DNA of 64,000 bases from Agriterribacter humi (GTDB lineage: Bacteria > Bacteroidota > Bacteroidia > Chitinophagales > Chitinophagaceae). A model generated the notes under the pieces. It had not been told where the DNA came from. It saw only the letters and a list, made by a program, of their open reading frames with translations, and did not search any database. Numbering within the stretch: the stretch's first letter is position 1; each line of letters starts with the position of its first letter. The stretch covers positions 1 to 64,000 of the forward strand of contig NZ_VOHQ01000003.1 of NCBI RefSeq assembly GCF_009192765.1, written 5' to 3'. Positions 1 to 64,000 of this stretch are shown piece by piece. The position numbers and the translations under genes were made by a program.

Positions 1-83
1 AATTCCTTAATCGCTTTCTTTTTTAATTCCTCAGAGAAAATCCGATGCTCACGGATTTCTAATTTTGAGTTAACTTGCCGCAT
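1..83 (-). CDS. IS3-like transposase OrfA, N-terminal fragment
   Basis: Only the first 27 codons are inside the window. They start at the ATG at 83 and read MRQVNSKLEIR followed by EHRIFSEELKKKAIKE, running off the left edge in frame. The segment RIFSEELKKKAI resembles the first helix of the helix-turn-helix DNA-binding domain of IS3/IS150-type OrfA proteins, which bind the terminal repeats and guide transposition. Family membership is inferred from this short stretch only; no catalytic DDE region is visible. Confidence 0.5.
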   Translation of the reverse strand, partial: MRQVNSKLEIREHRIFSEELKKKAIKE

Positions 84-120
84 AAGTGACTGTTTTTTGT
101 CAACCTATTTTAGGCATACA
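1..120 (-). mobile_element. End of an IS3-like insertion sequence (truncated by window edge)
   Basis: The first 83 bases encode, on the minus strand, what looks like the beginning of an IS3-type OrfA. It is preceded by a short leader reading TAGGTTGACAAAAAAC, the type of A-rich sequence found just inside IS3-family ends. The outer limit is placed near 120, where the heptamer repeat begins. The inverted repeat and target duplication cannot be verified because the other end is outside the window. Confidence 0.5.
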
Positions 121-123
121 CAC

Positions 124-158
124 CCTGCAACCTGCAACTTGTAACCTGTAACCTTTCA
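124..158. repeat. Heptamer repeat, 4-5 units, left of cpsB-like gene
   Basis: Phased 7-nt units CCTGCAA, CCTGCAA, CTTGTAA, CCTGTAA, CCTTTCA. The last unit contains the stop codon of the phosphatase gene (TCA at 156-158). The same word family is present in inverted orientation upstream of that gene at 915-940. Confidence 0.75.
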
Positions 159-896
159 CAACTGGTTGTTCAGGAGTGGCAAAGTTGCGGCAATTTCATT
201 TACTTTTTGATATACCGCAGGGCTTTGCAAATGCTCTAAATGCCGGTGATGATGAAGATCGGTTCCCAAAAGATCAATGTATTTGAGTTTAAAAAGGCGC
301 GCTGCCGTTTGCGCCACGCCTTTACCGTAATAACCGCTCAATGAAAGTATATTAACCTGGAACAAACAACCGGCATTCTTCAGCTCATCGTATATTTCGG
401 GCTTATGATGAAAATAAGAATAGCGTTCGGGGTGTGCGAGTATAGGCTTATAGCCCTTCATTTGTATAGCAAATATTTTTTCCTTGTAATCCAGCGGCGC
501 ACTTGCAAATGAAAATTCCACCAGTACAAGATTATCCTTTATCGTTAGCAATGGTTCATCCTGCTGCAGCAAATGATCAAAATGATCATCTAAGAAATAT
601 TCCGCCGCTGCCTGCAAACGGATATTGATATTCCTTTTCTCTACCTCTGCCTTCAACTTTTCGTATCCCCGTGTTATGATTTGCCTGTTATTGGGGTAGA
701 GGTCAGGCATGAGGTGGGGTGTGGTGATCAGCTTTTCATAGCCCGCATCGCGCAACCCTTCAATAAGTTGTATGGAGGTATCCATATCAGGCGACCCATC
801 GTCTATACCAGGTATAAGGTGCGAATGCATATCGCATTTCAGTACACTGAGGTTACCGCTGAAATCAGGTTGTTTTTTTTTGAAGAGGGAAAACAT
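156..896 (-). CDS. CpsB/YwqE-type PHP-domain tyrosine-protein phosphatase
   Basis: A 246-residue cytoplasmic metal-dependent phosphatase of the CpsB/CapC (YwqE) family. These PHP-fold enzymes dephosphorylate the C-terminal tyrosines of the capsule autokinase (here the Wzc-like protein at 28265-30646) and so tune polymer export. Visible metal-binding motifs are DMHSHLIPGIDDG (residues 22-34, H24 and H26), TTPHL near 60, LAHPERY near 155 and a late GTDLHHH near 213. Length matches the family. It is the last recognisable gene of the EPS cluster before the insertion sequence and is bordered on both sides by heptamer repeats in opposite orientation. The start ATG at 896 has no strong Shine-Dalgarno, which is normal in Bacteroidota. 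Confidence 0.9.
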   Translation of the reverse strand: MFSLFKKKQPDFSGNLSVLKCDMHSHLIPGIDDGSPDMDTSIQLIEGLRDAGYEKLITTPHLMPDLYPNNRQIITRGYEKLKAEVEKRNINIRLQAAAEYFLDDHFDHLLQQDEPLLTIKDNLVLVEFSFASAPLDYKEKIFAIQMKGYKPILAHPERYSYFHHKPEIYDELKNAGCLFQVNILSLSGYYGKGVAQTAARLFKLKYIDLLGTDLHHHRHLEHLQSPAVYQKVNEIAATLPLLNNQL

Positions 897-900
897 AACG

Positions 901-1160
901 GAATTTGAGATTTAAAAGGTTACAGGGTTCAGGTTGCAGGGGCGTTTCACGCAAAGAAGCAAAGAACGCAAAGAAAAATTGGGGCACTTTTGGGTGCAGG
1001 AAATCATAAAGTGCAGATCATGCATTCCCCTGTGTGCTTCTCTGTGCCGCTGTGCTTCCGTGGTTCAGGGGTTGCTAAGGAGCAACGGGCGCAAAGAGCG
1101 TTTTGAATTTAAGAAAGTATAAATCACAAACTATAAACTACAAACTTCCCCGTGTCTCCG
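901..1160. repeat. Spacer made of degenerate repeated words
   Basis: This 268-bp spacer holds no credible gene. It contains in order AATTTGAGATTT, a heptamer run TTACAGG/GTTCAGG/TTGCAGG (915-940), GCAAAGAA-type words with 8-9-nt spacing (948-975), gtgcttc/ctgtg-type words (1030-1070), and AAATCAC, AAACTAT, AAACTAC, AAACTTC heptamers (about 1121-1148). The open reading frames across it have biased, repetitive composition and are considered artefacts. Confidence 0.6.
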
Positions 1161-1164
1161 TGGT

Positions 1165-2088
1165 TCATTGTTTTGCAAAATCCTTATACACTTCGGCTAT
1201 TCCTTCTCTTAAATGGATCTTCGCTTTCCAGCCCAATGCCTGCAGGCGGCTTACATCCATTAATTTCCTGGGTGTGCCATCGGGCTTCGACATGTCGTGT
1301 TCTATTGCGCCGCTATAGCCTACTATCTCTTTTATCAGCAATGCCAGGTCTTTTATGGTAATATCTTCGCCAATGCCTACGTTGATCAGCCCCGGTTCAT
1401 TGTATCGTTGCATTAAAAAATAGCAGGCATCGGCCAGGTCGTTAACATGTAAAAACTCACGGCGCGGGGTACCCGTACCCCAGATGGTTACGCTGTTGTG
1501 ACCGTTTATTTTGGCCTCATGAAATTTCCGCATCAGCGCGGGCAATACATGCGATTTTTTCAGGTCATAATTATCGTTTGGTCCATATAAATTGGTGGGC
1601 ATTACCGATATAAAATTGCAGCCATACTGAGCACGAAAGGCGTCACACAATTTAATACCTGCTATTTTGGCAATGGCATAAGGCTCATTGGTATGTTCCA
1701 GCAGGCCGGTAAGCAGGTACGCTTCCTTTAATGGTTGTGGCGCCAGTTTGGGATAGATGCACGATGATCCGAGGAACATGAGCTTGGTTACCTTGTTTTT
1801 ATATGCCGCATGCATCACATTGTTCTGGATCATGAGGTTATCATACAAAAAATCGGCGCGGAAACTGTTATTGGCCATAATGCCCCCCACGCGGGCTGCA
1901 GCCAGGAAAACATAAGCGGGCTTTTCCTGTACAAAAAAATCTTCCACAGCCTGCTGGTTGCGCAGGTCTAATTCGCCGGATGTGCGTACAACTATATTTT
2001 CAAAACCCTGCTCCCCTAACTTTCGTACAATAGCCGAGCCTACCATTCCCCGGTGACCGGCAACATATATTTTATCGTGTGTGTTCAA
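1165..2088 (-). CDS. fcl: GDP-L-fucose synthase
   Basis: A 307-residue short-chain dehydrogenase (GDP-4-keto-6-deoxymannose 3,5-epimerase/4-reductase, also called WcaG). It converts GDP-4-keto-6-deoxy-D-mannose to GDP-L-fucose using NADPH. The N-terminal Rossmann motif is GHRGMVGSA (residues 11-19). The catalytic neighbourhood GSSCIYP with the YAIAK Tyr-Lys pair, and the [10 protein letters not shown] and [12 protein letters not shown] segments, are typical of the family. It lies immediately after gmd (119-bp spacer), the enzyme supplying its substrate, so L-fucose is predicted in the exopolysaccharide. Length is close to the usual 310-320 residues; the identification is secure. Confidence 0.95.
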
Positions 2089-2207
2089 GGATATTATTTA
2101 TAGTTTTTGGTTTGTTGTTTATGGTTTGGGTTCACAGTTCTTCGGATTTCGCGCTTTAAATATCGAATTTGTTTTGCTTTTTGTAATTTGGTTCCTGGTG
2201 CTTCAAT

Positions 2208-3323
2208 CTACTCATATTGATTCTTCACTGTAAACCCGCTTTCTTTCAAAAGTTTTTCTTTTTTAAAAAGCTCCACATCGGCGGCTACCATTTCCTTTAC
2301 CAATGCCGGCAGATCATATTTTGGCTTCCAGCCCAGTTTTGTTCTGGCTTTGGTGGCATCGCCAATCAACAGGTCTACTTCCGTTGGACGAAAATATTTG
2401 GGGTCAACGGCTATTACTTCTTTACCCGGTTCCAGTTGATACGCCGGGTTGCTGCAGGATTGTACAACGCCTGTTTCTTTATCATCGGTTCCGCTGAAAG
2501 CAATTTCCACGCCTACCTCGGCAAATGCCATCCGCACAAATTCCCTCACGGGTGTAGTAATGCCCGTGGCAATTACATAGTCTTCCGGTTTATCCTGCTG
2601 CAGTATCAGCCACATGGCTTCCACATAATCTTTTGCATGGCCCCAGTCGCGCCGCGCATTCAAATTGCCGAGATAGATCTTATCCTGCATGCCCAGGGCG
2701 ATTTTGGCAACGCCCCTTGTTATTTTTCGGGTAACGAATGTTTCCCCGCGCAATGGCGATTCATGATTGAACAATATGCCGTTGGTTGCAAACATAGTAT
2801 AGGCCTCGCGGTAGTTTACCGTAATCCAGTATGCATACAGCTTCGCTACAGCATAGGGAGAACGCGGGTAGAATGGTGTGGTTTCCGACTGTGGCACTGC
2901 CTGCACCAGCCCGTATAATTCGGAGGTGGATGCCTGGTATACCCTTGTTTTTTGGGACAATCCCAGGAACCTAACGGCTTCTAATATGCGCAAGGCGCCT
3001 AGCCCATCGGCATTGGCCGTATATTCAGGGGTTTCAAAGCTCACGTGCACATGGCTCATGGCCGCCAGGTTGTATATTTCATCCGGTTGGGTTTCCTGAA
3101 TAATGCGGATGAGATTGGTGGAATCGGTAAGATCGCCGTAATGCAGCTTCATCCGTACATTTTTTTCGTGCGGATCCTGGTACAGGTGATCTATACGTTC
3201 GGTGTTGAACAGTGAGCTGCGGCGTTTGATGCCGTGCACAAAATATCCTTTGGATAATAATAATTCGGCCAAATAGGCGCCGTCCTGCCCGGTGATGCCG
3301 GTAATTAAAGCGGTTTTACTCAT
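2208..3323 (-). CDS. gmd: GDP-mannose 4,6-dehydratase
   Basis: A 371-residue extended short-chain dehydrogenase that converts GDP-D-mannose to GDP-4-keto-6-deoxy-D-mannose with bound NADP. Visible features are the dinucleotide motif [13 protein letters not shown] at the N-terminus, the TSELYG segment, the catalytic YAVAK, the substrate loop [17 protein letters not shown] and [15 protein letters not shown]. All are hallmarks of Gmd, and the length equals that of characterised enzymes. It is upstream of fcl in the direction of transcription, forming the two-step GDP-L-fucose pathway. Upstream of its start lies the heptamer minisatellite. Confidence 0.96.
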
Positions 3324-3335
3324 GATGGAATATGA

Positions 3336-3380
3336 ATAGATTTATGATTTCTGATTTTTTGATTTCTGATTTTTGATCCG
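3336..3380. repeat. GATTTCT/GATTTTT repeat, upstream of gmd
   Basis: The words GATTTCT, GATTTTTT, GATTTCT, GATTTTT, GATCC follow each other with a 7-8-nt period in the spacer between gmd and the minisatellite. No gene is visible in 3324-3494. Confidence 0.55.
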
Positions 3381-3494
3381 CCACAGCGGAAAGGTTTCTA
3401 ATTTGAGATTATTGTGTCCGGCTGAAAGCTGACAGTCTGCACCGGATTTGAGCTTTAGTTCGTTCCCTGCCCCTGCCCTCTGTAACTTTCACGC

Positions 3495-3660
3495 CCTGCA
3501 ACCTGCAACTTGCAACTTGTGCCCTGTAACTTGCACCCTGCAACCTGTAACTTGCACCCTGCACCCTGCACCCTGCAACTTGCACCCTGCAATCTGCAAC
3601 TTGCAATCTGCCCCCTGTACCCTGCAACCTGCAACCTGCACCCTGCAACCTGTACCCTGA
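3495..3660. repeat. Heptanucleotide minisatellite, 23-24 units
   Basis: The stretch divides without a single phase break into 23 seven-base units plus CCTGA. The consensus is YYTGYAM (CCTGCAA, CTTGCAC, CCTGTAA and similar), with TG fixed at positions 3-4 of nearly every unit. It ends directly at the stop codon (CTA, 3661-3663) of the glycosyltransferase to its right. Because 7 is not a multiple of 3 and the unit lacks stops, several frames stay open on both strands, giving false reading frames of 67-79 codons. Confidence 0.9.
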
Positions 3661-4407
3661 CTATCGTTTCAAAAACTGTCCCAGCTTTCGCAGCGGTTTC
3701 ATATACAAGGTAAAGAAATAAGGATCCAGTCCGTTTATTTTCCAGGCCAGCCTGTCCTGGCTGTTGGCCTTTAACCTGTTTCTTAATGATGCCGTGCTTA
3801 CACCGCCTACCCGCATTTTAATGATCACTTCATTAATATATACGGCCGGTATTTCATGTTTCAGCAATATGCGCAGCATAAGTTCATAATCGGCAGCGGA
3901 ACGCAGGCTGCAATTGAAAAGGCCCACTTTATCATATACTTTCCTGTGTACAAAAAAAGTAGGATGGGGCGGCATCCAGCCATAATAGAAGCTCCTTTTA
4001 CTGTATGGGCCGGCCTTCCATGTGCGTACTACTTTATGTAAGTCATCACGCTGCACAAACTGCAGGTCAGCATAAACAGCCTGAACTTCAGGATTGCTAA
4101 AAGCCCGGGCTATCGTTGAAACAACCGTGTTGCGGGCATACACATCATCCGAATTCAAAATGCCGATCACGTCGCCGCTTGCGGCCGCAATGCCCTTGTT
4201 CATGGCATCATAAATGCCTTCATCTTTTTCGGTAATGAGTTTGGCAATATGCGGAAACTCCGCAACAATACGCAATGTATCGTCTGCTGATCCCCCATCT
4301 ACTATAATATGTTCAATATCCGCATAATCCTGCGCCTGTATACATTGCAATGTATCTCTTATGGTGGATGAACTGTTGTAAGTGGCCGTGATGAGGGAGA
4401 TTTTCAT
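3661..4407 (-). CDS. Family 2 glycosyltransferase
   Basis: A GT-A fold glycosyltransferase of about 248 residues, of the WcaA/WcaE-like type in EPS clusters. It should transfer a nucleotide-activated sugar onto the lipid-linked repeat unit on the cytoplasmic side. The N-terminal GT2 signature is ISLITATYNSS, followed by IIVDGGSADDT and a DXD-like NSDD (GILNSDDVYA) near residue 90. The ATG at 4407 is preferred because it puts MKISLIT at the start as in homologues; a longer form from 4434 would overlap the acetyltransferase gene by 8 bp. The gene ends exactly at the minisatellite boundary. Donor and acceptor cannot be deduced. Confidence 0.88.
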   Translation of the reverse strand: MKISLITATYNSSSTIRDTLQCIQAQDYADIEHIIVDGGSADDTLRIVAEFPHIAKLITEKDEGIYDAMNKGIAAASGDVIGILNSDDVYARNTVVSTIARAFSNPEVQAVYADLQFVQRDDLHKVVRTWKAGPYSKRSFYYGWMPPHPTFFVHRKVYDKVGLFNCSLRSAADYELMLRILLKHEIPAVYINEVIIKMRVGGVSTASLRNRLKANSQDRLAWKINGLDPYFFTLYMKPLRKLGQFLKR

Positions 4408-4426
4408 GCAACTCAGGTTCGCGTTT

Positions 4427-4984
4427 CTATACAATCACTCTTTGTTTAAGCATAATTGCCGGGTTGCCCGAATAAATACTATAGGCTTCCAGGTTTTTGT
4501 TGGCTACTGATGCCACGCTGAGCATGGCATGCGAAAAAGCGGTAACGCCGGGACAAACTACGGCCTTTGCTCCTATCCAAACCCCGTCTTCCAGTATGAT
4601 TTCTTTTACCATTAAATCAAAACTTGTTTTTGTATAATTGTGGTTTCCGGTAAGCAGCATGGCTCCCTGTGAAATACAAACATGGTTACCGAGTGTTACT
4701 TTACCCAGGTTATCTATCCAAACCGATTCACCAATCCAGCAATGATCGCCAATAACCAGTTTCCAGGGATATTTGATGTTAACACCAGGTTTTATTATCA
4801 CTCCGCGGCCGAGGTTGGCGCCAAAACATTTTAATAACCAGCATTTTAAACCCGACAGGGGGTTCAGCGGGTTGATGAAAAAAAGCACATTGGTAAAATA
4901 CCAAAGGGCCTGCTTTATTTTGCCCGCTCCTATGGTTTGTTTGTACCAGTTGTTGTTATATGTGCTGTAGTCTGTGCGGGGCAT
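4427..4984 (-). CDS. WcaF-like colanic-acid-type O-acetyltransferase
   Basis: A left-handed beta-helix (hexapeptide repeat) acetyltransferase of about 185 residues resembling WcaF, which acetylates fucose or other sugars of an EPS repeat unit from acetyl-CoA. The family N-terminus (TDYSTYNNNWYK, then INPLNPLSGLK) is followed by GANLGRGVIIKPGVNIKYPWKLVIGDHCWIGE and the catalytic-His region LTGNHNY. The ATG at 4984 matches the family start. Upstream in-frame ATGs at 5014 and 5026 lie within the end of the dispersed element at 5010-5224 (GTCTCGTAATGACG), so the element may have added residues. Its substrate is probably fucose, given gmd/fcl nearby, but this is inference. Confidence 0.85.
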   Translation of the reverse strand: MPRTDYSTYNNNWYKQTIGAGKIKQALWYFTNVLFFINPLNPLSGLKCWLLKCFGANLGRGVIIKPGVNIKYPWKLVIGDHCWIGESVWIDNLGKVTLGNHVCISQGAMLLTGNHNYTKTSFDLMVKEIILEDGVWIGAKAVVCPGVTAFSHAMLSVASVANKNLEAYSIYSGNPAIMLKQRVIV

Positions 4985-5009
4985 TGGTTTGTATAATGCT
5001 TTTATGAAC

Positions 5010-5224
5010 GTCATTACGAGACCCAAAACAAACCTGACTGGCAGATAATACTTTTACGGGTCGAAGTAATCCCCCGGATTGGAGGCGGATTATATGCTTT
5101 GAATTGGCTCATTACTCCGCTTCGCTTCAATGGGCTTGCCTACCTGCCGATAGGCAGGCTTCGGCGTGCATAATTCTTCTAACTTCGAACATTCGTTTAC
5201 GCTTCGCAAGGACGGGCCTTTTAT
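5010..5224. repeat. MITE-like dispersed element, copy A
   Basis: Begins AACGTCATTACGAGACCC and ends CGCAAGGACGGGCCTTTTA. It shares internal blocks with copies at 5609-5806 and 31600-31838, notably GGGTCGAAGTAATC, GGAGGCGGATTA, a TATTACTCCGC-type block, and CTTGCC. The two ends are imperfect inverted repeats (GTCATTACGAG against GTCCTTGCGAG). A hairpin CCTGCC-gata-GGCAGG lies inside. The element fills the spacer between the nuclease stop codon (5227) and the acetyltransferase start. Confidence 0.8.
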
Positions 5225-5226
5225 GG

Positions 5227-5532
5227 TCACCACTCCTTTATTTCTTTCCACAGATCATTCCATTCCGGATTCATACTTTCAATCATTCTAATTTTGGCCG
5301 ACCTGCTTCCTGCCTTGATTCTTTTTTCTTCTTCAATAGCTTCCATTATGGTTGGAAAGAAAAAATAATAAACCAGTTTCTCAGTATTATACCTGGCTGA
5401 AAAGCTTTTGGGATATTTTTTTTCCTTGTGTTCCTGAATCCTTGCTGCCAGGTTGCTTGTAACGCCTGTATACAGCACTGTATGATGTTTATTGGTTATG
5501 ATATAAACGAAGCCGCCTTTTACAAACGTCAT
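5227..5532 (-). CDS. Small GIY-YIG nuclease (YhbQ/UPF0213-like)
   Basis: A stand-alone GIY-YIG domain of about 101 residues. Motifs are FVYIITN and LYTGVT (the GIY and YIG strands), the Arg-helix ARIQEHK, the family block YPKSFSARYNTEKLVYY, a catalytic-type Glu in EAIEEEKRIKAGSR and the C-terminal SMNPEWNDLW. Such proteins are predicted metal-dependent DNA endonucleases; their biological role is largely unknown. The ATG at 5532 is preferred because homologues begin just before GGFVYIITN, and it has a GGAGG at good spacing. That ATG and the GGAGG both lie in an element fragment (5526-5595), and the stop abuts copy A. The gene is thus bracketed by repeats and is unrelated to polysaccharide synthesis. 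Confidence 0.85.
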   Translation of the reverse strand: MTFVKGGFVYIITNKHHTVLYTGVTSNLAARIQEHKEKKYPKSFSARYNTEKLVYYFFFPTIMEAIEEEKRIKAGSRSAKIRMIESMNPEWNDLWKEIKEW

Positions 5533-5595
5533 TACGAGACCTCCAAAGGAATTCAAATGCTATATAAATACGTCACAGGGCCGAAATAATCCCCT
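5526..5595. repeat. MITE-like element, partial copy D
   Basis: Starts with AACGTCATTACGAGACC and continues with AAATACGTCACAGGGCCGAA, most similar to the left part of the copy at 31600-31838, then stops at about 5595 before full copy B. It contains the start codon and GGAGG of the nuclease gene. Confidence 0.7.
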
Positions 5596-5608
5596 GATTT
5601 GCCTTTTT

Positions 5609-5806
5609 GAACGTCATTACGAGACCCTGAACAAGTCTGCATGACGGGTAATACTTTTAAGGGTCGAAGTAATCCCCAATGCCGGAGGCGGATTAAATTC
5701 TTTTGAACTGGCTTATTACTCCGCTGCGCTACAGGGGGCTTGCCGCGGCGTGTGTAATTCTACAAAGTTCCTGCATTCACTTACGCCTCGCAAGGACGGG
5801 CCTTTT
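5609..5806. repeat. MITE-like dispersed element, copy B
   Basis: Starts AACGTCATTACGAGACCC and ends CGCAAGGACGGGCCTTTTA, with the internal blocks GGTCGAAGTAATCCCC, GGAGGCGGATTA and TTATTACTCCGC shared with copy A. The right end overlaps the stop codon (TTA, 5805-5807) of the glycosyltransferase to its right. Confidence 0.8.
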
Positions 5807-6950
5807 AACTGAACAACTCCTTATACTTTTCCTTCAGTTTGGAGCTTTCCGTAAAATTCTTTGCATACTGCCATGCCCCTGCGCTCCACCGTTGAAAGGC
5901 TTCATCATCCATACTGGTCACTTCCTGCAGCACCTGCACAAAAGCTTTTTCATCGCTTAAGGGCAGATCCCAACCTGCATGATGCTCCTGCAAATTGCGC
6001 CAGGGCGTTTGATCGCTGATGAGCACCGGCCGGCCGGCACCCAGGGCTTCGAAAATGGCATGACCGAAATTTTCGCCCAGCGTGGGCAATACAAAAACGT
6101 GGTGCTGTTGAATTACGCTGGTTACCTCGTTGTTTTCAACGGGACCTTCAAATTGAACTGAAATATTCGCCGGTAAATTTGCAATACAGTTGAGGCATTC
6201 CTGCCAGTACCCTTCATCTTCCATACTTCCCCTTATGGTAAAAAACAATTGCATATGCATAGGCAGTTGAGATAACAGGGAAAGAAAGAATAAAATATTT
6301 TTTTTTTGGGCAAGCCTCGAAATAAAAACAGCACGCAATTCTCCCTTATTTTTCTTAAGATAAGCCGGTGCGGACTGTGTGGCAGGTGAGAAATTTGGTA
6401 TAACCGTTACTTTGTTTACCCTGGGTAAATAAGTATAAATATCAGCTTTCTCCTGTTCATCCGTGGCATGCGCATGAATGTGTTTGGGCACGCCTAAGAA
6501 ATTAAGAACGGATAGAAATTTCTTTTTCTTACCCGATTTAAAACGTATAGCGCCCTCTTGCAACATACCTCTTGGAGCCAGTACTACCTTCGCCTTAATA
6601 AAGCCCAGCCGTTTCATCAGCAGGGGATAAATGGTAAAATACCTCGAATACATATTGTTGAGGTAAATATATTCCGGCTTAATATCCTGTACCTGCACCA
6701 GAATGTTTTCCCAGTTCAGCGCGCCGGGAGAAGCATAAAAAAGATAAACGCCATCACTGTCTAACCAACGATTCGTTTCAATTGCACGGAAAGCTTTTGT
6801 GTCACCCAGGTCCCTGTCGCCGGTAAAAATATAAATATCATAATCCGCTTTCATGTGCGCCGCAAAGTTCACGCATGAACGGATGGGGCCTCCTGCCTTG
6901 AATGCGGGTTCGTACCAGTCGGTGAAGACCATTATTTTAACTCTCGCCAT
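5805..6950 (-). CDS. GT4-type glycosyltransferase
   Basis: A 381-residue GT-B fold glycosyltransferase. The N-terminal part begins KIMVFTDWYEPAFKAGGPIRS, a typical acceptor-side loop. The C-terminal donor-binding half has VIPNFSPA, RAVFISRLAQKKN and the GT4 signature LPTLGENFGHAIFEALGAGRPVL, with the conserved E-x7-E arrangement. It should add one sugar of the EPS repeat unit in the cytoplasm. Its start overlaps the preceding glycosyltransferase stop by 14 bp, implying co-translation, and its stop codon sits inside the end of element copy B. The sugar specificity is unknown. Confidence 0.92.
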   Translation of the reverse strand: MARVKIMVFTDWYEPAFKAGGPIRSCVNFAAHMKADYDIYIFTGDRDLGDTKAFRAIETNRWLDSDGVYLFYASPGALNWENILVQVQDIKPEYIYLNNMYSRYFTIYPLLMKRLGFIKAKVVLAPRGMLQEGAIRFKSGKKKKFLSVLNFLGVPKHIHAHATDEQEKADIYTYLPRVNKVTVIPNFSPATQSAPAYLKKNKGELRAVFISRLAQKKNILFFLSLLSQLPMHMQLFFTIRGSMEDEGYWQECLNCIANLPANISVQFEGPVENNEVTSVIQQHHVFVLPTLGENFGHAIFEALGAGRPVLISDQTPWRNLQEHHAGWDLPLSDEKAFVQVLQEVTSMDDEAFQRWSAGAWQYAKNFTESSKLKEKYKELFS

Positions 6951-7995
6951 TCAGTACGCTTTTCAAATTTCCACACCAGGTATCATGTGTTATTCTTTCC
7001 GAAAGCGCCGCGCTTCGCTTACCCATTTTCTGTAGTTCGGCAGGTTCTACCTTCATTAGCGTATATAGTTTTTGCCTGAAGTTATTTTTATTATCGGAAT
7101 CGAAAACAAAGCCATTAAATCCGTTGATCAGGAATGTAGACGCTGCACCACAGGTATCCGAAAGCAATAATGCCAGTTCTGCCGCGGCGGCTTCCTGCAC
7201 TACCACGCCCCAATGCTCGTATAAACTGGGCATGCAAAAAACGGAAGAGTGATGATAATACTGCACCAGTTCGGCCGGTTGCACAAAAGACAGGAACGAC
7301 ACCTGCTTTACCCCGGTATATTTGTTTTGCAAGGCCTGTTGCAAAGGTCCGTTACCAATCATCAGCAATTCCCAATCCTGCAGTTCGGGATAGTTTGCCA
7401 GTAGTTCAGTAAAAGCTTCCAGCAACCAGCCCGGACGTTTATATTCCACCATCCGCCCCACAAATACGATACGCTTCCGGAAACCAGGCAGGAGCTTCCT
7501 GAATTTTGCGGTATCCGCGCAATACAGGTCATGAATTATCCGGTTAGCCGGGAACCCCATCCTTCTTGCGTATTCATATTGAGGATATCCCGCCACCCAT
7601 AGATGAGTAGCTTTATTTTTAAGATAAAATGGAGCTATAAGACCCGCCAGCCTTTGTTTTGCAGTGCCCTTCCAGGGGTTGTCCATCCCTATAATTACAG
7701 GTATCCTGTTTATCCATTTGGCTGCCACCTGGTTGTACTCCTTATCGCCCCAGCCGGCCATATATATTACATCGGGTTCCCAATTGTTAATTGCAGCCAA
7801 ATTCTTTTTTTCAATAATGCTGATGGCGCCGGGTGCATCTTCATATTGGTAGGGTGCATTGCTGTCCTGCGGGTAACACACTATCCGAGCCTCCGAACCG
7901 CCAGCACTGGTTTGCAGCAAATATTGCACACAACGAAAAAAATAATCAGGCAACCGGCTGTAAAGGAACAGGTAGCACTGGCTTTTTTCTTTCAT
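6937..7995 (-). CDS. GT4-type glycosyltransferase
   Basis: A 352-residue GT-B fold enzyme. The N-terminal half is divergent (LYSRLPDYFFRCVQYLL, then PDVIYMAGWGDKEYN). The C-terminal half has KRIVFVGRMVEYKRPGWLLEAF and the GT4 donor-site motif MPSLYEHWGVVVQEAAAAELALLLSDTCGA with its catalytic-type glutamate. It is predicted to act on the lipid-linked EPS oligosaccharide at the inner face of the cytoplasmic membrane. The start lies within the 3' end of the polymerase gene (50-bp overlap) and the end overlaps the next glycosyltransferase by 14 bp, so the three are a coupled transcription and translation unit. Confidence 0.9.
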   Translation of the reverse strand: MKEKSQCYLFLYSRLPDYFFRCVQYLLQTSAGGSEARIVCYPQDSNAPYQYEDAPGAISIIEKKNLAAINNWEPDVIYMAGWGDKEYNQVAAKWINRIPVIIGMDNPWKGTAKQRLAGLIAPFYLKNKATHLWVAGYPQYEYARRMGFPANRIIHDLYCADTAKFRKLLPGFRKRIVFVGRMVEYKRPGWLLEAFTELLANYPELQDWELLMIGNGPLQQALQNKYTGVKQVSFLSFVQPAELVQYYHHSSVFCMPSLYEHWGVVVQEAAAAELALLLSDTCGAASTFLINGFNGFVFDSDNKNNFRQKLYTLMKVEPAELQKMGKRSAALSERITHDTWCGNLKSVLNGES

Positions 7996-9232
7996 TTTTT
8001 AGTTGGGCTTTTGTGGTATACTTGTGATAGTGCCTGTAATTGATAAGCAGCATGGCAAAAAAGAAGGGTGTTCCATAGTCAATATATCCACCCAGCTTGA
8101 AAGATTTACAAACAAAATGACTTAAGCAGGCAAGTGAAATGCTCCTATACAGCCCATTATCTAATAGCACTACTTTTCTTATTAATGTAACAAAGTAAAT
8201 AATCAATCCAGTTAAACCAAATTCCGAAAAAATGCGGATGGTGAGTGAATGGCCCGATGGCGCATTGAGGCCGTAAAACCAACTGTACCTGAAAGAAGAG
8301 TTTTCAAAATAGCGATAGTACATTTCTTCGTGGCCTCCCAAACCGCTGCCAAAGATGTTCCCGTTTTTTAAGTTCTCTTCCGCCACCATCAGGTTAGAGT
8401 AGAGCGAAACCGTTGTGCCATTGGCAACGGTCTGCCGGGTTAACACATTCACGTCGCCACTGAACACCTGTTGCGTTTCCGTGATGCGTATATTAAAGTT
8501 CTCGTTAAAATTTACCAGCACATGAAAAACCAGGTAGTATAATAAAGGAACGGAGATCATAACATACAAGGGGTTTATATATGCGATACTGATCACGGCC
8601 AGGAAGGCCAGATACCCCGTAAGGTTATAGGTAAGAAGAAGCGCGGCGAGCATCGTAAAGAAATACAGTTTGTATTGCTTAAAATGGAAAAATGCAAAAA
8701 CTAGGGCAGGCACCAGGATGGCGGCGTAATGCGATGGTTCATATGCGATGGAATCAAGCCTTCCAGCTTGCCGGTTAATCAAATCAATCCCTCCATATGA
8801 AACTATAACTTGTATGATTCCGAATATCGCAGATAGCCACGTGAATTTCAGGTAGAGCCTGAAAAGCATTCGCCAGTTATAGGTTCCGATAATAAAAAAA
8901 TTGATGGAATATATTATTAGAATAGGTAAAAACTGCTTTAAAAATCCCCCATAGCTTAGCTGCAGGAGGAGGATAGAAAACAAGCTGATAATTATAAGAT
9001 ACAGATAGATTTTCCAAGGAAATGTTTCCGCCAGGACAATATCCTTCAAATGAAACAAAAAGAAAACAATAGCGAAGGGGTAGGCGATAAAGTCGAAGTC
9101 AATACCGAAAATCCTTCTTGATCCGATCTCTTTCGTAAATACAGATAATACCAGCAGCACCTCCACAAGTGAGGCCATGTATATCTTTTTTTTATCAGGC
9201 GATTGTATCGTATGTAAGTAGCCTGGTATCAT
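7946..9232 (-). CDS. Wzy-like O-antigen/EPS polymerase
   Basis: A polytopic inner-membrane protein of about 428 residues with roughly ten to twelve hydrophobic segments, for example FAIVFFLFHL, IYLYLIIISLFSILLL and AAILVPALVFAFFHF. It has a large hydrophilic periplasmic loop (about residues 255-350) and the short motif SGHSLTIRIFSEFGLTGLI, where the G-H-S and following helix recall O-antigen ligase/polymerase (Wzy_C) proteins. The role would be joining flipped repeat units in the periplasm. The ATG at 9232 is chosen because a longer form starting at 9286 would run 44 bp into the preceding gene. The context with Wzx, Wzc and Wza strongly supports Wzy. Confidence 0.82.
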   Translation of the reverse strand: MIPGYLHTIQSPDKKKIYMASLVEVLLVLSVFTKEIGSRRIFGIDFDFIAYPFAIVFFLFHLKDIVLAETFPWKIYLYLIIISLFSILLLQLSYGGFLKQFLPILIIYSINFFIIGTYNWRMLFRLYLKFTWLSAIFGIIQVIVSYGGIDLINRQAGRLDSIAYEPSHYAAILVPALVFAFFHFKQYKLYFFTMLAALLLTYNLTGYLAFLAVISIAYINPLYVMISVPLLYYLVFHVLVNFNENFNIRITETQQVFSGDVNVLTRQTVANGTTVSLYSNLMVAEENLKNGNIFGSGLGGHEEMYYRYFENSSFRYSWFYGLNAPSGHSLTIRIFSEFGLTGLIIYFVTLIRKVVLLDNGLYRSISLACLSHFVCKSFKLGGYIDYGTPFFFAMLLINYRHYHKYTTKAQLKNERKKPVLPVPLQPVA

Positions 9233-9242
9233 TTGGGATTGC

Positions 9243-11963
9243 TCAAAATCTAAGTTTATCCAACAACACATTTCCGTTCTCTGCACCCAGGTTCAATCTT
9301 TCACCAGGTTTTAGTTGCAATACATGCAGATCAGCCGCAGTGAGGGTTATCTCTTTAAGATCACCTGAAGAGATCGTCTTTCTTATGGTTCCTGAAGCTG
9401 ATTTAAATATTATAGACACATTGCCATTGGCACTTTTGGCTGAAAAAGAAAAGGATAGTTCACCATTGCGTTTTTTAGGTATATTAACCCCTATAGACTT
9501 ACCAGGTACCATTTGAACATATGTGGCAAAATCAGAAAAATCATTTTCCGGTGCAGTGCCTTTCTCGGTTATTAAGTTTAGCCCCGTAAGGTACTTTACA
9601 TTTTCCGCTTCTATTTCAACGGCTTTTGACCAGTAATAAGGGTGCTCATACTGGTGCCAGCCATCCAACTGGTAAAACACCGGTTGGGCTCCTGAAAGAT
9701 CGAGCACATACATGCTGCCCTGCCGCCTGATATTGAAACTAATTTTTTTACCTTCAAGGGTGATAGAGGTGGTTGCTTCCAGTACCGTATTGCCCTTGTA
9801 GTTTGAGCTCGGCTGCACAGTGCCATAGATCAGGTATTTTTTATCCAGCTTACGCACCAGCACCAAATGGTTAGATGCTGAAGCGGCAAAGGCAAAAGGC
9901 ATGCGCTGTTCTTTCGATAAAGGATCTTCCAACAGCACACCCTTATCTAAAAATTCCCATGCCTGTGAGGCGATGGCCTGGGCATAGGCCGGCATGGCCG
10001 CCTGGTAAATATATCCCCGCGGATCATTGGGGCCCTTACCATTGGGCCAGCCCGTTTTGCCTGTAACGTTAAAATAGCCCACATGAAAAAAATCGGCGCC
10101 CAGCATCACCATGGATTTTAATAAGCCCAGCCATTGCGCCGGCCGGATATTTTTTTCTTCAAGGCTCCATCCGGCACTGATAAAAGGTGCGAAAAATTTA
10201 ACGCCTAAACTTATTTCTTTTTTCCTGCCTTCTGCTACCGTGCCGTAACCATTTAAGGGTCCCGAAGCAAGACGCCAGTTATCGGGCCGGGCGGGATAAA
10301 AAGCAGGTGTGGAACGGGGTGCTCCGTTAAACAGGCTGTTGGTCCCTATTCTTTCGCTGTATTGGGGCCAATAGGCGCTGTTGTAAGCGCTTACATTGTA
10401 AAAGGTAAATGTCACATTTTTCCAGGGGATATTTTCCAGGATGGTAGCTTTATACACCGAATCAAACCGGTTGTGCATCCAGCCGTTAAAACGATCGTAA
10501 TCCATTCCTGATTTTTTGAGACAGGCGGCCACTTCAGGGCTTTGTTGCAAAAGCTGTGCAGGCCATTTGTGGCCAAACCATTCCCCGTTTTCATTGATCA
10601 TGTTAATGTTGCGGGTTAAATGCCTGGCTAACTGTTTAAGGTAAAAAACAGAGGTAAGGGCATCTTGCTGAACCAGGTCCATTGAGGAAAATGGGTTCAG
10701 CCATTTTTTATTGTTGTACACTATTGGTTTGCCAGCTTTATTGCGGAGATAATACTTATCCGACAGGTTTTTTGCCGTAACATACGGGGACGTCCTGTCG
10801 AAACCCGCCTGCGCCGGTTTATTCTGCACCTGCATCAATACTGTAGCGGCGGGCAATTGCGGGTGCTTATTGGCATAGCCTATCAGGGAGGAAAATATTT
10901 CAGTTGGGCTGCTGTACCTTTTTTGTGCTGTAGCCGAATCTACCCTAAGCGTGGGCAGCTCAATATAGTAATTCCAGTTTTCGGCAAGTTCTCCGGTTAG
11001 TTGTACCGCCGTTTTTGGATTTATTTTACCAAAGCCGTTGCCACCATCACCGGGCAATTCCCTGTGCAGGTAGGTTATATCCATCCAGGGGAAATTACGG
11101 GGCAGGCTGATGCCGGGAGCATACCGGGGAAGTGGGAATTGCTTTAACTGCTCGGTGGCCTGCACGGTATAATCGGGATAACCGGGTGCAAACTCTTTTT
11201 CATCCATGGTATAGCTTTCCTGTTGCGGCAGTTTTTTTCGCCGGGCGATAACAGCAGGATTAATCCGGAAACTATAATGTTGCCCGTTTTCCAATTCATG
11301 CGCGTGCTGCTGTATGAGTTCGGAAGAAAGAGCGCTTGTATAAAATGCCAGTTCATCTATAGCGGCATCCAGTCTGAGTCCGTCTCCGCCCTCGATTACC
11401 CAATTATCAAAGGATTCTATCTTTTTTGTGAATGTCGGGTCGGTTTTGCCATCTATCCATACTTCAAAACTCCCTGATTTTTGGGCTGTAAAAACAAAAT
11501 GATGCCATTGCCTGTTAACAAGATTATTATAACTGGCCACTCCCGCTCCCTTCAGGGGGATGGTCCAGTTTTCAATCGCCTCTTTCTCCTTTCGTTTAAC
11601 AGTATACCGGATATTTATACCCCCGGAGGAAAAATTCAACCGGAAATCCGGTTTGGGAAAAGTAGTGAACATGAATTGCCTGCCATTGAAAGCCAGTTCC
11701 AGTGTAAAATCAGACAGATCCCGCACCGGTTTTAAAAGATTGGTCACAAGCAGTCTATCAGAAAAAACAGATTCAATGCCACTGCCTACAATACCTTTAA
11801 CAGGTGCAACTTTTGCATTGTAATTTTTTATATTGAGCGCTTTTCTTACCACCTGGTCATTCAGCAGTTCGCTGCCCTCGAATGTCCAGTAATGCACAGG
11901 TTGCTGCGCTCTTAAAAGCAACCCACAACCGCAAAGCCACAGCAGGTATAATATTTTTTTCAT
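9243..11963 (-). CDS. Secreted LamG / glycoside-hydrolase-like protein
   Basis: A 906-residue exported protein with signal peptide MKKILYLLWLCGCGLLLRAQ. Residues about 22-230 form a LamG/concanavalin-like domain (HYWTFEGSELLND at the start, WHHFVFTAQKSGSFEVWIDGK and AAIDELAFYTSALS later). Residues about 280-720 look like a TIM-barrel carbohydrate-active domain: they carry PWMDITYLHRELPG, an acidic NENGEWFG near residue 455 that could hold a catalytic Glu, and long aromatic stretches. The C-terminal about 150 residues look like a beta-sandwich carbohydrate-binding module. No known family can be named with confidence. Its position inside the operon, overlapping the next glycosyltransferase by 4 bp, suggests trimming or modification of the exopolysaccharide. 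Confidence 0.75.
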   Translation of the reverse strand: MKKILYLLWLCGCGLLLRAQQPVHYWTFEGSELLNDQVVRKALNIKNYNAKVAPVKGIVGSGIESVFSDRLLVTNLLKPVRDLSDFTLELAFNGRQFMFTTFPKPDFRLNFSSGGINIRYTVKRKEKEAIENWTIPLKGAGVASYNNLVNRQWHHFVFTAQKSGSFEVWIDGKTDPTFTKKIESFDNWVIEGGDGLRLDAAIDELAFYTSALSSELIQQHAHELENGQHYSFRINPAVIARRKKLPQQESYTMDEKEFAPGYPDYTVQATEQLKQFPLPRYAPGISLPRNFPWMDITYLHRELPGDGGNGFGKINPKTAVQLTGELAENWNYYIELPTLRVDSATAQKRYSSPTEIFSSLIGYANKHPQLPAATVLMQVQNKPAQAGFDRTSPYVTAKNLSDKYYLRNKAGKPIVYNNKKWLNPFSSMDLVQQDALTSVFYLKQLARHLTRNINMINENGEWFGHKWPAQLLQQSPEVAACLKKSGMDYDRFNGWMHNRFDSVYKATILENIPWKNVTFTFYNVSAYNSAYWPQYSERIGTNSLFNGAPRSTPAFYPARPDNWRLASGPLNGYGTVAEGRKKEISLGVKFFAPFISAGWSLEEKNIRPAQWLGLLKSMVMLGADFFHVGYFNVTGKTGWPNGKGPNDPRGYIYQAAMPAYAQAIASQAWEFLDKGVLLEDPLSKEQRMPFAFAASASNHLVLVRKLDKKYLIYGTVQPSSNYKGNTVLEATTSITLEGKKISFNIRRQGSMYVLDLSGAQPVFYQLDGWHQYEHPYYWSKAVEIEAENVKYLTGLNLITEKGTAPENDFSDFATYVQMVPGKSIGVNIPKKRNGELSFSFSAKSANGNVSIIFKSASGTIRKTISSGDLKEITLTAADLHVLQLKPGERLNLGAENGNVLLDKLRF

Positions 11964-13099
11964 CGGCTCAATTTATCTTCAATGGCACTGATCAATTTTT
12001 GGCTCACATCGGGCCATAAAAATTTACCCGCAATCCACCGGTAGGCTGATCTTTTTTTCTGTTGCAACATTTCGTTACTGCAATTGATGGCATCTGCTAT
12101 TGCCGTTTCCAGCGCATGGCTGTCGGCTGGAGGGATCAGCCATCCGTTCTGTTCATTTACCAGTAAAGATACAGCGCCCACATCTGTGGCGATAACCGCG
12201 CAGCCGTTGGCCATACCCTCTAGTATTACATTGGGCATGCCTTCCGAATAGCTGGGGCAAACCAGCACATCCGACTGCGCCAGGATGGCCTGTAAATCTT
12301 CCCTGTTGCGGATGGTGCCGTGGTATACCATTTCCGGTAAATCAAGCCTTTTATTTTCGGGAATAGGTCCCACAAATGCGAAGGAAAAACGATATTTACC
12401 GGCAAGCTTTATAATGACGGCATTGATCTCTTCAATGCCCTTTCTTCTTTCGTAGCGTCCTATGAACAGGAATCTCCTTTCGGGTCTCACTTCCACATTA
12501 TCGGCGTTCATCCACTCGCGCTCAATGGCCGCGGGAATCTCAATGATCTTATCTGAGGATATGCCCAGCTTTTTGATATAGCCCGTTATTTTACCCCCGT
12601 ACGAAAAAATGTAATCGGCATGGCGATTTACCCATGTAAGTGGAAAACGGAGTAATAAGGTTTCGAGCTGCATTTTAAAACCGGACTTTTTTTGCATAAA
12701 CTCGTAGCCATGGATATTGATGGCCACAGGCGGTGCGCCTGGATCCTTTTTGTGCAGGAAATACCAGCCCGTCATGCCCTTGGCAATGATAAAATCCACA
12801 GCGGGAAAACCATTGAGTGTTTCGTATATCTTTTTTGAGTATAGCCAGCCCTGGTAAATATAATGACCGGGGAATGATTTTACCCGCGGTTTTTCTACTA
12901 TAACCGGATTGATGTATTTTTTTTCCTCATCTGTAAAGCAGTTTAAGTTTTTTATTTCTTTTGTTATGGTGGTAGCCGTGTGCACCAGCAATACATCAAC
13001 ATGGTTTTTTGCCAGGTATTTGCACAAAAAATAAGAGTGCTTTTGCATGCCGCCAATCACATAGGGCCAAATACCATCTGTTATCAATGCTATCTTCAT
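11960..13099 (-). CDS. GT4-type glycosyltransferase
   Basis: A 379-residue GT-B fold glycosyltransferase. The N-terminus ALITDGIWPYVIGGMQKHSYFL is the glycine-rich GGxxxH acceptor loop common in GT4. The C-terminal domain has RRFLFIGRYERRKGIEEI and the donor signature CPSYSEGMPNVILEGMANGCAVIATDVGA. It probably transfers one hexose or deoxyhexose to the lipid-linked repeat unit. The stop overlaps the secreted protein's ATG by 4 bp (ATGA), so both are translated from the same message. Specificity cannot be inferred. Confidence 0.93.
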   Translation of the reverse strand: MKIALITDGIWPYVIGGMQKHSYFLCKYLAKNHVDVLLVHTATTITKEIKNLNCFTDEEKKYINPVIVEKPRVKSFPGHYIYQGWLYSKKIYETLNGFPAVDFIIAKGMTGWYFLHKKDPGAPPVAINIHGYEFMQKKSGFKMQLETLLLRFPLTWVNRHADYIFSYGGKITGYIKKLGISSDKIIEIPAAIEREWMNADNVEVRPERRFLFIGRYERRKGIEEINAVIIKLAGKYRFSFAFVGPIPENKRLDLPEMVYHGTIRNREDLQAILAQSDVLVCPSYSEGMPNVILEGMANGCAVIATDVGAVSLLVNEQNGWLIPPADSHALETAIADAINCSNEMLQQKKRSAYRWIAGKFLWPDVSQKLISAIEDKLSR

Positions 13100-13104
13100 C
13101 CTGA

Positions 13105-14016
13105 TTAAATCAGTTCCCTGTTCATTTTTGAGGCATGCTCTTTGTTGCCGGTTGCCAATATATTTCTGTATCGTTCTGCATTGGCAGCGTCAGGGGATTC
13201 TATTAATACAAAATTATTACTATCTTCTCCGAATAAAGTATAGCAATGCGTTGCAAAAAAAGCAAAAATCTCTGCCTGGTTTAATTGCCCTTTTCCCATT
13301 TCAATATAAATGGCCGGTTTAAACTTTTCGATTGTTTTGGCTGCACCTTTAAGCACATAGTACTCAAAATTTTCCACATCAATTTTCATAAACTCAACAG
13401 GCGTATTGTTATCTGCTAAAAAATCATCAATGCTTACAATATCCACAAGATGTTTTTCATGGGGTTCATGTTCATAATTACGTATCAATGAAGCTGCACC
13501 GGAATTCCTTAATGGCAACTGAAGTTCAAGTACAGATGCTTTTTCGCCAACTCCCTTGTTTACCAGTTTTAGTATAGATTCAATTTGTGGGTTTAAACTG
13601 AGGTTTTGACTTATCCTGCTAAATATGCGGGGATTTGGTTCAAAAGCCATTACCTGTTTTTGCCATTGTTTTTCCTTTATTTTTTGTGCCATTATTAAAG
13701 AAAAATTTCCACAATTAGCGCCAATGTCAAGGATCAGCCCTTCCTTTCCGGGGTTTATTATTTTTAATGCCGCATCAACATGCGTATCGGCTTTATCGCG
13801 AAAAAGCAACCATTGTGTAAAATCCGCTGGTTGTATTGTAAACCAGGTATTATATCTTTTAATTGTTTTTTCTTCTTCCCTTTTATAAAAAGTTCTGTCG
13901 GGTATTAATTTTTTAAAAAGATACCCGTGTGTTTTGTGGTATTGATCTGCTACAAAATCATCCCACCCCAGGGATACCAGTGTTTTCTTAATCAGTCGCG
14001 ATATCTTCCGTTTCAT
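13105..14016 (-). CDS. FkbM-family methyltransferase
   Basis: A 303-residue S-adenosylmethionine-dependent methyltransferase. Motif I is LILDIGANCGNFSLIMAQ (residues about 93-110), followed by VMAFEPNPRIFSRI (motif post-I), VDIVSIDDFL and FMKIDVENFEYYVLKGA, the classical FkbM pattern. FkbM proteins in polysaccharide clusters usually O-methylate a sugar, so a methylated residue in the EPS is likely; the target hydroxyl is unknown. It sits between two GT4 genes with short spacers (5 bp and 28 bp). The N-terminal approximately 90 residues are basic and lack a known domain. Confidence 0.9.
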   Translation of the reverse strand: MKRKISRLIKKTLVSLGWDDFVADQYHKTHGYLFKKLIPDRTFYKREEEKTIKRYNTWFTIQPADFTQWLLFRDKADTHVDAALKIINPGKEGLILDIGANCGNFSLIMAQKIKEKQWQKQVMAFEPNPRIFSRISQNLSLNPQIESILKLVNKGVGEKASVLELQLPLRNSGAASLIRNYEHEPHEKHLVDIVSIDDFLADNNTPVEFMKIDVENFEYYVLKGAAKTIEKFKPAIYIEMGKGQLNQAEIFAFFATHCYTLFGEDSNNFVLIESPDAANAERYRNILATGNKEHASKMNRELI

Positions 14017-14044
14017 AAGCTATATTGAAATGCATGTTACTATT

Positions 14045-15226
14045 TTATGTTGCAAGGCATTTAAGGTATATATCGATCAGCATTTCTACATGTCGTTTGG
14101 GTGAGAAATAAGAACTGGCCAACTCCCAGGCGTTTTTTGACATTTGCTTGTACTGTTCAGGATTATCAATCATTTTTTGAATGCTTCCGCGTAAAGCATC
14201 CGCTGATACCTCATTTAATAAAAACCCATTAAAGTTGTTTTTCAGCCAGGTGGACACCCCCCCGGTATTGAAGGCGATCACGGGTTTTGAATGCATGGCT
14301 GCCTCTATACCCACCAACCCGAATGCTTCCGGGTAAATAGAAGGAAAAAGAACGCAGTAGGATGTTTTCATCAGTGTACTGATCTCAGCGGATGATTTCC
14401 ATTTTTCAACTACTATTTGGTGTTGTAGCTGATGACCTTTTACAAAATCCATGACATAATTATATAGCGGGCCATCTCCTATTATTTGTAAAGCGGTATC
14501 GGCATTCTGCTGTAATACCGGCAGTATGGCATCCAATAACTGGTATATGCCTTTATGCTCAATCAACCTCCCTACAAATAAAAATTTTCTCTCCCTTTCT
14601 TCAAAGGCTAAATAGGGCAATTCAAATTTTGTAAAATGCGGATTGCAGATCACTTTTTCTTCCGGGATCCCTCCAATGATCGCTTCGTTGCGGATGTATT
14701 CGGACATGGTTAAAATGGCGGCATAACGTTTCCCCGCATTCTTAACCTCGAACTCTGTTCTTTGATAGTCTTTAAACACATTGAAGGGCATACGGCTCCT
14801 GAAGCATTTTTGTGTATAGGCGTGATAAAAGCAGTGAAAACCGTATTTTACGGTGCAAGGCTTGCCATCTGTAACCCAAAACTTGCCATAACCGGGGCAA
14901 ACCATTCGCGGTTCGTGCATTGTGCGCACTACTTTGTAGCGTGACAACATGTATTCAATGGCTTTAACTATGGACAAACCATGAATATGCACCAGGTCAA
15001 TCTTATAATCCTTTAAAATATCATCTAAGGTTATTGTTAAATCCTCCTTCGGAATGTTGGATATCCATTCCCGGTTAACAAATATTCTGTATCCTGGTTG
15101 TTCTTCTGTTATAAAAAGTAGAATATTCTTAATGCCCCTGCTTTCCAGCTGCTCACTTACATCCCTGATGTATACTTCGCTGCCCCCCTTAATGGTTGGG
15201 TTTTCATGTACGCGTAAAATGGTCAA
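14045..15226 (-). CDS. GT4-type glycosyltransferase
   Basis: A 393-residue GT-B enzyme. The N-terminus is ILRVHENPTIKGGSEVYIRDV, with the GGSE loop typical of GT4. A cysteine-rich insert near residues 110-140 (MVCPGYGKFW, CTVKYGFHCFYH, KCF) is often seen in a subset of GT4 capsule enzymes and might bind a metal. The C-terminal part has RKFLFVGRLIEHKGIYQLL and FPSIYPEAFGLVGIEAAMHSKPVIAF, the donor-binding signature. It should add a sugar in EPS repeat-unit assembly. Confidence 0.92.
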   Translation of the reverse strand: MTILRVHENPTIKGGSEVYIRDVSEQLESRGIKNILLFITEEQPGYRIFVNREWISNIPKEDLTITLDDILKDYKIDLVHIHGLSIVKAIEYMLSRYKVVRTMHEPRMVCPGYGKFWVTDGKPCTVKYGFHCFYHAYTQKCFRSRMPFNVFKDYQRTEFEVKNAGKRYAAILTMSEYIRNEAIIGGIPEEKVICNPHFTKFELPYLAFEERERKFLFVGRLIEHKGIYQLLDAILPVLQQNADTALQIIGDGPLYNYVMDFVKGHQLQHQIVVEKWKSSAEISTLMKTSYCVLFPSIYPEAFGLVGIEAAMHSKPVIAFNTGGVSTWLKNNFNGFLLNEVSADALRGSIQKMIDNPEQYKQMSKNAWELASSYFSPKRHVEMLIDIYLKCLAT

Positions 15227-15352
15227 TAGTGCTTTTTTAAAAGTAGTGATACGGAGTAATAAAGCAATAAGGTTTCAGAAATTAGCTCTTACTAAAAAGG
15301 GATTTGGTTTGCAGCATCGGCCCTCCCTTTTGAAACGAGGAATTTATAAAAA

Positions 15353-16525
15353 CTAAGTGTGGTATTCTTTGATAACTTTATCGATTTTGCAACCTATTTC
15401 CTCGTAGATCTTTTCCCAGGTAAACTTATTACGAATTTTATTATACAGATTTTCGCCATATTTCTCCAATGCTGATGGGTTTGCTGCCAGGAAATTCAGT
15501 TTGTCTGCCATGTCCTTGGCGTCCGCATTTTTAATGAAAACTACTTCATTGTCAGAAAATATATTTTTAAAATTCCTGGAATCCGGAACTATCATTGTCA
15601 GTTTTGCAGCGCCGTACATGAAGGCCTTAACGTGACTAAAATAAGGTAAAGCAAAAGTAATAACGCCAATATGAAAATCTTTTATTAATTCAGAAATTTG
15701 ATTATGATTTAAACTACCATAAAAAATGGTTTCCACCGAATCAGGGATTTTATCTTTTAAAGATTCGAGGTTCGATCCTATTAAATGCAATCTAAATGCA
15801 AAAGGATTGGCAAGCAGTTGCAATGATTCAGTTAATACATCCAACCGGTGATGAGGCATTACATGTCCTATAAACGCCAAGTTTATTTTATCCTTAACAA
15901 CATTGTTCCTGGCTTTGAATTTTACCGCAAATTCCTCATCAACACCATTCTGAATGATAAAATAGTTATGATAAGGAATATTTAATAATTCATTTATTCC
16001 GCCTACATAAAAGCCAAAAGTATTACGATAGGCCTTCTTTTCGAGCTCAAAAGAAATTTTATTAAGAAATTTTGGAAAATACCTGGAATTACTATGCGAG
16101 AGAATTCCATTTACTTCATACATGTGTGGTATTCGAAGTAGCTTCGAGATAATAATGCCATTAAAATTCAGATAGCTTGAGCGCTCATATATAAATACCG
16201 GGGAGGCCTGTTTTACTTTTTTCAAGCATGTAAAAAAGTGAACATGATTGATTAGTAAAATGTAAATCCATTTTATAGAACTTTTTAATTTTCCTCTTAG
16301 TGACCCAATGGTATTGTTTGATTTTAAAGGGTAAGATGAAGATTCTCTTGTTGGAGGTTTATAGGGTTTGCAAAATAAGCACAGCTTGATATCAAAATAT
16401 TTCTGTAGTTGTGAAAGTCCGGCGTTAATGTGGTTGTTAGCACCGGTGTTAGGATTCAAGCAAGCGGTTTCAGAAACAATATACAACCCCGAACATTTCT
16501 TTTCTTCGATCAAATTATTTTCCAT
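15353..16525 (-). CDS. Glycosyltransferase, GT4-like
   Basis: A glycosyltransferase of about 390 residues, more AT-rich and more divergent than its neighbours. The recognisable part is the C-terminal half: INLAFIGHVMPHHRLDVL, then LHLIGSN, IFYGSLNHNQISELIKDFHIGVITFALP, and KAFMYGAAKLTMIVPDSRNF. This resembles a GT4 donor domain without the full E-x7-E signature. The N-terminal part carries LYIVSETACLNPNTGANNHI. The ATG at 16525 is favoured because a form from 16552 would overlap the Gfo/Idh/MocA gene by 8 bp. A 126-bp spacer with no visible feature separates it from the next GT4 gene. Confidence 0.78.
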   Translation of the reverse strand: MENNLIEEKKCSGLYIVSETACLNPNTGANNHINAGLSQLQKYFDIKLCLFCKPYKPPTRESSSYPLKSNNTIGSLRGKLKSSIKWIYILLINHVHFFTCLKKVKQASPVFIYERSSYLNFNGIIISKLLRIPHMYEVNGILSHSNSRYFPKFLNKISFELEKKAYRNTFGFYVGGINELLNIPYHNYFIIQNGVDEEFAVKFKARNNVVKDKINLAFIGHVMPHHRLDVLTESLQLLANPFAFRLHLIGSNLESLKDKIPDSVETIFYGSLNHNQISELIKDFHIGVITFALPYFSHVKAFMYGAAKLTMIVPDSRNFKNIFSDNEVVFIKNADAKDMADKLNFLAANPSALEKYGENLYNKIRNKFTWEKIYEEIGCKIDKVIKEYHT

Positions 16526-16544
16526 TGAAATACTGCAGGGAGTT

Positions 16545-17558
16545 CTATGCACTTTTATAAATCCTTTCTATAATCTCAATTACTTTTAGACCTTCCAGTG
16601 CATTGGTGGTAATAGGATGGGTATTGGATATAACGTTAACCACATTTTCAAAAATAAAATGATGGTTGGCTGCAGAGCCTTTATAGACGCCATAATCGTT
16701 GGGAGGATTGGATGGTGGCAGTTCGGGCATGGTATAGTCCTTGATATGGCAATACTCCACTTCATTCATGTATTGCCCACCCACCTTCACTGTACCTTTT
16801 TCTGCAATGATCGTGATGCTGCTTTCCAGGTTTTTATCCCATACCGAGGTGGAAAAGTTCAATACGCCCGAGCCCCCATTCGCAAAATCAAAGAGTACAT
16901 TTCCTGAATCTTCAAACTCTGTTAATCCGTGGTGGTTGAATGTTTTGATGTTCGACCGAATGTTTTCAATATCGCCAAACAACCAGAACATGATATCTAT
17001 AAAGTGCGAGAACTGCGTGAACAATGTGCCGCCGTCTAAAGCTTTTGAACCGTGCCAGTTGGCTTTGGTATAATATCTTTCATCGCGGTTCCAGTAACAA
17101 TTGATCTGCACCATGAAAATTTTGCCCAGGATATTGTTGGATATGATTTGCTTTAGCCACACCGAAGGTGGCGAATAACGATTTTGCATTACACAAAACA
17201 CCTGCTTATGCTGGTGCAATGATTCATAAATGATCTTTTCACAACCCGCTTTGGTAAGCGCCATAGGTTTTTCCACCACCACGTGTTTGCCTGCCCGCAG
17301 AGCCTGTATGGCATGCGCTTCGTGCAGGCCGTTGGGCGTGGCAATGCACAATACATCAAATGCCGGCCCCTGCTTCAGCATTTGCTCCAGTTCTTTAAAA
17401 TATGGCACATTGAATTCTTCGGTTTTTGTTTCGGCTGCAGAACGGTTGTCGCAAAGGCACACCAATTCACATTCCGGGTTATTCAACACCATGGTAGCAT
17501 GTCTTTTGCCAATATGCCCGCAACCTATCACGCCAAACCTGATCTTTTTCTTTTCCAT
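16545..17558 (-). CDS. Gfo/Idh/MocA oxidoreductase, WbpB-like
   Basis: A 337-residue NAD(P)-dependent sugar dehydrogenase. The N-terminal Rossmann fold starts RFGVIGCGHIGKRHATMV, followed by EKPMALTKAGCEKI (the EKP motif). The C-terminal substrate domain has GGTLFTQFSHFIDIMFWLFGDI, with the HF-x-D-type catalytic residues. The closest known type is WbpB/WlbA, which oxidises C3 of UDP-N-acetylglucosaminuronic acid on the way to 2,3-diacetamido uronates. The adjacent WbpD-like acyltransferase (4-bp spacer) supports this, but the WbpA, WbpE and WbpI steps are not recognisable here, so the exact substrate is inferred. Confidence 0.85.
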   Translation of the reverse strand: MEKKKIRFGVIGCGHIGKRHATMVLNNPECELVCLCDNRSAAETKTEEFNVPYFKELEQMLKQGPAFDVLCIATPNGLHEAHAIQALRAGKHVVVEKPMALTKAGCEKIIYESLHQHKQVFCVMQNRYSPPSVWLKQIISNNILGKIFMVQINCYWNRDERYYTKANWHGSKALDGGTLFTQFSHFIDIMFWLFGDIENIRSNIKTFNHHGLTEFEDSGNVLFDFANGGSGVLNFSTSVWDKNLESSITIIAEKGTVKVGGQYMNEVEYCHIKDYTMPELPPSNPPNDYGVYKGSAANHHFIFENVVNVISNTHPITTNALEGLKVIEIIERIYKSA

Positions 17559-17562
17559 ATTT

Positions 17563-18144
17563 TTATTTAACCTTGCTTATTGTATTTGCTTTTAGTTCAT
17601 ATACCATTCCACTCTCCGGGCAGGTTGCTCTTCCTTCATCATTGAATTTCAAGCGATGGCCATACTCACTTACCCACCCGATTTGCTTTGCCGGATTACC
17701 TACTACTAAGGCGTAGGGCGCCACTTCTTTTGTAACAACGGCGCCGGCGCCAATCATGGCATACGCGCCAATGGTGTTGCCACATACGATGGTAGCATTA
17801 GCTCCTATTGAAGCGCCCTTCTTGACGAGGGTTTGCTTGTACTCTGTTTTTCGTGCTATGGCACTCCGGGGATTGATCACATTGGTGAAGACCATAGACG
17901 GGCCGAGGAAAACATCGTCTTCGCATATAACTCCTGTGTATATAGAAACATTGTTCTGCACTTTTACATTGGTCCCCAATACAACGCCCGGCGATATCAC
18001 TACATTTTGCCCGAGATTGCAGGATTCACCAATTGTTGCACCCTGCATAATATGAGAGAAATGCCAGATTTTGGTACCTTTTCCAACGATTGCACCTTCA
18101 TCAATTAAGGCGGTAGGATGTGAGTAGGTATTATCTAAGGACAT
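17563..18144 (-). CDS. WbpD-like sugar N-acetyltransferase
   Basis: A 193-residue left-handed beta-helix acyltransferase with at least six hexapeptide turns ([61 protein letters not shown]). The WbpD/WlbB hallmark [11 protein letters not shown] and a C-terminal tail [12 protein letters not shown] are present. WbpD transfers acetyl from acetyl-CoA to the 3-amino group of UDP-2-acetamido-3-amino-2,3-dideoxyglucuronate. It is encoded 4 bp upstream of the WbpB-like dehydrogenase in transcription order. A second, frameshifted member of the same family occurs at 31927-32406. Confidence 0.88.
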
Positions 18145-18256
18145 ACGAATATGAATTTGGTTGAAAAGTAATTCTCTCCATTTTCTTTAATAAATTTTTT
18201 ATGCCTTTAGTTCTTTTATAATGTTTTAATTCTTTTTTCGATTGATTCAATTTATA

Positions 18257-19381
18257 CTAACTATATATTTTAGCCACGGCAACCAAATTTTCCTTTTGTG
18301 AAAGATTAGCTTCAATGATCAGTCTGTTATGGTTAAACAGCTCTCCCTTTATATTTTCAACATTCTCCAAAACGCTTTTCTCCGCAAAACGCACACCCCA
18401 ATCTTTTAAGGTTTTATATAAATTGTTGTTGCTGTTCATGATCACAGCCTTCCCCATATATAGGGCAGCGAGAGTGTTACCAGCGGCCTGCTGACGGATA
18501 TGGTTCATCCAAACTATTCCACAGGAGTTGATGTATTGCTGGTACTGATCCAACGGCATTAATTCCGTGATCGGGATAAATTTTTCAGCGAAATATTGCT
18601 TTCCGTAAGCTATTATATTTTGGGCATAATCCTTTCCGCCATAAGATAAAGGGACAACGATATCTCCTTTCCAGCCGATACCCTTGAGATAATGCAATGC
18701 GTCTAAATGATTATTGGTGTCGGTTGCCGAATTACCTAACCATAGCCTGTTTACATTCAGCGTTTGTGGCCCCAATGTAGCCAGTGCCATTTGTTCCGCT
18801 GTGAAATAAGAATAATAGGTCCATTTCATTTTTGTGTTGAGATGGCGGATCATCTCATAATCATATTTTACCCAGGTTGCACAAATACTTACCCGCCTGA
18901 TCAAAGCGCAGGTTGCACGGCTCTTTATCCAACGTAAGCGAAAAGCATTTAATTCCCGAACAATACTTCTGGCAGTTCCAATATCCTTTTTCAGTACATT
19001 TTTTTTGTATTGCCAGGTTAATGGCAGGTACCATCTTTTTTCAGCCGGAGTAAATTTATAGCCATCGCCACCCCAAAACATCCAGATCACCTCAGTGTCT
19101 TTCCGGAGGCTTTTCAAAAAAGATTCCAATTGATCGAAAAAAAAACTATGTAACACCAGCTTGTCATATTGATTGGCCTCTTTTGCCAGGAAAGGGATTG
19201 TTTGCTTCGTCCATTTAACTTGCTTTATTAGAGGTGATTTCGTATGCTTTAGTTCTTTTGTTTGCTTTTGTGCGACCCAGTACACCGAACCGCCCGGCTT
19301 AACTTCTTCCGACTGTGTTATAAAATAATCAATGAACCTTTCGTCCATCATTAAATGAAGGAACTTCTTTTCTTTTCCCAT
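18257..19381 (-). CDS. WecF-like TDP-Fuc4NAc:lipid II transferase (GT56)
   Basis: A 374-residue protein matching the 4-alpha-L-fucosyltransferase (GT56, WecF/RffT) family. That family transfers 4-acetamido-4,6-dideoxy-D-galactose from TDP-Fuc4NAc to a lipid-linked acceptor in enterobacterial common antigen synthesis. Typical segments are KFLHLMMDERFIDYFI at the N-terminus, VLHSFFFDQL, IWMFWGGDGYKF, LWLGNSATDTNNHLD, VPLSYGGKDYAQ, and WMNHIRQQAAGNTLAALYMGKAVIM. The start overlaps the flippase end by 53 bp. With the WecE-like aminotransferase and an acetyltransferase close by, the donor is very likely TDP-Fuc4NAc. Confidence 0.9.
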   Translation of the reverse strand: MGKEKKFLHLMMDERFIDYFITQSEEVKPGGSVYWVAQKQTKELKHTKSPLIKQVKWTKQTIPFLAKEANQYDKLVLHSFFFDQLESFLKSLRKDTEVIWMFWGGDGYKFTPAEKRWYLPLTWQYKKNVLKKDIGTARSIVRELNAFRLRWIKSRATCALIRRVSICATWVKYDYEMIRHLNTKMKWTYYSYFTAEQMALATLGPQTLNVNRLWLGNSATDTNNHLDALHYLKGIGWKGDIVVPLSYGGKDYAQNIIAYGKQYFAEKFIPITELMPLDQYQQYINSCGIVWMNHIRQQAAGNTLAALYMGKAVIMNSNNNLYKTLKDWGVRFAEKSVLENVENIKGELFNHNRLIIEANLSQKENLVAVAKIYS

Positions 19382-20828
19382 AGATATTTTTCTTTGCTAT
19401 TTGAAGCCCTTTACTGCGCATGATATGCAATATATAAATATATGCCAGCAGCGCTAAAAGCCCCACAACAAAATGAAACCCAATGAAGGAGGGTGATAAA
19501 AAATTCCCAGTGTTGCCATACCAGTATTTGGCAATCAATAAAATTCCGAGGTAAAGCAGAGAAGCAATAAATTCAGGTGCAACATTTGTAAAGAAGTCTG
19601 TAATTTTTTTAAACAGCATATAGCAAACAAAATAAACTTCTACAAAGAATGCGATCATGCTCGATAACAGATAGCACCATACCATACCAGTTAACCCTCC
19701 GTATACAAGCCCTAATATGATTCCCGCAATCATCAGTGTTTTGGAAACCAATCCAACCCTAAATAATAATAAGGTCTTTCCCTTTGCATAATAAACTGGC
19801 CCTGCCAGCGTGGCGATGGACTGAACTGCTCCGAGAAAACTTAAAATTTTTAACAAAGGAACTACCTCCATCCAGCCTGGGCCGTATACAATGAGGATAA
19901 CTTCATGAGCGTATACCCCTAAAAAAGCCATTAACGGAAACGTGGCCATTGCTACAAGAGACATCATTTTGCAATATTGGTCCCATATTAAGGCAGCATC
20001 ATGTTGAATCAATGCAAAAGAAGGAAACATCACCCGCGATATTGTAGAAGATATTTGCCTTAGGGGTAAAAGCATTAGGCCGTATGCACGATTATATATG
20101 CCTAAAGAAACAGCACCCAAGAATTTCCCAACCAACAAATTATCAATGTTTCGCACCCAGTAATTAATAGAACTGTCGCCCAGTAAAGGCAGGGAAAATC
20201 GCAAGTGACTTTTCAACAACGTCTTATTGAATATCCACTGAGGACGCCATTGCACCATCCGGAAACTGATGATCAGCCCGGCAAAGCTGGTTAATAAACT
20301 TTGCCCCACCAGGGCCCAGACCCCAAAGCCTTTAAAGGCAAGCCCTATTCCCAGTAGCCCTCCTAATAGCGTGGTACCGAGGTTACGGTAAAAATAGCTT
20401 TTAAAATCAATGGCTTTCTGTATGAGCGCATCGGGAACGATGGCCATTGAACTAAATAAAAAATTCAATGACATAACCCGTATAAGGAGGGTTAGTTGCG
20501 GTTCATTAAAGAAATCCGCTATCAATGGTGCAGTTAACACGAGCATTAGCGCCAGAACAAGTCCTATCATTATGCTCAGCCAAAATATGGTAGATTGCTC
20601 CTCTGCTGTAATGCCCTGCTTTTGTATAATGCTTGATCCAAGACCGATATCTTTAAATACCTGTAAAAAACCAATCGCCACCGTTACCATGCCCAGTAAA
20701 CCATATTCAGCAGGAGTGAGTAATCTCGATAGGATGCCCGATATAACTAACGTAATGAATTGTCTTACTACCTGGTCAATGACCGACCATTTCAATCCTT
20801 TTTTTGTTTTTGAGCTTTGTGTACTCAA
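19329..20828 (-). CDS. Wzx-like repeat-unit flippase (MOP superfamily)
   Basis: A 499-residue integral membrane protein of the polysaccharide-transporter family with 12-14 predicted membrane segments. It starts GLKWSVIDQVVRQFITLVISGILSRLLTPAEYGLLGMVTVA, the typical first two helices of the WzxC-like branch. It is expected to flip the undecaprenyl-linked repeat unit across the inner membrane. It lies 1 bp after the aminotransferase gene and overlaps the WecF-like gene by 53 bp, so translation is likely coupled. The membership in the WzxC branch is inferred from the N-terminal motif and length. Confidence 0.93.
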   Translation of the reverse strand: MSTQSSKTKKGLKWSVIDQVVRQFITLVISGILSRLLTPAEYGLLGMVTVAIGFLQVFKDIGLGSSIIQKQGITAEEQSTIFWLSIMIGLVLALMLVLTAPLIADFFNEPQLTLLIRVMSLNFLFSSMAIVPDALIQKAIDFKSYFYRNLGTTLLGGLLGIGLAFKGFGVWALVGQSLLTSFAGLIISFRMVQWRPQWIFNKTLLKSHLRFSLPLLGDSSINYWVRNIDNLLVGKFLGAVSLGIYNRAYGLMLLPLRQISSTISRVMFPSFALIQHDAALIWDQYCKMMSLVAMATFPLMAFLGVYAHEVILIVYGPGWMEVVPLLKILSFLGAVQSIATLAGPVYYAKGKTLLLFRVGLVSKTLMIAGIILGLVYGGLTGMVWCYLLSSMIAFFVEVYFVCYMLFKKITDFFTNVAPEFIASLLYLGILLIAKYWYGNTGNFLSPSFIGFHFVVGLLALLAYIYILHIMRSKGLQIAKKNIYGKRKEVPSFNDGRKVH

Positions 20829-20829
20829 A

Positions 20830-21951
20830 TCAAAGCACTTTTAGGATAACCGAAATAATATGATCCTGTTCTTCTTCTTTCAATTCATAAAATAATGGTA
20901 ACCTTACCAGGGCATCTGAATAATAATCGCTCCAGGGCAGTTCTCCGCCAGTGTGTTCATGAAGGAAATAAGGACTTTTGTGCAGGCTCAGGTAATGAAA
21001 CACCGCCCAGATACCTGCCGATTTAAGGGCATTCAGCAGGGCAGTCCGCTGTTCCAGGTTTTTGCACACCATATAAAACATGTGGGCATTATTGGTAGCG
21101 CCTTCAATAAGCCGGGGAAACTGTATACCTTTTTTTTGCAGGGGCTCATACAATCCCTCCCAATACCTGGTCCAGAGCCATTTGCGCCTGGTCTGTATTT
21201 CATCTAAGTGTTCTACCTGGGCATATAAAAATGCGGAGATGATTTCAGAAGGAAGGAAGGAAGATCCCAGGGATACCCATCCATATTTATCTACCTCTCC
21301 CCGAAAGAATGCAGAACGGTTCGTGCCTTTTTCTCTTATGATCTCTGCCCGCCGGGCAAATTTTTCATCATTCACTGCAAGCATACCGCCCTCACCCGAA
21401 ATAATATTCTTGGTTTCGTGAAAAGAGAAAGCGCCAAGGTGACCAATGCTCCCCAGTGGTTTTCCTTTATAAAAGGAATCAATGGACTGAGCCGCATCTT
21501 CCACTACCCAAAGGGAATGTTTATCCGCCATGGTCATAATGATATCCATATCGCAGGCAATGCCTGCATAATGCACGGGAACAATGGCTTTGGTTTTAGG
21601 CGTGATCAATGATTCAATTGCAGATGCATCAAGGTTGGGATTGAACCCCGTACTGTCAGCAAACACAATCTTCGCGCCTCTTAATGCAAATGCATTCGCG
21701 GTGGAAACAAAGGTGTAAGAAGGTATGATCACTTCATCACCGGGCTGTATATCCAATAGCAGGGCCGCCATTTCCAGCGCGTCGGTGCAGGAAGTGGTGA
21801 GCAGGCATTTGCGGAAGCCATAGCGCTGTTCAAAAAAGCTATGACATTTTTTGGTGAATATGCCATCCCCGGAAATTTTCCCGGACTGTACGGCTTCCTG
21901 GATATACAGGGTTTCCTTTCCGCTTAAATAAGGTTTATTAAAAGGGATCAT
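20830..21951 (-). CDS. dTDP-4-amino-4,6-dideoxygalactose transaminase (WecE-like)
   Basis: A 373-residue PLP-dependent DegT/DnrJ/EryC1 aminotransferase. Motifs are IPFNKPYLSGKE at the start, LTTSCTDALEMAALLL, VIIPSYTFVSTANAFALRGAKIVFAD, VVEDAAQSIDSFYKGKPLGSIG and the PLP-lysine region FSFHETKNIISGEGG. The SFHETKN context and the C-terminal HYLSLHKSP are distinctive of WecE/RffA, which aminates TDP-4-keto-6-deoxyglucose using glutamate to give TDP-Fuc4N. The ATG overlaps the preceding acetyltransferase stop by 4 bp. The TDP-4-keto-6-deoxyglucose supply enzymes (RmlA/RmlB) are not in the window. Confidence 0.92.
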   Translation of the reverse strand: MIPFNKPYLSGKETLYIQEAVQSGKISGDGIFTKKCHSFFEQRYGFRKCLLTTSCTDALEMAALLLDIQPGDEVIIPSYTFVSTANAFALRGAKIVFADSTGFNPNLDASAIESLITPKTKAIVPVHYAGIACDMDIIMTMADKHSLWVVEDAAQSIDSFYKGKPLGSIGHLGAFSFHETKNIISGEGGMLAVNDEKFARRAEIIREKGTNRSAFFRGEVDKYGWVSLGSSFLPSEIISAFLYAQVEHLDEIQTRRKWLWTRYWEGLYEPLQKKGIQFPRLIEGATNNAHMFYMVCKNLEQRTALLNALKSAGIWAVFHYLSLHKSPYFLHEHTGGELPWSDYYSDALVRLPLFYELKEEEQDHIISVILKVL

Positions 21952-22586
21952 AGAAGTTTCCTGAATTTTGCAGGCACACCGAGGTATAAACCAGGGGCGC
22001 TGATGTTTTCTGTTACTACTGCACCCGCTCCGGTACGAACGCCGGGTCCGATTGTAATATTATCTATAACAATGGTTCCTATACCCAGGCCAACAGCCTT
22101 GCCTGTAGTTACAAATCCGGCAATATTTACACCGGGCGATAAAAAAGAATGGTCCCCGATGTGGCTGTCATGGGCAATGATACAGCCTGCATTGATCAAT
22201 ACGTTATTGCCAATGGTGGCATTCATATCTATGCTACAGCCGGGATATATAAAAACGCCCTGCCCGATGTGGCAACTGCTGTCAATATAAGAACTGGAAT
22301 GAATAACCGAACCGAAAGGAATAAGAAATGAAAATCTTTCAAAAACGGCAACACGTGTTTCAAAATGCTTGTACCCTATCCCGGTCATCAAAACGTCAAA
22401 TGCGTTCTCTTTGTAAAGCCTTACGATATCTTCCACATCGCCCAGCACAGGATATCCATGTCGCAATACGCCCGGTTTTTGGAAATCATCGAAAAATCCA
22501 ACAGGTTGGTAATGCTTATCCGTTAAAGCGTGATGGGCTATTTGCTGACCAAGATCGCCCGAACCGATTATAGCGAGTCTTTTCAT
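21948..22586 (-). CDS. PglD/NeuD-like sugar N-acetyltransferase
   Basis: A 212-residue acetyltransferase with an N-terminal Rossmann-like nucleotide-sugar domain (LAIIGSGDLGQQIAHHAL, residues 4-21; FFDD near 32) and a C-terminal left-handed beta-helix (GQGVFIYPGCSIDMNATIG, NAGCIIAHDSHIGDHSFLSPGVNIAG). The catalytic-type His is in the HDSHIGD segment. PglD acetylates the 4-amino group of UDP-4-amino-4,6-dideoxy-GlcNAc. Here, lying between WecE-like and HAD genes with 4-bp overlaps at both ends, it is the best candidate for acetylating TDP-Fuc4N, in place of the unrelated GNAT enzyme WecD. Confidence 0.87.
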   Translation of the reverse strand: MKRLAIIGSGDLGQQIAHHALTDKHYQPVGFFDDFQKPGVLRHGYPVLGDVEDIVRLYKENAFDVLMTGIGYKHFETRVAVFERFSFLIPFGSVIHSSSYIDSSCHIGQGVFIYPGCSIDMNATIGNNVLINAGCIIAHDSHIGDHSFLSPGVNIAGFVTTGKAVGLGIGTIVIDNITIGPGVRTGAGAVVTENISAPGLYLGVPAKFRKLL

Positions 22587-23230
22587 AAGTATTTTTCCAG
22601 TTGGGCCAGGTTGGTTATACGCTTTACAGGGCTGTTTTCAAAAATATCAGCCCTGTCTATTAAAACTGCGTTTATCCCTGCCTGCAAGGCAGGTGCGATA
22701 TCTAATTTCAAAGAATCTCCCACGTACAAAATTTCTTTCGGATCGCACGCTGCCGATTCGATCATCATTGTAAAAAATGCAGGATCAGGCTTTCGAACGC
22801 CTTTTAACTGCGAACCCAATATCCACGAAAACGGGAAAGCGAAGTGTTCCTTCAGTTTCCCCGGCAGGGTATCATCCCAGTTCGATAAAACACCTACCGG
22901 CTGTTGAATGGTTTGGATAAACGGAGTGTCTTCAAAAGGTTGCCAGGGGAGATATGAACAAGCCTCAAAGATTTCTCTTACCAATGTTTCATTCGCGGGA
23001 ATTCCCAGCAAATACAGCAACTCCGTATTAAAGGAAGTATAGAATTCTTTTGATGTTTTATCGGGGAAGGCAAATACCTCTGATAACAATTTATGTTTTT
23101 GAATGAGGGAATTTTGTTTAACAGTATAACCATTTTTTTTTAAAACGTCGCCTATCCTGTTAAACAGGTCGGGTTTGTACAGCAACGTATTGGCGACATC
23201 AAAAAAAACAGCTTTTATCATAATTCTCAA
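22583..23230 (-). CDS. HAD-superfamily hydrolase-like protein
   Basis: A 215-residue HAD-fold protein with a helical cap (about residues 18-90). Motif I reads VFFDVANTLLY: the nucleophile Asp is present, but the usual second Asp two residues later is Ala, so ordinary phosphatase acid/base chemistry may be altered. Motif II is VLSNWDD, motif III the Lys in VRKPDP, motif IV YVGDSLKLDI. The gene overlaps both neighbours by 4 bp (PglD-like and ATP-grasp). HAD and ATP-grasp genes are often paired in surface-polysaccharide clusters; the substrate is unknown. Confidence 0.85.
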   Translation of the reverse strand: MRIMIKAVFFDVANTLLYKPDLFNRIGDVLKKNGYTVKQNSLIQKHKLLSEVFAFPDKTSKEFYTSFNTELLYLLGIPANETLVREIFEACSYLPWQPFEDTPFIQTIQQPVGVLSNWDDTLPGKLKEHFAFPFSWILGSQLKGVRKPDPAFFTMMIESAACDPKEILYVGDSLKLDIAPALQAGINAVLIDRADIFENSPVKRITNLAQLEKYL

Positions 23231-24195
23231 CGAATATAGAAGGTATCATTTTTATCGGTGATCTCCGACAACTTTTTTCCCGGGTAGATGATATCCAGCA
23301 TCACCCTTAATGCTGTTCCGGGTTTAACATCCGGTGCCTCGGGAATCTCGTTCAAAAAATATTCCTGCACCGTATAAGCCACATCTTTAAATCCAAACTG
23401 CGATCGTATAGAGTTGGTGCCTGAAATGCGGCAATTGATCTCAAAGGGAATGATTCCATTTGCAGTAACCCGCGACTGGATATTGCAGGATCCGCGGAAA
23501 TTGTAATGCGAAAGCATTTTCCGGATAATGCTTTTCATTTCTTCGTCATAATCATTTATCACCTCCGCTTTGGCTGTATTTCCCTGTTCCAGTTCCCGCT
23601 CAAAAGTGATCAGTCCATGGAATGCACCATCTTTTCTTACATAAAAAGTGGTAGTGATTTCCGGGCCTTCCAAATATTCCTGCACCACATAAGAATCATC
23701 AAATGAGGCGGGATTTGGCGGGTCAACAAAAATATTTCTCGAGCCTCTTCCTTCCCTTGGCTTCACCACGCATTTATTGAATTGGCCGGCATAAGCTGAA
23801 GGCAATACCGATGATGCAAAAGGGATATCATATTTCCCAAACCCTTCATAATTACTGAATTTATCCAGGCACATTTTTGTAATGGCTGCCGGAGAAGCGG
23901 CCACCGGGCAGTTGAATACTGTTTTGCTTTCCGCCAGGTAAAAAGATTCATAATCTGTTGAAGGAATGATGAGTGCCGTGTTTTCCTTTTTGCAGATACC
24001 CTGCATGGCGGGTATATATGCCTTGTCATAAGAAAAGGGTACTTCATACACCCGGTCGCACAAATAATTGCCGGCACTCACTGCTGTTACATTCACCCCG
24101 ATTATGTCCACATCAAGGCCCAGATCGGCAATATTCCTAAGAATGCCCTGTCCTACTACTCCGCCGATTCCGGTTACTATTATACTTTTTCTCAT
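23227..24195 (-). CDS. ATP-grasp ligase of carbamoyl-phosphate-synthase type
   Basis: A 322-residue protein. Residues 1-110 form an N-terminal pre-ATP-grasp Rossmann domain (SIIVTGIGGVVGQGILRNI, ALIIPSTDYESF). Residues about 110-280 form the ATP-grasp domain, with VVKPREGRGSRNIF (nucleotide-binding loop), VVQEYLEGPEITTTFYV and the metal-binding IPFEINCRISGTNSIR. ATP-grasp enzymes join a carboxylate to an amine via an acyl-phosphate, so this one might attach an amino acid or other acid to an amino sugar. It is coupled by 4-bp overlaps to the epimerase before it and the HAD after it. The substrate pair is not known. Confidence 0.85.
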   Translation of the reverse strand: MRKSIIVTGIGGVVGQGILRNIADLGLDVDIIGVNVTAVSAGNYLCDRVYEVPFSYDKAYIPAMQGICKKENTALIIPSTDYESFYLAESKTVFNCPVAASPAAITKMCLDKFSNYEGFGKYDIPFASSVLPSAYAGQFNKCVVKPREGRGSRNIFVDPPNPASFDDSYVVQEYLEGPEITTTFYVRKDGAFHGLITFERELEQGNTAKAEVINDYDEEMKSIIRKMLSHYNFRGSCNIQSRVTANGIIPFEINCRISGTNSIRSQFGFKDVAYTVQEYFLNEIPEAPDVKPGTALRVMLDIIYPGKKLSEITDKNDTFYIR

Positions 24196-25034
24196 ACTTT
24201 CATTTCAGCTATGGTTCGTTCAAACGTTATTGCCGGTTTAAAGTGCAGTGTTTTATATTCCGGGCTGGGGTCATAAGTAAATGAAGGACTGGCATCTTCG
24301 CCGGTATATTCAATAATTGCACCTGTATTGAGCGCGATCAGTTGAGCAGCCTGGTTGTTGGTATAGGATTTTTCCGCTACCCCCAATGTTATTATATTCT
24401 CGCTGTAATCTGCACATTGCATGCACAGCCTTGCTGCATCCCGCACATCTATATAATTCTGCATTCTTTCCCCGGTACCCCACACCTGTATAGCTTTTGT
24501 TTGCTTAACCTGTTCAATCATTTTGGGAATAAGGGTTACGGGTTTCATACCCTTTCCAATAATGGAAGAAAAACGGATGATGGCATGATTGGCGTGATTT
24601 TTAACGATGGCTTCACCCGCAATTTTGGATAAGCCGTAATAATCCGGCCGGTTAAAAGGACTATTCACCTGCAGGGGGAGCTGCAGGGGAACGCCATATA
24701 CAGCCACGCTTGAAGCAAATACAAATTTTGAGGATGCATAGTGCTCATCAATGAGCCCGGTAAGTTTAATATTGGTGGTATAGAATTCCGCATGCGGCTC
24801 ATGAAACTTGCCGTAGGGAATAAAAGATGCCAGGTGAAATATGTATTCAAAACCGGGCTCTTGCCGGAAAAGCGCTTCTGCGTTGGTGTAAAGCTTTACG
24901 CCCGGATTCTCCGGTATTAATGACGTATCAGTTCTGCACAATCCCGCCACGCGGTAGTCTTTGGCGGTCAAAGCGTTCAGCAAATGCCTCCCTAAAAAGC
25001 CATTTATCCCTGTTATTAAAACAGATTTATTCAT
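24192..25034 (-). CDS. NAD-dependent sugar epimerase/dehydratase
   Basis: A 280-residue extended short-chain dehydrogenase. The N-terminal motif is VLITGINGFLGRHLLNAL, the catalytic block SSVAVYG then YYGLSKIAGE (YxxxK), followed by the substrate-binding WGTGERMQNYIDVRDAA. It is shorter than GalE-type enzymes (about 320-340). It may act as a 4-epimerase, 4-reductase or dehydratase on a nucleotide sugar in the EPS pathway. It overlaps the acyltransferase before it and the ATP-grasp gene after it by 4 bp each. Confidence 0.87.
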   Translation of the reverse strand: MNKSVLITGINGFLGRHLLNALTAKDYRVAGLCRTDTSLIPENPGVKLYTNAEALFRQEPGFEYIFHLASFIPYGKFHEPHAEFYTTNIKLTGLIDEHYASSKFVFASSVAVYGVPLQLPLQVNSPFNRPDYYGLSKIAGEAIVKNHANHAIIRFSSIIGKGMKPVTLIPKMIEQVKQTKAIQVWGTGERMQNYIDVRDAARLCMQCADYSENIITLGVAEKSYTNNQAAQLIALNTGAIIEYTGEDASPSFTYDPSPEYKTLHFKPAITFERTIAEMKV

Positions 25035-26170
25035 TTTCCACTTTGGACTACAGCGAGTTTCTTTTTGATAACCAAAAATCGCTTTTCAAAAAAGGTATAG
25101 GAGAGAGAACTTACCAGGATTGTTGAAACTACCGTTAATATATAAAATGACAGGTTGAACCTTGTATTGTGCTCCGTTCCGTAAAAATACCGCGAAGTGC
25201 AAAAAGCGGCATACATGCAAACCGGGTGGTACATATAAATACCGTAGGATATATCTCCAAGAAAGGAAAGCACTTTATTATGAAGTATATTAAGATGTTG
25301 AAAAGTATTGGCTAAAATGAACAACAAAAAACATATGCCCAGTAAAAAATAGTTCCAGCCCAGCAGCATAATTCCAGCAATAGCTATAATCAGCAATAAG
25401 ACCTGTATTTTATTTATTCCGGAAAAAAATCTATTCAGTTTACCTTCATATAAAAAGTACGCACCAATACCTCCTAAGGACATCAATTCAATGTTGAAAT
25501 TACTAAGGAAGCTGTACAACAGGTAAAAAGAAGCATTTCCGAAGGTTTTATGAGCTGTCCAAAAGATCAATAAAAAACAAAACTTTAAAACTATTACGGA
25601 CACCAGCACCTTTAAAATATTGTTTTTGAACTTACCAATGATCCATGGCCAAAGCAGGTAAAACTGTTCCTCTACACCAACGGACCAGCTTTGGGTAACG
25701 CCGGCTACCCTGTATGAAAAAGCAAGGGCGGCATTAGGAAAAAAGAAGACAAAAAGTAATAGTTTTTTTGTAAAATCAGTCTCTATGCCTGTTATAAGGT
25801 CATAATAATTGTTGTTACCCCAAAAGGCGGTACTGGTTCTAACCAATTGAGGCAGCAGAAAAAAACCAATAACAAGCAACAAATAGTATAAGGGCCAAAT
25901 TCGTAAGATCCGCCTTAAATAAAATTTCTTTACATTTATTTTTCCAAACTGTCCGAGTTCTGTCAATAAGAGGTAAGTGATCAAAAATCCGCTGAGTACA
26001 AAAAATAAATAGACGCCGTTTTTTCCAAGTGTACCGATAAAGCCAGAAAGGAATGAGTTAAAAAGGCTGGGTAGATTTTCCCTGTGTTTAAAAAGTTCAA
26101 TGTGATGAAATACTACAGCCAAAGCCGCTATTGCCCTTATTTCTGAAAGCCCTTTAAAATATATACGCAT
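25031..26170 (-). CDS. Acyltransferase family 3 (OafA/YrhL-like)
   Basis: A 379-residue inner-membrane protein with about ten membrane segments. The family-3 signature is at the N-terminus: LSEIRAIAALAVVFHHIEL, with the essential His-His, then FVLSGFLITYLLL and FYLRRILRIWPLYYLLL. VTQSWSVGVEEQFYLLWP is the second conserved block. Such proteins move acyl groups (usually acetyl) across the membrane to O-acylate exported glycans. It starts the block of 4-bp-overlapping genes that runs to the aminotransferase. Confidence 0.92.
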   Translation of the reverse strand: MRIYFKGLSEIRAIAALAVVFHHIELFKHRENLPSLFNSFLSGFIGTLGKNGVYLFFVLSGFLITYLLLTELGQFGKINVKKFYLRRILRIWPLYYLLLVIGFFLLPQLVRTSTAFWGNNNYYDLITGIETDFTKKLLLFVFFFPNAALAFSYRVAGVTQSWSVGVEEQFYLLWPWIIGKFKNNILKVLVSVIVLKFCFLLIFWTAHKTFGNASFYLLYSFLSNFNIELMSLGGIGAYFLYEGKLNRFFSGINKIQVLLLIIAIAGIMLLGWNYFLLGICFLLFILANTFQHLNILHNKVLSFLGDISYGIYMYHPVCMYAAFCTSRYFYGTEHNTRFNLSFYILTVVSTILVSSLSYTFFEKRFLVIKKKLAVVQSGK

Positions 26171-26296
26171 TACAAAGATTCCTCTGTCGGAATATCAATT
26201 ACAAACTAATTCGATTCCCACATGCTGAATTTATTTTTCTTACCCACACTCTTAGAAGTAAAAGAATTTTTAAGAATTTCATCAATCCATACCTTC

Positions 26297-28186
26297 TTAA
26301 ATTTTTTCAATATCCTTTATGTCAAAGAAAATCTCTTCGTTTACCCATGTAGCGATACCAGCCTCAATCCATGGTTTGCGTCTTTGTATTTCCAGGAAAT
26401 CAGCACTCCAATGATGCGGCGTTTCAATTTTCTTTACCCAAATTATAAAATGGGCATCGGAAGTGGGATGTCCACTCTTTTTTAACCAAAACGCTGAAAA
26501 ATCTCTTATGCCGTTTTTAAGATTCACAGGATTAACCAATGGGCTGTTGACTCTGAAAGACCATTTCGCCCAGGTGGGGCCCAATAAATAGTTCCCGGGC
26601 CTTCCGTCTTTTTCTATAATTGGTAGCCATTCATTTTTATCCTTTCCTATATACTCAATAGCAATGATGTGATTATATCCTTCAAAATGGCTGTCCAAAA
26701 AAACAGAATGCCCCGTTATTCCAAAATAAGTTTTTGAGAATTTTTGAGATTGCCAGCTCAGGCTTGTCAAAAATATTCCAAAACTGGTTTTATTGAATCC
26801 AGTTCTTTCGGTAAGATCAGATATTAGTGGGGATCTGTACGTGGATATAATCTGAAGAATGCAAAGAAAAAAAATACCTAACGATATTAAAAAGATCTTT
26901 AACGATCCAGCAGAAAGCCTTGTAAATAACCTGATATTATCTGAACCCTGAGGGAGAAGGGGCACGGTATAACCACAGTTTTCCTCTGTACACCTTTCAA
27001 TAAATCTATTTGCTGCTATTTTTGAATATATCCATTTGCTCAGATGATATATACCCGGTAAATATAGTAGTACACCCGCTAAAAATAAGCAGGGTATTCT
27101 TAAGAAAGTATTCCTGTAGGTGTTAATTCCTTTTAATACATTTCCTTTTTTTGTAATTGAATAAATATTGTTTAGTAATTCTTCCGGGGAAAGGTGAGAA
27201 AGCTTTTTATTTTTAGCTCCATATGTTTGGACTCCTTTAAATTCAACTGCGTTGAAAATATCGAAATGTGATATTATAATTTTAGTTCTGTTGCATAAGG
27301 GGCAATCTTCATCATAATAGAGATCAATTTGCTTCTTTTTAAATTGGAATTTCCCGTAAATTTTCAGCCACAGGGAAGCTGGAACAAGCAGGAGGTAAAT
27401 GCTAATAACGCCGAGGGCAAACCAGGGTATAGGAAAAATCAGGAGAATGCCTAAATGAAAACCAACACCAATGAGAAAAAGAAGTATCCAGCATTTCCTA
27501 ACACCAAACAAAAAAAGAAAAACGATTTCAAAAACCAGTGTGAGATATCCAAGAAAGATCACAATGGCCTTCATATTTAAAATCCAGGAATAATCAAGGT
27601 AAGCAACTTGTGGAACGGATGCGGGCAGCCAGAACCCTAATCCATGTTTCCATAACGAAGAATCGAATTTAAAAAAAATGGAATCAAAATAAACAAAAGC
27701 AATGCCGACTAATACTGGCAGGTAATAATTTAATACAGACACATTGCGGGGAGGTGAAAAGTTGAACCTGGTATTAGAATATTTAAGTTTAATCCTCAAC
27801 CTGTCCAGAGAATTTACCTGTGAAACATTGATAAAGAGTAATAGAAAATTTATCCCCATATATAAATAAAACATATGGTATTCATATGTTTTTATGGTAG
27901 CAATAAAAACAAGGGAGAACAAATAATTGATGAGTGCGGCCTGCCGGCTGAACAGACCCAGCATTAAAAAAACGATCGTAACCATCCATGCTATTAGTGC
28001 AGGCCCTAAGTTAATTTCAGCAGGCTGAATGAAAGGAATTTTATCAAATATGAGGTGGCGGAAGTAATAAAGTTGCAACACTTCACACAGTAAAATAAAG
28101 GTGTACGTTATTCTGAAAACACTCAGCCCTGCCGCGTCTATCTTTTTGTTGTATAGCCGGCTTATGAAATGCAGATATTTACGCAC
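26297..28186 (-). CDS. HTTM (gamma-carboxylase-like) membrane protein fused to DCC domain
   Basis: A 629-residue protein. Residues about 1-285 have the HTTM layout of vitamin-K-dependent gamma-carboxylase-related proteins (several membrane helices, ISRLYNKKIDAAGLSVFRI at the start). Residues about 290-410 resemble the DCC thiol-disulfide-like family (DUF393), with the motif YDEDCPLCNRTK giving a CxxC pair. Two further membrane segments (about 365-395 and 430-455) are followed by a soluble domain of about 170 residues with no recognised family. HTTM-DCC pairing is known in Bacteroidota, but its activity is unproven. Location within an EPS cluster suggests a role in the envelope, which is inference. 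Confidence 0.8.
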   Translation of the reverse strand: MRKYLHFISRLYNKKIDAAGLSVFRITYTFILLCEVLQLYYFRHLIFDKIPFIQPAEINLGPALIAWMVTIVFLMLGLFSRQAALINYLFSLVFIATIKTYEYHMFYLYMGINFLLLFINVSQVNSLDRLRIKLKYSNTRFNFSPPRNVSVLNYYLPVLVGIAFVYFDSIFFKFDSSLWKHGLGFWLPASVPQVAYLDYSWILNMKAIVIFLGYLTLVFEIVFLFLFGVRKCWILLFLIGVGFHLGILLIFPIPWFALGVISIYLLLVPASLWLKIYGKFQFKKKQIDLYYDEDCPLCNRTKIIISHFDIFNAVEFKGVQTYGAKNKKLSHLSPEELLNNIYSITKKGNVLKGINTYRNTFLRIPCLFLAGVLLYLPGIYHLSKWIYSKIAANRFIERCTEENCGYTVPLLPQGSDNIRLFTRLSAGSLKIFLISLGIFFLCILQIISTYRSPLISDLTERTGFNKTSFGIFLTSLSWQSQKFSKTYFGITGHSVFLDSHFEGYNHIIAIEYIGKDKNEWLPIIEKDGRPGNYLLGPTWAKWSFRVNSPLVNPVNLKNGIRDFSAFWLKKSGHPTSDAHFIIWVKKIETPHHWSADFLEIQRRKPWIEAGIATWVNEEIFFDIKDIEKI

Positions 28187-28264
28187 TGATCCTGTAAAAT
28201 ATTTTTCTTAAGTATTGCTTTGTCAAGTGTTACGCTGTAGCGTCATTATGCGAACCTTATTTTC

Positions 28265-30646
28265 TCACCCGAAGAGTTTTTTCCAGTTGCTTTTCTTTTG
28301 GTTTTTGCTCTCCTGGAAATAATCACCGCCATATCCATATCCATACCCATATCCATAATAGCTTCCTCCACCATAGCCGTAATAGCCTTTATAGCGGCCC
28401 TGGGTTTGTATATCGTTGATCACCAGTCCCATGTTGGGCAGGCGTTTTTGCTGGTACAGGTCATCCACCATGCTCAACTGCCTTTTAAGGGTATAGCCAT
28501 GGCGCACAATATAGAGGCTGGCATTGGCAAAGGCGCTGAGGGTAAAAGCATCGCTTACTAAGCCTACGGGTGCACTGTCTATGATGATATAATCAAACCG
28601 TATTTTCAGCTCTTCAAACAATCTCCCCACCTGTTGGTCTAGTAATAATTCTGAAGGGTTGGGCGGCACGGGCCCGCAGCCAATTACGTATAGATTTGAA
28701 AATTCGGGTACCGGCTGCACAATTTCTTCTATGCCCGCATTGCCGATAATAAAATTACTGAGGCCTTTTGTAGTTTGCATATCCAGACCCTTCAACAGGC
28801 GGGGCTTTCTGATGTCAAACTCAAGCACCACCGTTTTTTTGCCGGTAAGCGCAAGGGCGGCGCCATAATTGGTGGCCACAAAGGATTTGCCTTCGCCGCT
28901 TACAGAGGAAGTAACCAGTATTACCGGTTTATTGATCCTACTCACTAAGTACTGCAAATTGGTGCGCATGATGCGGAACTGCTCGGCCACTACCGTTCGG
29001 CTGCCCGCCTGAACGATTAGCGTCTCCTCGCCCGCATGACCTATTTCACCGATAATGGGCGCCTGGGTTTGCCTTACGATCTCTTCGCGCTCCCTGATTT
29101 TATCGTTCAGCATTTCTATAAGCGCTATAATTCCCACAGGGATCAGTATACCCGCCAGCAGGGCTATCAAATAAATGTTTTTCTGATTGGGCTTTACCGG
29201 TGTACCCGAACCGGTAGCCTCTTCCAACGGGCTGGAGCTGGCAACCGTGGCAGCAGCGGCAATGGCGGCCTCCTCCCTTTTTTGCAGCAGGAACAGGTAG
29301 AGGTCCTGCTTGATCTTTTGCTGGCGTTCAATATCTAAAAGGCCCATGGCCTTGGAAGGCACTTTGCGGATGGCCGCATGGGAGCGTTCTATTTCTTCTT
29401 TTGTTTTATTGGAAGCGATGCTGTAAGAACGCTTTACATTTTTCAGGGCTTCCAGAATCTGTTCCCTTAATTTTTCCAAATTCCTGTCAATAGCCGTTAC
29501 CGAAGGATTAGCAGGTCCTGTGGTTTGCAGCAGGTTATTGCGTTGTAACTGCAAACCATTATACTGGTTGAATAATGGTGATAATACAGGCTCCTCTATG
29601 CCGAGGTTAACAGGTACCAGGCTGTTGCGGTTGCCCGGCTCCTGCATATATTGGAGCAAATAATCCAGTATGCCACTTTGCACTAGCTGCGTATTCAATT
29701 GCCTGTTATTCTCGGAAAGCGTTTCATAATACTGGGTGGATTGCTGGGTTAGGTCAATTACTTCATTTTTTTCGCGATATTTTAATAGTCCGCTTTCTAC
29801 GCCGCCCAGTTCATTTTTAATGGTATCTAAGCGTTCATCAATGAATTGCATGGTTACCTGCGAGATCCTCCGTTTATCTTCAATATTCATTTTGCCGTAT
29901 TCATTCATCAGTTCATTGATCACGTCCTTTCCCAGGGCGATATTATCCGTTTCCATGGAAATATCGAGAATGGTGGCCTGCTCTATGGTTTGGGCGGTAG
30001 TAATGGCTGAAACAAGACTGGCAGCGGCAGCCTCAAGGGGCCGGTAAACAATGATAAAATGATCGCTGCTATAGCCGGCAAAGGATACGGAAGCCACTTT
30101 ATTAAGCCTGAAAACACCATTTCGCGTCTCGAATATTTTACCATATTCAAGGCCGGCATTCCCATTCAGGAACCTGAATCCTTTTTCGGAAGCTTCTATT
30201 TCAAAACTAAACGCATTGGCAGAATCTTTAAGCGAGATAATATCCAAATGCAGGGGGGAGGCTCCATAAATGTTTGAAGTGCGTACATTGCCTTTATTAT
30301 AATAACTCACCTGCAGGTCAAGATTTTTGGCCACACGTCGCACCAAGGGCTTGGATTTTAAGATCTCCAGCTCGTTCTTCAGGTTTAGGTTACTCGGAAA
30401 CATAAACATATTTTCCAGTGCCTCTCCGCTGGCATTGTTGTTGTTTTCTTTGTTGATAAACAGGCTACCACTCACATTGTAAATAGGAGTGGCGTATCTT
30501 ACTTTAAGAAAGGCCAGTACGAGGGCAATCAGCACAAAGGCTACCAGCATGGGCCAATACCGCAAATATTTAAAGATGAATTCCTTTAAATTGAATTCTT
30601 TTGCCGCAGGCATGCTGTCGAAACCTGTATCGTCATTTGCTGACAT
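28265..30646 (-). CDS. wzc: Wzc-like polysaccharide copolymerase / tyrosine autokinase
   Basis: A 793-residue inner-membrane BY-kinase. Two membrane segments (about 30-50 and 500-520) flank a periplasmic Wzz domain with coiled-coil stretches. The cytoplasmic kinase follows: Walker A SSVSGEGKSF near residue 585, Walker A' VVLEFDIRKPR, Walker B DYIIIDSAPVG. The C-terminal tail is a tyrosine cluster with 11 Tyr in about 30 residues (YKGYYGYGGGSYYGYG region), the autophosphorylation site. It controls chain length and export with Wza, and the CpsB-like phosphatase at 156-896 would reverse phosphorylation. The tail is encoded by five near-identical hexamers (28329-28358), which could vary in number. 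Confidence 0.95.
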   Translation of the reverse strand: MSANDDTGFDSMPAAKEFNLKEFIFKYLRYWPMLVAFVLIALVLAFLKVRYATPIYNVSGSLFINKENNNNASGEALENMFMFPSNLNLKNELEILKSKPLVRRVAKNLDLQVSYYNKGNVRTSNIYGASPLHLDIISLKDSANAFSFEIEASEKGFRFLNGNAGLEYGKIFETRNGVFRLNKVASVSFAGYSSDHFIIVYRPLEAAAASLVSAITTAQTIEQATILDISMETDNIALGKDVINELMNEYGKMNIEDKRRISQVTMQFIDERLDTIKNELGGVESGLLKYREKNEVIDLTQQSTQYYETLSENNRQLNTQLVQSGILDYLLQYMQEPGNRNSLVPVNLGIEEPVLSPLFNQYNGLQLQRNNLLQTTGPANPSVTAIDRNLEKLREQILEALKNVKRSYSIASNKTKEEIERSHAAIRKVPSKAMGLLDIERQQKIKQDLYLFLLQKREEAAIAAAATVASSSPLEEATGSGTPVKPNQKNIYLIALLAGILIPVGIIALIEMLNDKIREREEIVRQTQAPIIGEIGHAGEETLIVQAGSRTVVAEQFRIMRTNLQYLVSRINKPVILVTSSVSGEGKSFVATNYGAALALTGKKTVVLEFDIRKPRLLKGLDMQTTKGLSNFIIGNAGIEEIVQPVPEFSNLYVIGCGPVPPNPSELLLDQQVGRLFEELKIRFDYIIIDSAPVGLVSDAFTLSAFANASLYIVRHGYTLKRQLSMVDDLYQQKRLPNMGLVINDIQTQGRYKGYYGYGGGSYYGYGYGYGYGGDYFQESKNQKKSNWKKLFG

Positions 30647-30691
30647 GTATGCATTTCGTTTTATTCATGATTATTAGAAAACCAACCGGCA

Positions 30692-31519
30692 TTACCGGGT
30701 AACAAGATTGATGATTACCGCAATGGTGGTAACTAAACTGGCAATGGTAGTTATAATGGTACGGTTCCGGTTAATGGTTTGGTCGGTGGCAGCGGGCTTT
30801 TTGGGGTGAGCCTTCACAATTACGATATCGTTTTGCTGCAGGTAATAATAAGGGGAGGCAAGCACATCTGCCCTGCTTACGTTTAAGTTGCCAAAACTCC
30901 TTTTTCCATTGGTTTCCCTTATTACCATAATACTGTCCTTCAACCCGTAAGGGGTAAGGTCGCCTGCCATGCCCAGGGCTTCTAATATATTCACCTTTTC
31001 GCCCGGGGCAGTGTACACACCCTGGTTCGACACTTCACCCAGTACCGTAAACTTATAATTTAAAAACCGAATATTGCAATAGGGGTTCATGAGATAGGGT
31101 GTCAGCTTTTCGTTAAGCAACAGAGCCAGCCCCGCTTTGGTGAGTCCTTCGATGTGGATTTGCCCTAGGGATGGAAACTGGATATTCCCTTCATTATTTA
31201 CTAAGTAACCCGGCATTTGAGGCGAAGAGCCTCCTGTACTAGTTGCACCCGTTCCGTTGGCCGAAATGCCGGCACTCATTTGCTGGTTGAAGATGGCCGT
31301 GGCTTCGGGGTTATCGCTAAAAACGGTGATGCCTACCAAATCACCTTTCTGGATTGTTGGTTCCGGCAGATTCACCTGGCTGAGCGCGGCAGTGTCAATA
31401 GGTCCCTGGAGGTAGGGCACAGCTCTTTGAACTTTGCACGAAAACAGCAGCAGGCTGAGCGCCATTGTGAACAAAACAGCTATGCTAGTTTGTTTACGAA
31501 TAAGCTTATGAATGGTCAT
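30692..31519 (-). CDS. Wza-like outer-membrane polysaccharide export lipoprotein
   Basis: A 275-residue lipoprotein with a signal peptide and lipobox LLLFSC (Cys28). The Poly_export domain includes IQKGDLVGITVFSDNPEATAIFNQQM, and the SLBB-type region VLGEVSNQGVYTAPGEKVNILEALGMAGDLTPYGLKDSIMV follows. A C-terminal hydrophobic helix (SLVTTIAVIINLV) may cross the membrane, as in Bacteroidota homologues. It should form the export channel together with Wzc, encoded 45 bp downstream. Length is shorter than E. coli Wza (about 379), as usual for this phylum. Confidence 0.93.
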   Translation of the reverse strand: MTIHKLIRKQTSIAVLFTMALSLLLFSCKVQRAVPYLQGPIDTAALSQVNLPEPTIQKGDLVGITVFSDNPEATAIFNQQMSAGISANGTGATSTGGSSPQMPGYLVNNEGNIQFPSLGQIHIEGLTKAGLALLLNEKLTPYLMNPYCNIRFLNYKFTVLGEVSNQGVYTAPGEKVNILEALGMAGDLTPYGLKDSIMVIRETNGKRSFGNLNVSRADVLASPYYYLQQNDIVIVKAHPKKPAATDQTINRNRTIITTIASLVTTIAVIINLVTR

Positions 31520-31599
31520 TCACTGGTATTTACAATGTTGTTGTGGTTGGTATGCGAGTTCAGGAGAAATTAACGTATGGTAACCGGGGATATTATATA

Positions 31600-31838
31600 A
31601 ACGTCATTACGAGACCCTAAAGGGATTAAAATGTCATGTAAATACGTCACAAGGTCGAAGTAATCTCCGGATTTGTACAGAGATTAAATTTCTGAATCGG
31701 CCTATTGCTTCGCTTGAGGCGGCTTGCCTACCTGCCCCGTCCGAATGGCTCATCCGGGCGGACGGCAGGCAGGCTTCTGCGTGCATCGTTTTTTTAAGTT
31801 CCGGCATTTGCTTATGCCTCGCAAAGACGAGTCTTTTA
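31600..31838. repeat. MITE-like dispersed element, copy C
   Basis: Starts AACGTCATTACGAGACCC and ends CGCAAAGACGAGTCTTTTA. It shares AAATACGTCACAAGG with fragment D and GGTCGAAGTAATCTCC with copies A and B. A nested hairpin is inside: CCGTCCG/CGGACGG within CCTGCC/GGCAGG (about 31731-31772). The right end touches the would-be stop codon (TTA, 31839-31841) of the frameshifted acyltransferase. The rest of 31520-31599 contains no recognised feature. Confidence 0.8.
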
Positions 31839-31948
31839 TTACATCCTCCTCACCAACCCATCGCTTAACCTGTATTTTTCCCCGGATTCGGGGCAACTGG
31901 CAAAGCCTGTTTCATTAAAATGCAGCTTATGTCCATATGCGCTCACAG
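31839..31948 (-). pseudogene. Out-of-frame C-terminal tail of the WbpD-like gene
   Basis: Read in the frame +1 to the annotated gene, this stretch continues the family sequence: [15 protein letters not shown], then ASCPESGEKYRL and a TAA at 31839-31841. It aligns with the tail of the intact paralogue at 17563 ([27 protein letters not shown]). Relative to GGC-TGG-GTG two bases are missing near 31947, so the protein is cut short. Confidence 0.8.
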
Positions 31949-32406
31949 CCCGTTTGTCGGGCGGGATTGCCTGTTACCAGTGCATAAGGCGGAACGGGAT
32001 GTGTAACAACGGCGCCTGCGCCAATAAAAGCGTATTCCCCAATTTCATACCCGCAAACAATAGTGGCATTGGCGCCAATGGTAGCTCCTTTGCGTACTAT
32101 CGTTTGGCGATACTGATCTTTGCGGGGTATGGCACTGCGTGGATTGAACACATTGGTAAATACAGCGGAAGGCCCTATAAAAACATCATCTTCACAAACC
32201 ACGCCGGGATAAACAGATACATTGTTCTGCACTTTTACATTATTGCCTAAAACAACCCCGGAACCGACCATTACATTTTGCCCGATTACACAGTTTTCAC
32301 CAATGCGGGCCCCGGTCATGATATGCGAAAAGCACCAGATCTTCGTTCCATTGCCAATCATGCAATCCTCATCAATAACTGTAGTGGCATGGGCAAAATA
32401 AAGCAT
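31927..32406 (-). CDS. WbpD-like acyltransferase, frameshifted at C-terminus
   Basis: A 159-residue left-handed beta-helix acyltransferase closely similar to the protein at 17563-18144 (shared [40 protein letters not shown] and GAGAVVT). The hexapeptide core and the WbpD-type [11 protein letters not shown] are complete. After GNPARQTG the frame changes and the protein ends with CERIWT, losing about 37 conserved residues. It may be inactive, or an error in the read may exist. Position: after the PglD-like gene and before Wza, so it belongs to the start of the EPS operon. Confidence 0.75.
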
Positions 32407-32468
32407 GTAAGAAAATCTCTTAGTCTTAGTAGACCGATTATCGCACTGCGCCGGCTTAAATGGGTTAC

Positions 32469-33131
32469 CTACGCATACAGCCGCATCTTTCTGTTGTTTA
32501 TTTTTTGTGCAGGATTGCCAACGTATACTCCTGGTTCTGTGATGTTTGTTGTTACCACACTGCCAGCGCCTATAACCACCCTGGAGGCGACACTAATGCC
32601 CTGTATCAATACGCTGTTGCTGCCCACAAATACTTCATTGCCTATATTGCAGCCTCCGTTTAATACAGCGCCTGTAGAAATATGGCAATGGTCGCCCACC
32701 ACACAATCGTGCTCTATAAGACTTTTGTTGTTGAGGATTGCATTTTTTCCTATAAGCGAGTTGGCGTTTACAATTACCTGGTGATGTATTATGGATCCTT
32801 CTCCTACCGAACTTCTGGAGGAAACAATGGAAAAAGGACTTATTACAGTGGCGTGCGACCCTTTGTTTTGACTGATCAGGGTAAAAAGCCTTTTCCTTAA
32901 CAGAGCGGTTTTGATTTGTCCTACAGCTACAAGAAAATCCGTATCAGGACTTACAAAATCCGGTAAAAAAGACTGATTTCCCAATCGCTGGTAAGGAAAG
33001 CCAGGCAATATTTGGGTTTCATCATCGTCAAAAAAACCTGTAATATTATACATACAGGTAGATTCAATGACTTCGATACAGGATTTGCAATGCCCGCCGC
33101 CTCCCAGCAGGACTATATTTTTTCGCGCCAT
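32469..33131 (-). CDS. PglD/NeuD-like sugar O/N-acetyltransferase
   Basis: A 220-residue acetyltransferase. The N-terminal nucleotide-sugar-binding half has [17 protein letters not shown] (residues 6-22) and ITGFFDDDE. The C-terminal left-handed beta-helix has [42 protein letters not shown] and [10 protein letters not shown]; the His of EHDCVVGD is the expected catalytic base. It may acetylate an amino sugar made by the operon. It is only about 35-40% similar by eye to the PglD-like protein at 21948, so the two probably use different substrates. Confidence 0.86.
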
Positions 33132-33303
33132 ACATTTCTTTATGTAGTAACAGAGTGGTAATTAGGTTTTTCTTTTTCAGGGAAGGTTGGGGAAATCTCC
33201 CCTTATAAAGGTATATCAAATTTTGTTCCACATAAAGCACTAATTTCAGAAAAACGTACTTAAATTTATTATGGAGCGTATGTACCTGTTAGTATGATAG
33301 TAA

Positions 33304-33329
33304 AAACCATTTATTTTAAAAAATGGTTT
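33304..33329 (-). terminator. A/T-rich hairpin downstream of the antiterminator gene
   Basis: AAACCATTT and AAATGGTTT form a 9-bp stem (33304-33312 with 33321-33329) around an 8-nt loop, 29 bp after the UpxY-like stop codon. On the minus strand the stem runs into TTTTTAC. The stem is weak (two G-C pairs), so a terminator or pausing role is only possible. Confidence 0.3.
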
Positions 33330-33357
33330 AAATTTTTTGGAAGTTTTATAGTAGCCT

Positions 33358-33855
33358 CTACACGGGCCTTATTTCATTGCTGCTCAGCCGGGCTGTTAAT
33401 TTAAAGCCCAGGCTTTGTAATATTACCTGCACTTTGTTTTTATCCGACCGCACCACAATCCCTTCTTCATCCATGAGCACGCCGCTCATTATTTTTACCC
33501 GCTGGTTGGGTTTAAACTGCATGTGTTCAACTTCCACATGGCCATATTCATTCAAAAACCGCCTGATCGTATTGATCTCTTCTTCTTTTATAACAGCGGG
33601 CTTGCCGTTCCAGTATACGAAGTTCACCACCCCGCTTACCATCCTCACATTTGTGATTTCATTCTCTTCAACCTGCACAAAAACATAAGATTTAAAAAGG
33701 GGTTCGTGTACTATTTTGTACCTGTCGCTCCATTTTTTGCGCACTTTGTTTAATGGACAATAAGCCGTGATCTGCTTTTCCTGCAACAGGGCATATACCT
33801 TTTTTTCCCACCGGGGCTTGGTATAAACAGCGTACCATTTTTTAGTGTTGTTCAT
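33358..33855 (-). CDS. UpxY/NusG-like transcription antiterminator
   Basis: A 165-residue NusG paralogue. The N-terminal NGN domain has WYAVYTKPRWEKKVYALLQEK, CPLNKVRKKWSDRYKIVHEPLFKSYVFVQV and GVVNFVYWNGKPAVI. The C-terminal KOW-like domain has FKPNQRVKIMSGVLMDEEGIVVR. In Bacteroides, UpxY proteins stop premature termination in the leader of their own capsule operon, allowing RNA polymerase through long clusters. Here it is the first gene of the about 34-kb EPS cluster, preceded by a 300-nt leader with a candidate attenuator. The identification is by domain and position. Confidence 0.92.
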   Translation of the reverse strand: MNNTKKWYAVYTKPRWEKKVYALLQEKQITAYCPLNKVRKKWSDRYKIVHEPLFKSYVFVQVEENEITNVRMVSGVVNFVYWNGKPAVIKEEEINTIRRFLNEYGHVEVEHMQFKPNQRVKIMSGVLMDEEGIVVRSDKNKVQVILQSLGFKLTARLSSNEIRPV

Positions 33856-34177
33856 ACGATTTCAAAGTTACGGGAACTTCAGATTTGAAACGTAGATTAT
33901 GTTGATATATGGTTTATGCAGCACAGTTTATTATTGATCGGCTAAATACGCTGCATTGGCATTTGATGGATAAATGGCATAGCTTCGCCTCCTCAGTTAC
34001 ATCCTCCTTTTTGTAACCGGTAAACCAAACGCCTTCTTTTGCCGCCTTCCCTTAGCATATATCGTACCCGGATTTGATTTTATGTAAAAAACCGGGCCCC
34101 GCATCAACGCCAGGAAGGAACTTCAACATACTCAGGAACTTATATAAAGTGCCCGGAAATTTCTTTCGGCAAATATA
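33856..34177 (-). promoter_or_regulatory. Putative EPS-operon promoter and structured leader
   Basis: The minus-strand box TATATTTG (34170-34177) fits the Bacteroidota -7 consensus TAnnTTTG; a TTG lies 16 nt upstream instead of the usual 19-21. A start near 34163 would give an about 300-nt leader. In it, CCGGGC and GCCCGG (34151-34156 with 34092-34097) can pair, and the 3' arm runs into six T's (34091-34086), as in an attenuator. A second TAnnTTTG box (TAACTTTG, 33863-33870) is 7 nt from the ATG. No protein-coding potential was seen. Confidence 0.4.
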
Positions 34178-34551
34178 GAGGTAAAAAGCAATTCAAGTTG
34201 CAGGAGAGGAGGATTGGGATGCGGGAAAGAGGGTTTAAGATTGAGCGTGTGCAGGGGCGGGGATAGATTTCTAAGATGTTACAGGTTACAGGTTTCAGGG
34301 GGAAAAGCCGTGGGCGATGCAAAAAACGATAAAGACAATCTTTGACTTCTCTCCTTTCACCCTTTCACTGTTTGTACTCCTTTCGGATTTCGGTTTTCCA
34401 GTCTTCGGAATTGCCTTTATCTGGTTTTTGTTATTTGCTATCTGGTGCTGTCGGCTGTATTCCTTCGTATTTCAAATTTCCAATCTTCGGATTTTCTTTA
34501 ACATCTTGCTATGGTTAAGAAATAAGAAAAATATTAACTTCGTTGCCTGCA
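34178..34551. repeat. Spacer with degenerate heptamer words
   Basis: No gene is apparent before the small gene at 34552. Repeat words include TTCAAG TTGCAGG (34193-34205), TTACAGG TTACAGG TTTCAGG (34275-34296) and a 7-nt-phased run TTATCTG GTTTTTG TTATTTG CTATCTG GTGCTGT (about 34417-34452). Confidence 0.55.
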
Positions 34552-34782
34552 ATGAAATATATTTTATACATACTCCTGGGTTATGTGCTTTACCGCTTCA
34601 TTACGGGCTTTTTGATCCCCGTTTTTAGAACGGGAAAACAAATTAAAAAGCAGTTCAACGAAATGCAGCAGCACATGCACGACCAGATGCAGCAACAATC
34701 TTCTTCTACAGCTCCACCCCGGCAGCAGGCTGCCAAAAAATCTCCTGCGGGGGAATATATTGATTTCGAGGAGTTGAAATAG
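34552..34782 (+). CDS. DUF4834-like small membrane protein
   Basis: A 76-residue protein from the ATG at 34552 (an in-frame ATG nine bases earlier adds three residues). One N-terminal membrane helix, ILYILLGYVLYRFITGFLIPVF, is followed by a basic/Gln-rich hydrophilic tail and the C-terminal AGEYIDFEELK. The last motif is characteristic of DUF4834 proteins of Bacteroidota, whose function is unknown. It stands alone, 138 bp before gnd in the same orientation. Confidence 0.72.
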   Translation: MKYILYILLGYVLYRFITGFLIPVFRTGKQIKKQFNEMQQHMHDQMQQQSSSTAPPRQQAAKKSPAGEYIDFEELK

Positions 34783-34884
34783 TATGCCATACTGTCTATC
34801 ATTCAAGCAGTTATTCTTGTGCATCATTTTTCCCCGGGGATGGGGTATCTGAAAATCATCGAAAGATAAACAGATGAAATCACC

Positions 34885-34892
34885 TAAATTTG
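34885..34892 (+). promoter_or_regulatory. Candidate -7 promoter box of gnd
   Basis: TAAATTTG matches TAnnTTTG and leaves an about 22-nt leader before the gnd ATG. No good -33 TTG at the standard distance was found. Confidence 0.4.
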
Positions 34893-34920
34893 CGCTCCTT
34901 TTCATTTTATTTATACTACA

Positions 34921-36333
34921 ATGGCAAATCAATTATTCGATTTTGGATTGATTGGGTTAGGCGTTATGGGACGCAACCTGTTATTAAATATGGCCGATCA
35001 TGGCTTTGCTGTAATAGGATACAACAGGAGCCCGCAAAAAGTTACGGAATTAGAAAGCGAGATCGTTCCGGGTACTACGGTAAAAGGCACTTCCGATTTG
35101 AAAGTAATGGCAGACGCGCTTAAATCGCCCCGCAGGATTATGATGCTGGTACAGGCAGGTAAACCGGTAGACGATGTGCTCAGCGAGCTGATTCCCCTGC
35201 TCGATAAAGGCGATATTGTAATTGATGGTGGTAATTCGCACTACACCGATACCCTGCGCCGTGTGCAGTATATGCAGGAAAAGGGCTTTCATTTTATGGG
35301 TATGGGCGTTTCGGGCGGTGAAGAAGGCGCCAGGAGAGGTCCCAGTATTATGCCGGGCGGTGATCCCGAAGCATATCCCCATGTAAAACCGATGCTGGAA
35401 GCTGTTTCGGCCAAGGTAAACGGCGAGCCCTGTGTGGCGCACCTGGGTAAGGGCGCCGCAGGCCATTATGTAAAAATGGTGCACAATGGTATTGAATATG
35501 GCATTATGCAACTGATCAGCGAAGTATATGATGTATTGCACCGCGGCTATGGCTTAACCAATGATGAGCTGCATGAAGTATTTAAACAATGGAACGAGGG
35601 CGAACTGCAGTCATTCCTGGTGGAAATAACCCGTGATATATTTTTAAAGACAGACGATAAGACCGGCAAACGGCTTGTGGATATGATTTTGGATAAAGCG
35701 GGCTCCAAGGGAACAGGTAAATGGACATCGCAGGATGCCATGGATCTGGGGATTGCCATCCCCACCATAGACGTTGCCGTGAGTATGCGTAATTTTTCGG
35801 CGCTCAAACAGGAAAGGGTAAGCGCATCCAAAATATATCCTTCCGCTATTAAAATAACGGGGGTTTCCAAAGAAGAGATTATTCAGCAGGCAAGAGAAGC
35901 CCTGTTTTTGGGCACATTGATCAGCTATGCACAGGGGCTGGCTTTGTTATTCGTGGCTTCTAAAGAATACGACATGGAGATCCCGCTTCCGCAAGTGGTA
36001 AAAATATGGAGAGGAGGTTGTATCATCCGCTCCACCTTACTGGAAATATTTTACCAGGCCTATTCCAATAACCCTGCACTGTCTAATATTTTATTAGATA
36101 GCCATATCGCTGCTCTGCTGAAACCGAGAACAGCCAATACCCGCAAGTTTATCGCCACGGCTGTGCAGGCAGGTATTCCTGTTTCCGCACTGTCAGTGTC
36201 GCTGGGCTATTTTGATGCTTACCGCAGCGAAGTGATGCCAACCAACCTGATACAGGCCCAGCGCGATTTTTTTGGCGCACATACGTATCAGCGTATTGAT
36301 GAAGAAGGGATTTTTCATACCAACTGGCAATAG
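34921..36333 (+). CDS. gnd: 6-phosphogluconate dehydrogenase, decarboxylating
   Basis: A 470-residue cytosolic enzyme converting 6-phosphogluconate to ribulose 5-phosphate and CO2 with NADP. The N-terminal coenzyme motif is IGLGVMGRNLLLNMADHG; VIDGGNSHYTDT, MGVSGGEEGARRGPSIMPGG and the active-site Lys/His/Asn in HYVKMVHNGIEYG are conserved; the C-terminal QRDFFGAHTYQRID is typical. It leads the oxidative pentose phosphate cluster gnd-zwf-pgl. A strong hairpin terminator follows 20 bp after its stop. Confidence 0.97.
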   Translation: MANQLFDFGLIGLGVMGRNLLLNMADHGFAVIGYNRSPQKVTELESEIVPGTTVKGTSDLKVMADALKSPRRIMMLVQAGKPVDDVLSELIPLLDKGDIVIDGGNSHYTDTLRRVQYMQEKGFHFMGMGVSGGEEGARRGPSIMPGGDPEAYPHVKPMLEAVSAKVNGEPCVAHLGKGAAGHYVKMVHNGIEYGIMQLISEVYDVLHRGYGLTNDELHEVFKQWNEGELQSFLVEITRDIFLKTDDKTGKRLVDMILDKAGSKGTGKWTSQDAMDLGIAIPTIDVAVSMRNFSALKQERVSASKIYPSAIKITGVSKEEIIQQAREALFLGTLISYAQGLALLFVASKEYDMEIPLPQVVKIWRGGCIIRSTLLEIFYQAYSNNPALSNILLDSHIAALLKPRTANTRKFIATAVQAGIPVSALSVSLGYFDAYRSEVMPTNLIQAQRDFFGAHTYQRIDEEGIFHTNWQ

Positions 36334-36352
36334 ATCATCTGTAGTGTAAAAG

Positions 36353-36390
36353 TAAAAATGGAACAAGTTGTCCATTTTTATTTATTTCTT
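36353..36390 (+). terminator. Intrinsic terminator after gnd
   Basis: TAAAAATGGA (36353-36362) and TCCATTTTTA (36371-36380) form a perfect 10-bp stem with loop ACAAGTTG, followed by TTTATTTCTT. It lies between gnd and zwf, 38 bp before the zwf start, so zwf-pgl may be expressed separately or only by read-through. Confidence 0.7.
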
Positions 36391-36417
36391 AAGCAGTAAC
36401 GCTCATATTACAATTCC

Positions 36418-37953
36418 ATGCATTCAAATATTTCTGGTACGCAAAACCATAAACGTCCCCCTTCTTCGCTGATCTTTATTTTTGGCGGAAGCGGCGATCT
36501 CAATCTCCGTAAATTAACGCCTGCCTTATATAACCTGTTCCTTGACGAATGGATGCCCGAAAAATTTGGTATAGTGGGTATTGGGAGAAGTGAATATACC
36601 CACGATAAATACAGGAAGCATTTGCTCGATGGCATCAAAAAATTCTCCCGTCGAAAAGGCGAGGAAAACGGCAACTGGAAAAATTTCGCGGAGCACATCA
36701 GCTACCTGCAAATGGATGCTGAAGACGAAGGGGCGTACCAGCAGATATCCGCCATCGTTAAAGAAAGAGAAGCCGCGTTTGGCGAACATCCCAATGTTAT
36801 TTTTTACCTGGCCGTGGCGCCCCAGTTGGTGCCCGATATTGCCGCCAAACTGGGTCCGCTCAACATTTGCGCCGATACCAAATGCACCCGCATCGTTATT
36901 GAAAAGCCTTTTGGTCACGACCTGCAAAGCGCAAGGGAACTGAATCATTTGCTGAGCACCATGTTTGATGAAGACCAGATATTCCGTATTGATCATTACC
37001 TGGGAAAGGAAACGGTACAGAATATTTTGGCCCTGCGTTTCGCCAACGCTTTATTTGAGCCCATATGGAACCGCAATTATATTGAAAACGTACAGATCAC
37101 CGCAGCCGAAACGGTTGGCGCCGAAACCCGGGGCGCTTATTATGAAAAATCGGGCGCCCTGCGCGATATGGTGCAGAACCATATGCTTCAACTGATGTGT
37201 ATGATTGCTATGGAAGCGCCGGTTTCTTTTGATGCCAACGAGATCCGCAATAAAAAAGTAGATGTGCTGAATGCCATCCGTAAAATAGACCATGCCAGTG
37301 TGCAGGATTTTGCGGCAAGGGGTCAGTATGCCGAAGGATGGATGAAAGGGGAAAAGATTGCGGGCTACCGGCAGGAAAAAAACGTGAACCCGGAATCGAA
37401 CGTTGAAACCTTTGCTGCCGTTAAATTTTATATTGACAACTGGCGCTGGCAGGACGTTCCTTTTTACGTGCGTACGGGCAAACGGATGCACAACAAAAGT
37501 ACCATTATTACCCTGCAGTTTCGCCCGGCCCCCAGCTTTGCTTTTCCCCGGGAAGCAGCCGATACCTGGCGCCCCAACAGGCTCACCATAAGTATACAAC
37601 CCGAAATGGATATCCGCATCCGTTTCCAGGCCAAAAGGCCCGGACAGGATATGACCTTAAGTCCTGTGGATATGATCTTCAACTATGATGAGGCCTACGA
37701 CGAGCATGAACCCGAGGCTTATGAAACGCTTTTATTAGATGTAATGGAGGGCAATGCCACTTTGTTTATGAGGGTAGACCAGGTGGAAGCGGCATGGAAG
37801 ATCATTATGCCGATCCTGGAAACCTGGCAAAACCGGCAGCCGGTAGATTTCCCTAATTATGCACCCGATTCGTGGGGACCGGAAGATGCGGAAGCTTTAA
37901 TTGCAAGAGATGGATTTAATTGGGTAACGCTGCCTTCGCTGAGCGGCGAATAG
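36418..37953 (+). CDS. zwf: Glucose-6-phosphate 1-dehydrogenase
   Basis: A 511-residue enzyme oxidising glucose 6-phosphate to 6-phosphogluconolactone, the entry to the oxidative pentose phosphate pathway. The coenzyme motif [21 protein letters not shown] starts near residue 19, [11 protein letters not shown] is the second conserved block, and [13 protein letters not shown] carries the catalytic His. [10 protein letters not shown] forms part of the substrate site. Length is normal. It is between gnd and pgl. Confidence 0.97.
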
Positions 37954-38211
37954 CAAACCCATGAGACTTGCGCGATGGCAATGGCAGAGTGGCCTCATAG
38001 GTTTGGAGCGGGGGAAGAGAAGACCTGTAATACCAAATAGCAGGAACCAAATGACAGGAAACAAATAAGATATAGACACTTCGTTCCCCGCCGCGGCGGG
38101 CAGGCTCAGCATGAGGAAAATCCGAAGCTGGGAGTCCGTAATTAGAAAAGTAATCCAATAAACTACAAACTCCTGAGTACAAGATTGCCATTTTAAATCT
38201 CAAATCTCCTT
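37954..38211. repeat. Spacer with heptamer words
   Basis: No gene is seen between zwf and pgl. On the complementary strand 38024-38064 divides into TTATTTG, TTTCCTG, TCATTTG, GTTCCTG, CTATTTG, GTATTAC. AAACTAC AAACTCC and AAATCTC AAATCTC follow at 38161-38208. A short palindrome CCCGCCGCGGCGGG is at about 38088-38101. Confidence 0.6.
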
Positions 38212-38940
38212 ATGATTCATATACAAAAAAATCCTTCGGCTATAACCGCTGCATTAGCGGAATGGATAACGCGGACCATAGAAACTACTTTACAAAAGCA
38301 GGACCGGTTTACCTGGGTGCTTACGGGAGGCAACTCGCCCAAAGCCTTGTATGATATGCTGGCGGCAAGTCCGTATAAAGAGCGTATTGCCTGGAATAAA
38401 TTACATATTTTTTGGGGAGATGAACGTGCAGTGCCTTTTAGCGATGACCGCAACAACGCAAAAATGACCTATGCACACCTGCTGAACAAAGTGCCTGTGA
38501 TTCCGGCACAGGTGCATGTAATGCGTACAGACGCAGAACCGCAGCAGGCAGCGCTGGAATACGAAAAAATACTGCACCAGTACTTTGGTGAAGACGGAAA
38601 AAGTTTTGACCTGGTATTATCGGGCATGGGCGATGACGGGCACACGCTTTCCCTTTTTCCAGGTACCGAAGTTATTCACGAAAAGGAAGCATGGGTGAAG
38701 GCCTTTTATTTAACTTCCCAGCAAATGTACCGCATTACCCTTACTGCACCTGTAGTGAACCGGGCTTCGTTTATTGTGTTTTTAACCTTTGGCGCTAACA
38801 AATCAAAGGCGCTGTATGAAGTGCTGGAAGGCAGCGCTGATGCCGACCTTTATCCCTCACAGATAATACAACCCCGCGTAGGTGAACTGCATTGGTTTGT
38901 GGATGAAGCAGCAGCGGCTTTGCTGAAGAAAAAAGCATGA
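38212..38940 (+). CDS. pgl: 6-phosphogluconolactonase
   Basis: A 242-residue enzyme of the Pgl/glucosamine-6-phosphate isomerase superfamily that hydrolyses 6-phosphogluconolactone. Diagnostic motifs are WVLTGGNSPKALYDMLA, LHIFWGDERAVPFSDDRNN and LVLSGMGDDGHTLSLFPG, the latter carrying the catalytic His. It completes the gnd-zwf-pgl set. The gene is distinguished from NagB proteins by the GDERxVP and GMGxDGHTxSLFPG versions of the motifs. Confidence 0.95.
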   Translation: MIHIQKNPSAITAALAEWITRTIETTLQKQDRFTWVLTGGNSPKALYDMLAASPYKERIAWNKLHIFWGDERAVPFSDDRNNAKMTYAHLLNKVPVIPAQVHVMRTDAEPQQAALEYEKILHQYFGEDGKSFDLVLSGMGDDGHTLSLFPGTEVIHEKEAWVKAFYLTSQQMYRITLTAPVVNRASFIVFLTFGANKSKALYEVLEGSADADLYPSQIIQPRVGELHWFVDEAAAALLKKKA

Positions 38941-39242
38941 GTTTGTTTTTGTGCAGGCAGGGAAATTGTCCTTGTGAAGTGTTGCTGCGGCATATGTTGC
39001 GGCAACTATTACCGTAACGGAAAAATTATGGCAATGAAAAGTTAAAATATTTTACGATGCATTTTAAATGCTGCCCCATAATACCCGGCTCCTGCATAAA
39101 AGCGTATCTTTGACTTTTCTCTTATACATCCCTTTTTGGCACCTTAAGCCAGGAAATTGTACTTATCAAACCCCTGGTGCTTACTTATGATCTGTCGATC
39201 AGGTTAGTAGTCATTTTTGATTCATCAACCCAAATATGAAGT
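38941..39242 (+). promoter_or_regulatory. Promoter and leader of the outer-membrane protein gene
   Basis: No gene in this 302-bp spacer. TATCTTTG (39105-39112) fits TAnnTTTG and would give a leader of about 125 nt. The leader can fold as TAAGC-CAGG (39145-39153) against CCTG-GT-GCTTA (39173-39183, 2-nt bulge). No -33 match is visible. Its role is unproven. Confidence 0.35.
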
Positions 39243-41780
39243 ATGAAGATTTTTATACCATTACTGGTTTTTACTTTTATTTTTTGTGAAGCCAATGCCC
39301 AGAATCCTGAGCAACAACCATCGGGGGATATTCCAACTCTGCAGGTCAGGACGAACAGGATTTATGGAAAATTAATAGATGAAAATTCTGGTAAGGGTAT
39401 AGAAGCGGCCTCGGTACAATTGTACCTGGCAGATAAAGACAGCTTATACGGTGGGATGCTCACCAAATCCAATGGTAATTTTAGTTTCACTAATATCTCA
39501 ACTGGGCATAATTATAAGCTCATCATTTCCGCATTGGGATATGAACCGGTGGAGCGTACCATCAGGGCGTCCTCCGCAGGGAAGGGGCGATTTGAGAAAG
39601 ACCTGGGTAATATTTCCCTCCATCCCGAAATAAAGCAATTGGCCGATGTAACCATTACGGCTACCCGACCGGCGCTGGAAATGAGTATAGACCGTAAAGT
39701 ATTTAATGTGGCTAAGAGTTTAACGGCCACAGGCGGAACAGCAGTTGACGTTATGAAAAATATTCCATCGGTATCTGTTGATATTGACGGTAATGTGGAA
39801 TTGCGCAACAGTACCCCCCAGATATTTGTAGACGGGCGGCCTACCATTCTTACCTTAGACCAGATACCTGCCGATCATATTGAAAAGGTAGAGCTGATTA
39901 CCAATCCATCGGCAAAATTTGATGCTTCCACTTCGGGCGGTATTATTAACGTGGTATTAAAAAAAGAAAAACGCATAGGCTTAAATGGAATTGCTACCGC
40001 ATCTGTAGGTACGCCGGGAATACTAAGCGGCAACCTGAGTTTAAATATGCGGCAGGGGAAATTAAATTTTTTCATGAGCGGCGGTTATAACCAATCCGGA
40101 GGTAAGGCCAAGGGAAGAACATTGCGGGAAAATAAGTCGCAGGGTGTTACGAGGGATTTTTTTAATCAGAACAGTGTTAATACCCGGCACCGGAAATTTA
40201 ACTCCATTAATTTTGGGTTTGATTATTTTGTAGATAACCGCAATACCATTTCCATCACACAACGTTTTGGAGGCGGAAATTCCAGAAATGATGAATTGCA
40301 GCATCAGGAATACCTGAACAGCGATAAAGTTGTACAATATTACGGCGACCGCTCCGAGGACGGCCGCTGGGGATTTAACCGCAACAGCACCCGGCTCAAT
40401 TACAAACATACTTTTCCACAGGAAGGCAGGGAACTTACGGCGGATGTTACATATAACTATGGCAATAGCAGCTCCAATTCAACCATATTCAATACTTATT
40501 TTTTTCCCGATGGTACAGAATATAAATCTCCCGCCACAGTGAATAATGATGGGAGCAACAAAAACAACCAGATGACTTTTGAAACCGATTATGTGCACCC
40601 TATAGGAGAAAATGCAAAATTTGAGACAGGATTGAGGGCCTATTTTAACGACTATAAAAGCTACTTCAATGTCTTTGGTTTTGACAACGGGCAGGAAACA
40701 AAACTGCCATTAAGCAATAATTACAAATACACCGAAAACGTGAATGCCGTATATGGCACCTATTCGCAAAAGATCGGAACATTTTCATACCAGGCGGGCT
40801 TAAGGGCTGAATATTCTAAATTTGACGGACTGCTGATTGATAGTGCGTTTAAGTTTGGTTATGAATATCCGGCTTCCATTAAAAATATATGGAACGCCTT
40901 GTTTCCAAGCCTTTTCCTTACTCAAAAAATCGGGGAGGATGACGAGATCCAGGTTAACTTTTCAAGGAGGATCAGGCGGCCTGATTTCTGGCAGTTAAAT
41001 CCTTATATAGAGATCAATGACCCCGTTAACCTGCGGCAGGGTAATCCGCAACTGGAACCAGAGTTCATCAGTTCCTTTGAATTGAATTACAGCAAAAATT
41101 ATCCCAGCGGAAATTTTTTAGGCGTTTTGTACTGGAGAAGCAATCCTAATGATATTACACAATACAGTGATACCATAACAGCAGCGCAGTTTGAGCAATT
41201 GCAAAATGCAGCGGTTGATCCCAATGCCATTTTGAATACCTGGGTAAACGCCAATACCACCAACAGGTATGGGGCCGAATTTACCGTGCAACATAAAATA
41301 GGACCCAATTTCGAAATTACACCCACTTTTAACCTGCAGTACCGCACGGTACAGGCAAAGATCAACAACACGGATCTGAGCAATAAGGGATTTAACTGGG
41401 AGTCGCGGCTGATCAGTAATTATAAGATTAAAACTGAAAAAAGCGCACTGTTCAATAACCTCAGCTTTCAGCTTATAGCCGACTATGAATCGCCACAGGT
41501 AATACCGCAGGGCAGACGGCTTGCCGAATTCGATGTTGATTTTGCTATGCGTAAAGATTTCTTAAAGAACAACAGGGCTTCTGTAACATTCGGCATTAAC
41601 GATGTATTTAACACAAGGCGCTGGGGAACCATTTATGATACAGAAAACTTTTACCAGGATGCATACAGGAGATGGAGTGTAAGAGGTTTTCGCATATCGT
41701 TCAGCTATAAATTTGGTAAAGCCGATTTTTCTTTATTACACCGCAATAACCGCGGAGGCGACGGTGGGGATGATGATTAG
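39243..41780 (+). CDS. Outer-membrane beta-barrel protein, TonB-receptor-like
   Basis: An 845-residue exported protein with signal peptide MKIFIPLLVFTFIFCEANAQ. It has an N-terminal carboxypeptidase-regulatory-like domain (RIYGKLIDENSGKGIEAASVQLYLADKD, about 38-130). A plug domain follows (LADVTITATRPALEMSIDRKVFNV to DQIPADHIEKVELITNPSAKFDASTSGGIINVVLKK, about 132-240), and then a C-terminal barrel of the Bacteroidota OMP_b-brl_3 type. The protein ends with FRISFSYKFGKADFSLL and an Asp/Gly-rich tail. Transport or structural function cannot be inferred; no SusD-like partner is adjacent, so it is not an obvious polysaccharide-utilisation receptor. Confidence 0.9.
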   Translation: MKIFIPLLVFTFIFCEANAQNPEQQPSGDIPTLQVRTNRIYGKLIDENSGKGIEAASVQLYLADKDSLYGGMLTKSNGNFSFTNISTGHNYKLIISALGYEPVERTIRASSAGKGRFEKDLGNISLHPEIKQLADVTITATRPALEMSIDRKVFNVAKSLTATGGTAVDVMKNIPSVSVDIDGNVELRNSTPQIFVDGRPTILTLDQIPADHIEKVELITNPSAKFDASTSGGIINVVLKKEKRIGLNGIATASVGTPGILSGNLSLNMRQGKLNFFMSGGYNQSGGKAKGRTLRENKSQGVTRDFFNQNSVNTRHRKFNSINFGFDYFVDNRNTISITQRFGGGNSRNDELQHQEYLNSDKVVQYYGDRSEDGRWGFNRNSTRLNYKHTFPQEGRELTADVTYNYGNSSSNSTIFNTYFFPDGTEYKSPATVNNDGSNKNNQMTFETDYVHPIGENAKFETGLRAYFNDYKSYFNVFGFDNGQETKLPLSNNYKYTENVNAVYGTYSQKIGTFSYQAGLRAEYSKFDGLLIDSAFKFGYEYPASIKNIWNALFPSLFLTQKIGEDDEIQVNFSRRIRRPDFWQLNPYIEINDPVNLRQGNPQLEPEFISSFELNYSKNYPSGNFLGVLYWRSNPNDITQYSDTITAAQFEQLQNAAVDPNAILNTWVNANTTNRYGAEFTVQHKIGPNFEITPTFNLQYRTVQAKINNTDLSNKGFNWESRLISNYKIKTEKSALFNNLSFQLIADYESPQVIPQGRRLAEFDVDFAMRKDFLKNNRASVTFGINDVFNTRRWGTIYDTENFYQDAYRRWSVRGFRISFSYKFGKADFSLLHRNNRGGDGGDDD

Positions 41781-42098
41781 GAGACGGATTTGAGATTGTG
41801 ATTCAGGGCACAGGTTTCAAGTTGCAGGGAGGGTTCGCCAATGAGTGCTTATCGGTTGTGGTTGTCAGCGATCAGATCAGTAGCTACCAATGGCAGAATG
41901 TATTTTTTTTGTTGTAGCGCTCTCATAGCTCACAGCCGGTCGCTGACTGCCTTCTTTCGGATTTGGGATTTTATTGGTTCTTATTATTTGGTTCTTGGTG
42001 CTTTATTTCAGATTTCGGATTTTTGCCTTCGCACTTTATTTGGTTCTTGTTATTTGGTTCTTTTCTTAATATTTTAGGATTCACATTTTCACATTGCT
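41781..42098. repeat. Spacer of heptamer-period words
   Basis: The 318-bp spacer has no gene. It contains GCACAGG TTTCAAG TTGCAGG (about 41808-41828) and a long 7-nt-period tract (about 41970-42065) built from TTATTTG, GTTCTTG, GTGCTTT, ATTTCAG, ATTTCGG, ATTTTTG. Phase slips by one base in places. Confidence 0.65.
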
Positions 42099-42554
42099 CT
42101 ATCTTCTGTTCTTAAAAAAACTTTTCATCAGTTGTGCGCATTCATCCTGCAGAATACCTTTTTGCACAATGGTTTTGGGATGAAAGGGGGATAGTTGCGG
42201 CTGCGTGCTGAAGGGTGGCCGGCTGATGCTCCCGTTTTTTTCATCTGCAGCGCCAAAAACAATTCTGCCAATCTTGCTCCAGTATAAAGCGCCCGCACAC
42301 ATCAGGCAGGGTTCCACTGTAATATAGATGCTGGCTTCCGGTAAGTATTTGCTGCCCAGATAATTAAATGCAGAAGTAAGCGCGATCATTTCTGCATGCG
42401 CGGTGGGATCATTTAATTTTTCAACCTGGTTGTATCCGCGTCCAATTATGGTATTGTTCATTACTACAATGGCGCCTACAGGTATTTCTTCTTCTTCAAA
42501 GGCCCTTTTGGCTTCCTTCAATGCCTGTTGCATGAAATGTATATCCTCCTGCAT
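42099..42554 (-). CDS. tadA: tRNA-specific adenosine deaminase / nucleoside deaminase
   Basis: A 151-residue zinc deaminase of the cytidine-deaminase fold. The zinc motif is TAHAEMIAL (His53, catalytic Glu55) with EPCLMCAGAL (Cys83 and Cys86). The surrounding IPVGAIVVMNNTIIGRGYN and SKIGRIVFGAADEKNGSI fit TadA, which converts A34 to inosine in tRNA-Arg(ACG). Guanine deaminase-like relatives look similar, but the length and C-terminus favour TadA. Confidence 0.9.
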   Translation of the reverse strand: MQEDIHFMQQALKEAKRAFEEEEIPVGAIVVMNNTIIGRGYNQVEKLNDPTAHAEMIALTSAFNYLGSKYLPEASIYITVEPCLMCAGALYWSKIGRIVFGAADEKNGSISRPPFSTQPQLSPFHPKTIVQKGILQDECAQLMKSFFKNRR

Positions 42555-42635
42555 AGAAGCCGAAATTAGAACAATTCCGCCTTATGAAAGCTGCGAAAGG
42601 GAACAAACAATAATGATAAGCCATACTCCAATACC

Positions 42636-43190
42636 TTATTCCAGTTTTTCCAGTTCCTTCCAAACATCCATTTCCTCATCCTGTATCCTGATAAAGATAA
42701 ATGAATGTTCATCTTCCAAACGAATAATATAAGTGGGGCTGTTATTGCTTTTGATCGTTTCAATTTCATAGATATGTGCAATGCTATAGTCATAGTATTC
42801 CCGTTTAATCATAGCGCGTATCTTAAATGACAATTGCGCTTCTGTATACGTTTTCAAACTGTTTGTCCAGTTTCCGTGTTTATTATAATAAACTGTATAA
42901 TCAATACCGCCGGCAATAAAATTTACTTTAGATCCGCCATCGTCCATAACAACCCAGGATTCATTATCAACATTTGCATGTCGTTTCATGAAATCTCTTA
43001 CTGCTCTTATGTTGATGCTGTTTAAATATTGCCTGGCTTTCGGGGGAGGTTTTTCCTCAGCGAAGCTTTGGGCCGCGGGAATGGAAAATTGATTTAAGTT
43101 TTTATTTCCATTGAATGACTGTGCATCGCTGTATTGACATGGTACCATAAAAAACAAAACGGGTATAACTGTGATAAGAATCTTTTTCAT
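42636..43190 (-). CDS. Secreted hypothetical protein, possibly PepSY-like
   Basis: A 184-residue protein with an N-terminal signal peptide (KKILITVIPVLFFMVPCQYSDAQ). The mature part has an AVRDFMKRHANVDNESWVVMDDG segment followed by alternating beta stretches (KVNFIAGGIDYTVYYNKHGNW), KTYTEAQLSFKIRAMIKREYYDYSIAHIYEIE and IIRLEDEHSFIFIRI. The order helix, strand, strand is reminiscent of the PepSY/BLIP-like fold of Bacteroidota periplasmic proteins; this is a structural guess. No operon partner. Confidence 0.6.
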   Translation of the reverse strand: MKKILITVIPVLFFMVPCQYSDAQSFNGNKNLNQFSIPAAQSFAEEKPPPKARQYLNSINIRAVRDFMKRHANVDNESWVVMDDGGSKVNFIAGGIDYTVYYNKHGNWTNSLKTYTEAQLSFKIRAMIKREYYDYSIAHIYEIETIKSNNSPTYIIRLEDEHSFIFIRIQDEEMDVWKELEKLE

Positions 43191-43318
43191 AAAAGAAAAT
43201 TTTTGGAGACATAATGTTAAATCACCAAACTAATAGTCGGTTTTTTCTGTTTTTCAGGAAACAGCAGGTAATGGATAGTATTGGTAATTTTAAAAGAGGT
43301 TGCGCCACGGGCTGGTTA

Positions 43319-43413
43319 CCCGCAAAGAGCGCAGAAGAAAAATGGCAGCAAATTTTTTTTACGGTTTTGAATTTAAGGAAACTATAAACCATAAACTACA
43401 AACCACAAACTCC
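43319..43413. repeat. AAACYAY heptamer run in spacer
   Basis: A GCAAAGAGCGCAGAAGAAAA word is followed by five phased heptamers AAACTAT, AAACCAT, AAACTAC, AAACCAC, AAACTCC (about 43379-43413). The rest of 43191-43318 is featureless to the eye. Confidence 0.6.
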
Positions 43414-43476
43414 TTATGCTACAGCATCTGTCTCTGCCAATTGTGGTTTAATATTTTGGTTTACCCTGAATGCGCG
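43414..43476 (-). pseudogene. C-terminal remnant of a FAD-oxidoreductase paralogue
   Basis: The minus strand reads AFRVNQNIKPQLAETDAVA and a stop (43414-43416). It resembles the C-terminus of the intact FAD oxidoreductase at 44541 (FRVNQNIKPQKASAGAMA). A 27-bp stretch (43445-43471) is identical to 44573-44599. Upstream of this piece the similarity ends and stops appear, so it is a fragment. Confidence 0.7.
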
Positions 43477-43510
43477 ATGCTGTCCCTAAAACCCTGCTAT
43501 CACTCCGCAA

Positions 43511-44452
43511 TTAATTTTTATCTATAAATCCAAGCACTACCTTATTAAATTCCGCCGGGTTTTCATATTCCAATCCATGCGAAGTATGGGGAAGGGTTGC
43601 TTTTTCCTTATTGCCTAAACAACGCTCAAGTTCATCGATAATTGAAGTCAGAAACAAGGGTGATTGGTCTCCTTCCACCAATAAAACAGGTGTTTTTATT
43701 TTCTTAAGATCATTACAGCTAACGGGGGGGAATACGGTTTTGGGATAAAGAATGGATCCTTTCAATTGCGCAGTATTTGCCATGATGATTTCTCTCATCC
43801 TTTGAGGGTGTTTGGCGAAATATTGGCTGTCATCCATCACAGCATGAACAAAAATTTCTGCAGCTTTTTCGTCATCATTATTTTTAAATAATTCAATCGC
43901 GGGAAAGACCGCTTTCCAAAAATTCTTCTCCAATGTGTCACCCCCGGGAACATTTTTCAGCAACGACATCACAGGTGGTTCCGCAAGTGTAAGGCTTCTA
44001 ACCAATTCCGGGTGCTCTATCGTGGTTATTAAGGTTGCAAAAGCTCCGGATGAATGCCCCACCAGGTGAACAGGTTCCAGTTTTAGCGCTTTAATCAATA
44101 TAATAAGGTCTTTGGTATTTTGGCTAAGCGAATAATCGGCTGTACTATCCAATGTTTGTTTGTTTGGATACCCATAGCGCAAACTGTAAACAATTACCCG
44201 ATGGTTCCTGGAAAAAACATCTGTTTGCGTTTCCCAGGTTCGGTAATCTCCCATTACTCCATGTACGAGTACAATAGGATCCCCTTTTCCGATGTCAATG
44301 TAATGGATGCTGTCACCATTAATGAAAACAGCTTTCACTTCAGGAGCAGCGTTGGCTTCATTTTGCGTTGTTGTGCCCGTATTACTGTTATTGCATGAGC
44401 ACAAATAAAACAGAAGCAGCCAGAGACTTAGAGAGAAATAATTCTTTTTCAT
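43511..44452 (-). CDS. Alpha/beta-hydrolase lipoprotein
   Basis: A 313-residue hydrolase with a lipoprotein signal peptide (FSLSLWLLLFYLCSC), so anchored in a membrane. The oxyanion region is IVLVHGVMGDYRTWE, the nucleophile elbow VGHSSGAFA, the acid in LLVEGDQSP and the His in PHTSHGLEYE. The ATG at 44452 is chosen because it directly precedes the signal peptide; an in-frame ATG at 44509 would add 19 charged residues. The substrate is unknown. It lies between the remnant and the FAD oxidoreductase, same strand. Confidence 0.85.
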   Translation of the reverse strand: MKKNYFSLSLWLLLFYLCSCNNSNTGTTTQNEANAAPEVKAVFINGDSIHYIDIGKGDPIVLVHGVMGDYRTWETQTDVFSRNHRVIVYSLRYGYPNKQTLDSTADYSLSQNTKDLIILIKALKLEPVHLVGHSSGAFATLITTIEHPELVRSLTLAEPPVMSLLKNVPGGDTLEKNFWKAVFPAIELFKNNDDEKAAEIFVHAVMDDSQYFAKHPQRMREIIMANTAQLKGSILYPKTVFPPVSCNDLKKIKTPVLLVEGDQSPLFLTSIIDELERCLGNKEKATLPHTSHGLEYENPAEFNKVVLGFIDKN

Positions 44453-44540
44453 ATCAAACTGTTTAAGCATTAATTGCACTGTTATGTAAACAGCATCGAG
44501 GTTCCACATCGAATCATAGAAATCAGGACTTTGTTATTCA

Positions 44541-45938
44541 TCAGGCCATTGCCCCTGCTGATGCTTTTTGCGGTTTAATATTTTGGTTTACCCTGAATAA
44601 ATTATTGGGATCGTACTTGGTTTTTATCTCAACCAGCTTTTCATAATTTTCTCCGTAAGTGGCTTTGACTCTTTCTTCTCCTTCATCCATCATAAAATTG
44701 ACATAAGCCCCGCCACAGGAATATGGATGCAATGCATTCCAGTAAGCCTTGCTCCATTCTATTATTTTCTCTTTGCCGGCTTCATTATTATCTATCCCAA
44801 CTATCACCATGGCATAATTGGCATCGCGGTAATTCCAGGCCGTTACATTTTTACCAATACGGGAAGCAGCCCCATTAACGGGATACATGTGCATCTGGCA
44901 GAACGGAGTAGGAAAAGCATTAGCATATTTTATATGCAAATCGATGGCCTCTTTTTCGATGTCTTTTACAAAGTCCGCTTTCCAATACCAAAGAAATCCC
45001 GGAGGATATAATCCATCGAATAATGTTTGCAATACGGGAACCGGCATAGGACCGGTGAAATCAAGTGCAGGCGTTTTTTTGGCCCTGACAGGTTTAAAAA
45101 CTTCTTCTCCTTTTTCCAATGGGCCTGTATAGCACCACACAACGCCACACATTTTTTTCATATGCAGGTGTGCCGGGAAAGGATCAACCGGCGGAACAGT
45201 GAGAAAAGCAAAATACCCATTCATTTCATCGGGGGCTTTAGTGATGTAATCATGATGCCATTCCATCATTTCGGCGGCGTCTTCCAGCTCCCAAAGCATG
45301 GGGCCTGCATACACGGTATGTGCCGGTTGCAGCTTAAAAAGAAATGAAAGGACAATTCCGAAGTTGCCGCCGCCACCCCGCAAAGCCCAAAAGAGATCGG
45401 GGTTTTCACTGGCAGATGCGGTTGCCGTAGCGCCATCGGCGAGCACCACCTCCGCTTCCAGTAAATTATCAATGGTAAGACCAAACGAACGGGTGAAATT
45501 GCCAAGGCCTCCACCCAGGGTCAATCCGCCTACTCCGGTGGTGCCGAATATGCCCGAAGGAACGATCATTCCTACTTTATGCGTGGCTTCATCAATTTCT
45601 TTCAGTAAGCAGCCGCCACCAGCTCTTACTGTTTTGTCTTTTTCATTTATTTGTATGCTTTTAAAGGAAGAAAGATCAATGACCAATCCATCATCGCAAA
45701 TGCCGAGTCCCCCGGCATTGTGACCCCCTCCCCTCACAGCTAATAGAACTTTGTTATCTCTTGCAAAATTTACGCAGGCAATCACATCCTGCACATCTGC
45801 GCATTGAGCAATCAGCGCAGGATGTTTATCAATCATACCGTTGTACACTTTCCTGGCGGTATTGTATTCAGCATCTTCCGGCTGAATCAGTTTTCCCCGT
45901 AAACTGGCTTTGAAAGCAGCAATCGTTTTAGATGTCAT
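44541..45938 (-). CDS. FAD-binding (berberine-bridge-type) oxidoreductase
   Basis: A 465-residue flavoprotein of the FAD_binding_4/BBE group. VLLAVRGGGHNAGGLGICDDGLVIDLS contains the His for covalent FAD attachment; TTGVGGLTLGGGLGNFTRSFGLTIDN follows, with Ile where bicovalent enzymes have a Cys, so a single covalent bond is expected. The C-terminal BBE motif is GGAYVNFMMDEGEERVKATYGENYEKL, then YDPNNLFRVNQNI. Such enzymes oxidise sugars or phenolic and other alcohols; the substrate is not known. A remnant of a paralogue is 1.1 kb downstream. Confidence 0.9.
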   Translation of the reverse strand: MTSKTIAAFKASLRGKLIQPEDAEYNTARKVYNGMIDKHPALIAQCADVQDVIACVNFARDNKVLLAVRGGGHNAGGLGICDDGLVIDLSSFKSIQINEKDKTVRAGGGCLLKEIDEATHKVGMIVPSGIFGTTGVGGLTLGGGLGNFTRSFGLTIDNLLEAEVVLADGATATASASENPDLFWALRGGGGNFGIVLSFLFKLQPAHTVYAGPMLWELEDAAEMMEWHHDYITKAPDEMNGYFAFLTVPPVDPFPAHLHMKKMCGVVWCYTGPLEKGEEVFKPVRAKKTPALDFTGPMPVPVLQTLFDGLYPPGFLWYWKADFVKDIEKEAIDLHIKYANAFPTPFCQMHMYPVNGAASRIGKNVTAWNYRDANYAMVIVGIDNNEAGKEKIIEWSKAYWNALHPYSCGGAYVNFMMDEGEERVKATYGENYEKLVEIKTKYDPNNLFRVNQNIKPQKASAGAMA

Positions 45939-45980
45939 ATAGCAATATTTGAAGTGATGAATTACGTGCTAAAACCTTTA

Positions 45981-45988
45981 CAAAATTA
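45981..45988 (-). promoter_or_regulatory. Candidate -7 promoter box of the FAD oxidoreductase
   Basis: TAATTTTG on the minus strand, matching TAnnTTTG, 42 nt upstream of the gene. A -33 TTG is not evident. The remainder of 45939-46209 shows no feature. Confidence 0.35.
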
Positions 45989-46209
45989 TTGAGCGGCAGG
46001 GTCGTATGCTTTTCTTAAAAGCTCAAAATTCTGTCTTACAGGTTCAATTATTCTTTGGGTATCAAAAAGAAAGCAGGAACATTCAAAGGATCTGTTGGAA
46101 GAATAGTAACGCGAGCGTGAAGAACAACTTATCACAAAAGTAGAACGTCTGCGGACATGGAGGTATCAATTATTATTCAAAGAATATCAATATCTGATCA
46201 GTTCGTTGT

Positions 46210-47313
46210 TCAGGCTACATTAATTTTAGCAAAGCGGGAAGGGGTGCAGCCAAATTTTTCAGTAAAGCATTTGGTAAAGTAAGAAGGGCTGTTAAAGCCT
46301 GTTTCAAAAGCTATTTCTGTAATATTGGCTTTCTTTTGTTTTAATAATTCCAGGGCTTTATTCAGGCGCAGGTTTTTCATAAAGTCATTAGGAGAGTGGC
46401 CGGTAATGGCATTCACTTTACGATAGAGTTGGGGCCGGCTGATACCCACCTCCGTGCAAAGATCATTCAGCTCAAAATCCTGGTCGGATAATTTTGTTTC
46501 GGAGATGCCCAAAAGTTTTGACAGGAATTCTTCTTCGGTACAACTGAGAGACCTGGCAGAACTGCTGTTGTTTATCAGTTGTTCATCCTTGCAAAGTTTT
46601 TTTACCAGGGAAGAAATAAGCACCTCGTTATTACTGGCAGTAATACTTAAGCGATGGGCCAGCCTGATAGCTTCTGTAAAAAAATCTCCTTCTTTTGTTA
46701 CGGGCTGCGCTGCACTGATACCTATTTTAAAAACAATAGCAGGATTTTTTGTTTCTGACTCAATCAATTCTTTTTGTATCTGTAAGGCGCATCGTACTGC
46801 CTCTGCAGAATCATTAAAAACAGCAATAAGGCTGTCATCGGTATCCCATTTTATTTCACGGCCGTTAAAGGCTTCCATTTTTTTTGTAATCAGTTTTCTT
46901 GCCCAATAAGGTGTTACTAATAATGAGAGGTCTTTAGAGTTCTTAGCTGAGGTAATACCATATAGAGATGCAACCAGGATATTCCTGTATCCCAGGTCAA
47001 TCGTTCCATCTGCATGACTAACATGCCCATGATCTACCTTGTAGTCTTTACCCATCAACTTTGCATACAAGCCCTGGTTCACTTCTGTTAAAGCGCAGGC
47101 TACATTGCCGTGTGCTATTTGATGCACCTTTTCACAGGTCTTTTTATCGGGGCCCTCTACCAGGCAGAAAACAGAGCCTTCTTCTTCGTTTACCCAAAAC
47201 TGGTGATACTTCACGCCATATTTATCCTGCACTCCAATATCCGCTATGTGGGCCGTTTTTACGGCTTCAATGGTTACATTTTCGAACTTATGAAAATCCA
47301 TATACAGCGGCAT
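46210..47313 (-). CDS. DUF4242 / cyclase-like / AraC fusion regulator
   Basis: A 367-residue protein with three parts. Residues about 1-85 (MPLYMDFHKFENVTIEAV, KYHQFWVNEEEGSVFCLVEGP) match the DUF4242 (SCO4226-like, nickel-binding) domain. Residues about 95-240 resemble a nucleotide-cyclase catalytic domain that seems degenerate (WDTDDSLIAVFNDSAEAVRCALQIQKEL, VFKIGISAAQPV). Residues about 270-365 are an AraC helix-turn-helix pair (ISRPQLYRKVNAITGHSPNDFM, ITEIAFETGFNSPSYFTKCF). The ATG at 47313 is preferred as it begins the DUF4242 motif. It follows 12 bp after another AraC gene, in one transcription unit. The signal sensed is unknown. Confidence 0.85.
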   Translation of the reverse strand: MPLYMDFHKFENVTIEAVKTAHIADIGVQDKYGVKYHQFWVNEEEGSVFCLVEGPDKKTCEKVHQIAHGNVACALTEVNQGLYAKLMGKDYKVDHGHVSHADGTIDLGYRNILVASLYGITSAKNSKDLSLLVTPYWARKLITKKMEAFNGREIKWDTDDSLIAVFNDSAEAVRCALQIQKELIESETKNPAIVFKIGISAAQPVTKEGDFFTEAIRLAHRLSITASNNEVLISSLVKKLCKDEQLINNSSSARSLSCTEEEFLSKLLGISETKLSDQDFELNDLCTEVGISRPQLYRKVNAITGHSPNDFMKNLRLNKALELLKQKKANITEIAFETGFNSPSYFTKCFTEKFGCTPSRFAKINVA

Positions 47314-47325
47314 CAGCAACAGGTT

Positions 47326-48213
47326 TTATTGGTTTAATAAAGTCAACGATGCATTTTGCTTACGGTATCTCAGCGGAGCTAATCCAAATTTTTCTTTAAA
47401 TACCCGGCTGAAATGGGTGACATTTTCAAAACCACTATCGTATGACACTTCATTTACATTTTTTGTACTGGTATCCAAAAGATGTTGCGCATATTCCAGT
47501 CTTTTTTGTGAAAGCCATTTGCCGGGAGTGGTGTGATAGATTTTCGTAAATTCTCTTTTAAAACTTGCCAGGCTTCGTTGCGCTATCCTTGCAAACTCCG
47601 CCAGCGACAAGTTGAAAGTGAAATTGGCTTCCATAATTTCGGATAACAAAGGCTTATGCTGATCAATGATATTGTTTACATACGCCAGCAGTTGCGCATT
47701 GGCGGGGTTAGCAAGAATGCTGAAAAGTAATTCTTTGAATTTTAGCTCCAGCAAGTTTTCGGAAGGCTGGGGTTGTTGTTTAAAGTATGGCACTATACTA
47801 TAGAAAAATGCGCGGGTAATGGGATTTATATTTATTTCAATCAGCACATCACTACAGGCAACCGGTAAATTTTTTAAAGGAAGTTGATGACGGTATTCTG
47901 AAAAAATCTGCCGCAAATAGTTGTCGGGACAATAAAAGCAAAGCACCTCCCATTCTATATCCCGGAACCTTTCCGAACTATATGCTGTCTTTTTAAAAAA
48001 GACGGCGGTTTCAGTGGTAAGCAACAATGACTGATTGCGATGGTGGAGCATTTTTTTTCCCTCTAATACAAATATGAATTTGTTGAGGTGAGTGTAAATA
48101 TGGATCATTTTATCCTCCTGCGGACATTTGTAGTGGAGAAAAAGCAAATCCTTTACCGCCAGATGTGCAAACATTTCGGGATGTTCTACCTGAAAATCGT
48201 AAGTGTTGATCAT
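47326..48213 (-). CDS. AraC-family transcriptional regulator
   Basis: A 295-residue regulator with an N-terminal cupin-like ligand region (about 1-170, containing IYTHLNKFIFVLEGKKMLHHRNQSLLL) and a C-terminal double helix-turn-helix (SLAEFARIAQRSLASFKREFTKIY, then VNEVSYDSGFENVTHFSRVFKEKFGLAPLRYR). It is divergent from rpiB and immediately upstream of the DUF4242-AraC gene. Targets are unknown; a binding site was not identified in the 138-bp divergent spacer. Confidence 0.9.
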   Translation of the reverse strand: MINTYDFQVEHPEMFAHLAVKDLLFLHYKCPQEDKMIHIYTHLNKFIFVLEGKKMLHHRNQSLLLTTETAVFFKKTAYSSERFRDIEWEVLCFYCPDNYLRQIFSEYRHQLPLKNLPVACSDVLIEININPITRAFFYSIVPYFKQQPQPSENLLELKFKELLFSILANPANAQLLAYVNNIIDQHKPLLSEIMEANFTFNLSLAEFARIAQRSLASFKREFTKIYHTTPGKWLSQKRLEYAQHLLDTSTKNVNEVSYDSGFENVTHFSRVFKEKFGLAPLRYRKQNASLTLLNQ

Positions 48214-48308
48214 ACCACTCTTTTAAAGTGAACGAAACCACTTGTTAAGATACAAATTCCTGAGTAGCAAGTGAAATTTTTTAATACAGGGTTATGCATT
48301 GCTTTGCC

Positions 48309-48316
48309 TATTTTTG
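48309..48316 (+). promoter_or_regulatory. Candidate -7 promoter box of rpiB
   Basis: TATTTTTG fits TAnnTTTG, 36 nt before the rpiB ATG. No TTG at the -33 distance. Confidence 0.4.
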
Positions 48317-48351
48317 TATCCTGCATTCTTTCACGGGCAAACATTGTATAT

Positions 48352-48816
48352 ATGAGTATACTGCGGTCGTCTTTTAATCTTTTTCAACCTATTGCTATCG
48401 GTTGCGACCATGCCGGTTTTGCTTATAAAGAAGAAATTATTACCCAACTGAAAACGGAGGGCCTTCAACTGCAGGATTTCGGAACGGATTCTAAAGAGTC
48501 GGTTGATTACCCCGATTTTGCTCACCCGGTTGCCATGGCTGTTGAAAAAGAAGAAGTGGCATTCGGCATTCTTTTGTGTGGAAGCGGCAATGGCGTGGCC
48601 ATAACAGCCAATAAACACCAGCATGTGCGTGCTGCTATTTGCTGGAGTGTTACGGTAAGTAAAATGGCGCGCATGCACAATGATGCCAATATTATTTGTA
48701 TACCCAGTCGTTTTGTATCTGTTGAACTTGCCATGGAAATGATATGGAAGTTTATTAAAACAGAATTTGAAGGCGGACGCCATGCGAAAAGAGTAGGTAA
48801 AATAGCCTGTATGTAA
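48352..48816 (+). CDS. rpiB: Ribose-5-phosphate isomerase B
   Basis: A 154-residue enzyme interconverting ribose 5-phosphate and ribulose 5-phosphate. Motifs are IAIGCDHAGFAYKEE, GLQLQDFGTDSKESVDYPDFA, LLCGSGNGVAITANK (catalytic Cys) and ARMHNDANI. The ATG at 48352 is chosen because the family starts shortly before the CDHAG motif; an upstream in-frame ATG at 48271 would add 27 hydrophobic residues and run into the promoter. It complements the gnd-zwf-pgl genes. Confidence 0.94.
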   Translation: MSILRSSFNLFQPIAIGCDHAGFAYKEEIITQLKTEGLQLQDFGTDSKESVDYPDFAHPVAMAVEKEEVAFGILLCGSGNGVAITANKHQHVRAAICWSVTVSKMARMHNDANIICIPSRFVSVELAMEMIWKFIKTEFEGGRHAKRVGKIACM

Positions 48817-48851
48817 TTTAGCCTGTTTGTTACCATTTATCATAACAACTG

Positions 48852-48897
48852 TATGCCCAAATGTAATTTTCCGTTATGTTTGGGCATATTTATTTTC
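48852..48897 (+). terminator. Hairpin after rpiB
   Basis: TATGCCCAAA (48852-48861) and TTTGGGCATA (48879-48888) form a 10-bp stem with a 17-nt loop, followed by TTTATTTTC, 36 bp after the rpiB stop and 14 bp before the next gene. A terminator for rpiB is likely. Confidence 0.6.
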
Positions 48898-48910
48898 AAA
48901 AGATCGTATT

Positions 48911-50416
48911 ATGAAAAAACTGGTATTGTTAGTTTTTGTTTTATCCGCCCTGCTGGTTCAGGCCCAGCGCAAAGCCAACCCCAAACCTTTTGCAAAAAAT
49001 ATTACTATTGAAGATTTGCAAAGGCATTTATATATTATTGCCGGCGCCGAAATGGAAGGCCGCGAAACGGCTACTGAAGGACAGCGAAAAGCTGCGGCCT
49101 ATATTCAAAATGAATTCAAAACACTTGGCCTGGCTCCGGGAAATAACAACAACTACCAGATGTACTTCCCCGTATATATTGACTCTTTACAAAACCTTTC
49201 CTTATCTGTAAACGACACCGCATTTGTAGCAGGCAAAGATTTTTCTGTAAATCTTATGGCCAATCACCCTGCGGGCTACCACTTCTCAGAGGTTGTTTTT
49301 GCAGGATATGGGATAAGCGATTCAACACGGGATGATTACAAAAGTTTGGACGTAAAAGGAAAATTGGTGATGGTATGGTCTGAGGATGTTCCGGCGGGGA
49401 GCCGGAAAGGTTTCAGCGGGTTTACACAACAAAGCGCTGCAATGGAAAACGGCGCCGCTGCGCTTTTAGTGATCAATAAAAATATTACCCCCACAAACAG
49501 CAGAGGCAGTATGTATGTAAACCGCTACCAGAAAACGCAAGGTATTAATACGTTTTACATCAGCGAAAAACTGGCAGAAAAAATAATAGGATCAGGATAC
49601 AACGCTCAAAAAGCAGCAGCCCAAACAGCAGGGTATACGCCACAGGTTTATCCGGCCAATATAGCACTCAGCTTTAATAAAACAACCATTACCCTGCAAA
49701 GCAGCAATGTGCTGGGCATTTTGGAAGGAACCGACTTAAAGGATGAATATGTGGTACTTACCGCCCATTACGATCACCTGGGAACAAAAAATGATACCAT
49801 ATGGTATGGCGCCGATGACGATGGCTCGGGTACAGTAACCATACTGGAACTGGCAAAAGCATTTTCAAAGGCGAAAGCGGCGGGTAAGGGTCCGCGGAGA
49901 AGTATTTTGTTTATGACCGTAAGTGGCGAAGAAAAAGGCTTATGGGGTTCCGGTTACTATTCATCGCATCCCGCCCTGCCTTTGGATAAAACCACGGTGA
50001 ATTTGAATATTGATATGGTAGGACGGATAGATCCCAGTCGTAAACACGGAGACTCCTCCAACTATATTTATATTGTTGGTGATGATAAGCTGAGCTCCGA
50101 CCTGAAGCCCATTAGCGAGGCGGTTAATAAAAAATACAGCAAACTGGAACTGGATTATAAATACAATGATCCCAGAGACCCGGAAAGGATCTATTATCGC
50201 AGCGACCATTATAATTTTGCCAAAAACGGGGTACCTGTAATATTTTATTTCAGCGGTTTACATCCCGATTATCATAAGCCAACCGATACGCCGGATAAGA
50301 TCAATTACAGCCTGATGCAAAAAAGAGCAAAGCTGATATTTTTTACTGCCTGGGATATGGCCAATCGTAACGATATGCTAAAACGGGATATCCCGCTGGA
50401 TGGGGGAACAAGATAA
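48911..50416 (+). CDS. M28-family metallopeptidase, secreted
   Basis: A 501-residue exported zinc aminopeptidase. Signal peptide: MKKLVLLVFVLSALLVQAQ. Residues about 115-245 contain a PA-like insert (VVFAGYGISDSTRDDYKSLDVKGKLVMVW). The M28 core shows the zinc ligands in VVLTAHYDHLG, GADDDGSGTVT, MTVSGEEKGLWGSGYYS, NIDMVGRI and RSDHYNFAKNGVPVIFYF. The ATG at 48911 begins the signal peptide; an upstream in-frame start at 48827 is implausible. The function is probably peptide turnover in the periplasm or outside the cell. Confidence 0.92.
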   Translation: MKKLVLLVFVLSALLVQAQRKANPKPFAKNITIEDLQRHLYIIAGAEMEGRETATEGQRKAAAYIQNEFKTLGLAPGNNNNYQMYFPVYIDSLQNLSLSVNDTAFVAGKDFSVNLMANHPAGYHFSEVVFAGYGISDSTRDDYKSLDVKGKLVMVWSEDVPAGSRKGFSGFTQQSAAMENGAAALLVINKNITPTNSRGSMYVNRYQKTQGINTFYISEKLAEKIIGSGYNAQKAAAQTAGYTPQVYPANIALSFNKTTITLQSSNVLGILEGTDLKDEYVVLTAHYDHLGTKNDTIWYGADDDGSGTVTILELAKAFSKAKAAGKGPRRSILFMTVSGEEKGLWGSGYYSSHPALPLDKTTVNLNIDMVGRIDPSRKHGDSSNYIYIVGDDKLSSDLKPISEAVNKKYSKLELDYKYNDPRDPERIYYRSDHYNFAKNGVPVIFYFSGLHPDYHKPTDTPDKINYSLMQKRAKLIFFTAWDMANRNDMLKRDIPLDGGTR

Positions 50417-50540
50417 GTTTGTGATGCCATGAAGTTCCTAAGTACATGTAAATAAATGCAATCTGTAAATAATTGTGTTAAAACAAACGACTATTCCTTT
50501 GGGGGTATTGCGTTTTTGCTTTATTTTGTTTCAAAAATGA

Positions 50541-50954
50541 ATGGGAAAGCGAAACAACCCACCTTCTTCCCTCTCCGGGCAACCTGGGCCCCGTTGGAAA
50601 ATGGATGAAAATAAAACGAGAAATACAATTTTGGACACTTTGTGCCTGATTATCGCGGGTGAAATCATATCTATATTAGCCAGCAATCATTTTTCGTGGG
50701 CAGTTACTATACTTACATCAATTGAAGTTTTTCTTTTTGGTATACTGGCTTTCTTAGCCAAAAGAAATCCATACCCCTCTATTTTATCTGCATTATTCCT
50801 TTTTATTATAATTTCTATTATTTCGGCCGCACTTAAACCTACTTACCTGGGTGGCAGCATTATTATTAAAATTTTCATACTGATTTACCTGGTGCGGGCA
50901 ATACCCGATGCGCGAGAACTACAGGCTTATAAGAGAGGTCACCTGAAGAAATAA
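50541..50954 (+). CDS. Small multi-pass membrane protein, unknown function
   Basis: A 137-residue protein not recognised. Residues about 27-110 hold three or four hydrophobic helices (ILDTLCLIIAGEIISILA, AVTILTSIEVFLFGILAFLA, ILSALFLFIIISIISAAL, IIIKIFILIYLVRAI), and the C-terminus is basic. An in-frame ATG at 50601 (MDENK) may be the true start, because the first 20 residues are proline/serine-rich without a helix. No obvious operon partner. Confidence 0.65.
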   Translation: MGKRNNPPSSLSGQPGPRWKMDENKTRNTILDTLCLIIAGEIISILASNHFSWAVTILTSIEVFLFGILAFLAKRNPYPSILSALFLFIIISIISAALKPTYLGGSIIIKIFILIYLVRAIPDARELQAYKRGHLKK

Positions 50955-51000
50955 AGGGTTAATTATTGATTCGCTTTTTTGGCAATCATATAAACAGTCA

Positions 51001-51729
51001 CTAACGTCCAAGCATAGCTGCAACGTCTTCATCAATCATTACTGTGCTATTGGGGTGCCGGCGTATAATACTTGCAGGTAGCTGGTTGGTTATCTCACCT
51101 TCAATGGCCCTTTGTATTATTGCGGCTTTTTTATTGCCATTGGCAAGCATTAATACCTTTTTACTTTCCAAAAGATGTTTTAATCCAAGCGTAATGCCCT
51201 GCCTGAGTTCAGTAGCTTCTCTAAAATATTTTTGACCTACAGAAGTGGTAGTTTCATCCAGTTTTGCTACATGCGCATAAAGATCAAAGGATACGCCCGG
51301 CTCATTAAAACCTATATGCCCGTTCATTCCAACGCCAACAAGCATCAGGTCAATGCCACCATTTTCAACAATAACATTATCCATTGTTTCACATTCCCGT
51401 GCAAGGTTTTCGGATAAAGCGTTAAACAAATGGATGCGGGAAGAAGAAAAGTTCAACTGTTTAAAGACCTGGTTGTGGAAAAAAAATGCACAGCTTCCTT
51501 CATTTTCAGGGGGGATGCCCACCCATTCATCTAATCCTATAAAAATGCAACGCGAAAAATCAATATTTTGCGTTAAGGCTTTTTCTGTTAATAGCTGACA
51601 GGTAAGCAGGGGTGTGCTTCCCGAAGCCAGGCACAAAACGGCATCCGGTTTGCGTTTTACCAATGCTATAATTTCATCTGCCGCTTGTTGCGATAAGGCA
51701 TTGTAGTCTTTAAAAATGGTAAGTTGCAT
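51001..51729 (-). CDS. nagB: Glucosamine-6-phosphate deaminase-like
   Basis: A 242-residue enzyme of the NagB family, which converts glucosamine 6-phosphate to fructose 6-phosphate and ammonia. Diagnostic motifs are VLCLASGSTPLLTCQLL, FIGLDEWVGIPPENEGSCAFFFHNQVF and LVGVGMNGHIGFNEPGVSF with the catalytic His. The family motif LDEWVG replaces the usual LDEYVG. Slightly shorter than E. coli NagB (266), mainly at the N-terminus. No amino-sugar transporter or NagA is adjacent. Confidence 0.9.
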   Translation of the reverse strand: MQLTIFKDYNALSQQAADEIIALVKRKPDAVLCLASGSTPLLTCQLLTEKALTQNIDFSRCIFIGLDEWVGIPPENEGSCAFFFHNQVFKQLNFSSSRIHLFNALSENLARECETMDNVIVENGGIDLMLVGVGMNGHIGFNEPGVSFDLYAHVAKLDETTTSVGQKYFREATELRQGITLGLKHLLESKKVLMLANGNKKAAIIQRAIEGEITNQLPASIIRRHPNSTVMIDEDVAAMLGR

Positions 51730-51857
51730 ATCCTGTAAAGGTATTCTTGCTACGGTAAAAATAAAAACCGGCTTGATTGGTTATTGCTGCCCCGCATTTG
51801 GAGTGCTGTACACCAAAACCGCTATACGCAGTTTCCAACTTCGCATCACTCGCTATA

Positions 51858-51908
51858 ACGAAGTCTCCAGACTTCGTATCACTATGTTCTCCCGGGACTC
51901 CTGTCCCG
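51858..51908. repeat. Two adjacent palindromic hairpins
   Basis: ACGAAGTCT-cc-AGACTTCGT (51858-51877) is a perfect 9-bp stem; CGGGAC-tcct-GTCCCG (51893-51908) is a 6-bp stem. Both lie in the spacer between nagB and typA and look like a dispersed palindromic repeat rather than a terminator, since neither is followed by T's. Confidence 0.6.
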
Positions 51909-51928
51909 CAAAATACTGCTATACAAAA

Positions 51929-51963
51929 AAAGGCCGATCCTCCCGAACCGGCCTTTAAAAAAA
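51929..51963 (-). terminator. Intrinsic terminator of typA
   Basis: AAAGGCCG (51929-51936) and CGGCCTTT (51949-51956) form an 8-bp stem with a 12-nt loop. On the minus strand the 3' arm is followed by further T's (seven in a row including the end of the arm), 13 nt downstream of the typA stop. T's on the other side could allow termination in both directions. Confidence 0.8.
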
Positions 51964-51975
51964 TACTAACCGCTT

Positions 51976-53787
51976 TTACGCTTCCTGTACGCTCAGTTTT
52001 TTGGATTGCTTTTTGCGTTCCTCTTCATCTAATATCACTTTGCGCATACGGATATGGTTAGGCGTAACTTCAATACATTCATCGTGCTGGATATATTCCA
52101 TGCATTCTTCGAGCGACATGATCGTTTTAGGCGCTATGCGAGTAGCATCATCGCTGCCGCTGGCGCGGTGATTGGTGAGTTTTTTACCTTCAGTGGCATT
52201 CACTACAAGGTCGCCCGGTTTAATATGTTCCGCAATAATTTGTCCTGCATATACATCTTCACCCGGATCTACAAAAAAGGTTCCGCGATCCTGCAATTTA
52301 TCAATGGAATAACCGGTTGTTTTGTCCTGGTTTTTGGAAAGCAATACCCCATTGTTCCTTCCCGGAATAGGCCCTTTCCACGGCTTGTATTCGTTGAAGC
52401 GATGTGCCATTACAGCTTCGCCGGTAGTTGCCGTTAACAGTTGTGTGCGCAATCCTATCAAACCGCGTGAAGGAATTTCAAACTCCAGGTGCTGCATAGT
52501 GCCTTTTGTTTCCATTACCAGCATTTCACCCTTGCGGCGCGATACCAGGTCAATGGCCTTACTGGCAAATGCTTCAGGCACATCCACCACTAAAATTTCA
52601 TAAGGCTCACATTTTTTGCCATCAATCATTTTTACAATTACCTGGGGCTGGCCCACTGTTAATTCGTAGCCTTCCCTGCGCATGGTTTCTATTAATATGC
52701 CCAGGTGCAATATGCCGCGGCCATATACCATAAAACTGTCGCCATTATCGTTATCTGAAACTTTAAGTGCAAGGTTTTTCTCTGTTTCTTTGATCAGCCT
52801 GTCGCGCAGGTGCCGGCTGGTAACAAATTTTCCATCTTTGCCAAAGAAGGGAGAATTGTTGATGCTGAACAGCATATTCATGGTAGGTTCATCCACGCTG
52901 ATTACCGGCAATCCTTCGGGGTTGTCCGCATCGGCAATGGTATCGCCAATATTAAAATCTTCCAGTCCTACAACAGCACAAATATCACCGGCTATTACCT
53001 CGGTAACTTTTTTCTTGCCCAGCGATTCAAATACATATAATTCTTTTACCCTCGATTTCCTGATGGAACCATCCGCCTGTACCAGTGCAAAAGGCTGACC
53101 TTCTTTTATGCTGCCGCGGGTAACTTTACCTACCGCTATGCGCCCCAGAAAAGAGGAATAATCCAATGAGGTGATCTGCATCTGCAGCGGTCCTTCATTT
53201 ATCTTAGGTTCGGGCACATACTTTAAAATACCATCTAAAAGGGGAGTAATATCTTCGGAAGGCGTAAGCGAATCATTGAACCAGCCGTTTTTACCGGATC
53301 CGTAAAAAGTAGGGAAATCCAATTGCTCTTCGGTGGCATCTAAGTTAAAAAACAATTCAAACACCGCATCATGTACCTCATCGGGGCGGCAGTTTGCTTT
53401 ATCTACCTTATTAATGATCACCATTGGTCTCAGGTTCAATTGCAGGGCCTTTTGCAGCACAAAACGGGTTTGTGGCATAGGACCTTCAAAAGCATCTACC
53501 AACAACAGCACACCATCGGCCATTTTCAGTACCCTTTCTACCTCGCCGCCAAAATCGGAGTGACCAGGGGTATCTATTACATTAATCTTTACGCCTTTAT
53601 AGATAACAGAAGCATTCTTACTAAAAATAGTGATGCCTCTTTCTCTTTCCAGGTCGTTGCTGTCCATGATCAGTTCGCCACTTTCCTGGTTAGCGCGGAA
53701 TACATTGGTTTGATGTAAAATTTTATCAACCAGTGTGGTTTTACCATGGTCAACGTGGGCGATGATGGCTATGTTTCTTATCTGCAT
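51976..53787 (-). CDS. typA: Ribosome-associated GTPase TypA/BipA
   Basis: A 603-residue translational GTPase of the EF-G superfamily, binding the ribosome and aiding assembly and stress adaptation. G1 is AHVDHGKTTLVDKIL, switch I RGITIFSKN, G3 DTPGHSDFGGEVERVL, G4 NKVDK. The C-terminus contains the BipA-specific RTQLLTATTGEAVMAHRFNEYKPWKG. A promoter with near-ideal spacing lies about 100 nt upstream, and an intrinsic terminator follows. Confidence 0.97.
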   Translation of the reverse strand: MQIRNIAIIAHVDHGKTTLVDKILHQTNVFRANQESGELIMDSNDLERERGITIFSKNASVIYKGVKINVIDTPGHSDFGGEVERVLKMADGVLLLVDAFEGPMPQTRFVLQKALQLNLRPMVIINKVDKANCRPDEVHDAVFELFFNLDATEEQLDFPTFYGSGKNGWFNDSLTPSEDITPLLDGILKYVPEPKINEGPLQMQITSLDYSSFLGRIAVGKVTRGSIKEGQPFALVQADGSIRKSRVKELYVFESLGKKKVTEVIAGDICAVVGLEDFNIGDTIADADNPEGLPVISVDEPTMNMLFSINNSPFFGKDGKFVTSRHLRDRLIKETEKNLALKVSDNDNGDSFMVYGRGILHLGILIETMRREGYELTVGQPQVIVKMIDGKKCEPYEILVVDVPEAFASKAIDLVSRRKGEMLVMETKGTMQHLEFEIPSRGLIGLRTQLLTATTGEAVMAHRFNEYKPWKGPIPGRNNGVLLSKNQDKTTGYSIDKLQDRGTFFVDPGEDVYAGQIIAEHIKPGDLVVNATEGKKLTNHRASGSDDATRIAPKTIMSLEECMEYIQHDECIEVTPNHIRMRKVILDEEERKKQSKKLSVQEA

Positions 53788-53880
53788 TTTTAAATTCTTT
53801 AACTCAGCCTTTAGAAATCAGCAACGCCCATTAAGGCTGTATGAGACACCTAAAGCCAGATGGCTATTTTTTTGAGGGTG

Positions 53881-53910
53881 CAAAGCTACAACAAATCCAT
53901 GGGAGCACAA
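53881..53910 (-). promoter_or_regulatory. Bacteroidota-type promoter of typA
   Basis: On the minus strand TTG (53910-53908), a 19-nt spacer, then TAGCTTTG (53888-53881), matching TTTG-N19-21-TAnnTTTG. Transcription would begin near 53875, giving an about 90-nt leader. The remaining divergent spacer to the tryptophanase has no clear signal. Confidence 0.6.
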
Positions 53911-54075
53911 TCGTTTTGCTACTTAATTATTGTTATTTTAGCGTTCAATTACCGCTCAGCAGTGACTATCTGGAAAAATATCATTAAAAATCCCACTTAA
54001 TGGGGCTCCACTCCCGACTCATTCTTTCTATAAAGTCCCGTTTCACTTCTTCATTTCATTAAACCTGATTTGTTT

Positions 54076-55446
54076 ATGCATACCATTATTGAACCATTTA
54101 AAATAAAATCGGTTGAACCCATTTATTTTACCACTCCACAACAAAGAGAGGAAATACTTCAAAAAGCTTTTTATAATCCATTTCTGATACAGGCAAAAGA
54201 GGTGATGATTGATTTGCTTACAGACAGTGGAACCAGCGCCATGAGCAGCGAACAATGGGCCGGCATTATGCGGGGCGATGAAAGCTATGCGGGTAGCGAA
54301 AGTTTTTTCAGATTTGAAGCAGCGGTACGGAACATAACCGGCATGCCTTATATTATACCCACGCACCAGGGAAGGGCCGCCGAAAAAATTATATTCAGCA
54401 TTGTGGGAGGTAAAGGAAAATATGTAGTAAGCAATACACTTTTTGATACCACGAGGGCTAATATTGAATTTTCCGGTGCAGAAGGTATTGATCTTTTATG
54501 TTCAGAAGGGATGTTGCCCTCCGTTCCGGCGCCTTTTAAGGGCAATATAGATGTTGAAGCGCTTGAACGCTTCATCGTGGCAAAAGGAGCTCAGCAAATT
54601 CCTTTGGTTGTAATTACCATTACCAATAATTCGGGTGGCGGGCAACCGGTGAGTATGGAAAACATCCGGGCGGCAAAACGGGTTTGCAATAAATACCATA
54701 TACCGCTGTTTATTGATGCCTGTCGTTTTGCGGAGAATTGTTATTTTATTAAAATCAGAGAGGCGGGATATGCAAACAAATCCATCCTGGAAATTGCACA
54801 GGAACTTTTTTCCTGTGCCGATGGATGCACCATGAGCGCTAAAAAAGATGGGTTGGCCAACATAGGCGGTTTTTTAGCCATGCGTGATGAATCTTTAGCC
54901 ATGCAATGCCGCAACATACTGATCATTACAGAAGGATTTCCTACCTATGGTGGATTGGCCGGCCGGGATCTTGAAGCCATTGCCATAGGTTTAAACGAAG
55001 TGATGGAGGAACCTTATTTAAAATACCGCATTCGCAGTATTGAATACATAGGCGAAAAATTAGATACAGCAGGGGTGCCTTATATAAAACCTACGGGCGG
55101 ACATGCGGTATATTTAGATGCCAGGGCTTTTTTACCGCATATTTCACCCGATCAGTATCCCGGGCAGGCATTGTGCGGCGCCCTGTACGTTGCAGGCGGC
55201 ATACGGGGTGTGGAAATAGGGTCGGTAATGTTTGGCAAATACGGGGAAAACGGGAGCCTTATACCTGCCGCTATGGAATTGGTTCGTTTGGCTATTCCCC
55301 GCCGGGTGTATACCCAAAGTCATATTGATTATACAGCAGAAGTAATTATAGATGTTTTTGAGCAGAGAAAAAATATAACCGGGTATAAAATAATATATGA
55401 AACTCCTTACCTGCGGCATTTTACGGCAAGGTTTCAAAAGGTATGA
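54076..55446 (+). CDS. tnaA: Tryptophanase
   Basis: A 456-residue PLP-dependent beta-eliminating lyase that cleaves L-tryptophan to indole, pyruvate and ammonia. Typical segments are PFKIKSVEPIYFTTPQQREEIL, GDESYAGSESFFRFEAAVRNITG, IIPTHQGRAAEKIIF, SGGGQPVSMEN, DACRFAENCYFIK and the PLP-lysine block SAKKDGLANIGGFLAM. The close paralogue tyrosine phenol-lyase has a TT motif where this protein has FDTTRAN; the Asp favours tryptophanase. The ATG at 54076 starts the motif better than that at 54070. It stands alone; no TnaC-like leader or tryptophan permease is seen. Confidence 0.85.
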   Translation: MHTIIEPFKIKSVEPIYFTTPQQREEILQKAFYNPFLIQAKEVMIDLLTDSGTSAMSSEQWAGIMRGDESYAGSESFFRFEAAVRNITGMPYIIPTHQGRAAEKIIFSIVGGKGKYVVSNTLFDTTRANIEFSGAEGIDLLCSEGMLPSVPAPFKGNIDVEALERFIVAKGAQQIPLVVITITNNSGGGQPVSMENIRAAKRVCNKYHIPLFIDACRFAENCYFIKIREAGYANKSILEIAQELFSCADGCTMSAKKDGLANIGGFLAMRDESLAMQCRNILIITEGFPTYGGLAGRDLEAIAIGLNEVMEEPYLKYRIRSIEYIGEKLDTAGVPYIKPTGGHAVYLDARAFLPHISPDQYPGQALCGALYVAGGIRGVEIGSVMFGKYGENGSLIPAAMELVRLAIPRRVYTQSHIDYTAEVIIDVFEQRKNITGYKIIYETPYLRHFTARFQKV

Positions 55447-55631
55447 AGTTAAATGCAGGACACAATCCGAAAGAAAATCATCTAAACGATAAACCACAAA
55501 CTTATAAACTATAAATCCGCTCCATCTCAAACCTGCTGGCCGGAGGTATTAAATTTCAAATCTCAAATGCTTGCATGTTTTAATAAAAAGATTTAATTTA
55601 ACAGTGCAATTAGTTCTCTAAATTTAATGTC
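55447..55631. repeat. Spacer with AAACNAY and AAATYTC heptamers
   Basis: AAACGAT AAACCAC AAACTT AT AAACTAT (about 55485-55515) and AAATTTC AAATCTC AAATG (55552-55569) repeat with a 7-nt period. No gene seen. Confidence 0.6.
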
Positions 55632-56063
55632 ATGGATACCGTAAGAAATATCCTGCAATTAAAAGGAAACATGGTATACACTGTGTGCCCCGATAGTTCG
55701 GTGTATGAAGCACTGGAGATACTGGAAGAAAACAATCTCGGATCGCTTGTGGTGGTGGAAGATGACGGTATACTGAACGGAATATTTACAGAACGCGATT
55801 ATGCCCGCAAAGTTATTTTAAAGGGGCGCTCCTCAAAAGAAACGCTGGTCCGGCACATCATGACAGAAAGACCAGTATACGTTACTCCTGATATAGAAAT
55901 TGGTGATTGCATGAAGCTGATGAGCCAGAAATTCATTCGCCATTTGCCTGTGCTCGAGAATGGAAAATTAGTTGGATTGGTATCTATTGGTGACCTGGTG
56001 AATTATATTATGAATCAGAAAGATTTTATCATTGAAAACCTTGAGCATTATATTTCCAGTTAA
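55632..56063 (+). CDS. CBS-domain pair protein
   Basis: A 143-residue protein composed of two CBS domains: residues 1-70 with VCPDSSVYEALEILEENNLGSLVVVEDDGILNGIFTERDYARKV, and residues 75-140 with TERPVYVTPDIEIGDCMKLMSQKFIRHLPVLENGKLVGLVSIGDLV. CBS pairs bind adenine nucleotides and sense energy state. No catalytic domain is attached. It is 190 bp before nuoA in the same orientation; a functional connection is not shown. Confidence 0.88.
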   Translation: MDTVRNILQLKGNMVYTVCPDSSVYEALEILEENNLGSLVVVEDDGILNGIFTERDYARKVILKGRSSKETLVRHIMTERPVYVTPDIEIGDCMKLMSQKFIRHLPVLENGKLVGLVSIGDLVNYIMNQKDFIIENLEHYISS

Positions 56064-56253
56064 AGGCATTTGGTTTATCATGGGACGCATTCCCAAATTT
56101 TCGCTGCACTTTTATAGTATTTTTTCTCCTTCCCGCACATGGCGGGATGCAGGGGACAAAGCAGTATAAAATTTTGGAACGCGCTCTTATCCTTCCCTTT
56201 GTGCAAAAGAGCTGAACCTTGTTATATTCCTCATTAGTGAATAAGCAGCGTGT

Positions 56254-56700
56254 ATGCCTGAGAATGCAATATATAATATGCCATTATGGCCTTTGTTCCT
56301 GTATGCAGGAATAGTTATTGTATTACTGGGTGCTATTCTTATTTTATCTTATTTATTGGGTCAGCATCACAACGACAGGGCTACAGGCAAACCTTATGAA
56401 GGAGGGATTGAACAAACCGGCTCCGCGAGGCTTCGTTTTTCAGCACAATTTTATCTGGTGGCCATGCTGTTTGTCATTTTTGATATTGAAGCAGTATTTA
56501 TCATGTTGTGGGCGCTGGGGTTTTACGAATTAGGGTGGCCGGGTTATATCGGTGCTTCCATATTTGTTGCGCAATTAGTGGTGGTATTGATTTATGAATG
56601 GGGAACAGGAGCCTTAGATATAGGAATAAACGGGAAGAAATTATTAAAAGTAATGCATCAAAAAAAATTAAACGGCAATAATGAAATGGTGGGTAAGTAA
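56254..56700 (+). CDS. nuoA: NADH-quinone oxidoreductase subunit A
   Basis: A 148-residue inner-membrane subunit of complex I with three transmembrane helices ([64 protein letters not shown]). The conserved loop [22 protein letters not shown] and the [12 protein letters not shown] helix are typical. It heads the nuoABCDEFGH operon and overlaps nuoB by 20 bp. The N-terminus carries the short hydrophilic stretch [12 protein letters not shown]. Confidence 0.95.
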
Positions 56701-57319
56701 AGCAGGCGATTCAACAGGCAATATTTCCGGTTCGGGAACGATGGAAGAAGCAGTAAGCAAAAGCATTATGCTCACTTCGTTGCAGGACCTGGTGGCATGG
56801 GGGCGCAAAAATTCAATGTGGCCTTTTCATTTTGGATTGAGTTGTTGTTTTGTAGAAATGGCAACCAGTATTACGAGCAAATACGACGTAGCCCGTTTTG
56901 GCGCCGAAGTCATCCGTGGTACACCACGCGAAGCGGATGTAATGGTGATTGCCGGAACGGTATTTATAAAAATGGTTCCTATTATTAAACGGTTGCACGA
57001 ACAAATGATGGAACCACGGTGGGTGATCTCTATGGGCAGTTGTGCCAACAGCGGGGGTATGTACGATATCTACAGCGTGGTACAGGGTGTAGATAAATTT
57101 TTACCGGTTGATGTATACGTGCCGGGCTGTCCGCCCAGGCCCGATGCTTTTATGCAGGGACTTATATTGCTTGCTGATGCAGTAGGAAAAGAAAAACGGC
57201 CATTAAGCTGGGTGATAGGAGAGCAAGGAGTTATTAAACCGCAACCTGCTTCCATGAAAGAACGGAAAAGAGAAGAAAGAATGAACAACGTACAATACAA
57301 AGGAGTGGATGAAGTGTAG
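56681..57319 (+). CDS. nuoB: NADH-quinone oxidoreductase subunit B
   Basis: A 212-residue peripheral subunit carrying cluster N2, the last Fe-S centre before quinone. Ligands are in [10 protein letters not shown] (Cys55, Cys56), [13 protein letters not shown] (Cys121) and [10 protein letters not shown] (Cys150). The start overlaps nuoA by 20 bp; a downstream ATG at 56741 (MEEAVSK) is an alternative. The C-terminus is charged and longer than in many homologues. Confidence 0.96.
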
Positions 57320-57355
57320 CAGGAATTGTACAACAGGAATAAAATTACAAACTGT

Positions 57356-59104
57356 ATGCAGCTTGCGAATGCCATATTACAGCATCTGCAGGAACGGTTC
57401 AGCAATGATGCGTTTCAACAGCAAATTACCGTTGATGAGATGCCCACAGTTTGGGTACCTAAGGAAAGAATTATACCTGTAATACAATACCTCAAATCCG
57501 ATCCCATTCAATCTTTCTCATTCCTGTATGATCTCAGCGGCATTGATGAACGCAACAGAACAAAAAAAGCAAATACTCCGCCTTCAGACTTTACGGTGGT
57601 TTATCACTTGTTTTCATACCGTCACAATCATTTCATTCGACTTAAAGTAGCTTTGCAGGGTGAGTATCCTGCACTCCCTTCTATTGCTGCTGTTTTTAAA
57701 AATGCCAACTGGTACGAAAGGGAAGTGTACGATATGTTTGGCATCCGCTTCGAAGGACATCCTCACCTGCAGCGCATCCTGATGCCGCTTACCTGGAAGG
57801 GACATCCCCTTCGCAAAGAACATCCGGCCAGGGCAACAGAAATGGGCCCTTACCAGTTGTGGGATGAAAAGCAGGACATCGAACAGGAAGCATTGCGGTT
57901 TAAACCCGAAGAATGGGGTATGCAGCGCGAAAGCGATGATGCAGATTTTATGTTCCTCAATATAGGCCCCCAGCACCCTGGTACGCATGGTGTGCTGCGG
58001 ATCATTTTGCAGCTTGATGGTGAAGATATTGTGGATGCGGTTCCGGAAATTGGTTTTCACCACCGCGGCGCCGAAAAAATGGGCGAACGGCAAAGCTGGC
58101 ATACTTATATTCCTTATACAGACCGGGTAGATTACCTCGGTGGCGTTATGAATAACCTGGCTTACCTGCTGGCCGTAGAAAAGCTGGCTGGTATTGAAGT
58201 GCCCAACCGGGTAAAAGTGATAAGAGTAATGCTGTGCGAGCTATTCCGCATTGCCAGCCACCTGGTATGGTTTGGCACATTTGCCCAGGATGTGGGCCAG
58301 TTGTCGCCGGTATTTTATATGTTCACCGACCGCGAAAAAATTTTCGACATTATCGAAGCCATCTGCGGTGGTCGCATGCACCCCAACTGGTTTCGCATTG
58401 GCGGTGTATCGCAGGATCTTCCCAAAGGATGGGAACCCTTAGTGCAGTCATTTGTTGATCATTTCCCCGGGCAGTTAAAAGAATACAACAACATGGTGAT
58501 GCGCAACAGCATCTTCCGGGCCCGAACAAAAGGCATTGGCATATACACGCTCGATGAAGCCATTGAATGGGGAGTAACCGGCCCGGGTTTGAGGGCCTGC
58601 GGGTTGGAGTGGGACTTCAGAAAAAAAAGGCCTTACTCGGGGTATGAGCTGTTCGACTTTGATATTCCCATTGCGCATAATGGCGACTGTTATGACCGGT
58701 CGGTTGTGCGGGTAGAAGAAATGCGGCAAAGCCTCCGGATCGTAGAGCAATGCCTCAACAATATGCCCGAAGGCAGTTATAAAGCAGATCATCCGCTTAC
58801 CACTCCGCCATTGAAGAAACATACGATGCAGGATATTGAAACGCTGATCACACATTTTTTGAACGTGAGCTGGGGACCTGTAATTCCTGCCGGTGAAGCG
58901 ATGAGCTGCATTGAAGCTACAAAGGGGGCCAACAGTTATTATTTGATCAGCGATGGAAGCACCGCCGCATACCGGGTGAGGATCAGAACGCCCTCGTTTC
59001 CGCATATGCAGATGGTGCCCTATATCAGCAAGGGATATACGGTTGCCGATCTGCTTTCGATATTGGGGAGCGTTGATTTTGTGCTGGCGGATATTGACCG
59101 GTAG
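57356..59104 (+). CDS. nuoCD: NADH-quinone oxidoreductase subunit C/D fusion
   Basis: A 582-residue fusion of NuoC (30 kDa, about residues 1-175, with [25 protein letters not shown]) and NuoD (49 kDa, about 190-582, with [32 protein letters not shown] and the C-terminal [11 protein letters not shown]). NuoD lines the quinone pocket; the two parts form the connecting module. The ATG at 57356 is preferred to a TTG at 57326. A 287-bp gap follows before nuoE. Confidence 0.95.
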
Positions 59105-59391
59105 ATAATGTGGAAGTGTGTAAATGTGAGAATATGTAAATGTAAAGATATTATGATGAGAAAATCTTTCGGCAAGCCGGTATGAAAACTTGAAAATGGA
59201 GACACTGAAAGATTTAAACCAGCATTATCCGATAAAAAATGTATAAAGTTGATGAGATCATTTGCGGTAGCGAGTTCTGCTCCCTCTCCGCGAGGAGAGG
59301 GCCGGGGTGAGGCGAATAATTGAATTTCAAAACGCTTATTCGTATTTGACGGGCAATAAAAGTTTTAAACCTTAACTATTGACAAATAATT
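59105..59391. repeat. Spacer in the nuo operon with hairpin repeat
   Basis: No gene is visible in this spacer. At 59282-59301, CCCTCTCC-gcga-GGAGAGGG forms a perfect 8-bp stem with a GNRA-type loop, followed by CCGGGGTGAGG. This resembles the widespread dispersed repeat of that wording in many genomes. The left part (59110-59150) is a repetitive GTGTAAATG-type stretch. Confidence 0.6.
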
Positions 59392-59856
59392 ATGCTTTCG
59401 AACGAAGAAATACAGGACATTGATCATGAAGCGGCAAAACTGCCTTATAAAAAAGCGGCGGTGATTGAAGCATTGAAAATTGTTCAGCAGCACCGCGGCT
59501 GGATCAATGATGAGAGCGTAAGCGATATTGCAGAATGCCTTGAAATGAGTGCGGCTGAAGTGGACAGTGTAGCTACTTTTTATAACCTCATTTTCCGCAG
59601 TCCGGTAGGGCGGCATGTTATTTTGCTTTGCGACAGCATTTCATGCTATGTGATGGGCTATAAAAACATTTATGAAGCATTACAACAGAAACTAAAAATA
59701 AAATTCGGTGAAACTACCGCTGATCAGCGGTTTACCCTGCTGCCTAATGCATGCCTGGGTTGCTGCGATCATGCACCGGCATTGATCATTAACGGGGAAC
59801 TGTACACAGATATTAGTATCGAAACATTGGATGACATATTGTTGAAATATACCTGA
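59392..59856 (+). CDS. nuoE: NADH-quinone oxidoreductase subunit E
   Basis: A 154-residue thioredoxin-like 2Fe-2S subunit of the NADH module. Ligands are Cys80 and Cys85 (LLCDSISCY) and Cys121 and Cys125 in NACLGCCDHAPAL; the extra Cys124 is unusual where Ala is common. The N-terminal helical part has KKAAVIEALKIVQQHRGWI and SAAEVDSVATFYNLI. It binds next to NuoF, encoded 14 bp downstream. Confidence 0.94.
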   Translation: MLSNEEIQDIDHEAAKLPYKKAAVIEALKIVQQHRGWINDESVSDIAECLEMSAAEVDSVATFYNLIFRSPVGRHVILLCDSISCYVMGYKNIYEALQQKLKIKFGETTADQRFTLLPNACLGCCDHAPALIINGELYTDISIETLDDILLKYT

Positions 59857-59870
59857 TCAAACTTTTATCA

Positions 59871-61142
59871 ATGGAACGTCCGCTCACCAAAAATATCCAT
59901 GCCGGACGGCAGCCGCTCAGTCTTAAGGAATATACCACCACCGGTGGCTATACTGCTTTACAGCAGGTGTTAAAAAACAATACGCCGCAGGAAGTGCAGC
60001 AATTAGTGCAGAAAAGCAATCTCAAAGGGCGTGGAGGAGCAGGATTTAATACCGGTATGAAATGGAGTTTTGTTCCTATGGGAGCGGATGCACCACGGCC
60101 AAAATATCTTATTGCCAATGCAGATGAAATGGAACCGGGAACTTTCAAAGACCGCTTACTGCTGGAGGGCAACCCGCACCAGTTACTTGAAGGAATGATC
60201 ATTGCCGCTTATGCTATCCAGGCAAATATTTCTTATATTTTTTTACGCTGGGCATATAAAAAAGCAGCCAGGGTATTGGAACAATCTATTCATGAGGCTT
60301 ACGAGGCTGGCTGGCTGGGACAGAACATTTTGGGGTCCGGCTTTAGCCTCAACATGCACCTGCATACCGGCGCGGGAAGGTATATGTGTGGCGAAGAAAC
60401 CGCTTTGCTGAATGCATTGGAAGGTAAGCGGGCTACACCCAGGGCAAAACCTCCCTTTCCGCAGGTGAGCGGGTTATTTGGAAAACCCACCATTGTTAAT
60501 AATGTAGAAACGCTTTGCTGTGTTCCGCATATTGTAAATAATGGTGCAGAGTGGTTTCAAAGCCTGAGCTATAGCGAAGATAGCGGAACAAAAATATATG
60601 GCGTTAGCGGCAAAGTAAATAATCCCGGTGCATGGGAACTGCCCATGGGCGTAACCATGCGGGAACTGATTGAGGAACATGCGGGTGGAATGAAAAAGGG
60701 ATACCGCCTTAAAGGGGTGCTGCCGGGAGGCGCTTCTACCGATTTTTTAACGGAGCAACACTTAGATATTAAAATGGATTTTAAATCGGTTGCTGCGGCA
60801 GGAAGCCGTTTGGGCACCGCTACCATGGTGGTAATGGATGACGCCACCTGCCCCGTTGGATTTGTTCATAACCTGCAGCATTTTTTTGCACAGGAAAGTT
60901 GTGGTTGGTGCACACCATGCAGGGAAGGATTGCCCTGGGTAGAGAAAATATTACTAACTATTGAAAAAGGAGAAGGAAAACAGGAAGATATAGAGCTGTT
61001 GCAGATGCATACACAATTGCTTGGGCCGGGCAATACATTTTGCGCCCTGGCGCCCGGAGCAATGGAACCGCTGCAAAGCGCTATTAAATATTTCAGGGAA
61101 GATTTTGACAGGCATATCAGGGAACAAAAATGTCCATATTAA
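59871..61142 (+). CDS. nuoF: NADH-quinone oxidoreductase subunit F
   Basis: A 423-residue subunit carrying FMN and the NADH site plus cluster N3. NLKGRGGAGFNTGMKWSFVP is the flavin/NADH loop, YMCGEETALLNALEGKRATPRAKPPFP the NADH-binding segment, and ESCGWCTPCREG with a later Cys in GNTFCALAPG bind the 4Fe-4S cluster. It receives electrons from NADH and passes them to NuoE/NuoG. Confidence 0.96.
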   Translation: MERPLTKNIHAGRQPLSLKEYTTTGGYTALQQVLKNNTPQEVQQLVQKSNLKGRGGAGFNTGMKWSFVPMGADAPRPKYLIANADEMEPGTFKDRLLLEGNPHQLLEGMIIAAYAIQANISYIFLRWAYKKAARVLEQSIHEAYEAGWLGQNILGSGFSLNMHLHTGAGRYMCGEETALLNALEGKRATPRAKPPFPQVSGLFGKPTIVNNVETLCCVPHIVNNGAEWFQSLSYSEDSGTKIYGVSGKVNNPGAWELPMGVTMRELIEEHAGGMKKGYRLKGVLPGGASTDFLTEQHLDIKMDFKSVAAAGSRLGTATMVVMDDATCPVGFVHNLQHFFAQESCGWCTPCREGLPWVEKILLTIEKGEGKQEDIELLQMHTQLLGPGNTFCALAPGAMEPLQSAIKYFREDFDRHIREQKCPY

Positions 61143-61153
61143 ATTAAGGCATT

Positions 61154-63856
61154 ATGCCAACCATTTATATTGATAACAAGCCATACGAAGTAAAAGCAGG
61201 AAAAAACCTGTTAGAAACCAGCCTGAGCCTTGGTTTTGACCTTCCCTATTTTTGCTGGCACCCGGCTATGGGAAGTGTGGGAGCCTGCAGGCAATGTGCC
61301 ATAAAAATATTCAAAGATGAAAAGGATGCTAATGGAAAAATAGTAATGAGCTGCATGGAAGGCGTGAAGGATGGTTTACGTATGTCCATTACCGATACTA
61401 CTGCCAGGGCTTTCAGAGAGCAGGTTATTGAATGGCTGATGACCAATCATCCGCACGATTGTCCGGTTTGCGATGAAGGTGGCAGTTGTCATTTGCAGGA
61501 TATGACGGTAATGACCGGGCATGATTACCGGCGTTTTGAATTTAAAAAACGGACCTATACCAATCAGTACCTGGGGCCGCTTATCCACCATGAAATGAAC
61601 CGGTGCATACAGTGCTACCGTTGTGTAAGGTTTTACCGCGATTATGCAGGAGGCGATGATCTGAATGTGTTCGGGGCGCATCACCATGTTTATTTTGGAA
61701 GAGAAAAAGACGGGGTATTGCAAAGCCCTTTCAGCGGCAACCTGGCCGAAGTATGTCCAACTGGTGTATTTACCGATAAAACGCTTAAAAAACATTATAC
61801 CCGCAAATGGGATCTCACCACTGCTCCTTCTGTTTGTCATCACTGCAGCCTGGGATGCAATATAATAGCCGGGGAGCGGTACGGCCAGTTGCGTTGTATT
61901 GTGAACCGGTATAACAGCGATGTGAATGGCTATTTCCTTTGCGATAAGGGCCGGTATGGCTATGAATTCGTTAATAGTGCAAACAGGATAACAGAACCGC
62001 TTATCCGTACCCGCCCGGTTGAAGCTGTGGATGAAACAACGTTGATGAATCATTTGAAAAACCTGATCACCCTCCATCCTGTAATTGGTATTGGTTCGTC
62101 GCGGGCTTCAATGGAAAGCAATTTTGCACTGATGCAACTGGTGGGGAAAGAAAATTTTTACCAGGGCATAAGTGATGATACAGCATACCTCGAGGGAAGG
62201 ATGGTTGAACTGTTACAACAGGGTGACGTTCACAGTGTTTCACTTAAAGAAATAGAAGCGGCCGATGCAGTGCTGGTATTGGGTGAAGACATTTGGAACA
62301 CCGCTCCCATTATGGCCCTTGCAGTCCGACAATCTGTAATGAAAACGGCTGCTAATCAGGCTACGCAACAATCCTCCCTGTTTGCCTGGCATGATGCGGC
62401 GATCAAAGAACTTGTGCAGGAGGAAAAAGGATTTCTGGCAAATATTACTATTTTGTCATCGCCGCTTGATGCCATCTCTGCTATTGCTGTGCATGAGAGC
62501 CCGGACAACATGGCCAGGCTGGGTTTTGCTGTTGCACATTTGCTCAACGCCGGCATACCTGCTGTTTCCGGCATAACAGAAAAGGAAATGCTGGCAGCAA
62601 AGCATATTGCCAATGCTTTACAGCATGCACAGCGGCCGGTAATCATAACCGGTAGTTCCTGTTGTAATGAAGCCCTCATTAAAGCAGCTTTCAATATTGT
62701 GCAATCACTGCATACACCCGAAAGAAAGGCAGGCATTTCTTTTGTGCTTCCCGAATGCAACAGTACGGGGCTCGCTCTAATGAAAGCGCCCTCTTTTGAA
62801 GGTGCTTTGGAAAGGGTTATAACCGATGATAACTGCACAGCAATTGTATTGGAAAATGATTTGTACAGGCATATTCCGGCCGCTGAAGCAGATACCTTCT
62901 TTGCACAATGCAAAAACCTGGTTGTAATGGATAGCTTGCATAACCGCACAACCGAAAAAGCACATGTGCTGATACCCGCGGCCACTTTTGCCGAAGCCGA
63001 CGGAACCCTTGTAAACAATGAAGGGCGTGCACAACATTTTTACCAGGTGTTTATGCCCGTAAATACTCATATTAAAGAAAGCTGGAGATGGCTTGGGGAA
63101 ATGAAAACAATGCAGGCAAAAGCCGCCAACGGGCTACAGCAGCATCCTGATGAATGGCTGGCAAAGCTGGAAGTAACATTACCACAGTTTGCCAATATTG
63201 CTAAAGTAATGCCATCGCATCATTTCCGAATTAACGGACAGGCTATTCCGCGAGAGCCACACCGTTATAGTGGCCGTACCGCCATGCAGGCCAATCTGGC
63301 AGTAAGTGAGCCCAAACCATTGCAGGATGATGACTCTCCGCTTACCTATACAATGGAAGGATACACAGGAATACCGCCTTCGTCCATGATCCCTTATTTC
63401 TGGGCGCCCGGCTGGAACTCGGGACAGGCTGTTAATAAATACCAGCAGGAAATGGGTGGTGCACTGCGAAAAGAAGATCCGGGGATCTGTTTATTCGCCA
63501 ATAAAAAAGAAGGCGCATCGCCATTCTTTAAAGACAGTCCTGAAGCGTTTATTCCCAGGCCGGGTAAGTATTTGCTGCTGCCGCAATACCAGTTGTTTGG
63601 TTCCGGCGAATTGAGCATACACAGCAAGGCAATAAGCGAACTGGTTCCTGCAGCAACGATTGTCTTATCAAAAAAAGATGCAGCAGATTTAGGTGCAGCA
63701 AACGGAACATTGATCACCATAGAAAAAAATGATTTTCAATATCGTTTACCATTGATCATCCATGACGAGCTGTGCAACGGAATTGTACTGGCTTCTGCAG
63801 GGTATCAGGGAATGCCTGCTCCACCATGGGGATCGTGGGTTAAATTAAGCGTATGA
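61154..63856 (+). CDS. nuoG: NADH-quinone oxidoreductase subunit G
   Basis: A 900-residue subunit. An N-terminal 2Fe-2S domain has [20 protein letters not shown] and [11 protein letters not shown]. The His-Cys-ligated 4Fe-4S motif is [16 protein letters not shown]; the next is [20 protein letters not shown], with a later Cys in [11 protein letters not shown] fourth cluster motif [13 protein letters not shown] (about residue 225) begins a molybdopterin-oxidoreductase-like C-terminal domain, which lacks the molybdenum cofactor in complex I. It overlaps nuoH by 4 bp. Confidence 0.95.
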
Positions 63857-64000
63857 CGGTTATGCAACATATATGGATTGTGATTGGCGTATTATTCGTG
63901 CTGCTCAATATTGCTGCAGGACTTATTTGGGTAGAGCGCAGGCTATTGGCCTTATGGCAGGACAGGCTCGGACCAAATCGTGCAGGCCCGCTGGGTTTAT
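63853..64000 (+). CDS. nuoH: NADH-quinone oxidoreductase subunit H, N-terminal part
   Basis: The first 49 codons lie in the window and continue past its right edge. The start ATG overlaps the nuoG stop (ATGA). The encoded segment [21 protein letters not shown] followed by [20 protein letters not shown] contains the first helix and the invariant ER[11 protein letters not shown] loop of NuoH, part of the quinone-site and proton pathway. Confidence 0.93.

Follow-up and report, generated by a model that had tools for sequence, protein, structure and literature searches.

Tandem seven-base words in intergenic spacers of Agriterribacter humi and related Chitinophagaceae

The window analysed here, a 64,000-nt stretch of Agriterribacter humi DNA, is part of contig C23 of a 5.69 Mb genome in 34 contigs (G000). 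Its convergent spacer at positions 41781–42098, located between a gene for an OMP_b-brl_3 outer-membrane protein and an opposite-strand cytidine-deaminase-type gene, contains a forward-strand array of TTATTTG/GTTCTTG words and TTCGGATTT modules (41970–42065), in which an exact 14-mer is present twice. A first-pass annotation had noted that unlike words in many spacers of the window repeat with one period, and had proposed that one mechanism, and not independent microsatellites, generates them. The question raised by this locus is how many different words in one genome come to have the same step.

Seven-base periodicity in the window and the genome

Words of the TTATTTG/GTTCTTG family recur elsewhere in the window. 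Specifically, a degenerate TAATTTG/GTTCCTG-GTGCTT copy is located at 2180–2205 and a TTATCTG/GTTTTTG tract at 34417–34452, both on the forward strand, while a reverse-strand copy, ACCAAATAACAGGA, is located at 38024–38064 in the zwf/pgl spacer, which also contains an AAACTAC tract (38161–38175) and an AAATCTC tract (38193–38208). The glucose-6-phosphate dehydrogenase of the window is 93% identical to that of an uncultured Sphingobacteriales bin and 85% identical to that of Terrimonas sp. NS-102, which places the window among Chitinophagaceae. The longest array of the window, with about 23 units of CCTGCAA/CTTGCAA/CCTGTAA/CCTGCAC, is at 3495–3660, in a spacer whose left part holds a GATTTCT/GATTTTT array (3336–3380). 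The remaining forward-strand features are a CCTGCAA/CCTGTAA array at 124–158; a GGTTACA/GGTTCA/GGTTGCA tract, of the reverse-complement type of CCTGYAA, at 915–940; an AAACTAT/AAACTAC tract at 1121–1148; a GTTACAG/GTTTCAG array at 34275–34299; a short CAGGTTT/CAAGTTG tract in the left part of the convergent spacer, at 41808–41828 (lag-7 identity 0.57); an AAACTAC/AAACCAC array at 43379–43413 (lag-14 identity 0.86); an AAACCAC/AAACTAT tract at 55485–55515; and an AAATTTC/AAATCTC tract at 55552–55569.

Each of 16 coordinate pairs from the annotation was measured at lags 4–10 and 14. Lag 7 exceeds lags 4, 5, 6, 8, and 9 at all 16, confirming that the listed places repeat with period 7. Lag-7 identity is 0.57–0.89 at 12 places and just 0.41–0.53 at 2180–2205, 34417–34452, 38024–38064, and 41970–42065; at 38024–38064, lag 10 (0.42) is marginally higher than lag 7 (0.41). 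At 34417–34452, 38024–38064, and 41970–42065, lag 14 (0.56–0.59) exceeds lag 7, as for a 14-mer that comprises two different heptamers.

We sampled 862 kb of G000 (about 15% of the genome; 425 spacers, 110,997 bases). In this non-random sample, spacers show an excess of lag 7 over the mean of lags 6 and 8 of +0.0092 (bootstrap 95% interval, 0.0044–0.0142), an excess of lag 14 over the mean of lags 13 and 15 of +0.0077 (0.0035–0.0124), and a further peak at lag 21. Coding DNA shows a 3-base rhythm alone, with no peaks at lags 7, 14, or 21, and is excluded as the source of the signal. Within this sample, the lag-7 excess over lags 6 and 8 that the annotation had anticipated is therefore present, and it is a property of spacers and not of genes. 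The modest size of the average excess is explained by most spacers having no detected array (38 of 362 have one). The sampled spacers contain 30 period-7 tracts, 4 inside the window and 26 outside, whereas second-order simulation of spacers gives 0.0 and length-scaled coding DNA gives 0.6; arrays are thus nearly confined to spacers, as had been expected, and chance is excluded.

Several of the sampled stretches are on contigs where words were already known, and array densities are therefore not free of bias. Gene calling used a simple ORF rule (at least 80–120 codons), such that small genes may fall into spacers and gene ends are ORF ends. Arrays were detected through the likeness of neighbouring units, and one tract may count at two periods. 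The first detector hid arrays close behind stronger ones, making its tract counts slight undercounts; an improved detector splits neighbours.

Period preference, word relatedness, and dispersal

Across eight sets (1,738 spacers, 421,531 bases), the first detector yields 1, 1, 169, 86, 4, 5, 11, and 4 tracts at periods 5 to 12, and the improved detector yields 1, 1, 187, 95, 4, 5, 13, and 5; periods 7 and 8 comprise 255 of 281 and 282 of 311 tracts, respectively. Period-8 tracts number 64 in G096, a relative from another genus, 13 in G123, a relative of G096, and 3 in G000. In G096 they occur alongside 68 period-7 tracts, and 7 is thus not the sole period. Four genomes contain 30, 10, 22, and 68 period-7 tracts, versus 0.0 in simulated spacers. 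Within the window's genus, with G001 and G011 outside the sampling, period-7 arrays are present in samples of G000, G002, G003, G004, G005, G006, and G008, where the conservation in sister genomes that had been named as support stands, and are absent from samples of G007 (200 kb), G009, and G010 (60 kb each), where it fails. The zwf set comprises 76 loci, including a few Dyadobacter loci from beyond the family. A literature search, mostly without subscription journals, did not turn up any description of arrays with many 7/8-base words from Chitinophagaceae.

To compare words, arrays were aligned by rotation and strand, with natural heptamers from array-free spacers as controls. The alignment reveals a common skeleton, approximately AACYTNN, with 3.40 bits versus 2.05 in controls (sd 0.06, maximum 2.19) for 62 arrays of G000, G006, and G008, and with 3.22 versus 2.22 bits for 68 arrays of G096. 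For 20 arrays of zwf loci, there is a small excess over column-permuted controls (2.78 versus 2.48 bits, maximum 2.75). Common descent of the words in a genome may give part of the skeleton. Register is retained over long distances, with an identity of 0.42–0.45 at 8–12 units versus 0.24 off register. Adjacent units have an identity of 0.745, versus 0.636 when permuted, and units five apart have an identity of 0.577 (65 arrays, four genomes); because arrays were found by neighbour likeness, the comparison of 0.745 with 0.636 is biased towards a slippage or duplication reading. In one G005 array, GCTATTA gives way to GTTACAG with the step retained. The 106 arrays of G096 give 60 distinct consensus strings and the 22 arrays of G000 give 15, near variants being counted separately, and by eye the listed words mostly lack GGG. 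In a G096 locus (L186, 1135–1332), we observed a tandem 35-base higher-order unit comprising the five heptamers AAATCAC, AAACCTC, AAATCGC, AAGAACC, and AAATAAG.

The words are dispersed. With at most 1 mismatch, and with adjacent matches in one array counted separately, TTATTTGGTTCTTG matches 97 times in G000 (28 of these exact; reversed control, 1) and 167 times in G006; in the remaining 36 searched genomes, matches never exceed 8 per genome and are no more frequent than those of the reversed control. CCTGCAACCTGCAA was searched in 98 genomes: it has 135 matches in G000, 115 in G096, and 34 in G008, and none of the remaining 95 has more than 17. Of the TTATTTGGTTCTTG contexts compared with 2 mismatches allowed (29 from G000, 18 from G006), many, though not all, lie in a composite repeat, roughly CTTCGGATTTC...GGCTTCGGATTTGAATTTTATTTGGTTCTTGT-ATTTGGTTCTTGGTGCTTT, and some are chance matches in genes. 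The array at 41970–42065 is one copy of this dispersed composite repeat, and inter-locus copying is therefore needed in addition to local generation. Thus, the part of the original proposal that set microsatellites aside stands, given the skeleton excess, the retained register, and the recurrence of words, whereas a single generating enzyme or process is unproven.

On a slightly better than even judgement, the spacers carry lineage-specific dispersed intergenic repeats made of degenerate 7-base tandem words, with 8-base words too in some relatives. Words would spread among loci through the copying of composite modules, arrays would lengthen and shorten in register by tandem duplication (i.e., slippage), and template switching would homogenise the units of an array and perhaps also the two arms of an inverted pair. 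Inter-locus copying and in-register duplication would together account for most observations. Slippage by itself would give varied unit lengths and cannot put one 14-mer at dozens of loci, which counts against it as the sole process. Tolerance of arrays in spacers downstream of genes would explain their persistence, helped in some cases, perhaps, by the two-way 3′-end hairpin that an inverted pair forms. For the unit length of 7 or 8, the leading guess is a polymerase-contact length (Mrazek et al., as cited in the portion of PMC4679880 used here).

Position, folding, and inheritance of arrays

Summed over five sets, arrays occupy 18 of 232 divergent spacers, 128 of 747 co-directional ones, and 46 of 203 convergent ones; in G096, 12 of 40 divergent spacers contain them. 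In convergent spacers, the median distance from array to nearest stop is 4 nt in G096 (39 arrays) and 5 nt in G123 (11 arrays). Arrays of co-directional spacers tend towards the stop in G000 (16/21), G096 (44/72), and G123 (6/9), and not in G006 (3/8), G008 (9/18), or zwf loci (6/17). Orientation relative to genes, a check proposed with the original claim, was counted for ten word patterns; the counts are small (0–22 per pattern and genome) and show no consistent sense/antisense bias, and gene orientation is excluded as the organiser. G-rich words are at the left and C-rich words at the right of the spacer in 186 of 252 cases; in three genomes, this geometry is weaker in array-free spacers (566/953) than in arrays (148/204; p = 0.0005).

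Some arrays in G096 and G008 are inverted pairs that would fold to long hairpins, and similar pairs are seen by eye in G123. Same-spacer inverted pairs are above control for 0.18 of 57 pairs in G096, 0.36 of 11 at zwf loci, and 0.33 of 3 in G008, and for 0/8 in G000 and 0/2 in G006; among the 57 pairs of G096, inverted word matches exceed direct ones (0.18 versus 0.05). Folding z-scores below −3 are obtained for 0.32 of 19 array spacers versus 0.12 of 60 others in G000, 0.44 of 18 versus 0.21 of 43 in G008, and 0.44 of 59 versus 0.25 of 60 in G096, and a very stable predicted hairpin is located at L204:8064–8245 (z −12.8). No part of the window matches Rfam at gathering score, which excludes a known structured RNA family there.

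Comparison of G096 with G123 provided 55 comparable orthologous spacers (mean flank identity, 85.7%); comparison of G000 with G006 provided 1 usable spacer. Arrays are present in both G096 and G123 at 20 spacers, in G096 only at 8, in G123 only at 0, and in neither at 27 (Fisher p = 8e-9; same with the improved detector). By length of the shorter spacer, the corresponding counts are 6/7/0/11 below 150 bases, 9/0/0/14 at 150–400 bases, and 5/1/0/2 above 400 bases. A two-unit word (at most 1 mismatch) is common to 15 of the 20 orthologous pairs, versus 0.16 of 380 non-orthologous pairs. The other 5 sites have no common word, and at some of these the period also differs, e.g., CATTATCA (8) versus CAAACCA (7). 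Identity is 0.66 within arrays versus 0.77 outside. In one spacer, inspected by eye, both arms are altered, from GTGATAAT to GTGCTAAT-type words. Pairing within the own species exceeds cross-species pairing in 12 of 14 array spacers (p = 0.017), and array-free spacers show the same (14 of 21; p = 0.026).

These results bear on a second reading, in which inverted arrays would be selected 3′-end hairpins, acting as two-way terminators or mRNA 3′-end stabilisers, and the periodicity would be a by-product, an arm that slips by one word still being able to pair. The avoidance of divergent spacers, the short array-to-stop distances that G096 and G123 show in convergent spacers, the very stable hairpins together with the more frequent low z-scores in array spacers of G008 and G096, the excess of inverted over direct matches in G096, and the inheritance of array sites between G096 and G123 all favour this reading. 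It does not explain the many arrays without a matching arm (by test, there are no arms in G000) or the absence of period-7 arrays from the sampled G007, G009, and G010, and arm coevolution is not above the array-free control. We consider selected hairpins possible but unlikely, and retain dispersed tandem-word repeats as the preferred reading. If arrays do act at transcript ends, they would be a fast-evolving class of 3′-end elements.

Two further observations concern hairpins. A 280-base period-8 hairpin in G000 (contig C1; L086, 517–798; z −7.3) comprises GTAAGACC-type units that precede inverted ones of CTTACC type, and spacer hairpins in zwf flanks of G008 and G003 (L128, L131) are of a CACGAATGCACGAAT ... 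ATTCGTGCATTCGTGG type, which is another word family.

Known heptamer repeats and less probable explanations

Some arrays in G096, G008, and (by eye) G123, though none of 8 pairs tested in G000, resemble, in being tandem 7/8-base units paired on opposite strands at variable distance, the paired sites of Geobacter metallireducens, which comprise the octamers GTTGCTYN and TCTCCGTS[Y] and the heptamer MTYCTGA, with none identified in G. sulfurreducens in the portion of the report used here (PMC2700814). The Geobacter words are few and fixed, with one conserved word per class, and are read as global-regulator sites, whereas the words here are many (60 strings in 106 arrays of G096 and 15 in 22 of G000) and drift or change where the site itself is inherited. 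By analogy with the binding-site idea put forward for the Geobacter pairs (same excerpt of PMC2700814), a repeat or nucleoid protein might read a word or word pair with 7–8 base spacing. The skeleton, degenerate yet common to arrays, would suit such a protein, but one specific binder is ill-suited to so many words per genome and to inherited sites where the word was at times replaced, and we regard this reading as improbable.

A dedicated writer, i.e., a polymerase or templated process that puts 7–8 base words at gene ends with the word freely chosen, would account for the sharp preference for 7 and 8, for the 60 consensus strings of G096 (many of them near variants), and for the orthologous sites without a common word or with a different period. 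We consider it very improbable: words are mostly inherited (15/20), and no candidate gene emerged. In particular, reverse transcriptase (PF00078) has 0 matches in the three array-bearing genomes G000, G006, and G008 but 4 in G007, where 200 kb contain no period-7 tract, and is excluded as the writer. REP/REPIN palindromes are linked to RAYT transposases; to our knowledge, tandem words are no defining feature of these elements. Here, unlike in REP/REPIN, the number of Y1_Tnp genes does not track array abundance, G096 having 1 match and the most arrays and G007 having 9 matches and no period-7 tract in 200 kb, which excludes RAYT-type transposases; across the 12 searched genomes, array abundance follows the number of neither reverse transcriptases nor Y1 transposases. 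REP/REPIN are themselves described as dispersed intergenic palindromes (in the excerpt of PMC3733652 used). It is likewise very doubtful that gene 3′ ends in some Chitinophagaceae have word slots, in which the slot is inherited and a process refills it with 7/8-base words from a common grammar, the word and even the period being replaced at a minority of sites.

Least credible are ordinary independent microsatellites, or chance, which would make neighbouring units alike, as from slippage, but are a poor account of one period over many words, of near-confinement to spacers, of a skeleton beyond chance, of the same word at many loci, and of period-7 tracts that simulated spacers do not yield.

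Dispersed, mostly intergenic heptamer arrays similar to those described here are known for GGGAATC in Xanthomonas and GGGGA(C/T)T in Nostoc, where, in the parts of the report used, arrays are perfect or heterogeneous, have no leading/lagging preference, and have positions more conserved than controls, and where two Xanthomonas genomes have 70 and 75 cases of two convergently oriented arrays (PMC4692102). As far as those parts go, each genome there has one G-rich word type, studied for G-quadruplex formation (PMC4692102); the arrays here have many words, most of which by eye contain no G tract, and in the relative G096 also period 8.

TAACTGA heptamers of Beggiatoaceae, Cyanobacteria, and some Bacteroidetes are likewise located in spacers with a patchy spread over lineages; the excerpts of the report describe other heptamers mixed in, indels mostly in 7-base steps between two Cyanothece strains, and, in Maribeggiatoa, a location mostly just upstream of start codons (PMC4679880). 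In contrast to this start-codon side, 16 of 21 co-directional arrays in G000 are nearer the upstream stop. TAACTGA is not enriched over its reversed control in G000 (3 matches versus 10) or across 12 genomes (2–12 versus 0–34; largest surplus, 4 versus 0 in G004), which excludes membership in this family.

Long simple sequence repeats of the type defined by Mrazek in 2007 reportedly consist of near-perfect copies, whereas the units here are degenerate, with the neighbour identity given above, and have a common skeleton. The tandem 7-base unit and mainly intergenic location are as in the heptanucleotide class of those repeats, which is their commonest class, and as in the tandem heptanucleotides of Calothrix (Mrazek 2007 and Calothrix as cited in portions of PMC4679880 and PMC4692102). 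Among repeats with 6–9 base units, a subset is highly enriched in prokaryotic phyla, 7 not being singled out in the excerpt used (PMC12699852), and repeats with 4–11 base units tend to normal or weak over-representation (PMC4060949, in part). Mrazek and colleagues asked why bacterial tandem repeats favour 7 (as cited in the excerpt of PMC4679880). Heptamer repeats are thus already described in other bacteria, and the arrays here are a many-worded variant; the features that differ are the number of words per genome, the presence of 7 and 8 together in G096, and word drift with occasional replacement at inherited sites. Many words have the same step in one genome, 8 is the sole strong alternative, in a relative, and array sites outlast word drift or change between two related species, which makes the 7-base preference testable.

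Other repeats were observed alongside the arrays. In the window, spacer words with another step are located at 949–975 and 1021–1065 (ACGCAAAGA, with period 9, and a string CTGTGTGCTTCTCTGTGCC...TTCCGTGG); a 33-base unit with palindromic parts ACTTCG/CGAAGT is present twice at 51820–51883; and the hexamer CCATAT is repeated about 4.8 times at 28329–28357, within a long ORF (28265–30646). The zwf-pgl operon spacer of Chitinophaga silvatica (L054) contains a perfect inverted repeat with about 44 bases per arm. In G096 (L178, L179, L183), the motif CTGTATTTC / GAAATACAG is seen by eye beside several arrays and is a possible element boundary.
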